NCBI GenBank assembly: GCA_023974075.1
Contig: JAMFTG010000044.1
Location: 124,001 to 188,000 of the forward strand
Source of the DNA: Chaenocephalus aceratus
Taxonomy: Eukaryota > Chordata > Actinopteri > Perciformes > Channichthyidae
Length of the DNA: 64,000 nt
Reading direction: 5' to 3'
Shown one piece after another: positions 1 to 64,000 of this stretch (position 1 is its first letter; the number at the start of each line of letters is the position of its first letter). A program made the translations under genes and the position numbers. Below the pieces are notes generated by a model, which saw only the letters and a list, made by a program, of their open reading frames with translations, was not told where the DNA came from and did no database searches.

Positions 1-1440
1 TTTTCCTTGTTGGCCAAAGTAGCTCCTGGACACTCTTCGTACAGTCAGCTCACGTTGCACTGACCGGCTGAATAGATAACGAAGGCGACAGGGACGGAGA
101 GGACAGGCCAAATCACCACAAATCAATTCTAGAGATTATTCATTTGCATCAATAAGAATCTCTTTGAAGCTAAAGGAGGAAAAGAGGCGGAGAAAGTACA
201 ACATACTCTGGACTGTTCCATATATGAATGATTTCCAAATGATAATATTACACATATAGTCAAGAAATCCACTTGATATAAGAACATTTCCACCAGAATG
301 TAGTATGTGCTCATACTTGCAGGAACATGAGTCACCGGGCTGTGCGGTCCACTCAGTCTAAGTACATCTGAGTAGCCTTTACGAGAGGTTGGTGAATATC
401 AAGAGTCTGGGTGGTGCTGCTGTGAGCGCTGAACGAGGCCCGTCTGTCTGCAGCTGATTGCTGGACCTCCATCCGCTCAAATGGACACTACTTTCTTCTG
501 ACCTTCTGACTACGGGCATCGAAAAATGCTTTCAACGCTTCGCCCATTCATTTAATGTGGTGACGTAGAAGATTTTTAAACTTCGCCGAACTGCATTGTG
601 GGGAGCGTGGCATGGCTTTGCAAGCATCACGAGCATCTATCGGCTTCAAAAGTTGAACAATGTTGAGGCTCGATGCTTGGCATCAGCCAATCAAATCCCG
701 CGTATGCAAATCTGACAGTACAAGCGCTAGCCAATCAAACCGCGTGTATGCTGGGAGAGACTACGCAGGTCATTTCCTCATTCAAAAAAGGCAGAGGGAG
801 GTGGCAGAGACAGTGGGTGGAACTGGTAGGTTTTCGCCTGTTTGGGGAGTTTATATCCAGTGTACTTCGTTTTAACATTGCTATTGCTTTGTATGCCGGG
901 GGCGGGAGATTCCTGATTGGTTGTTGGTCGCGAGAAATCGCCAAGCCTCAGATTTCAAAAGTAGCTCACCAGCCAAAAAGGTGTGGGCACCCCTGCTCTA
1001 GAATGTCCTTCTTGCGGTCCGGATTGATGGGCCCGAGTCATGGCTCTCACTGACCGCAGTGAGAGCCATGAGGCTGTCGTCTTCCTCTGCATCTTGAGCC
1101 CGAGGAGGCATTGACAAAGAAGGACAACTTATTCTGTTACATTTAAATTCAAGAGAGGGAAAGGAATGTGTATTTGAACATGTTTCAATACCTCAGTGAC
1201 CAAGTTCTCCATATCTACTGATGCTGTTCCTGCTTTCACAACAGCCTTGTCCAGAGAGATAATGGTAGGTGTGATGGGTCAGAACATGTGGTGCCGGCCC
1301 CCCTGCACCACACTAGCAGCACACATCTCTCCACAGTGCCTTTTGATATTGATGGGAAAACATATATATGTTTTGAAATATTACACGTAATTTAAAAATA
1401 CAATGACTACCATACAATACATAGCGCTTCATAGCTGAAC
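1..1440. other. No gene recognised
   Basis: Short open frames occur here (for example at 660-1053) but none shows a recognisable domain, a consistent splice pattern or any similarity I can name. The stretch is of ordinary composition and has no clear terminal repeats. I see nothing to annotate with confidence. Confidence 0.5.
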
Positions 1441-2230
1441 GTGTTTTCCCCGTTCGTCCCCTTCAAAAGATCTTGACTCAATCGCCCGGACCATTTCTGT
1501 AAAGAGGAAAGAAGAGATTACTCACATTGGCAACAGGCCATTGGCACTTAACGAATGGTGCCAGCCTTAACGGGGACACATCCCAGTGAGGGATGCTGCC
1601 CTCAGAGCCCCTGATCGACACCATGCGCTCCACTGAAGGAGACGATGGTGGTGTTCTGGGGGAGGCCTGGTTCTGCCTCGCCCCCCGTGTCAGGCCCCTC
1701 TGAAGTAGATCTTGCCTTGTGACATTTATTTTAAACATTTTTGAGTTGTCTATTTTCCCCTTGAGGTTGTCCAGGAGGTCTGACAAGCTACATCAAAGAA
1801 AAACTATATTTTAAAACATTCAGCTCTGGTGGTAAACATAATCTCTTCACAATAGATGTTCTGCATACCTGCTCTGCCCTGGTCCGGTCCCGTCAGTGGT
1901 GCTTCCTCGTTAATGACGCTGGAAAGATGTAACATGTTTTAAATATCCATAAAGGAAACCTGAATCCATCAAATGGTCAAATGTAGGATGGCCTCAGTAA
2001 AAGGGGGGCGAATAAAGTGACTCGACAAAGGAATGCAAATCCAAGTGCACGAGGAATTCATACAACAATGTTAGACGTGCATTTTCCCTTTCCTCTGTAA
2101 CCCCAGAGCATTCTGCATGGATATGTATGACCACCTGTGAAAAGAGTTCTCCACACACCGGACAAGCAACATAAGAGAAACACATTTACCACCAAAAAAG
2201 AAATCTATTTAAAAAGTATTTAAAAAAGAT

Positions 2231-2531
2231 GTACCGTACTTTCCGGACTATAAAGCTGCAGATAAGCCACAGCAGCTGAATTGTCCGTCTGTCTTGCTCT
2301 CGTTCTGTCTCTCGGTTCCACTTTTACTTTGGCGCGCTACCTGTCTCACTCTTTTCCGGCCTCCAGCTTTTCCTGCTGGAGCCCGCCGCTTAGAGGTGGC
2401 GGGCGCGGACCGGTCATAGAGCCCGTAGTGTTACAGGTGGTTCATAGATGTAGGAGGTTCCCTAGTGGCCGTTAGCTGTACACAGAAAATGGGGGGAAAA
2501 GTCGCGGCTTATAGTCCGAAAAGTACGGTAC
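2231..2531. mobile_element. Short TIR element (MITE) in an intron
   Basis: The two ends are long inverted repeats. The left end begins GTACCGTACTTTCCGGACTA and the right end is its near-perfect reverse complement (one central mismatch). The repeats can be read as TA-flanked, which would fit a Tc1/mariner-type target, but the palindromic GTAC end leaves the exact boundary open. It lies between exons of the G2E3-like pseudogene and has no coding capacity. Confidence 0.75.
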
Positions 2532-3094
2532 TAAAAGGAAAGGCCTGTATGTAGCACTGTAGTCTCCTCACCTCGGACCCGATGGTGTTGCCTTATCAGT
2601 GGACACCTGTAACATGTCACTAATCCACATCGTGCGTCTGGATGCTCAAACGTATGAAATAATACGAACAAGCATGAAACCTAAGTTTTGATTGCTCACT
2701 TGATTGTCATGTCCTCCGTGGTGTTGAGCAACTGGACATCACCATCAGACGCATCTGTGTGGGTCTATGAGAGCAAACATCAAACAATAACAGGAGTTAT
2801 AGAGTTACCAAAAAAACAATGTTATTACAAAGTACGGGATAGGCTGATGGAACTGTGCTGACATATTTTAAACACCTGTACGTCAAACAGGCAGAAAAGA
2901 CCAGTTTCATTCAGCCTTACCTCAAAAGGGGCATCAAGCTCTGGGCCAGATATCTGCTCCGGCCTACACTCTGCATAGGAAGCAGCTGCAAAGGCACATC
3001 CTTATCACGCGTCATGCACCGTGCCTTTGGCATGCTCTCGAGCTCTGGGGCTGTGGGGGCCAAGGGAGAAGTGTGCAAAGTGTGCTGGATGGGC

Positions 3095-3097
3095 ATT
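3095..3097. repeat. 3-bp target duplication (ATT), left of MITE copy 1
   Basis: ATT directly precedes the left terminal repeat and recurs at 3755-3757 directly after the right one. Confidence 0.7.
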
Positions 3098-3754
3098 AGG
3101 CGCTTTCACACCGCAGTACTTTCCCCACAAAGGTTCAAGAGAACTCTTTAGTTCTCATGAACTAAGTACAGATCGCGTTCACACCAGAAAAAGTCCCTGG
3201 GGGTGGATTAGGCAAATGAAGCCGCTGACGTCACTTCTTCTTCTTCTTCGGGTTTACTGGCAGGCCGCAAACCACTTCACGGCGTATACTGCCACCCGGC
3301 CGGAAGTCCCCGGAGTTGGGGAAGGCTTCAGTAGAAGGGGACTCCCAGCAGCTTCTACTGAAGCCTTCCGAGTAAATCGCCAGAACGCCGACACCTCCTC
3401 ATCTCCACCGCTCCCATGTTTTATTTTGTGTTGCCATAAGTTAGTCTCTCTGCGTTTCTGCGCTGGGCTAATGCTAATGCTAATAATGCTAATAATGCTA
3501 ATGCGAGGATAATAAAATGGCGGCTTCAGAAAACCTTTTGGGAGTTTTACGGGGCGTGGTTTGCAATCCGCCAGCCAATCAGGAATATAGCTCTTTTCTC
3601 ACAAGAGAGCCGCTCGAAAGTCCCTGCTCTCTAGCAGGGACTTTCGAGGGGGTAAAAAGGTTCATGAACTACTTTTAGTACCGGCTCTTTTTGGTGTGAA
3701 CAAAAGAGTTCTCATGAACCTTGGTGGGAAAAGTACTGCGGTGTGAATGCGCCT
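3098..3754. mobile_element. Harbinger-like MITE, copy 1
   Basis: Long terminal inverted repeats (AGGCGCTTTCACACCGCAGT at the left, the reverse complement with one change at the right) bound 657 bp, and the flanks 3095-3097 and 3755-3757 are both ATT. Related copies are at 11372-11994 and 40948-41564, each with its own 3-bp duplication. A 3-bp target duplication suits the PIF/Harbinger superfamily. The element holds a GCTAAT-type microsatellite and a degenerate central palindrome. It interrupts a coding exon of the G2E3-like pseudogene. Confidence 0.85.
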
Positions 3755-3890
3755 ATTATGTAGAGGCAACCCTGGCCTCCCCAGGCCTTCAGGAGACTGG
3801 CCCCTGAGTAGCCCCCCTCCTGCGGGGATATGACACACAACTTTCTTTGACCAGATCGTCCTGTTGGGGTTGAACCATATATTTCTCTTA

Positions 3891-3945
3891 TACATTACAT
3901 TGCATTTAGCTGACGCTTTTATCCAAAGCGACTTACAATAAGTAA
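3891..3945. repeat. Fragment of a common fish hAT-type repeat core
   Basis: The fragment contains GACGCTTTTATCCAAAGCGA, the highly repeated core seen in many fish genomes. Other fragments in this window are at 6128-6385, 12237-12268 and, inverted, at 60935-61100. It separates two coding blocks of the G2E3-like pseudogene, so it lies in an intron or has replaced coding sequence. Confidence 0.7.
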
Positions 3946-4359
3946 TATACGGTTTGTTGGAAGGATCATACTTTTCAAATCAATTACTTTTATTACAAAC
4001 ATTCTTAAATCAGCTTGTAATAAATAATACAAATGGAATCTTCTGCTTTTTCCCCGTGGCCTTGTGTATGAGCCAGGCTCCCTCGGGCTCAGCCATCTTG
4101 GGGCAGACCTCAAAGGATATCTGTAATCATTGATCCGTATGGTCAGCATCCTCCGGGACGCGTGCAGACCTTCTTCCCAGCCCAGCCTGCACGAGAATAA
4201 GCTCCTCAGAGGGCTTGGGGGTTTCCTCGGAGGATGAAGAATGGAACACGGACAGTTTTAGGGCCCGTTCTTTGCTTCTCTTTTGGGAAAGGATCTGACG
4301 TTTTGTTTGACCGGAATAGTCCAGGGAAAGACCTGACAGACAGGGTGTCGATGACATTT

Positions 4360-6125
4360 GAAGTCATACGAAAGCGGCAAAACTGTGGAACGAACTTTAA
4401 CAGAACTATTTAAGAGATTTGTGTATTTCCCTGGCTCGAATCCTTTCACAAGAAGGTAATACATAATGACTATCTCATTTCAATAAGAATATCAGGTCCA
4501 GGCTAACATGGGAATGTATATATAACAACATTCAATTTATGATTTAGTCCAGACTCAGTCCAATGCAGAAGAAAGGAATATAATGTCTCACCTACATGTG
4601 CATGACATTCCCTATTTACAGCTAGCGCCCGTTTTAGAATAAGGTTGATCGTACCGAGCAAAGTGAATCAAAGTGGCTCCTCGACAAAAGAAAAATAATA
4701 TTTCAAGTTTCTTTCTCCTATATTTGTGACTTCAATCTCAAAGAGGTTCAATTTCTTTTCTCGCAAAGAAAAGTCATGCTTTTCTCCTCCGTCACATAAT
4801 TATTGTGACTGAATATAATTTATTTGTCGTCTTAGAAGACGTTGTTTACATTCACTTCCAAAATGAGATGGCTCATATGTTGCGGCTCATTGGCGATGAT
4901 TGGATAACTGAACGTTCATGGGCCGTGAAGCAGAGTTAGAGCTAAATGGCTAAGTCCATAAATACAAATTAATATTCTTGTTGCTATTCAGTTGATTAGG
5001 AAAGATGCTCTCCGGCAATATCCCCGCATAATGCTGCACTTTGTCCGAGCCCTGAGGGACGCCACAGGATGCATAATTGCATCTAAGCAGGGGTTGATCG
5101 TAGATAAAAGAACCGTCTGCTAATGAAGTAGAAGCTGAACCAACAAAGACTTATGCCAGCGAGGCCAACACCGTCTGTTCCCCATTATCAAATACAGCCC
5201 TAAGGTTAGAACTCCCCCAACATGCTGCCGAAGTATTTATGCAATTAGAAATCTGTAGACACTTCATATCGTAATCTTCAAAGACCTCCTCCAATGAAAA
5301 TCAAGATTTGAACCTAGTTAACTGTATGTGTTATATGTTACAAGACCTGGTCAAGGCTATATACAAACTGCATCACGATGGCATCAGGGATTTTAAAGCA
5401 GACGAACGCTACTGTAAAACGAGTAGTATGTTTATTGCTTTTATAAAATAAATGTCTCATTTTTAACTGTTTATTTGTCTGTTTCTTCTTTAAATGCAAT
5501 GATAATGTTTGGCTCATATCCTATGTCTAATATAACTCGATGCCTTTGTAAAGCACTTAGCTCAAATGGCCGTCTCTAAGTGAAATCGCCTAATGTGGAC
5601 ACGGCTGTTGAACAAGAGACGAATGGTTAGCATGGCACCCAGAAACTCTTAGGCTATCAAGCAAATGTTTATATTATGCATTATTAAATATCCAACTGGA
5701 AGTGTGCGAACAAAACATTTTCTTTTTGGTTTTAGCCGGTTAACTGCACACTTGGCTTGTTAGATAAAAATAACAAAATACTTTATGTTCAAGGAGACTT
5801 CTCATTCAGCGAGCGGACATCCAGTAGCACAGCCCGAGCTAACTGCAGTGTATTAGCCGTGACCTTTCTGGATGCACTAACAAGGCGGCCAGGCAGCAGT
5901 GAGCTGTCAGCAATGCCGCGCTGGAGCCTAATCTCCCGTAATACCCTGAGCAAAACAGAAAGCGTGAATCTGCAAAAATAATAAACATGCCTGATTACAC
6001 TCGGGCTTTAGTGAGCGCCTTTACATGGATGAGCGGGGTGCAAACCTCTGTGTCAGCACACATCTGCTCTGCTGAAGTGTCCTTGAGCAAAACTATGGAG
6101 CCAAAGCAATGCTCCAGTGGGGAAT
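4360..6125. other. No gene recognised
   Basis: AT-rich sequence with no persuasive open frame, splice pattern, terminal repeat or tandem array. The 74-codon frame at 5757-5981 has no features I recognise. Confidence 0.5.
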
Positions 6126-6127
6126 TT

Positions 6128-6385
6128 ATTACATTACATTGCATTTAGCTTTGGATTTAGCTGACGCTTTTATCCAAAGCGACTTACAATAAGTGCGTTC
6201 GACCAACAAAATACAACCTTGAAGAAAACAGAATCATAAAGTACATCAGGTTTCATAGAGCCAAGCATTTCAAGTGCTCCTCAGCTGGCTTTAGAGGAGC
6301 CAGTCCTTTGTTAGTATATAAGTGCTTTGTTAATAGTTCTATCGCTCGAAGTGGAGTCGAGAGCGATGAGTTTTCAGTCCGGAAG
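6128..6385. repeat. Fish hAT-type repeat, longer copy
   Basis: It starts with the GACGCTTTTATCCAAAGCGA core and continues into sequence that is matched in inverse orientation at 60935-61100: the TGATGTACTTTATGATTCTG stretch and the segment reading GAAGTGGAGTCGAG near 6350. The two copies define a family longer than the core alone. Confidence 0.7.
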
Positions 6386-6419
6386 GTGTGTGAGCTGAAT
6401 TTATAACCTCCTTTTCCCT

Positions 6420-6560
6420 ATAGTGCTTCTAGACCGACATGTTTTTGGTGCTTGCAACGAACCGGATTCCGGAGCTTAGAGGCGGCTCCGCTGCGGTGTG
6501 AACAGGAAAAAACGGTGCTTTTCAGGCTCCGAACCGGCCCCACACACAACCGCGTTGGTG
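6420..6560. repeat. One end of a MITE-like repeat
   Basis: GC-rich segment with AACCGGATTCCGGAGC and ACCGGTT-type inverted words, typical of one end of a fish MITE. No matching second end was found nearby. Confidence 0.35.
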
Positions 6561-6955
6561 TGTGTGTGACTGGCATTTGTTTTCAGAAGATATTATGATG
6601 GTGTCGTTCGTTCCGGTGCACACACACATCATGCGCCTTGGTGACCGGACATCTCCTTCATAAAACGAGTAATCGGGCAGTTTGGTGTGTGTGTGTGTGT
6701 GTGTGGACTAGCATTACTGTACTTGTGGGGACCTACATCTGTTTACATAGTCACGTGTGGGGACTGGCTCCCTTATGGGGACAAATTGGAGGTCCCCATG
6801 AGGGGAATCATTAATTTTAGGGTGAAGACCTGGTTAGGGTTAGGCATGTGTTGTTATGGTTAAGGTTAGGATAAGTCTCCAGGAAATGCATGTAAGTCAA
6901 TGTAATGTCCCCTGAACTGATGTATACGTGGTGTGTGTGTGTGTGTGTGTTAGTT
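6560..6955. repeat. GGGGACC-type dispersed repeat with GT tracts
   Basis: Two (GT)n tracts (about 6683-6704 and 6929-6951) flank a segment rich in GGGGAC and GTCCCC words and in GGTTAGGGTTAGG. This is a widely dispersed fish repeat in my recollection. It has no coding potential. Confidence 0.5.
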
Positions 6956-7377
6956 TCATCGTTGACAGTGCTCCGACACAGAAAGGGAAAGGTTGTGATA
7001 TAATCCAAAGATAGTGGCATTTTGAAAAACTAGCTTCTAGTCTTTCTACTTATTTCAGGGCCAAAGAATATAACCTTAAACTGAAATCAAATTCTGGAAG
7101 AGCAAAAAGAACACACCGTTAGCTTTAGCTTCTCTGCATCCAGGCTGAACTCCTCCAGCACAACAGGGACTCTGCCAGCCCTCAGCTGTCACCACACAGC
7201 CTGGCTTCAACACCCCCCCCACTGCTTCCAAAGCCTTTGTCCGTCCTCCCTCCCCGCCCCAATCCCCCTGCTGAGCACTCCGGTCCCTACCACCTCATCT
7301 TAGGAGTGCCTTTCCTCCACTGACACATGAAGCCCCCTCCCTTGCTTCAGTCTGAGTACAGGCCGGGATAAGACGGA

Positions 7378-7448
7378 GCGCTGCTGGTGTAGTGGTATCA
7401 TACAAGACTCCCATTCGTGTGACCATAGTTCGACTCCCGGGCGGTGCA
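7378..7448 (+). tRNA. tRNA-Gly(CCC)-like sequence, probably a pseudogene or SINE head
   Basis: A 71-nt cloverleaf-like sequence. The acceptor arms GCGCTGC and GCGGTGC pair over all seven positions (two G-T wobbles). The A box TGGTGTAGTGG and the B box GTTCGACTC are present. The anticodon loop CTCCCAT gives CCC. The T stem is broken at three of five pairs and the anticodon stem has one mismatch, so I favour a decayed tRNA or a tRNA-derived SINE head over a working gene. Confidence 0.5.
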
Positions 7449-7571
7449 TGTATTTATCTACCTTAGTAAGTCAAGTCTGTCACCACCTTCGCGCAGCTGC
7501 TGGCGCCACTTCGTCCGGTCCTACCAACCTCTCCCAGCTGTCCGTCACAATGTCCAGGGCCTTCATGCCCA

Positions 7572-7627
7572 ACAGACACCATACGAGTAGCTGACGTAGT
7601 GTAAATTAAATATAACATATTGCTAAC
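7572..7627. repeat. Direct repeat, left copy
   Basis: The stretch from AGACACCATACGAGTAGCTG to ATAACATATTGCTAA recurs at 8118-8178 with a few substitutions and a short GT insertion. The pair brackets the repeat and tandem array at 7628-8117. Confidence 0.75.
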
Positions 7628-8117
7628 TAGGGGTGTAACGGTTCACAAAAATGTCGGTTCGTTACGTACCTCGGTTTTTAGGTCACGGTTCGGTACAGCA
7701 GAAAAAAAATCACAAAACTAAATATATTTTTAGGATGTGCTAGGACCCAACGGCGCCCGAGCACGATGTGCTAGGACCCAACGGCGCCCGAGCACGATGT
7801 GCTAGGGCCCAACGGCGCCCGAGCACGATGTGCTAGGGCCCAACGGCGCCCGAGCACGATGTGCTAGGGCCCAACGGCGCCCGAGCACGATGTGCTAGGG
7901 CCCAACGGCGCCCGAGCACGATGTGCTAGGGCCCAACGGCGTCCGAGCACGATGTGCTAGGGCCCAACGGCGTCCGAGCACGAGCAGGGCCCCATCAGGA
8001 CATTCTGCTCTATCAATTCAACTAAAAGTTTTTTTAGCCAATGGCAAATACCCATAGAAACAACACTTTTCACGTTTACTTGATCGGGGAATCGTAAGAG
8101 GAGCCTCGCTGCCCAAA
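7628..8117. mobile_element. hAT-like repeat end carrying a minisatellite
   Basis: The left part contains GGGGTGTAACGGTTCAC followed by TACCTCGGTTTTTAGGTCAC, a common fish hAT-type terminus. No matching inverted terminus was found on the right, so the element is incomplete or its end has diverged. An exact 31-bp array makes up its middle. Confidence 0.5.
7734..7981. repeat. Minisatellite, exactly 8 x 31 bp
   Basis: Eight head-to-tail 31-bp units begin GATGTGCTAGG and end CCGAGCAC; 248 bp is exactly 8 x 31. Units 1-2 carry GGACCC where the others have GGGCCC, and units 7-8 carry GCGTCC where the others have GCGCCC, so variants sit at the two ends. Confidence 0.95.
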
Positions 8118-8178
8118 AGACACCATACGAGTAGCTGCCTTAGTGTAATATAATGTGTGTGTATAATAACATATTGCT
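8118..8178. repeat. Direct repeat, right copy
   Basis: Partner of 7572-7627. It shares AGACACCATACGAGTAGCTG and ATAACATATTGCTAA and is longer by a GTGTGT insertion. Confidence 0.75.
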
Positions 8179-8324
8179 AAGTCTGTTTCAGTGGCATCCT
8201 CTTTGTTCCACACATACTCCATCAGGTTTTGTTTTGTTTTCAAAGTCAGCTACTGGATGTCAGACCACAGACTGAACAGACCTCATCACAGAACCTGCGT
8301 TGACCCCATGAAAGCGGTCATCGG

Positions 8325-8393
8325 CAGGGTGTTCTCTTATTGGACGGCAGGGTGTTCTCTTATTGGACGGCAGGGTGTTCTCTTATTGGACGG
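8325..8393. repeat. 23-bp tandem repeat, 3 copies
   Basis: Three units starting GTGTTCTCTTATTGG at 8329, 8352 and 8375, with no differences seen within the repeated core. A 109-codon frame spans it, but nothing else supports coding. Confidence 0.9.
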
Positions 8394-8399
8394 CTTGGC

Positions 8400-9280
8400 G
8401 TGTCACTGCTTTGTGACCAATGCACCTTCAACATTGATTAGTCTGCACCCAGACGCATTTATGTCATCAGCACACATCAGGCTGCAGGAACACTTCAAAG
8501 ACACCATTCTTGCATCGTGATTGCTTTCATAATCACACGAGGGAAAACACAAAGGTCACTTTGTTGTACGTGATGAGGGCACGAGCTGATGGCTATTGGG
8601 AATCACAGAAGATGAGAAGCCACTCAGCAAGTGATTGTGTGTTTGAAATCCGTGTGAAGGTGGTCTTCGATGGAAAGGAGAGTAGAAGAAAGAGATGAGT
8701 CGATGACAAAGACGACAATTACAAGAGAAGAACACAGTTTATCTTTATTCAAAAGATGTTGTTGGATCAATACATTTATTCCTGACATGAAGTTCGCCCT
8801 TTCAGGTTTCAAATCGCACTTAAGGGGAAGGCAAAAACATCGTTTTTCAAGTACTGGTCAATTTTGAGATTTTGTGCTACTTTGATTCCATAACATGTTT
8901 TCTTTCAGGCTTTTGGAAGGGAAACGTACAAAATACATTTAAGTGTTTATTTGACTTTAGTGTGTCTGTTTGCGTCTGTAGATTTCTCCTAAATTCACCA
9001 AAAGTTAGCTTTCTAACGTAACATAAAGTGCCGCGACCGCTGTGTGCACCATGGCAACAGAGGTATCGCTGGAAAGCTCCGTCTCTCCTGCACGATCTCA
9101 TCAGATCCAAATATTGTAATTTCCTTTGTATCAGCAACCAATCGTGAAAGCACAAAGGGGTCTTAAACCAAGAAACGAAATCTCACTGGCTGGTGTCAAT
9201 TTCTGACGACGTGATTCGTTCAGATGCGTCACGTGGTGTGCTAAAACACTTCCTGGCTAGCTTTGAGCTAGAAATTGAAA
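8400..9280. other. No gene recognised
   Basis: Several short frames exist on both strands (8510-8698, 8877-9155) without recognisable motifs. No terminal or tandem repeat was seen. Confidence 0.45.
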
Positions 9281-9287
9281 TCTCAAA

Positions 9288-9491
9288 ATGGCAAAAGAAC
9301 GGGGAAAAAAACGTTCACAGAGAAGAAGACGACAATTGTCACTTGCACGAAGCAAGGTTATACAAAAAACAAATGACGCCGAACATGAAATACCTTCACG
9401 GAGTGCGTCGAGGCGCAAGCTGTCGTCCAGAGAACCGGAGGGTTCAGCTAGCGCCTCACTGCCATCTTTAAAGGTCGTTTCCTCAAAATGA
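9288..9491 (+). CDS. Possible basic N-terminal exon, unrecognised protein
   Basis: A 67-codon frame opens with MAKERGKKRSQRRRRQ, is strongly basic at its N-terminus and Ser/Lys/Arg-rich throughout. Its style resembles N-terminal regions of some repeat-associated fish proteins, but I cannot name a family. The ATG sits in a favourable context (AAAATGG). No downstream exon was identified. It may be a chance frame. Confidence 0.25.
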   Translation: MAKERGKKRSQRRRRQLSLARSKVIQKTNDAEHEIPSRSASRRKLSSREPEGSASASLPSLKVVSSK

Positions 9492-10226
9492 GTTTTTTCT
9501 CCTACTCTGAGTTCGAAATGTCAACTCCAGTAGCACGTAGAGACACCAAACCTTCCAGTTATATTCCTATCAATATTATGAAGGCTTTTACAGAAGGGTT
9601 TGTTCATATATCATTCATAGCCTGAATTATACAACATTGTATACCTAAAAACATGGGGAAAATTGATATTTTAGGGCGGTTGACAGTATGTTCTGATTTA
9701 TGGAGTGATAGAAAGAGATATCCAAAATCCCTTCTGTCAAAGCCTTAGATGCTAATATGACTACAACATGAAACAAGAATTTTGAACCTGGCTTTATCCA
9801 AAGTTCAGATTTCGGTTCCTGAAATGTGTTAAAATATGCGCATATTTAATGAGGTAATGGATCATTTGTATATTTAAACATGATATTTCAGAACACTTGT
9901 AATACAAAAGACAATTGCCTTATTGTAAGTAATTAACTGGAGACATTTCTAGCTGATACCTTTAAGTAAAAAAAAGTACCCTATTCACCTGGGGTGTCTC
10001 GCCTTAAAGGGGATTGTGGGACACTTAACTTCGGCCAGGACACCCACTGACACACTTTGAGGGCTGGCAGCTTGATGACTCATACTTAGTCAAACAAATG
10101 TGAACAAGTTAATTTGCTAAATACCTCCTAACTAAGCTTTCTGTAGGTTGTGATGGGTTACGGACTTCGGTAAGTGTTTGATTAAGTTACAGCTTCTCTT
10201 ACAACTGACTGTTAAACTTACTGTAA
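9492..10226. other. No gene recognised
   Basis: AT-rich sequence without a persuasive frame, terminal repeats or arrays. Confidence 0.45.
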
Positions 10227-10467
10227 ATTGAAAGTCAGTCCTCAGGATATTGTTATGCCAGCCCTTCGAATCGTATTAACGTTGACAAGACGACTCCGTC
10301 TCGAGGTCCTGTTCCTCCCCCTGGAGCCTTGCCACGTCAGCTCGCTAGTTGTTATCCTCTTGGTATCAGTTATCATATTTGAAGCTTCGGGGATGTTTGA
10401 CAGGCGACATGTCGGCACATATTCATTGTTCCCTCCTTACTGTCAGCCACTTTGAATGAAAGCACGA
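10227..10467 (+). repeat. Duplicated 240-bp segment, copy 1
   Basis: A 241-bp stretch recurs in direct orientation at 14309-14552 with only a handful of differences and a net 3-bp length change. Each copy holds a 75- or 76-codon frame starting MKVSPQDIVMPAL, and the 3-bp change keeps that frame open. Both sides lack obvious terminal repeats. It may be a dispersed repeat or a short segmental duplication; coding is unproven. Confidence 0.85.
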
Positions 10468-11371
10468 AGTCAACGAAGAAACGTCCGTATTCAGCCGAAG
10501 CCAGCAGTTGGTGCTAAAAGGAACGAAAAGCCTCAGAGAGATACATTTCAATCAAGTATCTGAAGCATGCGTTGATCTATTTAACCGTCGTAGCCTGGTT
10601 ACAAGCTGTTCAACCAAAAGGGAGAGCTACAAAAGGATGACATGCTTGGTAGTGCTCAGGTGATGATGGATCAGCTGCAGAGATGTGTTGATAATGCAAT
10701 GTTCTTCATGGGCAACCACTTTCGTAATTGACATTGTCATTGTATCCATTGGTAAGATACGAGTATGTATGGGTGAAGCCAAACGCCATCTCTCCTACGT
10801 CGGACCCAACGTCTTTGTGGTGGTTTATTCTCTTCCAGGCTTGTATGTATTTCTCTCAGTAACATGTTATAGCTGAAGTTAAGGGGGGCTGGCCGCAGAC
10901 GTTGGGTTCCTGGGCTGTAACCAGGAAGCCAGATCAGTAGTCCTACCAGGAGTCAACTGCAGGAACATGGTGTCCATATCGTTGCAAGAATAGTACACAC
11001 TGAATATGGCCTGCATCTGATATGCTATTATAAGATTTGTTTACAAAATGCACTCTTGAAGCCTCTCTGAACCCACCCGGCATGTCTACCCATCTCCCCC
11101 CTTTCCCTGGAGGCCCATTACATCCAGCATGGTGTTCTTCTTAAGTATGATTACTAAGACCGTATAGATAATCAACAAACTGCTTATCAACCTAAATGTT
11201 TCATAAGCAACATTTCTAAAGCATCTAAATAATTCCTTAATACCATTTATAGTCTTTCTGTTTTATTAAGCCTGTGTGTGTCTGTAACTTCTTTCCTCTC
11301 CGTTTCTTTACACACGTTCTTATCCTTTCTCTTTGTAATGACCTGCTGATGGTTCCTATCAGCACGGCAAT
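10468..11371. other. No gene recognised
   Basis: No domain, terminal repeat or array seen. A 63-codon frame at 10685-10876 has a hydrophobic tendency but no recognisable identity. Confidence 0.45.
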
Positions 11372-11994
11372 AGGCGCGTTCACACCGCAGTACTTTTCCC
11401 ACTTTAGTTCCGAAATGTCGCGTTCACACCAAAAAGAGCCGGAACTACGTTAGTCCATCAGAACCTTTTCACCCCCTTTTCAGTCGCTGCTAGAGAGCAG
11501 GGGCTTTCGTGGGAGAAAAAGGTTCCTGTGTCTGATTGGCTGGGCGGATTGCAAACCACGCCCCGTAAAACTCCCAAAAAGTGTTGTGAAGCCGCCATTT
11601 TATTATCCTCGCATTAGCATTATTAGCATTAGCATTAGCTCAACGCAGAGAGACTAACTTATGGCAACACAAAATAAAACATGGGAGCGGTGGAGATGAG
11701 GAGGTGTCGGCGTTCTGTCGATTTACTCTGAAGGCTTCAGTAGAAGCTGCTGGGAGTCCCAGCAGCTTCTACTGAAGCCTTCCCCAACTCCGGGGACTTC
11801 GGGCGGCAGTATACGCCGTGAAGTGGTTTGCGGCCTGCCAGTAAGCCCAAAGCAGAAGAAGAAGAAGTGACGTAATTTGCCTAATCCTCCCCCAGGGACT
11901 TATTCCGGTGTGAACGCGATCTGTACTCAGTTCATGAAAACTAAAGAGTTCTCTTGAACCTTTGTGGGGAAAGTACCGCAGTGTGAACGCGCCT
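11372..11994. mobile_element. Harbinger-like MITE, copy 2
   Basis: Terminal inverted repeats begin AGGCGCGTTCACACCGCAGT, and AAT flanks both sides (11369-11371 and 11995-11997). Its interior is in the opposite orientation to copy 1. It contains a perfect palindrome at 11731-11781 (25-bp arms around one base). Confidence 0.85.
11731..11781. repeat. Perfect 51-bp palindrome in MITE copy 2
   Basis: The left arm AAGGCTTCAGTAGAAGC... is followed, after a single G, by its exact reverse complement ending GCTTCTACTGAAGCCTT. The same palindrome is found in MITE copy 3 at 41130-41180. Confidence 0.9.
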
Positions 11995-12139
11995 AATGGG
12001 GCAAAGACTGCTGCCATTACATTACAATGTGAAAGGAGGACTGTGTTAAGTAGATGAGGACATGACTACAGATAAGAAAAAGACAGACATTATTCCTCTT
12101 ATGATCTTTCATGAAAGGACCAAGCACAGTTTAGATTAA

Positions 12140-12270
12140 GGCTGGAGCCACACGGAGACGAAAACTAACCGGATTTCATATCAAAAAAGTTTTCCGTCCA
12201 CACGAGACCGCTCTAACCGCTGGAGACGCTGTAGGACATATTACCTTGCATTTAGCCGACGCTTTTCATT
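12140..12270. repeat. Two short transposon-end fragments
   Basis: The segment CCACACGGAGACGAAAAC near 12152 resembles a fish MITE end, and 12237-12268 is a short fragment of the hAT-type core (GCATTTAGCCGACGCTTTT). Neither has a partner end. Confidence 0.4.
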
Positions 12271-12609
12271 TATGTTTCATACATAACACCGATAGAACAT
12301 ACATGGAGATGCTTCCATGGCTGCAGCTGCTGTACACCAGGATGCATCATGCACGCCCTCCTTGGGCACCACAAGGACATACCGTTTCTTAGTGTTATCA
12401 ATTTCTATATTGTGCAAACATTATCAACATTACAGATATTATCACTCCCCCTCATCGGAAACATGACCGCACAATACCTGAACCATTGTGATAGTAAGGC
12501 CACTGCCATCCAGATGAAACAAGTACACGTGCAGTGAATACAATACATTTAAATAAATAAGTAAAGAGGTGCTGCTAGAGATCTGGTGTTGTTGTAGTCT
12601 TCAGTTCGA

Positions 12610-13180
12610 TACTTGCGGCAAATAGTAACGGACTCAAACAATCTCCTTGCCTAACTCCTCTTAAGGTTACACAAATCTGAGCAACAGCCATTTACTCCAA
12701 TACGTGATCTTGGACAGCTGGACACAATTTGAATCCAATCTATGAAGGTCGATTGAAACCCAAAAGCATCCAGTGTGTTGTCCACTTGGCCCGATCTAAA
12801 GCTGGTTGGCTGAGGATTGTTTTTAGTACAAGATATAAGATTTAATGTTCTCCTAATATTATTAGCCCCTTGCCTACATGGGATAAAACCAGTTTGATCC
12901 GGTTTGACAAGTTTGGTTATCCGTCTTTGCATTCTCCGAGCCAGTATGTTCGTCAATATTTTTATATCGCTACAAAGCAAGCTAATTGGCCGATATCCCT
13001 CACATGAAGTCGGACCTTTGCCCTCCTTATGTAGGACAGATATAACGGCTTCAGACCAAGTTCTCTGTGGAGTACCTGAAGATAGAGCATCATTAAAAAC
13101 TTTAAATAATATTGGTAATCTCTTCTTTTAGACATTTATAACATTCCCCATGAAACCCGTCTGTTCCAGGGGATTCGTTA
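12610..13180 (-). pseudogene. L1-type LINE reverse-transcriptase fragment
   Basis: Read on the minus strand from about 13180, the translation holds SPGTDGFHGECYK, then after a frame change YRPISLLCSDIKILTNILA and PDQTGFIPCRQGANNIRR. These match the N-terminal half of an L1-clade reverse transcriptase. The conserved AFD catalytic region is missing, probably by deletion near 12800, before LDAFGFQSTFIDWIQ. It is a 5'-truncated, internally deleted, inactive copy. Confidence 0.8.
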
Positions 13181-13890
13181 CTTTTCAAAGTGTTTATAGT
13201 GTCTGAAATTGGCTGTATCATGGATGTTTAAAGTTTAACTTCTTCATATGTCTAATATTATAGTTCACTTTTCATTCAGGAAGTATGACGCTGTCCATGT
13301 CTGTGATTGGTCGAATGCTCCAGACACCACCCCTCTCATGTGAACGCGCACCTAACTAGATAGGACACGGCTGGCTTGAGCGAACGAGTTGATAGCCAGC
13401 GTCGTAGGACCGCTTAGCGAGAGCGCGTTTATTTTGGATGAGGTAAACTCAAACATATCCAGGTTATGTTGAACCAGCTTCGTGGGACAGGCCTCGGGTG
13501 TCCTCGGCGAAAGACATCCAAAGAAAGCAGGGATAAGCAAACTCTGGATCCCTCATATTTTCACAATTTAGCCGGTCTTACTTTGGTGAAAGGCAGGACG
13601 TTGAAATTAGAAGTCGTGTAGTTATATTTGTTTGTTTAATAGTAATGTGGAATTACAAGCTAGGTAGCAAACTAACCAAGTTTGTAACATGAATGCTTCA
13701 TCCACTCACAAGGACTTGGCAACAAGTATTAGCCAATCACATCACAGTCGACACTAAAAGTCAAACATGTTTTAACGCCTGGAATAAGGGTCTGTGGTTG
13801 ACAGAAGATTTGTTTGAAGACATTACATGTGTTGGTAAATACCAAACTCATACATTTCTTAGGCTTCTATGTGTGCTAAAAACAGGAGTC
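13181..13890. other. No gene recognised
   Basis: Nothing persuasive. The GC-rich part around 13320-13440 looks repeat-like but has no visible ends. Confidence 0.4.
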
Positions 13891-13899
13891 GCCGTTATC

Positions 13900-14140
13900 T
13901 AGGAGGGATGCCAGTGATTATTCGAATATTCGTCAGTCTCCATAATCGAATATTATTTTTAAAAATCGATTTTAATTATTTTTTTATTATTTAAGTTTTT
14001 TTTTTTTTCTGGCTTAGTTTCAACCAAAATAGACTAATGCTAATAATAGTAATAGTATTAATAATTGTAAATGGCCATTGGGGGCGCGGTCGAATAATCG
14101 ATTTTGATCATGGTCAGTTTCTGGCAACCCTATTATCGAG
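13900..14140. repeat. hAT-like terminus with ATTCGAAT words
   Basis: GATTATTCGAATATTCG and AATAATCGATTTTG recur around a T-rich core, in the style of the fish hAT ends at 52177 and 53137. Element boundaries are not clear. Confidence 0.4.
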
Positions 14141-14308
14141 CGTTGTTGACACTTAGGCATGGAACCGTGATGTAATATGTGTGGGGGCCTTACAGTGTTA
14201 ACTTCCTGGCCGGCCAAAATACGTCAACACGGTAACACTGTTTGAGTATCTACCCACATGTGTTGGAAGTGACATTCTGAGACAAACTGACAACTAACAT
14301 AAAGTTTC

Positions 14309-14552
14309 ATTGAAAGTCAGTCCTCAGGATATTGTTATGCCAGCCCTTCGAATCGTATTAACGTTGACAAGACGACTCCGTCTCGAGGTCCTGTTCCTCC
14401 CCCTGGAGCCTTGCCACGTCAGCTCGCTAGTTTTTATCCTCTTGGTATCAGTTGTTTTCATATTTGAAGCTTCGGGGATGTTTGACAGGCGACATGTCGG
14501 CAAGTATTCATTGTTCCCTCCTTACTGTCAGTCACTTTGAATGAAGGCACGA
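14309..14552 (+). repeat. Duplicated 240-bp segment, copy 2
   Basis: Partner of 10227-10467, in the same orientation, with 3 extra bases in the GTTGTTTTCATATT region. The matching frame stays open (76 codons). Flanking sequences differ right up to the shared segment. Confidence 0.85.
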
Positions 14553-15898
14553 GCAGGGTTTACTGCTATTTCCTGAAACCAAAGCACACAATGCCGTGCT
14601 AAACGACTTTAGTGCATTCATGAAAAAAGGCCCTGGTTCAATGTGTGCGATCACACAGCTGCGACAAATGCTGACTGCTGCTAAAGTCGGAGGCAAAGAA
14701 CAAAGCCCTATATCATTAAGGCCATAACTGACACAGCCGCCACAGAGAGGAGAGGAGTCAGTAGGAGGGTGGGAGGCAAGGAGAGATAACAAGAGGACGT
14801 GTTTACAGACCTTTTTATTTACCCGTCATCCTCGGCAGTGGAAACGAGAACATCCACGCCAACGACGACAAAAGGCACGAAAACATGTAATCACAGCCCG
14901 TCAGAAGCACAATACAGTCAGATGTATTAATATCTACACATGCATGCAACCTCCAATACCCACCGCACGCACACGCCGGAATATCTTAAGACATTACTAA
15001 GCAGCTTATTTAAAAAGAACCTTATTTATTTATCACGGAGAAGAAAGACCCGATTCTAAAGGCATGCATAATATATACACACACACACACATTCCACTAA
15101 CCAAACACCCAGTAATGAGTTTGTATTCTTAATGATACAGGAAGTAAAGGTCGATTTCCTCCGAGGTGGACAAAAGCAGATTAGAAGGAGAGATATCAGC
15201 GGGATGAAAGATCCCTGTGGAGTTCGGTCATCTGAGGGTTGAATCATAGACTGGATAAAATAATTGGACACCTTGATGTCAGCCAATGAGAACACGGTTT
15301 TGATTTGACTGTCAGAAATCTTTGTTTTTGTAACCAGAAGAGTTCACATATGGATGAGATGGTTGACCCGGTGGTGAATGAACACGGGAACGTTTACAAC
15401 TAAAGACAGCACTAGCTAGGTTAGTTAGCGCAGAGCAGGGGTGAGGGCACCCCCTGCATGAACCCGTATGGCACAATACAGCTCAGACTGGCTTACCTGT
15501 ACGTCAATCAAGTGGATGATAGGCTAACTTAAAAAATAAATAAATGTATATATCTTTTTTTTTCCATACCCACACGATCGACGCCTGGTGTAGTGTATCT
15601 GTAATTCATATTATCATGATATTATGTGATGCAAATGTTGGTATCTTATATAGGACTTTTAAAATGAAATGATAAAGACAATAATACATAAGTTGGTCTT
15701 TTGTGTATATGCAATCCATGGAAAACCTAATGATGGCTTAGTGCTGCCACTGGTGGCCAGAGCTATATTATCCCAATAGCCATTTGTGTAGTTTATAAAC
15801 CTTAAATATGAATCCTCTGATATATTGTATTCAAGCCTGTGTGACTGCATTAACCATTATAAAGACGGAAACAATGCATTTTCTAAATATTATATTAC
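14553..15898. other. No gene recognised
   Basis: A short (AC)n tract is present near 15075-15092. No other repeat or gene is evident. Frames of 60-86 codons have no recognisable motifs. Confidence 0.45.
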
Positions 15899-15906
15899 AT
15901 TTAAAT

Positions 15907-16927
15907 TAGTGCTGTCAAAATTATCGCGTTAACGGCGGTAATTAATTTTGAAAAATTGCGTTAAAATATTTAACGCATGTGCAGAATGGCCCGCCCCATA
16001 CGTGCCACCAGTGGCAGCGCCAGGGTATGGCTGGGGTAGGCTACACCCATACCAAGAAAGGGCTTAGCCCCACCATGAGACATGATGTTAGAGTAAGCTA
16101 AATAAAGTCTGCCAACTCGCGGAGTAAATTGCACAGACAGCAGTTAGTAAGACTGATTTCAGTAGCCACGGTTTTGAAAACTTTTGTCACGTAGTGATCG
16201 TCTTCTCAATAGAACATCTTTGATAATGTCTTCTGGCCAATCAGCATCAAGATAACGGCGTGGTGTTGTTGCAGGAAGTCCCGACGGAGAATACTTTTGC
16301 TGTAGTACAGGGGTGCACATAACTGGTACGCAGGTTATGTGCGTAATCTGAAATGCGTACCGTCACTTGTGTCACAAAGCGCATTTGTGTACCGACGTAC
16401 TTGTGAAGCTTTTCCAGAAGGCGGTTCGATCACCGGACGACAGAGTCGGTCTCCGTGCACACAGACAGGGCTGCTGTTAACGTCGGTCTGTACAACGGAA
16501 CTGTGCCAAAACTACGCCAACCGGCTGCGGAGGGAGACTCCCCCCCTTCACTGGAGAACTGCGCTGAAACAGCTGATCACAACGTTCACGCTCTGTGGTC
16601 ACGAAGTACTCCACTAGCCGCCCCCCCTCTGTCGACTTTCCTGAAGTACTCCCCGTTGATAGAAATCAACACGTAATGAATTAAGACCCCACGGTTTGAT
16701 GATTGATAGGTGTGTGGGCTGTCTTTCATTTTGACACGCAGAACAATGTTATAATAAACATAGATACTGTATGTTAAATGGATGTATCTGCCTTCTTTCA
16801 TTTATCTTTCCATTCCCAACAATATACATAAAGAAATGACATATTTTGGACATAGTTCGAATGGTGATTAATCTGATTAATTATTTTTTAAGCTGTGATT
16901 AAACATTGTAATCGTTTGACAGCCCTA
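15907..16927. mobile_element. Non-autonomous hAT element with 8-bp TSD
   Basis: The left end is TAGTGCTGTCAAA and the right end is TTTGACAGCCCTA, which are inverted repeats with one mismatch. Both flanks read ATTTAAAT (15899-15906 and 16928-16935), a perfect 8-bp duplication as expected for hAT. The interior has GATTAA/TTAATC words near both ends, plus sequences near 16008 and 16310 that look like further repeats nested inside. No transposase was recognised. Confidence 0.92.
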
Positions 16928-16935
16928 ATTTAAAT

Positions 16936-17510
16936 CCATCCAGAGGTCGTCTGGTAAAACATGAAGTCCCCGTACATGATGACACCAGTCTCATGTGCAC
17001 AGGGCCTGGCTCTCCTTTCAGCCCCATGAAAGAAGTCTGAGCCTCAGGCCTCTCTTGTCCTACTGCTGCCTTCCCGCCATGAAACAGCAGAACACACTGT
17101 GCTGGCAAGGCGGAGCGCTGTCTGGAGGGCAGCTGGCTCGCAGAGATTCCTCTTTGAGGGTTTGCATTTCTATGCAATTGCAAGATGATGTCCAGTCGAA
17201 TTAGGTTGACGAAACATTTGCTAATCAGGTTTTATTATCCGTATTTAAAACTTGCGTATAATGTTACAGCAATCTCGTTCTTAACTTGCCGTTCGCAGTA
17301 CTTTCCTGAAATGAGCACCCAAAAGGGTAAATAATTGTGTTTACAGAGGACTATAACAGAGTGAAAATGACCTTGCATAATGTTTCAGCAGAAGTCGTCT
17401 GTCGAGGCAGGACTTCAGTCACACATCCTGCACGTTGAGCTCTTCACACAGCAGGTGCAGTCAGGAGATAGCTGGCATCCTGCATTGATTTGAACACAGA
17501 GCATGAAAAG
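16936..17510. other. No gene recognised
   Basis: A 94-codon minus-strand frame (16899-17183) overlaps the transposon edge and shows no motif. Nothing else seen. Confidence 0.4.
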
Positions 17511-17885
17511 AAGGTTTGGGTTCCGGGAAAACCGTAGTTTTTTTAAGCCTTGAAACTGTCTCGATCGGTTTTTGGTTTTCTGTCTGCGTTTTGTCTTGTC
17601 TAGATCTGTCTGTGGTTCCCTGTCGTTAGTTTCCCTGGTGTGTCTAATTTACCCGATTGTGTTCACCTGGTGTCCCTGTGTTTTCTCCTCCCGCCTCACC
17701 TGTGTCTTGTGTGTATGATTAGTCTTGTGTGTATTTAAGTTTTGTTTTTTCTATCTATCTTTGTCGTGTGTCATGACTAGTTCGTCGGTGAGTGTTCTGT
17801 TTTGTCTTTGTTTATCACCTAGTCTTGAAATAAAGGAGTTTTTTCAGTTTATATCTGCATGTGGGTCCTGCTTCCAACATACACA
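17510..17885 (+). repeat. Retroelement-like 3' or LTR-like segment
   Basis: Pyrimidine- and GT-rich sequence with TATTTAAG at 17734 and AATAAA at 17829, ending shortly after the polyadenylation signal. The layout resembles a fish retroelement terminal region. No TG...CA boundaries with target duplication were found, so the class is open. Confidence 0.35.
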
Positions 17886-17889
17886 GTAA

Positions 17890-18590
17890 CAGAAACAGTG
17901 CAGTAGATATTTGGACTAAATGTCAGAAAGTGTTTCCTCATTCTTAGAACTGTGAATTACGTGTAAGCACGACAGAGGTGGCATTTAAACGTTGCACTGT
18001 TGGTGGCCGAATGCTGCACTTGTAAGCACGATAAGACCTTTATTTAACACGGACTTTCCTGTGCGAGCTGACATGTTCGTCTTTAAACCAACATCCATTT
18101 CTCTAGATAACGTTGGCGTGTTTTGCCGTTGATGGTAAATCCACTTTGAGCCTTCGGTGTTCTTCAGATGTTTGTCTCCAAGCTAATTTACATACATTTG
18201 CATGTTAAGTAAGAATTAGGGCAACATTATGCAAATGCATGAAAGCTAACTATTAAAGCCATTTCTACTGGGTTTCATTTTCGACATGCCTTCGGTCAGT
18301 GACTGGAGTACTGTATGTTGGTCACTGCGCAATGAGTGACTATTACGCACCTTCATATATGAGTAAAGCACTCAGGGCACACATGGAGATATGCATGTAG
18401 TGTCGAGGAGGGAAACGACAACAGCATATAAATACAATAATAATAACAATTTTCGTAGCAAAAAAACATTTAAAACCTACTATTTGCCCAGAGCTACATA
18501 AGCAATGTCCTAAGTATCTATTGTTCTTTACAAAGTCGAGGTATTGATACCAGTCTTTTAGAAGTACATTCATCTGAGGAATATAGGACA
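17890..18590. other. No gene recognised
   Basis: AT-rich, no persuasive frame and no repeat ends. Confidence 0.4.
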
Positions 18591-18591
18591 A

Positions 18592-18975
18592 TGGCTTTAT
18601 TGATGATATTTTGTATTAAACCTTTATTCAACCAGATGGTCCCGTTGAGATCATGCAAGCAGCAAGTCGGTTACAACGTGAACAGAAAACACAAAGGGAC
18701 ATGGTATTTACAGGGCTACATGTACATACCTAGAGACATGGACAAGTACCAACAGTATCAATTATCATCAGCAGGCAGTGGAACCAATTTGCTCATTTTC
18801 AAATCTTTTTGAAGACTGTTCCAAGTAAGAGTCCTTGCACTTGGCACATGCAACAAAACCACATCTTTCGATCTCGGGCAATAGCTGCCTGCAACTCTCC
18901 GTGTGATCAGAGGGCAGATGGGAGTTTATGGCTTTATAAATGAACACGACTGAGCCTCCATAAAGTGGCATTTTT
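18592..18975. repeat. Dispersed fish repeat (ACCTTTATTCAACCAG type)
   Basis: It includes AACCTTTATTCAACCAGATG and GTTGAGATCATG, a sequence I recall as a common 3' segment of a fish retroelement. Coding frames across it are fragmentary. Ends were not defined. Confidence 0.4.
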
Positions 18976-19360
18976 TAGGACAAGTAAAACCCATCAGACT
19001 CTGAGTAGAGCGACCAGGTTATCTGAGGGTATACATGTCAGTGTTTAAAGTGTGTACTTACTGCACGATTCATCTACAGAACGTACTACTGCTGGTCTCT
19101 CACACCCATCTATGTTCCTGAGCAAAACACAAATGGTCGGGCAGCATGGCGTCAATCTATCGTAACAATCCCAACATATTTGATTAGGACTTTGAACCCC
19201 AGCCTTTAGTTTTTGTTTTTTAAAGGTAGCTCACCATGACAACAATGATGTGTGCGTAAAGAGTAACGATGTTAACAATCCATCGTTTCAAGTCCTAAAC
19301 GAAGGCCTGAGCTTCAGGCAAAACATAAATAACTTTAGTTTGAAATGTAAGTAACTTAAA

Positions 19361-19878
19361 GGTCCCGTGCCATGGCCATTTCCACTGATCATAATTCCAT
19401 TGTTGAGGTCGACTAGAATAGATTTATACTGTGCAATGTTCCAAACTCACGTTGGTTTCTCACAGCAACTCTGTAAAGTATGTGTATTCAATAATATAAT
19501 AGAGAGAATTTCGCCGCGATCCCCAACTGTCTGTTATCAGCCTGCAGCCAGGGAGGAGACATCACCAGAGCTGCACTGAGTGTGTGAGGAAGTCCGTGGA
19601 TTGGTCAATTTGGACCAATCAGCGGGGGCTTAACGTAACGGCTCCGGATTGGTCCATTTCGTTCCGGGGACGACGTGACATCATGCGTACACGGAAGAAT
19701 CAAATGGACAGTGACGTTTCTCCAACGAGGCGTTTTGGGGAGGTCTTCTCTGTGTTAGAGTTTTACTCGCTACAGGGTGCACTTTGAGGGTTTTGACTCT
19801 GCAGACCGTTCACATGCAGAAAAACCTTCATAACAACAAGGGGATGGGCGATAACCGGAAAAGCACGACATGGGCCCT
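19361..19878. mobile_element. TTAA-flanked TIR element
   Basis: The left end is AGGTCCCGTGCCATG and the right end is its imperfect reverse complement (CACGACATGGGCCCT). TTAA lies on both sides (19357-19360 and 19879-19882). A TTAA duplication is typical of piggyBac or Kolobok elements. The 518-bp interior carries no recognised transposase, so it is non-autonomous. Confidence 0.75.
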
Positions 19879-19882
19879 TTAA

Positions 19883-20695
19883 CTGTAAGCAGCTAAACAC
19901 AAGCAGCTCGCTTGTGATGCTGGCCAGGTAGCGACGGTGTGTTTTTAGTAAAGAACCGTTACTCTTTCACATTAGTCATTTCATCCATCCACATTCATTA
20001 GTTTCTCCTTCATCATTCAACATGATGCATTGCCCTTATGAAAAGTCCGTGAGGCACAGACAACCCAACTGTAACACGGTGGAAGTATTTTGAGGTACAT
20101 TGGAAACAGCTTTTAGAGTACATTGTCTTTGTTTTACAGATGGGATAATTTACCTTTACGAGACAGGAGTAATGCACTTCTCTGTATTTTGGCCCTGAAA
20201 ACAGATCCGATTATTCCGCTCCGGCCCGGTACACATAACAACTTCTTTATAGACATAGAAAGAGATAAAACTCTGTAATCTGTGAAACAGGAAGGATGCA
20301 TAACCGTTAATCATTAAAACACCTCGTCGGCCCTTTTCTTCTACCAGTATACCCGTCACAGTTAAGCTGATGTTATATGTATTGTAGTGGTTACTTACTG
20401 CACTAATGTATTGTGCAATATAATACATCAGCACTTCATGCATTTCATCTACAATAATAGTATAATATGTGCTGGCAAGTACTTCAAGCTGTACTTCATT
20501 CTCTCGGGGGTTTTTACCCGATGTGAGCCACTTGAGATGAAGCTCTACACACGTGTTGGTAACTCTTGCTAACAGACACGTTCCACATGAGGGGGGGGGT
20601 GCGGGCTGTGCGCCTCACCCGGAGAGGAGAGGACGAACAGCGACATACAGAGAGATAAATAGATATACCCCAATGCACACACATCCCTGCAGGCG

Positions 20696-20696
<1 letters not shown>
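19883..20696. other. No gene recognised
   Basis: No recognisable domain, terminal repeat or array. Confidence 0.4.

Positions 20697-20731
<35 letters not shown>
20697..20731. repeat. (TG)n microsatellite
   Basis: Uninterrupted 35-nt TG tract. A Cys-Val open frame is an artefact of it. Confidence 0.98.
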
Positions 20732-20732
<1 letters not shown>

Positions 20733-20948
20733 ATGCTGCTGTTGGGCTATTCCCGGGGAGAACGTCAGCACACACACACGGTCAGCTCCAGCGGGGGTTT
20801 GAGCTGCTGAATTCACAATCTAGTGCCGTCCATCAGTTTCCATGTTGCTGTCATAAACACGCGGGCGTACGTGACGGCAAAGAACCCTTGACTTGGTTTG
20901 GCTTTTCGCTTAACACAGACGCACCTGGTCTATTGGGGAATCCTGCTA

Positions 20949-21103
<155 letters not shown>

Positions 21104-21109
21104 AGGCGG

Positions 21110-22128
21110 TGCCCGTTAAGCTGATTAGCTACCTTCAACCTGCTGATTGGTCCAGTTCCTCGGTCTCTCGTCGACTAGACTTCTCCCCTCCCTAACACAC
21201 ATCTGCGATGTCTGTCCCGTTACACTGATTGCTTATTTATACCGTATGCCGGTCCTTTCTCTCGTGTTGTGAGACGGTGTAGAAAAGCTACTAAACCTGT
21301 TAGACACGCTTTATTTATTTAGCTTAGGAGTGCAAAACCCTTCATTCTTTTCTCCTGTTTTTTGCATTAGTAGGTAAGATTTTGTGTTAAAAGCTTTCTT
21401 TGTTTTGTGGTTTTGCTACTCCAGTGTGTAATGATTTTGTAGTAAAATAATTTTATATATTTATAAATACATTTATTTTTCACTTTCTCTGTTTTGGCGT
21501 CCGTGTTCTTGGGAGTGGGAAAAGTGGGGCGAGTGCATCTTATGCTGCGCCTCGGTTCCCCTCGGTCTGGGCGTAACAGTAACATGCAGCAACTCATGGA
21601 GACGAAAAAAAAGACACACACAAGTGAAGAATTTAGAATTTAACTGTTTTCATGGACCTCTTTCACAAAACAAAACTTCAAACAAGATGTATGTATATAA
21701 GCAACATGAATGACAGTGTTTCATAAGGTGTTATTTACAGCCTGTAGTCAAAGTCACATGTGTTCAATGTGGAAAAGAACATCTGTATGTACGAATGTCA
21801 TGTTGCATGCATTGCCAAATAGGTAAGGGCCACACAGATAACCATAAGCAGCTTCAGCAGCGAGGAGGCACACTGTGCAAACATGCGTCAGTTCTACATC
21901 CATGAGCGTCTACCGAAAGCATCACGTGGAAAGCAAATGTGGTGGTGTGAAGAAACACTATCAATATTTTCGGCACCTGTGTAAACAAGCCTCATTGCTG
22001 TAGAAGCTGTTGGCATGGCAAATCGTGCGTGTCTCGAAACGTGATGAGTCTAGGTCTACAATAGAAACAGATTGAATAGAAATAGGAGTGTGAGCCCATT
22101 GCTGAGTTTTTACCTGTTGGCGTAATCC
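21110..22128. other. Intergenic, weak LTR-like segment
   Basis: Between about 21211 (TGTCCCGTTAC) and 21579 (GGGCGTAACA) the sequence begins TG and ends CA and closes with a word resembling the U5 end of fish gypsy elements. No target duplication and no inverted ends support it, so I do not call an LTR. Nothing else was recognised. Confidence 0.3.
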
Positions 22129-22136
22129 CTCTAGGG

Positions 22137-22802
22137 CAGGGGTTCCCAAACCTGGTTCCCATCTATATTGGTAGCATTAATTGAATATTGTTGTAAAAAC
22201 ATTACATTTGTCTCTGCTGATAAGAAGATATAAAGATCCAACTGTATATTTAATTATGGATTACACAATTACTTTGGCCTAATTAAAACTGGTTGGCCTT
22301 CTTCCCTGAATAGTAGATTTTTAAATTCAAATGTATTTAAGGAAAATATATTAATGAACTACTTCTACTGCAGGTTGCAAACGATCACGTTACCATTGCT
22401 ATTCCACACATAGCTCATCAGTGACTTGTGTGCTTGCTGTCCCTCGCAGGTCTTCTCAAAGCGGGGCTGCTGTTTTGAGACCGCCTCTCAGTTCATTCTC
22501 AATGTTCAGCTTTGATCTGTATTTCGTTTTGATGGCAGCAACAGCAGAAAAAGCCTCTCTCACACAAGTAATGTTGCAAAAGGCAGCATTATGCCCACAG
22601 TTCTCTGACCAATGAGATATGTTCGAGCAGTGTTTGTTTACAATTTAATAATACATTTGATTTATATAGCACACTTTAAAAACGTCATCTCTCAAGGTGC
22701 TTCACAAAGCTAAAAGGAGAAAATAACAACATCTTCACGCGACCCCCCTGCAGTACCTCCGCGACCCACCAGGGGTCGCACCCCACAGTTTGAAAACCAC
22801 TG
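22137..22802. mobile_element. Non-autonomous hAT (Charlie-like) with 8-bp TSD
   Basis: Left end CAGGGGTTCCCAAACC and right end GTTTGAAAACCACTG are imperfect inverted repeats. Both flanks read CTCTAGGG (22129-22136 and 22803-22810), a perfect 8-bp duplication. The interior has no transposase; the segment at 22640-22720 is a short dispersed repeat. Confidence 0.92.
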
Positions 22803-22936
22803 CTCTAGGGCATTGGTCGGCAACAGGCGGACCGCGGTCCGGACCCAGGCGGACAATCAATACATTAATAGGGGATTTACATTTTGACGGGTCGATTATA
22901 TTTTAACCGCTGCCGACAGGGCGAAAGAGAGGAGTG

Positions 22937-23105
22937 AGCGATACAGGGAGAGAAACACAGAAGAAGAGAGCGCGATACAGGGAGAGAAACACAGAAGAAG
23001 AGACGAGAGCGCGGCAGAGAGAAGCGGAGAGGAAAGTGAGTGAAGAGAATAATTAGCGATACAGGGAGAGAAGCGGAGAGGAGAGAGAACAGGCGTTTGG
23101 GAGAG
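22937..23105. repeat. GA-rich tandem repeats
   Basis: Units of GATACAGGGAGAGAAACACA recur near 22939 and 22973 and, altered, near 23058. The Ser/Leu-rich minus-strand frames here are products of the array. Confidence 0.8.
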
Positions 23106-23170
23106 ACACATAATGACACATGGCGCTCTCCAAGAAGAGGAACGTATACAACTAAATATGGTTCCAGGGC

Positions 23171-23230
23171 AGGCTAACCAATGAGCTAACCCAGGCTAAC
23201 CAATGAGCTAACCCAGGCTAACCAATGAGC
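23171..23230. repeat. 22-bp tandem repeat, about 2.8 copies
   Basis: Units AGGCTAACCAATGAGCTAAC repeat with no change seen. Each contains ACCAAT, an inverse CCAAT-like word, but no promoter is evident. Confidence 0.9.
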
Positions 23231-23685
23231 ACCTGCATGTGTGTGTGAGAAAGGCCCTGACACCATTTCAGCCCAGATCCAAACTCCTGGCAGGACAAGC
23301 TCCAGCTCAATTCTCGCACTGAACAGAACAAAGTGAGAGCGATATAAGAGGGACAGAAAGAGAGACTTTAAAACTGTTCAGTTGTTATGATGTTTAAAGA
23401 CTGATATTGTTCTATAATCGTCTGAAACTGTTAAGTCATGATGTGAAACGGTTACAGGGCATGACATGACACATTAGCTTAGATGGCCCTGAGTCCAATA
23501 GAGATGGCCCTTAAAAATGCGCGTGGACGAAATGACACACGAAAGGTTTGGGGGACCTGCAGGTCTTAGATGCTGTCTGGTGCATTCTCTAGAATTATAA
23601 GACGAACCACCACAATATTATATTGTACAATTTCAATGTTATTCTTAATTTCACTTCTTCTTGTTTGTGTTTGCTGATTCAACGA

Positions 23686-24400
23686 CTAATAGTCTTTAGA
23701 GAAAGTGTCAATGTCTGACTCGTCTATGTCTGACTCATCTGAGTCGTCAAGAGCTTCAGCCAAGCGCTTCTCGCCAGCAGCCACATTCTCTGCCTCAAGT
23801 CCGAGCTCGTCAGATATGGCCTCCTGGCGCACATTCTCCTCCTGCTCGGCTTCCTGATCCATAAGAACCAGGTCTTCATAGAGGTCGTCCCGTATCTCCT
23901 GCTCCTTCTGCCACGGGGGGCCCTCAATGGAGGAAAACATCAGGCGGCTGAGCGGTTCAGTACCCAGACAGGAACGCCAGTCGTTCTTCACCCTCTTCAT
24001 GCAGCTGAACCCCCGCTCACACACTGCAGTGTTGACTGCCAGAACAAGGTATATTTCAAACAGTATTGACAGCCCCTTATACTGTTTGCATCTCTCAGTG
24101 TCACACAGGATGCCAGAGAAGATCTGTGGCATTCGAAGTGTGCGGGCTGCTGCATAACTCGTGTAGAGGATGAACTCAGACTGCAGCATTTTAGTTGTAA
24201 CACTGTGCTCGTCCATCAGGGGCTGATAATGCTCACAGATATCAGCAACGTCTTGTTGCCATAGGCAGCCAGATCCTGTCTGTCAGAGGGCCATACCTAT
24301 GACTTTCTTCCGGAGAAAGAGAATCTGCCCTTCGTTGACATACTTGAGTCCCCTCATAGTCTCTGGCCTTCTGAATTCTCTCTTCTTCTGACTGGGATTC
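23686..24400 (-). pseudogene. hAT transposase C-terminal fragment (ZNF862-like)
   Basis: The open frame 23686-24216 and its in-phase upstream part, interrupted by TGA at 24283-24285, encode a C-terminal hAT dimerisation region: YKGLSILFEIYLVLAVNTA, then CERGFSCMKRVKNDWRS and LSRLM. An acidic Glu/Asp-rich tail follows. The style matches ZNF862-like domesticated hAT proteins, but the N-terminal zinc finger and catalytic core are absent here. The stop and truncation make it a pseudogene. Upstream of 24400 similarity ends at a G-rich tract. Confidence 0.75.
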
Positions 24401-24544
24401 TCTTTTTTCGGGGGGGGGTTTATTCCAAAACCCTATGGAGAAATTGCATTGCTTTTTATCGAAGGAACCGGACGTGGTAAAAATGCTAACTTACTTCCGG
24501 GTTTTAGGACGCGTCACTGCGGTTCTCTATGGGCCTACATGTAA

Positions 24545-25530
24545 CAGCGTTACGTAATCAGAATACAAAAATCAAGTAGGCTAACTGTATTCAGCTGGCG
24601 TTACATTTGAAAAACGAGTAATCTGATTACAGTTACTTTCGTAAACCTGAAGTGAATACATTTTGGAATACTTATTGGAATTATTGGTGGAAAAGGTTCC
24701 TCACAAAATGTAATATTCATTACCGGAAGAACTGTGTGCACACTGCACAGCGCTGCAGCTTGTCTGTGAGCGAGAGAGAGATGCAGCGTGTCTGTGAGGC
24801 CCCGCCCCCGCACGCAGATGAGAGAGAGAGATGCAGCGTGTCTGTGAGGCCCCGCCCCCGCACGCAGAGAGAGAGAGAGATGCAGCGTGTCTGTGAGGCC
24901 CCGCCCCCGCACGCAGAGAGAGAGAGAGATGCAGCGTGTCTGTGAGGCCCCGCCCCCGCACGCAGAGAGAGAGAGATGCAGCGTGTCTGTGAGGCCCCGC
25001 CCCCGCACGCAGAAGAGAGAGAGATCTCTTTTAAAATATATTGAAAGTTAGAAACGGAGATGGTTAGATAAAATGTTCAAGATAACGTTTATGTAGCATT
25101 TCTTTATTGTCGAGATGATGACATTTCATAACGGGATGAAATCAAAGTGAACGGCCTGCTGCTGCTGAAGGCATGGGGCAAGTGACTGGAACAGTTTTAA
25201 AAGTTATTACATCTTTTCAGATAATAAATAATAATGATAATTCATTCTATTTAGGGCGCCTTTCAAAGCACCAAGGACACCTTACAATTCATAACATATT
25301 CTAAGGAAAGGTTTTAAGACAGGACAAAGAATGCAGTCCGGGTGATGTTTTTTATGTGGGTGCAGATGAGAGAGCTGTCAGAATGACACCAAGACGTTGT
25401 GTTTGAGTTCTTGATGAGCCATTAAAACAGTAAAATACAGTAAAATACGTGTTTGTTCGCCAAAACATACCCATCTGTTATGGAAAAATAAAGTATTCCA
25501 AAAGTAATCTGCCACCGGTACCGGCGGGGA
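24545..25530. mobile_element. hAT-like MITE region enclosing a minisatellite
   Basis: Near the left, GTAATCTGATTACAGTTAC and TTTTGGAATACTTATTGG occur; near the right, AAAGTATTCCAAAAGTAATCT is their approximate inverse. This is a common fish MITE end pattern. No clean target duplication was found, so ends are approximate. Confidence 0.5.
24780..25015. repeat. GC-box-rich minisatellite, 5 units of 47-50 bp
   Basis: Five units start at 24780, 24830, 24879, 24928 and 24975, each GATGCAGCGTGTCTGTGAGG then CCCCGCCCCCGC, separated by GA runs of varying length. Each unit holds a GC box (GGGGGCGGGG on the minus strand). Frames on both strands are repeat artefacts. Confidence 0.95.
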
Positions 25531-25546
25531 TTGTCGTTAGCTTCTG

Positions 25547-26600
25547 ATGCGCAGAAGAAAAATCAGGCCCACCCTAAAGTACATGTCTGCCTACGCTACT
25601 GCCGTGAAGCACACAGAATGGGCAGTTAAGTGCTTTGAAGACTGGCGTCAGGATCATTCTATGGTCAGACTTTCAGACGTCGACAAAACAGCAGTTCAAT
25701 AACATCTCGAGATTTTTTTGCAACTGTCAGAAACGGTAAAGGCGAACTATACGGCCTGAAGAGCTATATCGGTCTACGTGCTGGACTCAACCGGCACATA
25801 CATGACCCACCCCTCAGTCTGTCCTGGTCCCTCCTCAAAGACACCGAGTTCACAACTTGCAACTTGTGTTCATCGGCGTTGAGAAAGAAGGGACTCGACA
25901 CTTCAGTCCATCACTCTTCCATAACAGAAGATGACTTCAAAGCTATCAAGCAAGTACTTGATCCAAAAACTCCGGAGGGGCTAGTGAACAAAGTGCGGTT
26001 TGAGGGTAATCGGCTGCTCAAACTCTCGTCTTTCACCTCAAACAGACGACAACGGGCTTAAGTATGCAACGCTGACGTTCAATGAGCACACAAAGAACCA
26101 CAACGACCCGCAGGCGAGAAATAAAGAGAGCACAAGGGGATTTATGTGTGAACTGCCTGGTGATCCTCTCTGCCCCGTTTCTTCGTTCCTCCTACCCCCG
26201 GACGCACCTGCCTTTTATCTACACCCGAGAAGACAAGTGAACTGCGATGTCGACAATGTTTGGTAAATGATGTGTCGTGCATATTATTTTAATAGATTAG
26301 GATAGCTACTAAACATCATGCTTTGTTACAGGTTCACTCGAGAGCCAATGGGCAAGCAAGCAGGAACACAGCAGAAACACACCAACCTGCCTCCGCAGTA
26401 CCGCCATTCAGAAGCTTTCTGAGGCGGGTCTTGAAAGCAGAGACATGATGACCGTTAGTGGCCGCGGTGTGAAAGCTCTCTCCAGAGCTACTGGAAGCCG
26501 AATCTCGGGGCCCGGAGAAAGTGGAGCAATATTTTCGCCACGCCGAGCAACAGCCAGAACAACCTCAGCCGAGTACAAGTAACCTCGTAAGCCATTCTGC
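25547..26600 (+). pseudogene. Crypton-like tyrosine recombinase remnant
   Basis: A first frame from ATG 25547 (YATAVKHTEWAVKCFEDWR) stops at TAA 25700. Another phase continues with GLKSYIGLRAGLNRHIHDPP, a feature of Crypton-derived proteins (KIAA1958, QRICH1, ZMYM type). Then TPEGLVNKVRFEGN, a frame change near 26045, YATLTFNEHTKNHND, and GDPLCPVSSF. A 69-nt intron with GT and AG ends (26263-26331) lies in-frame after DNVW. LRSTAIQKLSEAGLESRDM and TVSGRG follow, where active family members have an HxxR box and SGH. The His of SGH is replaced and the final Tyr region is lost. Several frame changes make it inactive. The family is recalled, not searched. Confidence 0.7.
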
Positions 26601-26609
26601 GAACACCCG

Positions 26610-27255
26610 ACGCGAAGCTTAAATACAACATATTGGTTGATAAGTGTCATCTTTTGCTCCAAGCCGTCTTGAGGATATACGTCTATGTTGTCTTTTCAAT
26701 CTATACATCTATCGCATCCTGGGAGAGGGATTCCTCATCCGTCACTCTCCAAGGTTTTTTCGGGAGTTTTTCTTTTTACAAAGAGAGACGCTCAGGACAG
26801 GTGTCCTATTCTGTACACACTGAAAAAGCAACCTGAGAAAAAAAGTGTAATTTGTGACATGGGGTTTTATAAATAAAATGCGATGGTTGTTTGGCCTAAT
26901 GCGATCCACATGCATCTGTTTGAGCCAGAGAATAGAATTCGAGGATAGCCCGTTTAGATTTTCGGAGAATGTATTATATTGCTCTCCAAATAAACTGTTT
27001 ATCTGCATTCAACCAAAATCTGATGGCGAACCAACATGCTTTAATACATGCAGAAGACATAGGATGGTTCCTCCACTCTGAACTGCTGGAGCTGTACTGA
27101 CTACATATGACTTCTTACCGCAACACCAGTACTCCCAACAAAATGCTTCGGTGCCTCCTTTTGTTGAATGTGGAATAAGTGTTGGACTTTAATAATCAAA
27201 GATGAGGATACTCACGAGACCCCGAGTGAGCACTTGTTTTTTTTAAGAGCGCAGC
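26610..27255. other. No gene recognised; possible repeat tail
   Basis: The segment 26715-26880 (GGGAGAGGGATTCCTCATCC, then a T-rich tract and ATAAATAAAAT) resembles a common fish repeat tail. No coding function recognised. Confidence 0.4.
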
Positions 27256-27261
27256 CTCTTT

Positions 27262-28943
27262 TGGCGCGTTTCCACTGCAGGCCTCGCTCGGTTTGGTTTG
27301 GCCTTGTTAGGCCCGGCTCACTTTTATGCTGCGCTTCCATTACAGTTTAGGAACTGGGGTAGTTACTATAGTAACGCAGTGTAGGCGGGCGATCAGCTTT
27401 TTGGCGGGCGGAGCGAGGCTGCATACAACTGCCGTGACGTCATCTTCAATGCGACACAACACACACAACAACAATGGAGGATGTGTAAGCCATCGTGTCC
27501 TTGCTTCTTGGTATGTGGTTTTTTTATCACAGCAAGAAGGAAAACTTTGTTTCGGAAAAGGCTGCTTATAGCAAGACGTGATACAGAAGAAGCTGAGGGG
27601 AGACTTACGGCAATCGTACAACGCGGCAGAGACGACTCCAGGATGACGACGCTACTCGGTAAGTTCACGCTCACTATACGACCAAAGTGTTTCAAGTATT
27701 TAATTAATTGTAGCTACGACTTCTACATGTATGCTTTTGTGTATTTCAGAAGTTAGGTTGCCGCCGCAGACCATGTGTTTGGATGCTTGACCGAGTGGTG
27801 GGGTGTGATTGTTCCATCTTTCTCACGCACTCAGCGGAGAACTTCAGGATGTCTGAGGAAACCTACATCTACCTGTGCGACAAACTGCGGCCAGCGATGA
27901 GAGACAGGACACAACATTCCGCGAGTACCTCTAAAGAAGATGGTGGCCATCGCGCTGTGGAAGCTTGCGACCGGCTCAGAGTACAGAAGCATTGGACATC
28001 TCTTCGGAGTGAGCAACACCACCGTGTGCGATACCTCTGTGCCGCTGCAGAGGCGTTGTTAGTACCGGAACTAATTCGTTCACCAGACCGGGAGCAGTTT
28101 TCAGAAATGGCTGCCGACACTGAGAACCGGTGGGGGCTCCCTCAGTGTGTAGGTGCTATCGATGGATCACACAGACCCATCTTGGCACCACAGGAATACC
28201 ACTGCGACTATTTCAACCGGAAAGGCTGGCACTCCATCGTCCTTCAGGGAGCTGCAGATGGAAAGGGACATTTCTGGAATGCCTGGGAGCTTGCATGACG
28301 CTCGGGTTTTGAGGCTGTGGGAGTTGGCCAGTCGTGGCAACTACTTTCCACCTTGCACCAGGGACATTGGTGGGGTGAATGCTGGCTATTACATCCTGGG
28401 AGACGATGCCTATCCCTTGCAAAGCTGGCTCATAAAAACGTTCCCTGACGGCTGACGGCAGAACATGTGATCTACAACAAGAGAATGTGCAGCACGGGTA
28501 GTGGTAGAAAACGCTTCGACTGAAGGGAAGGTGGCGTTGCCTCATGAAAAGAAATGACTGTGATGTGAAACTTGTGAAATCCATGGTGCTGACATGCTGT
28601 GCTCTGCGAGAGTCGTGGAGAGGCCTATGACGATGGGTGGGATGCAGCAGCAGCAGAGCCTGGGGTAGCAGTGGCTCAAGGCGCAGAGGAGGAGGGCACT
28701 GACATACGAGAGGGTTTGATGCGCTACCTGAATAGCTAAATATTCATTGTATACAGGAAACTTGAATGTTCTGGTTCATAACATCATCAGTGATATACAT
28801 TTCTTGTGTTTGTAATTATAGACACGACATTGAAAGATTGTGGGCCATTAAGGCTAGTGACGTTTTGTTTTTATTATTACTACATTGTATTGAACATAAA
28901 TACATATTTTCTCTTTCACATGTGTTTGTCAAATGATTTAAAC
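27262..28943 (+). mobile_element. Harbinger element, copy 1
   Basis: The left side starts GGCGCGTTTCCACTGCAGGC, a Harbinger-type terminus. A short first exon, an intron and a HARBI1-like second exon follow. The copy is collinear with 29680-31300 until about 28943. A right-hand terminal inverted repeat was not recognised, so the 3' boundary is the point where the two copies stop matching. Confidence 0.7.
27471..28455 (+). pseudogene. HARBI1-like (DDE_4) transposase, copy 1, broken
   Basis: Exon 1 begins at ATG 27474 but reads TAA at the fifth codon, where copy 2 has GAA. An extra T in the T-run near 27520 then shifts frame. The donor GTAAGT near 27660 and the acceptor TTTCAG near 27750 are kept. 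Exon 2 has RMSEETYIYLC, then an out-of-frame middle, then the catalytic block CVGAIDGSHRPI...YFNRKGWHS...LQGAADGKGHF intact (frame 27783-28298). A further shift precedes LHDARVLRLWEL and YILGDDAYPLQSWLIKTFP. Multiple lesions make it inactive. In Harbinger families such a transposase works with a Myb-like partner; none is seen here. Confidence 0.85.
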
Positions 28944-29679
28944 CAAAAAATGTTATCAGAATTGAGTATTTAGTAAATATTTGATTTTCAAGCACTAGTA
29001 AGTACTTCCCCAAAATAAGAACATTTGAGCAAATATAAAAGTAAATACGTATGATCTCTTATCCCCCTTCTCTTTCTGTTTTTTCTAAATACCCCCTTCC
29101 AGTTTATTTGTAAAAGAAAATCTTTGTCTTTAAGTAATGTGTCAGTTACCAAATAATGTTTTAGAGGACCTCAAGCAAGCAAACTCAATTCCTTGCTTTA
29201 GATCTCTTCTTAAAATTAACTTTTTTCTGATGGGATTTTTCCTAACTGATGGTGTTTCTTATTGCTTTAGAAACTCATGTATGTTTATATCTCTAGATCT
29301 CAATTGGGCTATTTTTACAATTGTGATATTGTAGGCTTTTGTTTTTTAAAGATCCACACATATTATTAGCAATGGTATTAGTTGTAGCCTATTTTTATTT
29401 AGGAAAAATATGGGCCTATAACTTCTGCCTCATGTGAACCTGCGTTTTTGTTCTGTTGATTTAAAGCCCTTTAATTAACATTTCAGTTTATGATTGGATT
29501 CCAAAACTGTAATGTTGTGTGTGAGTGGCAACCCAGTGACTTTGTTTACATGCTCACGAAAATCAGTTTGTTAATCAGATGATGGCAGGAAAAACGTGTA
29601 TTCAGCTAAAACATGTACATCGCTGCAGTTATTGAAACGGTTTGCAGAGTGGCTTCGACAGGCCGGGGAGTGTTACGAT
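28944..29679. other. Spacer between Harbinger copies, no gene recognised
   Basis: AT-rich sequence unique within the window. It holds only short frames and no terminal repeats. Confidence 0.5.
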
Positions 29680-31300
29680 TCTCGCTCGGTTTGGCCTTGT
29701 TAGGCCCGGCTCACTTTAATGCTGCGCTTCCATTACAGTTTAGGAACTGGGGTAGTTACTATAGTAACGCAGTGTAGGCGAGGCGAGCAGCTTTTTGGCG
29801 GGCGGAGCGAGGCTGCATATACAACTGCCGTGACGTCATCTTCAATGCAACAAAAACACACAACAACAATGGAGGATGTGGAAGCCATCGTGTCCTTGCT
29901 TCTTGGTGTGTGGTTTTTTATCACAGCAAGAAGGAAAACTTTGTTTCGGAAAAGGCTGCTTATAGCAAGACGTGATACAGAAGAAGCTGAGGGGAGACTT
30001 GTGGCAATCGTACAACGCGGCAGAGACGACTCCAGGACGACTCAACGACAACGCTACTCGGTAAGCTAACATTCGCTAACTAGCAATGTGTTTCACGCTC
30101 ACTATACGACCAAAGTGTTTCAAGTATTTAATTAATTGTAGCTACCACTTTTACGTTTAAAATATGTATGCTTTTGTTTGTGTATTTCAGAAGTTAGGTT
30201 GCCACCGCAGACCATGTGTTTGGATGCTCGACCGAGCAACCGAGTGGTGGGGTGTGATTGTTCCATCTTTCACACGCACTCAGTGGAGAACTTCAGGATG
30301 TCTGAGGGAACCTACGTCTACCTGTGCAACAAACTGCGGCCAGCGATGGAGAGACAGGACAACAAACACAGGACACAACATTCCACGAGTGTATACCTCT
30401 AAAGACGATGGTGGCCATCGCGCTGTGGAAGCGTGCGACCGGCTCAGAGTACAGAAGCATTGGACATCTTTTCGGAGTGAGCAACACCACCGTGTGCCGG
30501 TGTGTGCGAGACCTCTGTGCCGCTGCAGAGGCGTTGTTGGTACCGGAACTAATTCGTTCACCAGACCGGGAGCAGTTTGCAGAAATGGCTGCCGACACTG
30601 AGAACCGGTGGGGGCTCCCACAGTGTGTAGGTGCTATCGATGGATCACAGACCCATCTTGGCACCACAGGAATACCACTGCGACTATTTCAACCGGAAAG
30701 GCTGGCCCTCCATCGTCCTTCAGGGAGCTGGAGATGGAAAGGGACATTTCTGGAATGTGTTTGCAGGAATGCCTGGGAGCATGCATGCGCTCGGGTTTTG
30801 AGGCTGTGGGAGTTACCCAGTCGTGGCAACTACTTTCCACCTTGCACCAGGGACATAGGTGGGGTGAATGCTGGCTATTACATCCTGGGAGACGATGCCT
30901 ATCCCTTGCAAAATTGGCTCATAAAAACGTTCCCTAAAACGTGAAACTTGTGAAATCCATCTGACATGCTGCGCTCTGCGAGAGTCGTGGAGAGGCCTAT
31001 GACGATGGGTGGGATGAGCCTGGGGTAGCAGTGGCTCAAAGTGCAGAGGAGGAGGGCACTGACATACGAGAGGATTTGATGCGCCACCTGAATATTCATT
31101 GTATTCAGGAAACTTGAATGTTTTGGTTCATAACATCAGTGATATACATTTCCTGTGTTTGTAATTATAGACACGACATTGAAAGATTGTGGGCCATTAA
31201 GGCTAGTGACGTTTTGTTTTGTTTTTATCATTACTACATTGTATTGAACGTAAATACATATTTTCTCTTTCACATGTGTGTTTGTCAAATTATTTAAGCA
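29680..31300 (+). mobile_element. Harbinger element, copy 2 (5'-truncated)
   Basis: The match to copy 1 begins at CTCGCTCGGTTTGGCC, about 20 bp inside the terminus of copy 1, and runs to about 31300. The terminal repeat itself is missing on the left. Confidence 0.75.
29873..30944 (+). pseudogene. HARBI1-like (DDE_4) transposase, copy 2, broken
   Basis: Exon 1 starts at the ATG of 'ATGGAGGATGTGGAAGCC' (about 29871) and is open for about 63 codons to a donor GTAAGC at 30061. Exon 2 opens after TTTCAG near 30190 with PPQTMCLDARP and RMSEGTYVYLCNKLRPAM. A frame change leads into the frame 30324-30944, which holds ATGSEYRSIGHLFGVSNTT, a helix-turn-helix region that copy 1 has lost. CVGAIDGS then shifts, so the central catalytic block is out of frame. 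YILGDDAYPLQNWLIKTFP is again open. The lesions differ from those of copy 1. Confidence 0.85.
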
Positions 31301-31485
31301 CGGCTCCCAGAGCTGTTCTTCATGAAATCCCAGAAGGATGAAGTGCTCTGACAAACAATGCCATCTTTGCGCAAAATGATTACACAGGAATGAAAAGTCA
31401 ATAAATAAACGTGTTGTTAAAACTTTTTTTTTTTCGGGCCACCACCCGCCCAAGTATATTTCAGATCGGTGGGAAACACTGTCAC

Positions 31486-32170
31486 ATCAACATATTCACA
31501 TGGGAGTAAACCCGTACAGCTGTGTAGAGTGTGGGACAACTTTCACTCAATCAAGTGATCTCAAAGCACGTGTTCACTCAGGACAAAACCCATAGTGGTT
31601 TTAAGAGTCTTGGAACAAATAAAAGCACTTCACTTAATGGTGTAAGCATGCTACTTTAACATACAGTAGTTTGGCATTAGAGTGCATCAAAATACACAGT
31701 TCCAGCATATTGATCTGTCTGGTGCTAAAAGTGTTACCATCCATGCAAAAACAATAAATGCAAAATATTGTTGATTTAGAGGTGGAACGGCACATCAGCT
31801 TTTACGGCACAGGGGGTAACCTGGACCCATGATAAAGGGGTTACTTTGTTATGTCGTTCTCTGGTGCCATCACTTTGGGCTTCAATGTTTGGTTTCAAGA
31901 AGATGAAACAGCTGCTCCACCAGCGGAGAACACACCCACCGCAAAAAAAAAAAATGTAACTTTAAAAAAAGAAAAAAATTCCCCTTTCCCTCAAACTTTG
32001 CGTGCCCCAAAGTGAGAAAAAACGTACTGGTGTGAAGAGTGTGGGACAACTTTCACAAGTGAAGTAAAGTGTTAAAGCAGAAAGTTTAATACAGCGTATT
32101 TCAGGTATATTCATTTTATTATGTCACCTGATATATAAGAAGTGTGTTAAATTTGAATGGACAAAGTAAA
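31486..32170 (+). pseudogene. Zinc-finger module, fragmentary copy C
   Basis: C2H2 finger fragments (YSCVECGTTFTQSSDLKARV near 31523 and YWCEECGTTFTSE near 32025) surround a short piece also found at 43780-43890 and 47030-47140. Compared with copies A (42028-44500) and B (45480-48290) the order is shortened and a foreign segment is spliced in at 31949-32005. Finger spacing and the linker HTGEKP-like words are partly kept, but no continuous frame exists. Confidence 0.65.
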
Positions 32171-32270
32171 TGTTTTTATGAAACCCTGAGGGTGAATTTT
32201 AAAATGAATTAAATATGACAATTCTCCCATAACTAATGACGAGGGATCAACTAATATTTTTATACTCACC

Positions 32271-32284
32271 GCATATGACTTGTT
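32271..32284. repeat. 14-bp direct repeat, left flank
   Basis: GCATATGACTTGTT directly precedes the terminal inverted repeat at 32285 and recurs directly after the right terminal repeat, at 49347-49360. Confidence 0.85.
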
Positions 32285-33021
32285 ATACACTGTAAAAAAA
32301 GGCTGTAGATTTTACGGTGTAAAACGGTCAAACCACGACAGTAAAAGACCGTAAACTCAAAATTGGTTGAATACAGTTTATGTAACAGTAGAAGACCGTA
32401 TATATATCTGTCAAAACAATAATTTGTACCTATCTTTTCTCCACTGTTAAATACTCTTGCACTGTGTTTATAACAAAAATATACTGTAATATATATAACA
32501 GCCAACACTGTAATTGTTTTAATGTATATGTCATTTTGCTTTCCTTTTTTGTTAAATATACATTATGTCACTGCTAAATACACAAACCATGATTTGCTGT
32601 ACAACTGTGAAACCCTATTCCATTCCTATGAGCAAAAACAATACATCAGAATGTATCATTTTTTAAATGATGAGTACATTATGATGGAAAATATGACAAA
32701 TTAATCATACAGCTTAATACATGTTCTTAATATATATTTGTATTAATAATCAGTTATTCTTCTAATTTTTTTTTTGTATTTATCTTTTGTTTGTCATTCA
32801 TTACATTCATTGTGTGTTCTGTTATAAACATTCTTAACACAATATTAAACAGTAAACATATTTTAAAGTGATTTCTGTCTTTATAATATTATATAATTTT
32901 TAACAGTAATATGAACAATTAACATGTTTTTAGCATTTTTGAAAGCTACTTATATATAATATTCAACAGTAATATTAACAACATATTTATATTCATATAT
33001 ATAAACAACAGTATTTGCTGC

Positions 33022-33025
33022 ATCC
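33022..33025. repeat. 4-bp target duplication of the provirus, left
   Basis: ATCC precedes the LTR end here and recurs at 36029-36032 directly after the other LTR end. Length fits retroviral integration. Confidence 0.65.
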
Positions 33026-33514
33026 TGTTATGGAAATCTAGGACCCAACACAGCGCTTGAGAGTACAAGTCAAATGATCAAAACAAATAAATGGTGAATC
33101 AAGCAAAGCTGTCTTTTGGTTATTTATTTGAAGCTTCAAACAAACCATACAATAATATAATAATGTCACAAGTCGCACAGAGTATAGGATAGTCTGCGTG
33201 AGAGTGCGCAGATCAATGGAAAGACAAAGGTTATATAGAAAAGGAGTGGGAAAGAGAACAATCTGGGTTCACACAGTCAGATTGTTGATGAGACACCCAG
33301 TGGCCTTGAGTAGATAGCATAACGGTTCTCAGAGCAGGGAAGTTCGTGATGTGTCTGACTGAGTCTCTTAGTAGCCAAAGCAGCTCTTTGGCCTTGAAGG
33401 AGAGGAAGCAGAGATATATAATAATAGTAAGAATATATCAGGAAATGAGAAGCATTTGGTTTAAGCATATGAAAGAAATAAGAAAAGGATAATAAAATAA
33501 AAATTTCCACTACA
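33026..33514 (-). repeat. Complete 3' LTR
   Basis: On the minus strand the LTR starts TGTAGTGGAAAT right after the polypurine tract and ends CCATAACA. A TATATAA box lies at 33231-33237 and an AATAAA signal at 33123-33128 (both on the minus strand), giving a U3-R-U5 order. The length of 489 bp is ordinary for a vertebrate retrovirus. Confidence 0.85.
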
Positions 33515-33527
33515 TTCTCCCCTTTTG
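33515..33527 (-). other. Polypurine tract
   Basis: Minus-strand AAAAGGGGAGAA immediately precedes the TG of the LTR. This fixes the LTR start and the orientation of the provirus. Confidence 0.8.
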
Positions 33528-33705
33528 ATCATACTTGATCAATAGAAAAAACAAATGATAGGATAGACTGATATAACACATCAATGAATACACTCCATCG
33601 CTGGTTTAAGTAAACACATCACAAATATATCATAGAAAACTGGCTGTTTTTGTGGAGGACAGACTCCAATATAATGTAAGCATAAGAGAGGAGATACACA
33701 CATGA

Positions 33706-35705
33706 TTATATTGATGAATCGGAATCAGACTCTTCTGATTCTAGCTGATCTATCTCACTGTGGCGCAAAGGATTGTCTTGTAATGGAATAGTAGTATACT
33801 GAACGAAAGCTGAGGACACCATACTGGAAACGCATTTCTTCAGTATTGGGATAATCACACAGGTACAACTGATTAATAGGCCAAACATGATCGCCAGGGG
33901 TGTAACTATACTAGCCAGCCATGCTTTCCACCCGCCTGATGTAAGCCAGGCCCACCAGTCCCAGCCCCCTGCGTTGGATATGTCATCAGCTTTCATGTCA
34001 GCTAACAGGTTGTTAAGATGCAGCACGGTGTCAGTGATGTTCTTGGTGGCGTCGGGAATGTAAGTGCAACAGGAGTCACCGATCACATGACACAGGCCAC
34101 CCTTTGAGGCGAACAAAAGGTCAAGAGCGAATTGGTGCTGCATGAGCATGTTCCTAGAGGCTATTATGAATGGGGTCAATGCCTGGAAGCCTTGCGTCGT
34201 CTCGTAAGTGAGGTTCTCTAGCCGGACGTGTAAGGTATCTATTTTATGGGCATTGTTTACTGTACCCCACCATGGGAACAGGCCACCCATGAATTTAGCT
34301 CCAGTGGACGTCATATCTCTTTTTACCTTGTGGTGGTCGGGGTGTTGGAACTCTGGGTAATGATGTGTCGTGTGCATTAAGGACGTGAGTACAGTGACTG
34401 CTGGATTCAAATCCACTAGAGTGCATGTACCTATCCAGAGGGGAGCCAGAACTTGATAGAGCTTGTTGCCGCACAACCAAACGTAATCTTCTGGCGCGCT
34501 AAACCCAGCATCACTGGGCCACGCCAGTTGCAGGGAGATATGTTTAACATCAGGGAATGCTACGTTAGAAAGGATTCTTTCAGGGGCACCAGATATGTGA
34601 CAATACGAGATTTTGTAAGCACCGTCACCGCATGTGTTCCGTAGGATGCGAGTACAACCAGTAGTAGTGCCTAGGAAAAAATAAGGTGGTGTCAAAGACG
34701 TTTTGTGGTAAACTCTCTGGATGCAGAGGCTGTGTTTCATCCCTCTCCTTGACTGGGGTGCACATGGCTGACGGGTTGGTACTTTGCGTATGTGGTATCA
34801 AGCGTGGATGCACGCAAAGAGGAGTCAGACCGATTGCTGCATGGTGGGGGAAGCTGCCTAGCATAACGCCACTCGGTTACGCTGTCTTCACCCTTGATGG
34901 GCTTTGTCAGAGCCATAAACGCGCAGAGGTGTTCAACCTGGGTCAGAGAGCGCGGACGAACTGGCACGGACATCGATGAGTCCTGGGGGAAAAGGGTGCA
35001 TGCATAACATGACCCATTTTGTCCTGCGGCCTGCAAGAATGATCTCAGAGTGTGCCACCAGACGTTACCGGTGATCCCATTACTGGTCTGACCCACATCA
35101 ATGTTGCTTTGGTCGTTATCGCCTATGTATAGATTAAATGTAGATGTACCTATGGATGTCAATAGTGGCGTCAAAGGTTGCTTACGCTTTTCCGGGGTCT
35201 GAGTTTTGGGCGCGATGTCTATGTAAAATGTGCCACACGGGTCGGCGCCGGATACATACATACAGACAACAAAATAAAATAAATGTGGTTCGCCCTGCTT
35301 TCCCCATGTACCTCTTAGATACCTCGATTTTGGCTGACATGCTGTATGCTGAAATGGATACATAAAATATAGGACTAGTCCTAACACAACTATCATGGCA
35401 AGTATGCAGAGGAACCATTCTATGATTGTCCAGGCTCTCCAGTAGCATTCACATTGCTCACGGTTGCGTTGTCGTCTCTCCAGGCGAGCCCTCATCACGA
35501 GGGGGAAATGTTCCATGGAGTGTGTGAGTGTATTCTCTCGGTCGATTTCGTGACACGGACCGTCAGACTTCGCACACTGATAACACAAACGAGGAACCAG
35601 AGAGCATATGGAACCGCTCAGCTGGCACTCGCTCGTGACACCTTGTGTGTAGTGTGTTTTGGTGCATGTAGTGCAAGTGTGGTGCTGGTGGTGACTAGGA
35701 CACAT
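33706..35705 (-). pseudogene. Retroviral env gene, one frame break
   Basis: Two minus-strand frames make up an env-like gene. The upstream one (35705-34737) has a hydrophobic leader segment at about residues 94-118 and cysteine-rich surface-type sequence. The downstream one (34740-33706) holds the remainder: a KVKR furin-type site near residue 138, a CX6CC motif at residues 217-225, a membrane span near 277-297 and an acidic tail. The two overlap by four bases in different phases, so the gene is broken by a frame change. CX6CC is typical of the transmembrane subunit of gamma-type retroviral envelopes. Two N-glycosylation sequons are visible downstream. The first ATG lies within the inverted LTR arm, so the natural start is probably internal. 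Confidence 0.8.
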
Positions 35706-36028
35706 CACGAACTTCCCTGCTCTGAGAACCGTTATGCTATCTACTCAAGGCCACTGGGTGTCTCATCAACAATCTGACTGTGTGAACCCAGATTGTTCTC
35801 TTTCCCACTCCTTTTCTATATAACCTTTGTCTTTCCATTGATCTGCGCACTCTCACGCAGACTATCCTATACTCTGTGCGACTTGTGACATTATTATATT
35901 ATTGTATGGTTTGTTTGAAGCTTCAAATAAATAACCAAAAGACAGCTTTGCTTGATTCACCATTTATTTGTTTTGATCATTTGACTTGTACTCTCAAGCG
36001 CTGTGTTGGGTCCTAGATTTCCATAACA
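35699..36028 (+). repeat. Inverted partial LTR (330 bp)
   Basis: Exact reverse complement, as far as I can read, of 33026-33355. It carries TATATAA at 35817-35823 and AATAAA at 35926-35931 in plus orientation and ends CCATAACA. The first 159 bp of the LTR are missing; the break joins env-side sequence at 35698. Confidence 0.9.
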
Positions 36029-36267
36029 ATCCGTGCTCTTATCCAGCTGCAGAGCGGAATATCCACGAGCTCTCACTCGCTCCAGAAGCTGAGCAGATAC
36101 TCAGTTTCACTCTCAGCAGCGGCAGCTCGATTCTGATTGGCCTGAAGGGTGTGAGATTTAAAAACAATCAAATAAAATATTAATAAATAAAAAGATTAAA
36201 AGATTGGCATCAAAGGACACAGATTGATAGATTTGCAGTTATTAATAACATCTAAACAAATTAATTC

Positions 36268-36365
36268 AAAAAATGTAACTTTAAAAAAAGAAAAAAATTC
36301 CCCTTTCCCTCAAACTTTGCGTGCGGCCCCTGGCGGCCCCCCACTTTGAAAAACACTGTACTAGT
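36268..36365. repeat. hAT-like end shared with 31949-32005
   Basis: A 57-bp stretch (ATGTAACTTTAAAAAAAG... to CAAACTTTGCGTGC) is the same as that at 31949-32005. It continues here into CCACTTTGAAAAACACTG, which resembles a hAT terminus. Confidence 0.7.
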
Positions 36366-36479
36366 GTACTGAAATACAATTGTACTACTGGCTTACTGAG
36401 TTCCAGGTTATGTTGCAGCCCATATAACGATACCGGATACCAAGGTCAGCCAATAGCAGCATTCAAGGCAGCAGTATGG

Positions 36480-36970
36480 TTTTAACCAACTGCGTTATCA
36501 GTTCTGGTTGTTTGTTGACGGCCCTTGTTGAATGTAATAAGCACCATTGTATGTTTAGTCAATGGCTGACATGGATGCCTTTGTTATGGACGTTTGTTCG
36601 TTTGTTTTCTTACATTTTTCAGGGTCCTCCTGCTTTGCTGCTGGGACGTTTTATGTTGGGCATCGACAAAGGTTGTCAACGACCACATCACTTCCTTCAC
36701 GTCTGCCTTCTGCCTGATGTTCGGGAGTTACTACGGTTTCAACATTCCCTACCCAGTGGAACTACGTTCAACACTTGAGTTCCTCCAAAGGTACCATTTC
36801 TTTGTTGTTATTTCAGCCCTCAATTGATTTTTGTGAAGTAATATATGTATTTTTCATGAAGGTGTTTCTTCTCAATAAATACTGAGAGAGGAACCAAAGA
36901 AAGAAAACAAGAAAGTACTCCCAGTCAATCCCCGAGTCCTCACTCTGATTGCAGACCACGAGTGGATATA
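36480..36970 (+). pseudogene. SAMD3-like C-terminal exons
   Basis: The translation has GPPALLLGRFMLGIDK, then one extra G shifts frame into VNDHITSFTSAFCLMFGSY and NIPYPVELRSTLEFLQR. A later block near 36900 reads VLPVNPRVLTLIADHEW. I recall these motifs from multi-copy fish proteins annotated as sterile alpha motif domain-containing protein 3-like; the SAM domain itself is not here. The intervening sequence may be an intron or a deletion. The frame change makes it a pseudogene. It lies centrally inside the TIR-bounded complex. Confidence 0.55.
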
Positions 36971-37090
36971 GACATACCCTACTAACCCTTAGAGTTGGGT
37001 GCTTTGGAACAATGTGTTCAGGTGTACTGTGCTGCAGATATTTGTTACATTTGTATCGAATTGATAGTTCTGAAAGCCAATGTAAACCTT

Positions 37091-37257
37091 TCCTTGGAGA
37101 AGTGTCTGGTATAGTTTGTAAAGTCACAGCACATGTTCAGCTTTACTGAGTGAGGTCAATAGTGTTGTGCTGCCATCAAGTTCAGGCGAACTTGATAGTT
37201 CTAGAAATTTGGAACTCTTAGTCATCGAGGTAGTCGTTTTTGTGAAAAGCAGAAATC
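37091..37257. repeat. 167-bp direct repeat, left copy
   Basis: From TTCCTTGGAGAAGTGTCTGG to AAAAGCAGAAATC, repeated at 48297-48464 with two or so differences. The two copies bound an 11.0-kb block. Confidence 0.9.
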
Positions 37258-37994
37258 CAAAACCTTTGCTTAACAGCAATGAAATAAAGCTTTTCTTTAT
37301 TTTAAAATGTGAGATGTGACATTGTGTGTGCGGCTGCTACTGTAGGTACAATGAGTAATTTAAAAACATACATTTGCGCTCAGAAAACTTGTTAAGTTTA
37401 GAATATATTAGATTCACTTGCATTGTCATTGATGAGTACACATCCGATGAAATGCAGTAGCATGTAACCAGAAGTGCAGATGTAGATACATGCAGGAGGT
37501 AGTACAGCACAATAATGCAATACAATATGTACAGTGATGGACAGTGGAGTCGTTACAATAGTGTGTGAATGTAGGGTTGTCTGTAGAGTATGAACAGCAT
37601 ATGTGCATGTGGTAAGTATGCAGAGTATAACATATGTATGGGTTGGTTATTTGTACTATTACAATATTGAACAGTGTAGGTGGTTCAGTCCATCATTTCT
37701 TTTAGAATAAATGATTATGAAAATACTCAAGTCAGGCCAGTTTCCTCTGATGGCATCATTAAAGAGCTGAGCTGCTAAGCTGGCTGCATATTTAAAATAT
37801 ATACATCAGATTTGTATTCTGCGTCTAAAGTAAAGTTTCCCTTCCAATAGGCCAAGCCGAACGTGTGCAGTGGTCCTCAACTGGATTCTTCTTGACATTA
37901 TTACCTTTCCAGGTAAGAGATACAAGTCGAGAGAGTAAATTATTGTTTATATTACATCAGGAAATCAATGAAGGAGAGAGATAATGCTCTAAAG

Positions 37995-39283
37995 CAGGGG
38001 TCCCCAAACCCCGGGCCGCGGACCGGTACCGCAGAGAAAAAATAAATAACTTACATTATTTCCGTTTTATTTATTATCTGAGTTTGAACAATGTTTTATT
38101 TTGAAAACTGACCGGATTCCCTCTGTTCGATCCGTCTATGCCGCTAATTTGGAAAGTTTCTTTGCGAAGGGAAAAAGGCCCAGTGAGGAGACAGAAGACG
38201 ATCCTACGACTTCCAAGAAAAAAAGCTGCATTTAACAGACAATACCAGGAGTCCTACTTAAAATATGGATTTATCGCGACAGGTGATGCCCGCGCACCAA
38301 GCCCACTCTGCATAATATGCGGCAACCGGCTCTCTAATGAGGCAATGAAGCCTTCAAAACTGCTTTGCCACTTGGAGACCAAGCACCCTGCATTAAAAGA
38401 CAAGCCTTCGGAGTATTTTGAAAGAAAAAAGCATGAACAAGAAGGACAGAAGCAATTCCTGAGGGCAATTCATTCTCCCAGATGGTGCATGATCACCTGT
38501 GTTTGCTTTTAAAAGAGTTCGAGCGCTACTTCCCAACCACAAAAGACCCACGAACTGCCAAGGAATGGATCCGCGACCCCTTTGTCAACAAACCAGGTGA
38601 ATCAAGCATGTCTACGCAAGAAGAAGATCAACTGCTGGAGATCGCAAATGACGGCGGCCTTAAAAGTATGTTCGAGACAACAACTCTGCCGGTGTTCTGG
38701 ATTAAAGTCACGGCAGAATACCCTGAGATCGCCACAACAGCACTGAAAACCCTGTTGCCATTTCCGACATCCTATTTGTGTGAAGCGGGATTTTCTGCAG
38801 TGACAGCAACCAAAACAAAATTACGGAGTAGACTGGACATAAGCAACACACTTCGGGTGTCATTGTCTCCCATTACCCCCAGATGGGACCGTCTCGTTGC
38901 AGAGAAACAAGCTCAGGGCTCCCACTGATTTAGCGTTATGGTGAGCTGTATTTTTCATGCACTTTATATTTGTTTTTGTGTTGCATCTTATTTTGAAGGC
39001 ATGTTTAAATGTTACTATAGCGACCAGAGAGTGTTAGGGGGCAGAGAAGATGTTACTCATGTTATGTTGTTGGTGCGATGTTCCGAGGTCGCTGATAATA
39101 AAGTTGCATACGAGTACACAGTGGATTCACGTTTAATATTATATTTATGAAAATACCACCGTTTTTATGCTGGTTGTATCATTTTATTTTGTGTATTTAT
39201 CCGCCACACCTTAAAGGCCGGTCCGTGAAAATATTGTCTGACATTAAAACGGTCCGTGGCGCAAAAAAGGTTGGGGACCGCTG
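37995..39283. mobile_element. hAT (ZBED5-type), internally deleted
   Basis: Ends CAGGGGTCCCCAAACC and GGTTGGGGACCGCTG are inverted repeats with few mismatches. The flanks CTCTAAAG (37987-37994) and GTCTAAAG (39284-39291) are an 8-bp target duplication with one change. The 1,289-bp interior holds the two ends of a transposase gene. Confidence 0.9.
38138..38928 (+). pseudogene. ZBED5/SCAND3-like hAT transposase, core deleted
   Basis: The first frame (38138-38512) has a BED-type zinc finger, with CIICGNRLSNEAMKPSKLL followed by HLETKHP. A second phase (38482-38928) has LLKEFERYFPTTKDPRTA and then the hAT dimerisation region FPTSYLCEAGFSAVTATKT and RSRLD. The central RNase H-like catalytic domain of roughly 300-400 residues is missing at about 38490, and the two parts are in different phases. 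Such full proteins are usually above 600 residues. Confidence 0.85.
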
Positions 39284-39299
39284 GTCTAAAGCACTCTCT

Positions 39300-40910
39300 T
39301 AAGTCAAATTTCGTGACTGACAGGCTTATATTTGCATCCTTACGAAACAGTTACAAAGGAAATCAGGGCAGCTAAATCCAACTTCTTTGTTAATCTCATT
39401 CATGGATCTAAGGGAAATCATAAACAAATCTGGGACTGTCTGCAGAACCTAACAGGGAAAGGACATAAAATAACAAAGCAGCTGGAGATCAGTAACAATG
39501 GAACCTTACGTAAGGGGCCAGCAGAAATAGCGGCTATTTTTAATAACCATTTTATTGATTCTGTGAGGCTGACTATAAACAGTCCCCAAATTGGTCAAAT
39601 ACATTCATTACCTATTGATTATACACAGCCAGTCTTCTCCCTGACAGAGACTTCTGAATCCAAAGTTAATTCTATAATTTCTTCTTTAAACAATTCCAAA
39701 TCAAAAGACACTTTTGGACTGGATTCTCTGTTTCTAAAGAAACATGCTACCACCCTCACAGGGACAATTACCAACATAATGAACACCTCTTTTAGGGAGG
39801 GAACATTCCCAAAAGACTGGAAGTTAGCCATTGTTGTGCCAGTCCACAAATCCGGGGACACGACTGATGCAAACAGCGATAGGCCCATTAGTGTTTTACC
39901 TATCATGTCTAAGATCTCTGAGGAATGTGTAGCTGAGCAATTGACTGGACATCTTAACAGTAGTCCTTTCACACTACACACCATGCAATTCGGCTTCCGA
40001 GCCAATCAGTCCACCGAGACCGCAAAGTGTTTCCTTGTGGAAAATATTAAATCAAAAATGGACAAAGGAGGCATTGTTGGAGCAATCTTCTTAGATCTTA
40101 AGAAAGCTTTTGATACAGTCAATCATCAAGTGCTCATTCACAACATGTCCTATTTTAATTTCTCACCCAGTGCTATAGACTGGATGAGCTCCTATCTGTC
40201 AGACAGAGTTCAGTGTGTGAGGGTGAGTGGCGAGACATCACCACCCCTGAGGAATGAACTGGGTGTACCCCAGGGATCTATCCTGGGCCCAATTCTATTC
40301 AGCCTGAATATAAATGACTTGCCCTCAGTGTGCACTGGATGTGAGGCGCACGCTGATGACACTGTCATTTATGTCCATGCAAAAACCAAGGCCCAAGCTG
40401 CGGCCAAACTAAATGATGCAATGGTTAATGCACATCAATGGCTTACTGACTCACAGCTATATCTGAATGTTAAGAAGACAGTCTGTATGTTTTTTAGCAA
40501 GACCCACACGGTGAACCCCAGGTCTATGTGTCTGGGGAGGTCATTCAAACATTTCAAATATCTAGGCATTATCCTTGACACTACACTATCCTTCAAAACA
40601 CAAGTGAGAAAGGTAACGCAAATAACTAAATACAATCTAGCAAACTTTAGATATATAAGGAACTGCTTGACAACACCTGTTGCAAAACTCTATATGACTG
40701 CCATGATCCTTCCGCACCTAACATACTGTATGACCAGCTGGACCCAGGCGAATAGCACAACATTAAGGCCTATCCTGTCACTTTACAAGCAAGCTCTCAA
40801 AGTTTTTGACAGAAAACCAAAGCTATACCACCATTGCAAAATCCTGGACAAACATGTCATGTCATGTCTATCACTATCTTTTGTTCATCCTCTTGCAGGT
40901 GTGAGACATC
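39300..40910 (+). pseudogene. L2/Rex-like LINE reverse transcriptase, 5'-truncated
   Basis: A long open frame (from 39332) encodes a reverse transcriptase of the Jockey superfamily (CR1/L2/Rex1 group). Palm motifs are visible: FLDLKKAFDTVNH near residue 253, GVPQGSILGP near 310 and HADDTVIY near 340, where most relatives have Y/F before ADD. KTVCMFFSK and FKYLGIILD follow. The endonuclease domain is absent. The last family-like residues are about YHHCKILDKHV near 40850. The frame then runs on by chance into MITE copy 3. No in-frame stop breaks the RT region, so the copy is fairly young, but it cannot be autonomous. Confidence 0.85.
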
Positions 40911-40947
40911 AACAGGCGGGTGCCATTTTTGTTTTTCCATTGCCTTT

Positions 40948-41564
40948 AGCCGCGTTCACACTGCGGTACTTTCCCCACAAAGGTTCATGTGAACTTAGTT
41001 CATGCGAACTCTTTAGTTCGCATGAACTAAGTACAGATCGCGTTCACACCGGAATAAGCCCCTGGGGGTGGATTAGGCAAATGAAGCCGCTGACGTCACT
41101 TCTTCTTCTTCTGCTTCCCGGAGTTGGGGAAGGCTTCAGTAGAAGCTGCTGGGAGTCCCAGCAGCTTCTACTGAAGCCTTCCGAGTAAATCGCCAGAACG
41201 CCGACACCTCCTCGTCTCCACCGCTCCCATGTTTTATTTTGTGTTGCCATAAGTTAGTCTCTCTGCGTTTCTGCGCTGGGCTAATGCTAATAATGCTAAT
41301 GCGAGGATAATAAAATGGCGGCTTCACAAAACTTTTTGGGAGTTTTACGGGGCGTGGTTTGCAATCCACTCAGCCAATCAGGAATATAGCTCTTTTCTCA
41401 CAAAAGAGCCGCTCGAAAGTCCCTGCTCTCTAGCAGGGACTTTGGAGGGGGTAAAAAGGTTCGCATGAACTACTTTTAGTACCGGCTCTTTTTGGTGTGA
41501 ACGCGATCATGAACTAAGTTCGCATGAACCTTTGTGGGAAAAGTACCGCAGTGTGAACGCGGCT
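40948..41564. mobile_element. Harbinger-like MITE, copy 3
   Basis: Ends AGCCGCGTTCACACTGCGGT and its reverse complement, with TTT on both flanks (40945-40947 and 41565-41567). It carries the same 51-bp palindrome as copy 2 (41130-41180). It lies just beyond the LINE fragment. Confidence 0.85.
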
Positions 41565-41567
41565 TTT

Positions 41568-42027
41568 GTCTCCCGTTTGTCACTTGTTTCTCTCGGCTTG
41601 TCTGAGCTGAGTATGTGTTCACAGTGGCGTGGGACTTTGGCTCTCCACCATCTGGAAAACAGTTAACTGGTTTCACTTCAAGAACTTCCTCCAATGTGCC
41701 TAGAACTGTTCTCGTTGTGAGGTAGACATCATGTTTCTGGGGTTCTGAATAGGAATGTTTACCATTTTAGTGGACCCACTTGGAACATCTACTAAAGCTG
41801 GAAACAGCTCGAACCCCTCAGAACAGTTACTCACTAGGTCGGGTTGAAAGAGCATTGTCCCGCCCCTTGGCCATTCCCTGACTCTACACCTCACAGATCT
41901 GCTGGAATAGTGACAACTTGCTTTCCGTTCTCACACTGCACTCAGGGGCGGTCTCATCGGGGGTCAAAATCTGCAGAGCAGAAACTAGGTCTTCCACTGC
42001 ACTGTCACTGATACTTACGGCTTCTTT
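41568..42027. other. No gene recognised
   Basis: No domain, array or terminal repeat seen. Confidence 0.4.
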
Positions 42028-42254
42028 GTGGAGTGTGTTTTGAGTGTGGGACAACTTTCACTACATCAAGTTCTCTCAAATCATCAACATATTCTCACGG
42101 GAGAAAAAACGTACTGGTGTGAAGAGTGTGGGACAACTTTCACAAAAAGAAAAAAAGACAGAAAGTTTATTTCAGGTATATTCATTTTATTATGTCACCT
42201 GATATATAAGAAGTGTGTTACATTTGAATCGACAAAGTACATTTTTTCCTCTTA

Positions 42255-43548
42255 ATTATAGAGGTTTTTTATATATTCCTGAAACAATGTCCCCTTTTTA
42301 AGCAAAAGTAGATTAGCGCAATAGTCTTTTCTTCCACGTTTCATGTTTCTGACCATTGCATGTATGATATATGTGTAATGTGTGTATATGTAATAGCGCT
42401 TTGAGTCATTGAAAAAGCGCTATAATAAATGTAAGGAATTATTATTATGTATAAGCAAAAGGGCGTTTTTTTGGCTATTTTTGAGTAGGTAATGTAAAGA
42501 TTACCCGTTAAGTATTTTTCAGAAAGTCTTGTTGCAGTTTCCAGATATCAATTGAGGCCCCTGAGTCTCTTTGTTAATCATCAATGGTCTTTGCAATTAA
42601 CAGGGGGACTCCAAGAGAGATCTTCCTCAGATATACTGCAGTTAAAGTCTCGTTAGTTAAGGATTCATTTCCTGCAAGGCTCATGAAGAGGCCTGGAGAC
42701 GAGAGTCGGCCTGGATTATCAATACATGTATTCATTCCAAGTAAGCTGACTTTGGGGTGGAATAAAGTTCAGAGGAAGGCCTTAGGGTATGGGAACAGTT
42801 AACCTTTGTTAGTTAAATAATTCACATGGCTTTCAGAGGGGAAAAACCTGTGACATTTGTGAGGGGCTGCATGATGAAATGAGTGTGCGTTACACATGCT
42901 AAGGGAAATGAGTGTTCTACTATTTCACTGCTTGAGAGCAGAGGTAATGTTTTCCTTGTTATTATTGATATTAAAGTAACTGATTTGTATTGGCCAACTA
43001 TAAACAGCTATGTCATAAACATATCTTTAAGATACCTAAAGTATGTGAAACTGTGTGTATTGAACTGATGGGGGAGGGGGCCGGAGAGAGGAAGTCTCTG
43101 CAGAATGTGTGTGTGTCCAAACTGCAAAAAAGCGAACACCAGATGTGTTTGTTTTGCCCTCAAACTGAAGAGGCTTTCTCCTGGCTGGCTCGCGCCGATT
43201 CGCTGCGACAGGCTGTCGTTTGTATATCGCCCAATAGATGACCCCTCTTCATGAGCATCCACACAACTCCTCCCGTTGTTCTTACATATCTCCTGTTGTG
43301 TGTTCTGTTCAGTCTCTTTCCTCCTGCCGTCAAGATGATGGGGTCTCCCGGCATTAGAGCAGGGGTGGGCCTGATGATGGGGTCTCCCGGCATTAGAGCA
43401 GGGGTGGGCCTACCCCTTGTAAAGTGTATTGTATCCTTTTATCATTAAAACAGATGATTGTTTAACCCTGTATCTGGTGCTTTGAATTCCTTTCTTTTAT
43501 AATCTGACCAGCTCATCAAAGGCCACGCTGAGCCGAGGTGGGTTTCAG
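42255..43548 (+). repeat. Non-coding 1.3-kb unit, LTR-like in style
   Basis: Shared with 45665-46830. It has ATTAAA near 43443, a T-rich stretch and an end GGGTTTCAGACCACA; the beginning might be a TG. This would suit a solo LTR between the finger fragments, but no target duplication was seen. Call it LTR-like only. Confidence 0.35.
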
Positions 43549-43789
43549 ACCACACCTTGCTCCAACACAAGTTATCTCAAATCACGTGTTCACTCAGGAG
43601 AAAAACCATAGTGGTGTGAAGAGTGTGGGACAACTTTCACTCAATCAAGTGATCTCAAAGCACGTGTTCACTCAGGAGAAAAACCCAAAGTGGTTTTAAG
43701 AGTGTTGGAACAAATAAAAGCACTTCACTTAATGGTGTATGCTACTTTAACATACAGTAGTCTGGCATTATTGATAAAGGGGTTACTTT

Positions 43790-45110
43790 GTTATGTCGTT
43801 CTCTGGTGCCTTCACTTTGGGCTTCAATGTTTGGTTTCAAGAAGATGAAACAGCTGCTCCACCGGCGGAGAACACACCCACCGCAAGCGTAAGAAGACTG
43901 GCGCCTTCATTCTCAGCCGGCCGAGGCTTGCGTCACTGGCTACACGGTTGAAGATCACACCAATGCAGCAGGCTGCCTTCACCCGCGGCCTGATCGAGTT
44001 GACGCCGATGCTCACCAATGTGCGCCAGTTGGAGGAGCGTCTGACAGTGGTGGTCGGAGATGCTGAGCGGCTCAAACTCCTATATGAAGGGAACTGACGA
44101 GCCATGCGGAATGATCATCGCCCGGCTGACATTGCACCGATCAGGTTGTTAACATGGCATTTGAGTTCATGCAGCCGTGTCTTGTGTATCTAGGTGCAGA
44201 CAGTGCAGCACACACTCCAGTTACCTTCCTACGGCCGGGAGCACTGCACAAGGCGCGGTGGATGGCCAAGCTGCTCTACACGCTCAAGCTGGCCTTGCAG
44301 CACATTGCGTTGCTTCCTCAGGGAACTATCACTACGTGGCACAGGTGCTGAAGATTCGGGCGTTTGCCAACGTCATTTCGCACAGGGACGGGTGGCGCAG
44401 TGGTCTGTGCATCGGATCAAGTTTCTGACCATTGCATGTATGATATATGTGTAAAGCGCTATAATAAATGTAAGGAATTATTATTATTATTATTATCATC
44501 TACGCAACGTGGTGGCTGACCTGCGACACGGCCGTAGATGCCGCATGGAATTACCTCACACTCTACCACCACCTGTACGCGTACAAGTCTGTTGACGAGG
44601 GCATCGCAGCATCAGCGATCAAGGCACTGGAGCGGCACCTATGGTACCCGACAGGCGAGATGCCGCCCCTGGCACTCTTCAGCACCAAGGTGCCAGTTGG
44701 CGAGCACTTGCAGATGCCATCTTGGAGCACAAGCCGGCTGACATCCCCAAGCGAGCCCCACAGCTCCGCTTTGGCACTGGCAAGCCAAAGTTTCCAACCC
44801 TCTCACCAACCAGCAGCTTGGCTGACCCCGCCAACCCAGACTGCTGGTTCGGCATGCACATCAATCCAGCGTTTCTCTCACTGGATGCAGAGGATCGGGC
44901 TGCCAGTGAAGCATGCCAGATGGGTGCGGTGAATGTACGAGTCATTAATGTTGTGAATGACTGCCGAGCATGGCGTCAAACTCAGACTTTGTGGCAGGAG
45001 CGAGGAGCACCTGCAGAATGTGCTGCAGGCAGTTGAGCATGACCGCTCTAAACAGCCAAATCTGCGCCACTGCAAGCGCCATGACATCTTTGAGGGTGTC
45101 CTCTCTTATG
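43790..45110 (+). pseudogene. Uncharacterised repeat-associated protein, copy A
   Basis: Fragments of one protein appear in successive phases: ITPMQQAAFTRGLIELTP (about 43960), YLGADSAAHTPVTFLRPGA and HKARWMAKLLYTLKLAL (about 44190-44310), then after a SINE-like insertion WWLTCDTAVDAAWNYLTLY, ALERHLWYPTGEM, RFGTGKPKFPTL, and lastly VNVRVINVVNDC. I recall a protein family with HLWYL and VVNDxAERGV motifs, found in many copies in fish, cnidarians and insects, without a known function. Frame changes and the insertion break it. Copy B keeps a part that is lost here. Confidence 0.6.
44372..44500 (+). mobile_element. SINE-like insertion in copy A
   Basis: The insert runs from GGGTGGCGCAGTGGTCTGTG to a tail AAGCGCTATAATAAATGTAA followed by (ATT)n. 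It splits the coding sequence between VISH and IYATWW. The same insertion is at the same place in copy B (about 47945-48077), and a third tail is at 42340-42450. The head resembles tRNA-derived SINEs and the tail an L2-type 3' end. Confidence 0.55.
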
Positions 45111-45430
45111 ATGTTGGACTTTATCTGAGATATTTTGTTAAGAAAAAGAGATGGTTCACTATTTTGAACAGGCGCATTAAGCAGTTCAAATATAGAACCA
45201 CAGATGCTTCCTCCAAGCCATGTGAGGTCAGTCCTAAAACACGAAGACTTTCTGGTCATGCCGTACAGAACTGGCATTTTTTAAGACTGTTGCCTCTAAT
45301 AATTGGAGACAGAGTGCAAGAGCCACAGGACGATGTTTGGCAATTAACTCTACAACTGAAAGATATAGTTGTCATGGTTTCGGGTTTGTTTTCCTTAGTT
45401 TCATTGTGTTCTAGGACTTTTACTTTGTAG
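44957..45430 (+). CDS. Chimeric open frame of two repeat-family pieces
   Basis: A 157-codon frame first reads the end of the uncharacterised family (LQNVLQAVEHDRSKQPNLR) and then, without a break, HDIFEGVLSYDVGLYLRYF, NRRIKQFKYRTTDASSKP and HAVQNWHFLRLLPLIIGD. The second half belongs, in my recollection, to a different fish repeat-associated protein family with an HDxFEGV motif. The junction falls near 45083. Whether it is expressed is unknown; the frame opens inside a pseudogene. Confidence 0.45.
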   Translation: MTAEHGVKLRLCGRSEEHLQNVLQAVEHDRSKQPNLRHCKRHDIFEGVLSYDVGLYLRYFVKKKRWFTILNRRIKQFKYRTTDASSKPCEVSPKTRRLSGHAVQNWHFLRLLPLIIGDRVQEPQDDVWQLTLQLKDIVVMVSGLFSLVSLCSRTFTL

Positions 45431-45479
45431 TCTTGTGTGTGTGTTAATGTCCTTGTTCCTCGTGTGTTGACTTCCCTTT

Positions 45480-48296
45480 CCTGTCATCAACATATTCACA
45501 CGGGAGAAAAAACGTACTGGTGTGAAGAGTGTGGGACAACTTTCACAAGTGAAGTAAAGTGTTACAGCAGAAAGTTTAATACAGCGTATTTCAGGTATAT
45601 TCATTTTATTATGTCACCTGATATATAAGAAGTGTGTTACATTTGAATGGACAAAGTAAATGTTTTCCTCTTAATTATAGAGAGGTTTTTTAAATATTCC
45701 TGAAACAATGTCCCCTTTTTAAGCAAAAGTAGATTAGCGCAATAGTCTTTTCTTCCACTTTTATGTATAAGCAAAAGGGCGTTTTTTTGGCTATTTGTGA
45801 GTAGGTAATGTAAAGATTACCCGTTAAGTCTTGTTGCAGTTTCCAGATATCAAGAGAGGCCCCTGAGTCTCTTTGTTAATCATCAATGGTATTTGCAATT
45901 AACAGGGGGACTCCAAGAGAGATCTTCCTCAGATATACTGTAGTTAAAGTCTCGTTAGTTAAGGATTCATTTCCTGCAAGGCTCATGAAGAGGCCTGGAG
46001 ACGAGGGTCGGCCTGGATTATCAATACATGTATTCATTCCAAGTAAGCTGACTTTGGGGTGGAATAAAGTTCAGAGGAAGGCCTTAGGGTATGGGAACAG
46101 TTAACCTTTGTTAGTTAAATAATTCACATGGCTTTCAGAGGGGAAAAACCTGTGACATTTGTGAGGGGCTGCATGATGAAATGAGTGTGCGTTACACATA
46201 CTAAGGGAAATGAGTGTGCTACTATTTCACTGCTTGAGAGCAGAGGTAATGTTTTCCTTGTTATTAATGATATTAAAGTAACTGATTTGTATTGGCCAAC
46301 TATAAACAGCTATGTCGTAAACATATCTTTAAGATACCTAAAGTATGTGAAACTGTGTGTGTTGAACTGATGGGGGAGGGGGCCGGAGAGAGGAAGTCTC
46401 TGCAGAATGTGTGTGTGTGTGTGTCCAAACTGCAAGAATGTGAGACAGCGAACACCAGATGTGTTTGTTTTGCCCTCAAACTGAAGAGGCTTTCTCCTGG
46501 CTGGCTCGCGCTGATTCGCTGCGACAGGCTGTCGTTTGTATATCGCCCAATAGATGACCCCTCTGGGAGGAGCATCCAAACAACTCCTCCCGTTGTTCTT
46601 ACATATCTCCTGTTAATTGTTCCGTTCAGTCTCTTTCGTCCTGCCGTCAAGATGATGGGGTCTCCCGGCATTAGGACCGGAGCAGGGGTGGGCCTACCCC
46701 TGTAAAGTGTATTGTATCCTTTTATCATTAAAACAGATTATTGTTTAACCCTGTATCTGGTGCTTTGAATTCCTTTCTTTTATAATCTGACCAGCTCATC
46801 AAAGGCCACGCGGAGCCGAGGTGGGTTTCAGACCACATCTTCACTCAGGAGAAAAACCATAGTGGTGTGAAGAGTGTGGGACAACTTTCACTCAATCAAG
46901 TAATCTCAAAGCACGTGTTCACTCAGGAGAAAAACCCAAAGTGGTTTTAAGAGTGTTGGAACAAATAAAAGCACTTCACTTAATGGTGTATGCTACTTTA
47001 ACATACAGTAGTCTGGCATTATTGATAAAGGGGTTACTTTGTTATGTCGTTCTCTGGTACCTTCACTTTGGGCTTCAATGTTTTGTTTCAAGAAGATGAA
47101 ACAGCTGCTCCACCGGCGGAGAACACACCCACCGCAAGCGCAAGAAGACTGGCGCCTTCATTCTCAGCCGGCCGAGTCTTGTGTCACTGGCTACACGGTT
47201 GAAGATCACACCAATGCAGCAGGCTGCCTTCACCCGCGGCCTGATCGAGTTGACGCCGATGCTCACCAATGTGCGCCAGTTGGAGGAGCGTCATAGTGGT
47301 GGTCGGAGATGCTGAGTGGCTCAAACTCCTATATGAAGGGAACTGACGAGCCATGCGGAATGATCATCGCCCGGCTGACACGGCACCGATCAGGTTGTTA
47401 ACATGGCATTTGACACCACCGCGTGAAACACTGGCCATCTCACAGCATCCAACTCTCACTGGGTCGACCACTGCTCTGGTCCGGGTGCCGGCACCACATC
47501 GGCGAGGTGCTCCCCAGCCACATTCTCACTGACCTCAAGGTGAAGACGTCACGCTCGCTAGAGGTTACATTGTTTACACGGCTCCGGGACAACTGGGACC
47601 TGGTGCCACATAAGGACAGCGGCCAATTGTCCCGATTCATTCCTGATGAGGCCGAACCACCGGTCCTGGGCAAGTTGCGTGCACTGCAGGAGTGCTCGAC
47701 TACAAGCGAGGTGACTACCGTGAGTTCGTGCAGCCGTGTCTTGTGTATCTGGGTGCAGACAGTGCAGCACACACTCCAGTTATCTTCCAACGGCCGGGAG
47801 CACTGCACAAGGCGCGGTGGATGGCCAAGCTGCTCTACACGCTCAAGCTGGCCTTGCAGCACATTGCGTTGCGTCCTCAGGGAACTATCACTACGTGGCA
47901 CAGGTGCTGAAGATTCGGGCGTTTGCCAACGTCATTTCGCACAGGGACGGGTGGCGCAGTGGTCTGTGCATCCGATCAAGTTTCTGACCATTGCATATAT
48001 GTGTAATGTGTGTATATGTAAAGCGCTTTGAGTCATTGAAAAAGCGCTATAATAAATGTAAGGAATTATTATTATCTACGCAACGTGGTGACTGACCTGC
48101 GACACGGCCGTAGATGCCGCATGGAATTACCTCACACTCTACCACCACCTGTACAAGTCTGTTGACGAGGGCATCGCAGCATCAGCGATCAAGGCACTGG
48201 AGCGGCACCTATGGTACCTGACAGGCGAGATACTGCCCCTGGCACTCTTCAGCACCAAGGTGCCAGTTGGCGAGCACTTGCAGATTCCAAACTTTT
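45480..48296 (+). repeat. Duplicated module, copy B
   Basis: Collinear with copy A: finger fragment (45510-45550), 1.2-kb non-coding unit, finger fragment (46840-46940), then the uncharacterised protein. It directly follows the chimeric frame, giving a tandem duplication of about 3.4 kb. Confidence 0.85.
47040..48290 (+). pseudogene. Uncharacterised repeat-associated protein, copy B
   Basis: Starts like copy A, but between 47405 and 47735 it keeps a segment that copy A lacks: LLWSGCRHHIGEVLPSHIL and LFTRLRDNWDLVPHKDSGQ. HKARWMAKLLYTLKLAL and the SINE-like insertion follow, then HLWYLTGE. It stops at 48290, where the 167-bp direct repeat begins, so the C-terminal part present in copy A is missing. 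Frame changes are present. Confidence 0.6.
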
Positions 48297-48464
48297 CCTT
48301 GGAGAAGTGTCTGGTATAGTTTGTAAAGTCACAGCACATGTTCAGCTTTACTGAGTGAGGTCAATAGTGTTGTGCTGCCATCAAGTTCAGGCGAACTTGA
48401 TAGTTTTAGGAATTTGGAACTCTTAGTCATCGAGGTAGTCGTTTTTGTGAAAAGCAGAAATCAG
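48297..48464. repeat. 167-bp direct repeat, right copy
   Basis: Partner of 37091-37257. The sequence to its right (48465 on) is unique and would be the natural continuation of 37257 if the 11-kb block was added later. Confidence 0.9.
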
Positions 48465-48825
48465 TATACTAAGATGTGCTGTGTATTGTTACAGTCCACA
48501 ATTATAAAAATATTGAGATCTAAAGGTTTTGCACTATAATATATCCCACCACGACTTAAGTGTAAATGAAACGACTTTTGATCCTGTGATTTCTCTCTGC
48601 CCTCTCCCTGATGCTGGTGTTAGGTTCCCGATCCATCCCACCCACCCTGGCGGGACCCTCGATGTCCACATGCTGCTCCCTTGCCTCAACAGCTACAGGA
48701 GGGCAACACATTGGAAACCCCTTGACTGCTTGCTGATCTTTTTAATGGACTTCTGTCTGACTATGGACGAAGAGAGGATTGTACGTATTAGAAGTGAAAT
48801 CATTACATTATACTGTTAATTTCAC
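48465..48825. other. No gene recognised
   Basis: A 96-codon frame (48529-48819) is open but has no motif I can name. It may belong to the SAMD3-like locus. Confidence 0.35.
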
Positions 48826-48829
48826 AATA

Positions 48830-49346
48830 AAACCATATTTCATGGCAAAACCTTTTTTGTAAGGGAATTTATATAGGAAAAAGTAGTATTTTGCAAACTG
48901 ATTATTTTACAGTAAAGCACTGTCAAATGTCACAGCATTTCCTTGTACGACATTTTAAGGGAATGTATATGGGGAAAAGTAGTATTTTTTATTAGACTGT
49001 TATTGTACAGGGAACCACTGTCATTTGTCATGGCACAACCTTTATTTGTACGGCATATTACGGGAATGTATATTACAGACTGTTAGCTGCACAGTCTAAT
49101 TGAATGGCAAAAACTTTATTTAGACGGTTTTCACACAGTATTTTCATGTTAATTTTATGGCAAAAAGGTGTTTCTTTCAGTGGTAAAAACCTGTATTTAT
49201 ATGGTTAAATGGAATAAAACTCAAACATTAACCGTAAAGTCAGCAGTACTGATATCCTTTTTCATAAAGTTCTACTGTATTTTTTACGGTAAACCACAGC
49301 TGCCAGTTTTTTACTGTGAAAATAAAAAAAATGTTTTACAGTGTAT
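48830..49346. repeat. Right end of ACAGTAA-type DNA repeat
   Basis: Repeated units around GTAAGGGAATTTATATAGG and AGGGAATGTATATGGGG lead to TTTTACGGTAAACCACAGCT and the terminal TTTTACAGTGTAT. The left counterpart is 32285-33021. Confidence 0.7.
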
Positions 49347-49360
49347 GCATATGACTTGTT

Positions 49361-49668
49361 GAGATCACGTTGAACATGGTTGTTTCTCATTTAACCCTTG
49401 GTAAAGCGTGTGGAGGTACCTGAAATAGCCTCTTATCAAACTCTGCAGCAGGCTGTCAAATAGAACACGCTGCTTTAAACCCATTATTGTGTACAGAAAC
49501 TGTGTCTTGCTGTTTAGAGTTACTTAACTCTTGAAACAGTTCAGTACTGTTTTTGTCCTGTGTGCGGGGAGAAACCGCTTCAGCTCAACAGTTAAATCAC
49601 TTTAGTTACTTAACATCTGGCATTGCCAACCTGCTACACCAGCAACACGTGCCGTTTGAACCTGAAAC
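49361..49668. other. No gene recognised
   Basis: No recognisable element. Confidence 0.4.
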
Positions 49669-50289
49669 CGGGCTGCACGATTTTGGAAAAAAAAAAAATC
49701 TAATTGCGATTTTTCTGACAAATATTGCGATTTGCGATATTTATTTTTAAGCGACCCAATAGAAGTTTATTGTAAAATGCGGCCATAACTGTGTCTAGGA
49801 AGGTCGTATCAACGTGCTCTTGTCTCTAGCGCCTCGCAGCCCGAGCTACGAGTGAAAGAACTAAACTTACATGAAACTTCCGTTGGGTTGCTTTAAAGTC
49901 GAGCTTCAGTTTCAGATTCACCCTGTGATAGAAACACGTGATGGAGCATCACTAACCTGACTCAGATGGTTTGTTTCACCAAACCATCTAAAGCTCCATT
50001 GGAAGCCATTTGGAAAGGGCAGGCACTTTCAAGGATACTTGGCAGGTGATTAGATCAATCTGTCTATCACCATCTATCATGGGCCACTTCTGATTGATTA
50101 ACAATGGCTGGTACATGTGGAGCACAGCACATCTGATTGGTGTGGATGACTGACACACAAGAAGAAAAAAAAAAAATGTACATTTTTTTTTTCAAAAAAA
50201 GTTTTTAAAAATCGCAGGCTTTGCGATTTGATAATCGCATCATCTCGAATCGCGATTTCGATTTAAAATCGATTAATCGTTCAGCCCTA
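49669..50289. mobile_element. hAT-like MITE (GGGCTGCACGATT type)
   Basis: Left end GGGCTGCACGATTTTGG and right end CGATTAATCGTTCAGCCCTA are inverted repeats of a very common fish MITE; GCGATTT words fill both subterminal parts. The expected 8-bp duplication is not evident, so exact ends are uncertain. Confidence 0.7.
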
Positions 50290-52168
50290 CTCTCAACATC
50301 TACCCGTGTGACACTGGCAAACGGTATTGGAACCATACATTGCCATTACATTATTGATCTTGATAGATTCAGTTCGTGGATCATCAGATTTATGTCTTGG
50401 GCACTTGGATAAAGAAACCTGCATGGCTGTCAACTTATCAGCCCCTCAAGTCATCAGGGCCGCCCCTTCCAACACGCAGATCACGCTGTCTGCGTGACCT
50501 TGCGGAGGATGCGCACAGTGTCCCCGCTGCGAGGCTCCGGCGCGTACAGTTCCCGAGCGTGCTCCACTAGCACACACCCCCCCCCATCCCATCATTTTGC
50601 ATGGGACCACAAGTTGGCCTGGGGCAGCCCTGCATTGAACCCCTTCTAGTGAAGGTGACCTTGTATATCTTTCAAATTGTAATAGTAAATTAAGCTGCTA
50701 CTTGTAAAACGTCTCAAGGTTCGATTAAGAATTCCCTTAATGTCAAGCCATTCCCATTGCAGCGTTTGGTCACTAAAAGGTGTGACGTCTTCATATCCCA
50801 TCACTCCAACTATATTGGCTTTTGTTGTTTCGATGTCGTAACGATGACCTTCAATATCGACTCTGCACAGTAGAAAATCCCAACAAGAAATCTGCTTAAG
50901 AAAAACTCAATACATCTTGTGTTCCCTGCAGACATCAAGCGCTGTTCCCAAAGTCCATTACGCCGAGTAAAGAAAAGCCAGTGTCTCATTGTGCAGGAAG
51001 TACAACGTGAAGCATGTGGGTCCATGTAAACACACACAAGAGAAACCCCGTGTAGTGGAGAGTGTTCAAAGGCCGGGTCTCTCCATTGATATTCAGCAGG
51101 GTCAGCCGTGGCCCTCATTAGTATTCTCTGGGCCCGCCCTTCATCATTGCGCTGTTGCACTGGGCCACCTATCTGCAAAGTGGCCATCAGGAGAGAACAG
51201 AGCGCTGTCTGCTCCTGATCCTAATGGAAACAAATCACAACAATAGCAATCTCGGTCCCGGAGATTAGAGGAGAAGGAAGGGCGACACACACGGAGACAG
51301 AGAGAGGTTTGACACGGGGAAACGATACTAAAAGCCTGAGCTGCTCATTTGACAAAATACTACTGTTAAAATAAAGTCTTGATGTTCCACAGCAAATTAA
51401 GACGTGAGCGAGCAACAAGCTTTTTCTTCGAGGTTAACTGTTGCTAGGCTACTGACAAATGTAACTGATGCGCTGCTTATATTACTGCAGTTTAAATTCC
51501 TTGGGTGCCAATTTTAAAAGATCAAATCTGCCAGTTTGGACCGAAAAATGCAGACAGACTGATCAACAGCCGTCCCGAGAGCCTCACATGGCAATACTAA
51601 AACACTGCGGCTGCTGCTCAACACAATTCCTACTAATCAGGCTGTGAACGCGTGTAAAACAAGCAGTATCCTATGAAGCGTACATCTGAGAAGAAAGATA
51701 GAGAATTTCAGCTGAGCCACCACATGGCTAGAAACTTCCCGAGGGGCGGGTGAGACGGAGGAGAGATGGAGGAGAGACGGAGGAGAGGAGAGACGGATGA
51801 AAGAGAGATGCCCACACTCTACCGCCCCGTTCCTCTGGACCTACCACGAGCAATGACCCAACCATCGACGGTAAACCATGCTTTCTCCTGGAAGTTCTCA
51901 CAACAAGTACAAATAATAATATAAACCCTGAGAGGTGATCGTCCTGTCATTCCCCTTTCTGCTCCCACGAGCTCCGTTTGAGTTCAGAGTGTTTGGTAGA
52001 GTTCGATTAACTTCTTGTGCAAACTTCTTAAAAACATGTTTGCGTTACTAGAGCCCGATAGACGCCACGTCGCACTATTAACGTTGCTGCTTTCACCAGC
52101 AACTCCAGCTGGGCTCTGTCTCACAATGGTTGCCTACATACGAGCGGAGCTTAGATTGAATCAGCTTC
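50290..52168. other. No gene recognised
   Basis: A GA-rich tandem stretch (51740-51800, GAGACGGAGGAGAG units) is visible. A short segment at 50530-50580 resembles one in the hAT at 52177. No gene or complete element recognised. Confidence 0.4.
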
Positions 52169-52176
52169 CTACCCGT

Positions 52177-53137
52177 TAGGGATGGGACCGATTCATCGAA
52201 TATTCGAAATTATTCAGGTGTTCGAATAATTATTCATGTATTCGAATACGAGTTATGAATATTTTTATTAAAAAAAAGAGTGATGCCCAAGTTGATTACA
52301 TATTATCAAATTGAATAATTAAATATATATATATATATACACACACATACGACTGTGCCATAGCTAAATGTGTTACTTCACTCGTGTTCATGTCCAAATC
52401 CATCAGATCTAGCTAGTTCTAGCAATGATATGGCTGCTGCCCCTCCCTACACGCAGACTCAAACCTCATCTTAGGCCCAAATGTGGCGCAAATGAGGTTC
52501 CGGCGCTAACAGTTCATGAGCGTGCTCCCCCGCCCCCCGTCAACACTCGCGACACATGAGTGGCCAGCCTAAACAACAATAAGCGCTGCTTGGCAACCGT
52601 GTGTGGCGGCAAAGTACATAGACATTTTGACAGGAGAGATTTAGTTTAGCCGGTATTCAACATATTTTACCAGTCATAGTCCGGTAATTATTTACACTGC
52701 AAGAACAGTCCTACACAACAGACATGGAGGAAAAGGAGTGTGGAAATACTTCGACCAGGTTAGTGAGTGCGGTGTAGAGGTCAAACTATGCCAAATTAAA
52801 CTTACATGCTATACCTTGCTATACCCGCAACCTCCGTTCCAGCTGAGGGTCTTCTCTACAGCTGGCCTGAAGTGAATCGCCTCAGACATGAAAGCTGTAG
52901 GCCTATAGCTGTCAAACTGTGATCACCAGTTCAATACATTTGACAAATTCAACTTGGTTTCTACACTTATTTGAACATGTATGTATTTCCAAAAATTATT
53001 GAAAAAAAAAAATTGGGCAAAAAAAACAAAAGTGTTAAAAGAAAAAAATGTTTTAATAGGATATGTACATGTCAGTTAACCGGTTAACCGTTTTTTGGGG
53101 GGTCGAATATACATTTGCTTTCAAATTCCCATCCCTA
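52177..53137. mobile_element. Non-autonomous hAT with 8-bp TSD
   Basis: Ends TAGGGATGGGA and TCCCATCCCTA are perfect 11-bp inverted repeats. CTACCCGT flanks both sides (52169-52176 and 53138-53145). Subterminal ATTCGAAT words are present and (TA)n lies near 52325. The 961-bp interior has no recognised transposase. Confidence 0.95.
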
Positions 53138-53145
53138 CTACCCGT

Positions 53146-54290
53146 ATGTTCCTCGAGTCAGCAATACATGTCTGTTTTCTGGACCCAACAGCTGGTATCT
53201 TAAAGTCAGGTTATCATACAACTTAATGACACTTGGGATTTTCTCCCACTCTGCAATGAAGTGCCCAGATATATCGTTCAGTCAGAACAGCTCAGAGAAA
53301 ACTACTTTAATTAGATGCCTTTGAGGGAAAACACAAATAATCATTTCTGCACTCAATTATTTACAGGCAAACAACTCTAAATGTGTCTCGGATAAATGTT
53401 TGAGAGTGTTAAAGCTTTTGAGATTTCTTCTGTCAAGTCTTAAGTGCAATCATTAGTCTGCGGCTCCCTTAACAAAGTGAGAAATTAACCTGTAATAGAA
53501 ACAAATGCTTCTCTCAACTTTATAAATGGAACAGAATATTGCTTTAATGTCAATTTCACGGTGTTTCTTTCACACTGCTTTTTTAAAAAGTAAAGTTAAA
53601 GTAAAGTATTTTTAAGATACTTTATTTTTCCAAAACATGACCACCGTCTAATCTCAGGATGAGATGACAAAATGAGAACAAAGGGAAATGGCTCTCGTTG
53701 TGAGGAACAGCCCTGTCTTGCTAGCAAAGAGAGCAGAGACCTGACCATGGCAGGAGAGGAGGCGCACTGAGACTGCCACCGGGAGACTGGGGCCTTTAAG
53801 CCCTCGACAACAAGACACAGGTGGAAACACAGGTGGAAACACAGGTGCAAACACAGGTGCAAACAATCAGGGGCGGGGCTGATGAGCGGGAGACTCACAA
53901 GGGGTGGACAATCAGGAGGCCTGGAGACACATGGTGACAAAACAAAACACCGTGAACATGAAGCTCTTCATGTCCGTCGCTGCACAACAGAAACAGTGAA
54001 TACAATGATTATGAACGTGTTTGAAAGGGTTTACATTTGGAGTCTTTCTTTTTTTTAATACTGTATTTTTAATGTGTAGACAATACAGAGGAACAAAACA
54101 AACAAGTAACATACAACATACAGGTCACTGGGATAATACATCATCAACATGTTCTCATGGGAAGATCTCCCTCACGACGGGTTCACAACCAACCTGTGTG
54201 AAACATACAGTAGAAGCAGAGTTATGCACGAAGTATAGACTATTGTACCAAAAGGAGTAAAGCAGTATACAATAAATATCTCAGGGTTAA
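53146..54290. other. Intergenic; short tandem repeat, retroelement-like segment
   Basis: Four 12-bp units (ACACAGGTGGAA or ACACAGGTGCAA) lie at about 53815-53862. Around them, read on the minus strand, the sequence resembles a fish retroelement terminal region rich in CACCTGTGTTT. No coding function was recognised. Confidence 0.4.
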
Positions 54291-54357
54291 GTGACCCCCC
54301 TCTTCATGTGCAAACCCCATTTGGACCAGTAATTGTCACATTTTTCATTACAGAGTC

Positions 54358-54972
54358 CTAGAGAAAAAGCCTCTCCATGCGAAACAAGTCATTTACAATG
54401 TTTATCCATTCTCCCTTTGTTGGTGGATCTTTCACAAGCCATTTTTTGGTGATTGCCTTTTTGCTGGCTGTCAGTAATATGTTAAGAAGATACTTGTCCC
54501 GAACACTAAATTCCACTGGTATATTAGCTAAATGAATCCCCTCAAAACGGTTTGGAATCTCAAAGCCAAGAATTGAATTTATTTCCGTTATTATAGATAG
54601 CCAATAGGGTTTGATCACTGGACAGTTCCAGAATACGTGGAAATGATCAGCCATTATATTACTACACTGCCTCCAGCAGTGTCCAGATTCTGGTCTGTCA
54701 TTCTGATGGTATTTTATTCTTGGAGTTAGAAAACATCGAATAATATTCTTCCATGATAATTCTCTCCAAAGGCCAGAGCTGGTGGTGGTGGATCGTATTT
54801 CATTTGGAGTCCTTTGCACATTTAACTGGAGATGTCTAAATCTCCAGCGACGCTCACTGTATTGTAAAAAGCACCGTCTACTCTTTATCCGCGTTGTCCA
54901 TCTCTCTTTCTTAAATACAAAGTAGCCCGAGGCTGTGCAGCATCCATTATGAGAACACTCGGCCAACTTCAA
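54358..54972 (-). pseudogene. L1-type LINE ORF2 C-terminal fragment
   Basis: A 204-codon minus-strand frame reads KNIIRCFLTPRIKY, CWRQCSNIMADHFHVFWNCP, DKYLLNILLTASKKAITKKW and WINIVNDLFRMERL. This is the cysteine/histidine-containing C-terminal region of L1-clade ORF2 proteins of fish. The frame ends near the natural terminus at 54358. The RT domain is absent. It comes from the opposite end of the protein to the 12.6-kb fragment and is in the same orientation. Confidence 0.8.
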
Positions 54973-56350
54973 GACATTTGAAAAGTTCCGTAGTGTCCAA
55001 AAAGTTCGTCACATCTTTTTAAAATGCTCTTCAGAAAATGTCCTTTGTTTTGAAGGAAATGAGAAAGTAGTTATTTCTCAATATTCTGAAGGTTGTTTTC
55101 CGAAGCTCTCAGCATAGTGTTATGTATATGGTTAGAAGTACATTCATAATATATATGACTTCAGATGAGGAATTATATTGTATTTAATGTTTAAAATTCA
55201 TTTGAACTTTATGTGAAACAACATTAAATATCAGGATGTAGAATCCGCCCGTTCCTGTATTTTCTAATAATGTATTAAAACGAAACAGACGGCATATATC
55301 TTAAGACAAAAGTGTCCTCTGAATCTGCTTTGTCCTCTACCTTTAATCTCTCCATCTCTCACAGCTTTCTTTTCCAACTGAGACTTGCTTTTTTACAGTA
55401 TCCATAGCAACATGCATTTCTTGAAATTATCTGACCAGGCTTTCCCAGTAGTGCTTAAAAAAAGTGTCCTCATTTCAATCTTTTTCACATTGTACACATT
55501 GAATAGACCCTCCAGATAAACGCGGGCAAAAATCCTTCATTATGTTATTTATATTATTATTATTATATTAATTAATTATTATTAATTAATATTATTATTG
55601 TTATTTATTTATTTATTATTATGTTCATTAAGTTGTATGTGATTTATTGCGGGAAGTTGCGGGAAGTTGTGAAATATGCTAAATATGTGGAACAAATAAA
55701 TATTGGGATGTCTTATTTATGTATTCTCTCTCACACACAACCTGCCACTAACGTTAAACCCCTTTACTATTCAACTAAACACATTCAATGTTTATTTATT
55801 GTAAAAGCAATTGGGCTATTTCAGTCACTGCTTATGCTGCACGTGCACGGAACATATCGGGTTACGGTAGTGCCGTGTGTGAGGGTCGAGTCCCAAACAG
55901 CCTGGGTGACTGCATCAGCTCCGGGACACAAAGCTACACATCCGAAGATATTGAACGATTGTAGCCCATAACCGCGTGTCACATTTTGAACAGATATAAT
56001 CCTCAATGCCTTCTTATGGGACTCAGTGCTGCAGTTGGTTGTCATGGTGTTGCTGGGCAGATTGGAGCCACACACACGTGAGTCACATCATCCAATCAGA
56101 GCAGACACCATGGAACCCTCTGATCTCTGGGTTTACACACACAGGTGTTTGTAAACATTCAATCACTACTACGTACATTTCATATCTTTATGTAACTCCT
56201 TCAGCCTAATTTCAGCTGCAGGAACCATTCAAATATCAAACTATTCAGCCTTTTCAACTCATGATGGGAAACTTTCAACTTTTTCAAAATATGTTATACT
56301 TTTTAAAGACTTTTTTTAACATGGAAGTTATTGCAATGCATTTGAGCTGT
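54973..56350. other. No gene recognised
   Basis: A possible upstream continuation of the L1 fragment reaches about 55060. An AT-rich (TTA)n-like tract lies at 55545-55622. No other feature recognised. Confidence 0.4.
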
Positions 56351-56360
56351 AACAATTAAT

Positions 56361-56375
56361 TCTCTCTCTCTCTCT

Positions 56376-56410
<35 letters not shown>

Positions 56411-56432
56411 TCACACACACACACACACACAC
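56361..56432. repeat. Compound (TC)n/(TCAC)n/(AC)n microsatellite
   Basis: A (TC)n run passes through CTCTCA units into (AC)n without a break. Confidence 0.95.
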
Positions 56433-56462
56433 TTCATTTACTTGTTCGTTATCTGACCAGCT

Positions 56463-56807
56463 TCAATCTCGTAGGCTTCTCACCTCGTTTCTTGTAGCCC
56501 TCGAAAGGGTTTTGGAGGTCGATGCCTCGGTGAACGAGAGTTGTTTGGCTTTCTTGTCCGCAGCAGCAGAAAGCATTTTGGAATCTTTGAGTGAATCAAA
56601 GTGGGTCGTCACCGTGGATGTTCTCTTATGCTCCAACACACAGTTGCACGGGGTGCAGAATAGTTTCCCCCCACTTTCGTGCGAGACATCGGGGAACTGC
56701 TTTGCCCGGTCTTTAGCAGAAATGTTCGTCGGTAAATGAGATGGATTAGATTTGTTCATCTTGGTGTTAGGGTTTTTTTGCGGTAAATTCTGCGATCGCA
56801 TAATCAC
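56463..56807 (-). pseudogene. CGGBP1-like zinc-finger fragment
   Basis: The frame has FPDVSHESGGKLFCTPCNCV and EHKRTSTVTTHF, the zinc-finger layout of CGGBP1 and of related hAT transposases (FCxxC followed by a spaced H). It then loses similarity. No transposase core follows on this strand. Most likely the N-terminal exon of a hAT element of the kind from which CGGBP1 arose, stranded as a fragment. Confidence 0.65.
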
Positions 56808-57479
56808 GTTTTTCTGGAGGGTCTATCTAATACTAAAAAAATTGTATCATTATTTATGTTTAGGATATTTGTTAGATTTGCTTAGGAGGAGAGGTTCAGG
56901 GTTTCCGCTAGGATTTTTTCTCGCAGGTCAAATGTGACACATTTGAAACGTACCGGTCATGTTTCAATAATAAGAATTGTGTAGCAGAGTTTCCGTTGGC
57001 AGGTAATCACCGGACTAGGACCGGATATGCTGATTAGTGATGTGTCGCCCGCGTACGAGCTGTTTCTTGTTGTTGAGTAATACAAGACAGAATGATATAT
57101 GATCTGGTCGCGCTACAGCTGCTCCGTGCATGCAGTGACATGTAATATCCAAGGATTAGAGACGGTTGGATGCTGCTGTTTTGAGCACTGCAATATATTT
57201 ATTTTCACTATGTTATTTATTTATGATTATCCTCAGGCTCAGCAGAGATTTGATGTCAGCTGTCTTTTTCTCTGTAGTTAATACTGAAACAGAGCCCTGC
57301 TGTTTTGTCAGGGCCTTTTCTTTAAATACAATTTTAAAATGTCGATACAGTAGCCCCCTTTTTAAATGTCTATGTCTCTTAAGTTTGTAGAGGTGTTGCT
57401 GTCTGCGTAGCGTGGTTCTGCAAGTCCGTGCATTCACTGGGTGGGATCAGAGAGTTAGGGTCTGTCAATAAGCCCCCCC

Positions 57480-57615
57480 CCAACCAACTTCCTCCTGACT
57501 GCTTTTCTGTTTTGTTTCTTTGTGTTTTTGTTTTGTTCGTCTCCCCTCCCTCCCAAATGTAACGCGTCTTTGGGTTCAAGAAAAGCGCTATAGAAATAAA
57601 ATGTATTATTATTAA
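57480..57615 (+). repeat. LINE/SINE 3' tail
   Basis: GAAAAGCGCTATAGAAATAA followed by an ATT repeat is the typical tail of L2-type fish LINEs and their SINEs. Confidence 0.55.
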
Positions 57616-57891
57616 ATGCAATGAAAACAATTGGCCACAGCCAATCATTTATATTAAACATGTACTTTTTACTTTTGAATACTTTAAGTGATATGTGTAC
57701 ACATATAAATCATTAGTCAAAACAGGGCTACATTTGATTTAATCGTAACAGATCGAAAAATTCAGATTCATTTTTCAATAAATTATTCCACAAACAACAT
57801 AATTATTACATTCAAAGAAACTACTTGTAGTAGATGAAGTACATTATTCAAGTGTTTAAATTAACTTTGAATAATAACACGGGAGAAACGG

Positions 57892-57893
<2 letters not shown>

Positions 57894-57985
<92 letters not shown>
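57894..57985. repeat. (TC)46 microsatellite
   Basis: 92 bp of pure TC. The Leu-Ser frame across it is an artefact. Confidence 0.99.
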
Positions 57986-57987
<2 letters not shown>

Positions 57988-58289
57988 GTGCTAAACAGTG
58001 GGCGGGGCTTCAGGTGATTATGCAGCAGCTGATCTGATCTCTCTCTCTCGTCCGGTTACACTTCACTCACGTTTATGTCCATATCGATCAGACCCAGCTC
58101 TCCTGATCGGCCTTTAGCACCGATCAAACTATTAAGAGTGGATATCGGCCGATAATGACCGGCGGCCGATCGATCGGCGCATCCCTAATTATTACCAGAC
58201 ATTTTGACCAGCAGGTTTTGAATTTACCGGTTTTTAATACATTTTACCAGCTAAAAACCGGTAATTACCGACTAACGGAAACCCTGGTT

Positions 58290-58640
58290 CCAGGGCGTCG
58301 AGAGGTCTGGTCCAAAATACAGAACAACACCAGGGACTCTTTATTTCTAAAGGAGTTGGCGGCATTAGTTGAAAGGACCCTCAAAGGGAAGGAGTGCCCC
58401 AACACAAGGCAGCCTTTAACCCCAACAGCATTTAAATTTGTGAGTTCCCCGGTGCGTCGGGGAACTCACGCAGCGTCAGAAATAAAACCCTTTCTCTTTT
58501 CCTCCGTACCCAAATATTTTGAAAACTGGGGGACAACGAGCGGGTACAGATTTGCTGCCGATATGGCGTCAAACCGGCGACGGACCCACAGAGAGTTGCT
58601 ATCAGAAACAATGCCCGACGTGTTTTGGACGTAATCTCGT
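58290..58640 (+). other. Unrecognised open frame with a perfect hairpin
   Basis: A frame open until 58634 shows VWSKIQNNTRDSLFLKELAA and RTLKGKECPNTRQPL but no family I recognise. At 58440-58469 a 12-bp perfect stem (GTGAGTTCCCCG paired with CGGGGAACTCAC) closes a 6-nt loop. Confidence 0.35.
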
Positions 58641-58677
58641 CTTTGTTTACATTAGCCAGCCTCGCTAACACAGAGCT

Positions 58678-59453
58678 AGTGCTGCATACCTGGACTCACA
58701 TTCAGGTTCAGGTCCGGACTCAAGTCCAGAGGTTCAGGTTCAGGTCCGGACTTATAAGTAAATAAAGCTGAATAAACGCGCTAGTCGGACCGATGCTACT
58801 ACTAGTATATCTTGCTATAATGCTAAGAATGCCAATTTTTTACAAGCCTATTTCCTGAACTGAAAATCCTCCAAAAAGTATCGTTCACCTCGATCGTTGT
58901 TATTTTGGACGCCAAACATCGCCGCCAATGTGGCTGAGGCCGCATGTGGAGTAGTTTCTATGTTGTGGTTTCTCCTCAAGTGCCTCGCTATGTTCGATGT
59001 TCCCCGAGCGCACTTGATCACGTTCCCGCACAAGTTACACTGGTCCCACACCTTACTGGATTTAAAGCCCCGTGGCATTGTGTTTACGTGACCTGGCCGT
59101 GACGCCGTAGACCAAACAAAGGAGTTAGCTACACTACCAAATATCCAATATGGCGACCAGCAGCCCACGCTGTCCACTATGTCTAAGCCAATCACATCGC
59201 TAGCTTCCCTTGACGTCACATAGATCTCTCGAGCAGTTGCGATATTTTGCGAGACTTCGTGAGTTCAGTAATGGCCGCCATATCAGAAGCGCACATTTCT
59301 CGATCTATGGAAGGTTTCAGATGGTTTAGAACAAAAAGGAGAATATACGTAAGTACTAGTTTTTTTGCGAGTCCAAGTACTGGTTACGTTCCGGACTTGA
59401 ACCGAAACTTTTTACAAGTCCAGTACCAGTTCGGCGTACCGGTACGCAGCACT
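58678..59453 (-). mobile_element. MITE carrying a BED-finger exon
   Basis: AGTGCTGCATACC at the left and GGTACGCAGCACT at the right are inverted repeats with one mismatch. Subterminal AGTCCGGAC and related words recur. No target duplication was seen. The interior includes a minus-strand BED zinc finger (58848-59219). Confidence 0.65.
58848..59110 (-). pseudogene. BED zinc-finger transposase fragment
   Basis: After a probable start at MPRGFKSSKVWDQC the frame reads CNLCGNVIKCARGTSNIARH and RHLRRNHN, a BED-type finger (W, CxxC, HxxxxH). The frame ends soon after, within the element. Only the DNA-binding exon of a hAT-type transposase is retained. Confidence 0.7.
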
Positions 59454-60390
59454 GAATACGTGACGTGGATCATAAATATATCGGCAATTAAACAACATCT
59501 TCAATTTCTCTTCACACAATACGCCTCCTTGCAGCATCAACACTAATCGGTAGATAGGTTATATTTACACCATGACGGTGCACAGCTGATAGAAAGGGAC
59601 TGTAGTTTTTAAAGATATTACTGATTTTCTTTGAATGTCAGAATGTAAATACTGAGTTGAGAGAATAGTCAGGGGGTTTGGGTGATGGGAGACACATCTG
59701 TGGAATCACAATTTCAATAGCTTACCATTAAATGACGGATATGCCTTTCTGTCTGTGATGTTTTACAAATCAGATATTAATGTGTAGAAGTAAAACATGA
59801 GAAATAATATAGCAATATCCTGTACAATTATGTAAAAACATGAATAAAACTACACATCTTCAGATGTTGTACATACGTAAGTGTCCTACACTAATTATAC
59901 AAAGTCATTATGGCTGTGTGCACCGCCTAGTGGTTAAAGCACGTTATTGAATTATTGTTTTTATGTTATATTTGATTAAAAAAATATTTAGAGTACATAC
60001 TTTCATAGGGGGAAAGTAGAAGGTCAATGATAGAAATATAGAATATAAAAAATCAAGAAGATACTGTAAGTGATCTCTACAATAAAACAGTTTAGTGCCG
60101 GATGTACAAAGATATTAATATGAGGAGGTGCAAAACAGACAAACTAATTAACCTTTATTAACACATTAAAGAATACTTTAGGTTAAGGTCTTCTTCTATC
60201 TTCAGATACATATTAAGCCTGAGCCGGGGGGGCTATGGGGCATGCTGCTTGAAACTACCTTGTATTAACAGTAAAGTGTACTCAAACTCAGATACAAAAT
60301 ATGTCAGCAAGTGTACATAAAAACAAGAGTAAAGAAAACCCATTTCCTTTGAGTTCTGATGGCAAGGTGGCACTTCCATCCTGTCATGCA
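59454..60390. other. No gene recognised
   Basis: AT-rich, no persuasive frame, no terminal repeats. Confidence 0.45.
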
Positions 60391-60391
60391 C

Positions 60392-60620
60392 CTAGAGAAC
60401 AGCTCGACAATGTGTGTCTGCAGAGAGGATGCTGACTTCATGTTCTGCTGCTTCCTGAGAGGGAGAATAGCTTGGCAGTGGCTGTGTCACACTCTGCTCT
60501 CTCTTCACATGTGTGGGTGGGGGATATGAGCTTCTGTTCACCTCTATCCTTTCCTGTGCCAGGGACGACATGCTGTGCATGTGCCGCAGCCTTGCTATCC
60601 CTGCCTGGAAGACCTGTGGC
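60392..60620 (-). other. Possible exon, unrecognised
   Basis: After an acceptor-like TCTTCCAG the minus strand is open for about 70 codons (LAQERIEVNRSSYPPPTHV, then SYSPSQEAAEHEV) to a TAG at 60392. It is Ser/Pro-rich and could be a host exon. I cannot identify it. Confidence 0.25.
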
Positions 60621-60934
60621 TTGAAAATAGACATACCCCCCCACCCAAACATGAAATGGCTCTGTCTCTCTACCTGATATCACCTGGTGTTATGTGTGTG
60701 ACTTACTGCAAGCCCAGGATCTAAAATAGCTTCAGTTAATCCCTCAGGTTTCAATAGCTGTCACGATACCTTATATCACCTGAGCTGAGCACGGGAAGGA
60801 GAGGAAGGAATGAATAGAGGATATGAGCATAGGAAAGGGGGGGGGTGACACACAAAAGAGGATGGCAAAGGAGGCATAAGGCGCCGTTAGGAAATGTAAA
60901 GCACAACAAAAAGTTTCCATGTTTAATGGAAGAA

Positions 60935-61100
60935 AATTGGAAACTCGACTCCACTTCGAGCGATATAATTACTGGCTCTATGAAACCTGATGTACTTTAT
61001 GATTCTGTTTTCTTCAAGGTTGTGTCTTCCTGGTCGAATGTACTTATTGTAAGTCGCTTTGGATAAAAGCCTCAGCTAAATGCAATGTAATGTGATGTAA
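60935..61100. repeat. Fish hAT-type repeat, inverted copy
   Basis: Reverse complement of parts of 6128-6385, ending in TTGTAAGTCGCTTTGGATAA and AAATGCAATGTAATG. Confidence 0.7.
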
Positions 61101-61639
61101 TGTACTCAAAAGGCTGCAATTGAAGTCATCTATTTCTCTTGATTTGTCTCTTTTATTTCTCCCTGCAGGACGCCAGCCAGTCACTCAACCCTTCAAACAG
61201 TGGATCTCCATCAATTATTTACCCTCAGCCCTTGTACTTTTCCACTACAGATTGCAGGCTTATTGCAGAGCCCTGTAATCACATCTCCCCTGGGCCAGCG
61301 CGGGCTGAAATAGTAATGGAAGATACGTAACATCTAAAGCCTCAGCAAGTTGAGATGTCATCCGTGTTGTCGAGCCATCAGCACTCCTCCAGCTATGACT
61401 CACCCTCAGTGGCCTTGCCTTTAAAATAGCTTCTAATGGCCTGCAGAAAGGCCTGTAGCTCACACACAGAAGCGCTGTCACATGTTGGAACATGTATATG
61501 TGTTTAGAAACATTTATGTAACAGAAAAACTACCTTCCCTTCATAGGAATATACGATACAAATATAGTGAACCATAAAAGCAGTATGTCGGAGGCAAGAA
61601 GTCAGTGTTATTCTTCTATTAGGATTTCTACTCCCATCT
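61101..61639. other. No gene recognised
   Basis: Nothing persuasive seen. Confidence 0.4.
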
Positions 61640-62125
61640 CAGAGACCTCTAAGGCCCAGTGAAACGTCCCAGTGTTTCCACGTCTTCCTGGCCGTATCTG
61701 GGGTCCAATGGATCAGGTCCCTATTCGTACTGAAATCCTTTCCACTAAGTTTTTCAATGTACTGAGGGGTTTCTCGAATGGCCGTGTTCAGGTACGTGAT
61801 GTTCCTGTTGATTGCAGAGAAAGTAGAGGAATTGATTACCGGGATATGTATGATGGCGTTGGAACGTGTCTCGGGCTGCGGACAATAATTTACTGAGGTT
61901 GTTGTTCAAAATGGTTCTGTCGTTCATGTGACGATCATTGAGACCAAAGCACAAAAGAACGGTCTTTGTGTCTGCCGATGTTGGGGTTTTACATTTAATC
62001 AGATGGTCGGCTTGGGTCAAATTAGCGCCGGGGTAACTGTCGACCTGTACTCTTCTGTCCTGGATCAATGGTAAACGTGCGATATTAGAATCCCCCACGC
62101 AGGGTAGGATTTTCACGGCGGCCAT
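61640..62125 (-). pseudogene. SGNH/GDSL-like fragment of a fish retroelement
   Basis: The minus frame starts MAAVKILPCVGDSNIARLPL and has VQVDSYPGANLTQAD and VLLCFGLNDR. This is the GDS block and the following part of an SGNH-hydrolase-like domain, as carried by repeated fish proteins. The frame breaks near 61890. A piece in another phase near 61640-61740 (TNRDLIHWTPDTARKTWKHW) fits the C-terminal part, with the DxxHW word typical of SGNH block V. It is inactive through the frame change. Confidence 0.6.
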
Positions 62126-62129
62126 AGCC

Positions 62130-63060
62130 GTCGTAGCCCCTCGGTCTGGCCGTTATGCCCCACAAATAATTGTACGTCCTACGGCCACCATGGCCTGCGT
62201 GCCCCTGATACTGTTAACATCTCGAAGTTGCTTTAAAAGCGTCAGAACAGGTTTCTAACTGCATTATGCTGCGTTCACAACGGACGTGATGCGAATATTC
62301 TCATCGCTCTGACCGCTGGAGTTTCACCACGGCTGTCAGCTGTGTTTACTCCTGTCATTCAAACAGGACGCGCTGGAGAGGGGGCGGGGCGTATATCCAT
62401 GTAAATACTGTGGTGGAAACCAACTACGACAAAATTAACCTATTTTATCGTGATTTCATTGAAATACACGTTTCAAAGTGATGCCGAAGTAACTACATAC
62501 TGATTAGTAACCTGACAACGGTTAGTAAAAAACATGAATTAATGCTTTGACAAGTCTGCAGACAAGACGGCATGCAAAACCTTTTAAAATGCGTGTTTTC
62601 TGAATGGATCAATCAGGCTAAACTAACCTGTAGCTGCTCCGTCCACACTCACAACAACGTCCTAGAGACAGAATTAAAGCAGCGATTGTATTCGCCATGA
62701 CAGTCTGTGGTTTGTACGTGTTTAACTTTTGTCCAGTTTCTGACCAGAGCTGTGAGCAGTTGATTAAAGAGACTGTACACTTCACTGTGCACTGCTGAAG
62801 GATGTATGTGCAGAGTTTGACCCTTGAAGGCTGTTTCTTCTGAAATGGAATATATTTGTTACATATTAATAGAATTTTAGATTTTTTGATTTGATTTTTG
62901 ATTTGTGAATGGGAGAAGTAGTAGATGGAAAACATACCAAACACTAATTATTCAAAGTAAAGTATTTTATTTTATATACGGTAATACTAAGGAGGCATAG
63001 GCCGATATGATGATACGATTGTTGATATTAAAAAAGTGATTTGTTTTCCATGTCATTCGT
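62130..63060. other. Intergenic with one MITE-like end
   Basis: TGCTGCGTTCACAACGGACG at 62268 resembles a Harbinger-type MITE terminus; no partner end was seen. The remainder is AT-rich without recognised features. Confidence 0.35.
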
Positions 63061-63119
63061 TCAATACGATTTTTCTTATAAAAAAGTGAAGTTATTTATT
63101 TGTAAGCTCCAAATCCAAA

Positions 63120-63900
63120 TGTTTCCCTCAATGGCCTTTGTGCCCTGGCATGTGGCCTTTGCGCCTTGAAAAAATATGTAACACCAAAGGCCAAATGGCC
63201 TTGCCCCTAAAATGACGAAATTCCAAGCCTGCCCCCACGATAAGGATTTGTCGAATGGGTTTAAGGGACCAGTTTTTTGCCTTATTACCGTCGTGTTCAT
63301 GGCGTGTGAAGAGGCTTCTTGGAGAGGTCGGAGGGGAGGGAGGAAGGTTAAAATCCTCTGCGGTAAGTGGTGCGGATCGACCCAGTTCTAGTTCTTGGTG
63401 GGTGCTTGTCGTGAGGTGCACATGTGTCTTCATCAGTTCTATTAGATTGGGGGTTTTGTAATTCTAGGAATGACCGGGGAGAGGGCAGTGTCTCGGGGAA
63501 CTACGTTGACGGCTGTTGACCCTAGAGGTCCGACCGTGAGTGCCCGGTCCGTAGTGGACAACACCATGGGCGTCAAAGCAGGCACGACACTCTCATCAGT
63601 AGACTGTGTACCGATGGATGGCTGAGTCTGTTGCTGGGGGGCTGGGGCTGCCCGTGTCATGGAGGCTAGAATCAGAGGCTGGGGGTCTCCCTTTGTAGCT
63701 ATTGACCCTGGTCCAGCTGCAGAGGTCGGGTCCGTCAAAGGCGCAGCAATGGGCTGCAGTGTGTTGGAGGCATCCCCCAGAGAGGGTCGTTGGCTCCCAG
63801 GACCCCTCTGTTCTCCGCTCTGTTACTCCTTGGTTGGGGAACCCGGGTGGTAGGCCCTGGAGACCTCGGTCCATGAAGGGCAACCTGTAGCGAGGTCCTC
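63120..63900 (-). pseudogene. Proline-rich and SGNH-start retroelement fragment
   Basis: Minus-strand frames give a Pro/Thr/Ser-rich region (63442-63883 in two phases) followed by SPPTSPRSLFTRHEHDGNKA and KNWSLKPIRQILIVG near 63260. The last words resemble the lead-in to the SGNH block at 62125, but GDS is replaced. It is probably a second, more decayed piece of the same repeat family. Confidence 0.4.
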
Positions 63901-64000
63901 CGCTGTCCGAATGAACACATCGTCAGGAAAGCGAACAGTTGTACAAAAAGTTATTTGTGGAGAGGTTTTTAGATATACCGCCGTAATCAATGATCCATAT

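Follow-up and report, generated by a model that had tools for sequence, protein, structure and literature searches.

A defective endogenous retrovirus of Chaenocephalus aceratus with inverted LTRs and two U5-type outer ends

The window analysed here, a 64,000-nucleotide stretch of Chaenocephalus aceratus DNA, contains a 3.0-kb defective endogenous retrovirus whose LTRs are inverted, not direct, and whose two outer ends are both of the U5 type. Host DNA follows each U5 end, with no PBS in the usual place. The element is thus an aberrant product of a retrovirus with a gamma-type env and not a normal provirus. The reading that we favour, with moderate confidence, is that it stems from an aberrant linear cDNA that carried U5 on each side, arose by a minus-strand template switch and was integrated once.

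Anatomy and outer ends

Read in minus-strand sense, the left LTR starts with TGTAGTGG and terminates with CCATAACA, giving the TG...CA ends; its termini form imperfect short inverted repeats (TGTAGTGGAAATTT and TGTTATGGAAATCT). It contains TATA-like sites at LTR positions 95 and 278 and an AATAAA at position 387, and a polypurine tract adjoins its U3 end, as in endogenous retroviruses with a gamma-type env (Table 1). The right LTR lies in the opposite orientation and lacks the first 159 bp. The original prediction had equated two 330-bp arms with the LTRs, which they are not: the complete left LTR measures 489 bp, and only its positions 160-489 recur on the right.

Table 1. Parts of the element in window coordinates
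Feature	Positions	Strand	Remark
Target-site duplication ATCC, left copy	33022..33025	.	chance match 0.0056 in local flanks
Complete LTR, 489 bp; outermost base is the U5 end (33026), innermost the U3 end (33514)	33026..33514	-	
Polypurine tract CAAAAGGGGAGAA, abutting the U3 end	33515..33527	-	
env 3' frame, end of SU plus TM, C-x6-CC	33706..34797	-	TLV_coat and syncytin-2 matches
env 5' frame from the start codon; internal deletion and frame change relative to relatives	34740..35516	-	
Stretch upstream of env	35517..35698	-	relative not found
Inner joint: sequence upstream of env against LTR position 160, opposite orientation	35698..35699	.	
Truncated LTR, positions 160-489, outermost base is the U5 end (36028)	35699..36028	+	330/330 identical to left arm
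Target-site duplication ATCC, right copy	36029..36032	.	

The arms themselves (33026-33355 and 35699-36028) are inverted, 330 nt long and 100% complementary, and a base-by-base script comparison found 0/330 differences, as had been claimed. Because the next longest ungapped inverted pair listed for the whole window spans 153 nt at 97% identity, an inverted repeat of this length is not a product of chance; gapped inverted pairs in the window are longer but less alike, reaching 676 nt at 84%. The absence of differences in 330 positions places the divergence of the arms at 0.9% at most (95% upper bound). This is weak evidence of youth, since gene conversion within the palindrome could also keep the arms alike.

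The outer ends agree with what the original prediction had said of them. On each side the outermost 16 bases have 0/16 mismatches to the U5 terminus and 5/16 to the U3 terminus, and ATCC flanks the element on both sides within the window, which makes the target duplication 4 bp long. The probability that 4-mers taken at random from the 2-kb flanks, one from each side, agree is 0.0056. According to a table in PMC12789967, gammaretroviruses (MLV) and simian foamy viruses alike have 4 nt, and the length for epsilonretroviruses is listed as unknown; the 4-bp duplication therefore does not fix the genus.

These ends also bear on whether the arrangement is an artefact of assembly, either from misjoined direct LTRs or from a palindromic read. 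Repeats favour misassembly. A palindromic read, however, would have mirrored the left flank as well, and the right flank matches it in only one direct stretch of 57 bp; under any such artefact the ATCC match would be a coincidence. We consider this explanation very doubtful.

Rearrangement after integration, by inversion and deletion within a normal provirus or within two neighbouring proviruses of opposite orientation, is quite unlikely. The imperfect inverted repeats at the LTR termini could in principle recombine, and duplicated segments are present in the neighbourhood. The right outer end, however, is U5 through its last 16 bases. The break would have to coincide with the LTR terminus, and a large deletion would have to follow. 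Had two independent insertions supplied the ends, the agreement of their flanking 4-mers would be the chance event estimated above. A single integrase insertion fits both the outer ends and the 4-bp duplication, and this part of the original proposal, that an already rearranged DNA with two U5 ends was integrated, is in keeping with the sequence.

A proposed strand switch as the source of the two U5 ends

Along the plus strand of the window the parts follow one another as U5, R, U3, polypurine tract and env, all in reverse complement, followed by a plus-sense LTR fragment that extends through U5. It is the order expected of a minus-strand cDNA that continues into a copy of its own LTR in reverse. 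We infer the steps of formation from what is observed directly, namely the anatomy, the ends, the flanking ATCC and the identity of the arms. Minus-strand synthesis would have proceeded past the first strand transfer and copied the LTR, the polypurine tract and env. Just upstream of env, the growing 3' end would then have switched to minus-strand LTR DNA at LTR position 160, the acceptor being either the 5' part of the same strand, folded back, or a sister cDNA. Copying to the 5' end of the acceptor would have created the second U5 terminus, because the acceptor minus strand has U5 at its 5' end. A second strand must then have been made, for which the model offers no priming at the new U5 end. 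Finally, integrase would have processed both U5 ends and inserted the DNA with a 4-bp duplication. The lack of gag and pol matches in the reading frames scanned, and of a PBS, is expected if synthesis left the viral genome just upstream of env.

Where within the LTR the switch fell depends on which promoter is assumed. If the TATA-like site at position 278 was used, the switch point would fall in U3, 118 bp upstream of that site, and an acceptor that had already undergone the first strand transfer would be required; if the site at position 95 was used, the switch point could lie in R. Whether strong-stop DNA is a possible acceptor thus depends on the true transcription start.

At the joint, no similarity was found on the retained side, where 172 of 473 LTR positions score no lower than the actual junction, and sequence similarity on that side lends the switch no support. 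An 81-nt fold across the joint is likewise no better than shuffled sequences (z -0.12). A search for relatives of the stretch upstream of env (35517..35698) that might span the joint returned one candidate, and none at E <= 1.

A joint of this kind would also suit a different origin, in which one intasome took the U5 ends of two cDNAs and their free tails, one broken within the LTR and the other upstream of env, were later united by host end joining. Such a capture yields identical outer ends and the duplication, and end joining permits a joint that lacks homology on the retained side. It requires, however, that a single complex hold two cDNAs and that two breaks occur, and nothing in the sequence favours it over a single strand switch; we regard it as unlikely.

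Of the two sources that had been proposed for a two-U5 DNA, a strand-switched reverse transcript fits, and an autointegration product does not. Shoemaker reportedly found an inverted segment in circular MLV DNA in 1980, and autointegration produces such inverted segments. Its products are circles, however, and here an insertion in linear form would be needed. Autointegration further requires an LTR terminus (TG or CA) joined to an internal site, and no terminus is present at 35698/35699; since that joint brings LTR position 160 up against sequence upstream of env, we rejected this origin as extremely improbable. Related unintegrated DNA may reportedly be described by Olsen and Swanstrom (1985).

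Elements that carry inverted repeats by design were rejected as well. DIRS elements encode a tyrosine recombinase and Penelope elements a GIY-YIG endonuclease; neither protein was found in the 11 reading frames that overlap the internal stretch, and the element has a polypurine tract, an env and a 4-bp duplication instead.

The env gene and its relatives

The 3' frame of env matches Pfam TLV_coat (E 5.1e-13), and its best match of 48 in the PDB is syncytin-2 (E 7e-11). It carries CHVIGDSCC, a C-x6-CC motif, and env is by these sequence features of gamma type. The 5' frame begins at a start codon at 35516-35514 on the minus strand; together with the stretch upstream it gave only Pfam matches below the cut-offs. 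In all 11 frames of at least 60 aa that overlap the internal stretch, Pfam detected no gag or pol, the matches other than env being sub-threshold. The env reading frames of the element are broken.

A protein search with the env 3' frame returned seven proteins. The strongest match by E-value is 78% identical over 92% of the query, and the highest identity, 96% over 70%, is to a protein of Chaenocephalus aceratus. Of the remaining five, one each belongs to Gymnodraco acuticeps, Trematomus bernacchii and Siganus canaliculatus, and two belong to Sander lucioperca. By its lineage record Chaenocephalus aceratus is a notothenioid, as are Gymnodraco acuticeps and Trematomus bernacchii, so that the env relatives indicate a probable notothenioid host. 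Viral contigs yielded no env relative, and a 19-nt pattern at the boundary of polypurine tract and LTR had no perfect match there.

Between two env motifs that they share, the G. acuticeps protein and the relative P0008 hold 118 residues. Owing to a deletion (35185-35448), about 4 residues separate those motifs in the window copy, and the same is found in the C. aceratus protein. This common deletion would predate the insertion, unless the window copy and that of C. aceratus are orthologous.

Precedents, fate and surroundings

This kind of structure is not new, and a mirror-ended provirus is a rare accident for which human DNA holds one likely precedent or more. The human HERV-K element of Hughes and Coffin reportedly has inverted LTRs at its ends, as we infer in part from a later citation of it. 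That citation, in the available text of PMC3625200, concerns a possible mechanism of LTR inversion, and the title of the cited work (Hughes and Coffin, 2002) says that the element 'resembles a DNA transposon'. That element, an endogenous retrovirus relative like ours, is likened there to a DNA transposon; theirs is a human HERV-K and ours a fish element of gamma type, and the likeness is drawn from title and citation. The same paper describes HERV-K124, in which, as here, truncated LTR copies are inverted relative to the 5' LTR. HERV-K124, however, carries three LTRs, of which two are reversed fragments of 78 bp, whereas the window element has two, of which the inverted one measures 330 bp and has an intact U5. 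Its authors attribute HERV-K124, speculatively, to LTR inversion and template switching, report a reversed 967-bp LTR without a 5' LTR in K126, and call LTR inversion a rare event.

More distant parallels share single traits with the element. Locust Gypsy-25 (PMC8786324) has an inverted LTR pair, which its authors present as the classic structure of the subfamily; these are insect Ty3/Gypsy retroelements, unlike our gamma-type fish element, and the likeness is one of LTR orientation. Template-switch complexes of grass retrotransposons (PMC1950507) resemble it as aberrant reverse transcripts inserted once with a clean duplication, but they have three LTRs and two cores, and the text of that paper never uses the word 'inverted'. 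HIV-1 proviruses in PMC9278108 include a small class of inverted defective forms, one with inversion alone and one with inversion plus deletion (each 1.3% of a total of 78, which we back-calculated from 51.3% for n=40); the two-U5 structure does not appear in the available text of that paper. The words 'inverted' and 'inversion' are absent from PMC3228705. PMC11379458 treats mismatched duplications as a mark of a recombined provirus, and its available text has nothing on inverted LTRs.

Since both LTRs point outwards and neither U5 end is followed by a PBS, the copy was probably dead on arrival. By its anatomy it should be incapable of retrotransposition, and a family of inverted copies that propagates itself is less likely for that reason. 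A broader idea, that a fish lineage often makes two-U5 cDNA with inverted LTRs and has left several germline copies, inserted like DNA transposons with long inverted ends, strikes us as very unlikely; if true, a single genome would show how frequently a strand switch gives an integration-competent palindrome. If the strand-switch origin that we favour holds, the element would be a natural record of a retroviral integrase that accepted a U5 end on each side of a single germline insertion, and of a reverse transcriptase that can copy a minus strand back on itself and leave a usable substrate.

As the LTRs point outwards, neither supplies a promoter directed into env; by the same anatomy both LTRs would face host flanks. 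Read-through transcription would be expected to give an RNA with complementary arms of 330 nt. The structure further suggests that LTR finders based on direct repeats will miss such copies.

Around the element, a homologue of the insertion point that could serve as an empty site was not found in the duplicated segments of the window. Outside the element, its two sides share an identical 57-bp stretch in direct orientation (31949-32005 and 36268-36324), the left copy of which sits between two segments that are copied elsewhere in the window. A segment of about 3.3 kb is present as a tandem pair at 42081-48462 (89-92% in gapped BLAST pieces, 96-99% in ungapped ones), and further pieces of this segment occur at 31482-32176 and 37084-37257. 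Another tandem pair, about 88% alike, spans 27295-31297, its second segment giving a weak DDE-type helix-turn-helix match below the cut-off. Traces of other mobile elements comprise an open frame of 623 aa at 39317-41188 that contains a LINE-like reverse transcriptase (PF00078, E 1.2e-28), a UnaL2 LINE 3' element at 3896-3949 on the minus strand, and a hAT dimerisation region at 23689-24282 whose score of 21.2 bits is slightly below the cut-off of 21.4. Finally, an array of 31-bp tandem repeats at 7703-8012 begins about 255 bp after a predicted tRNA-Gly (7378-7448).
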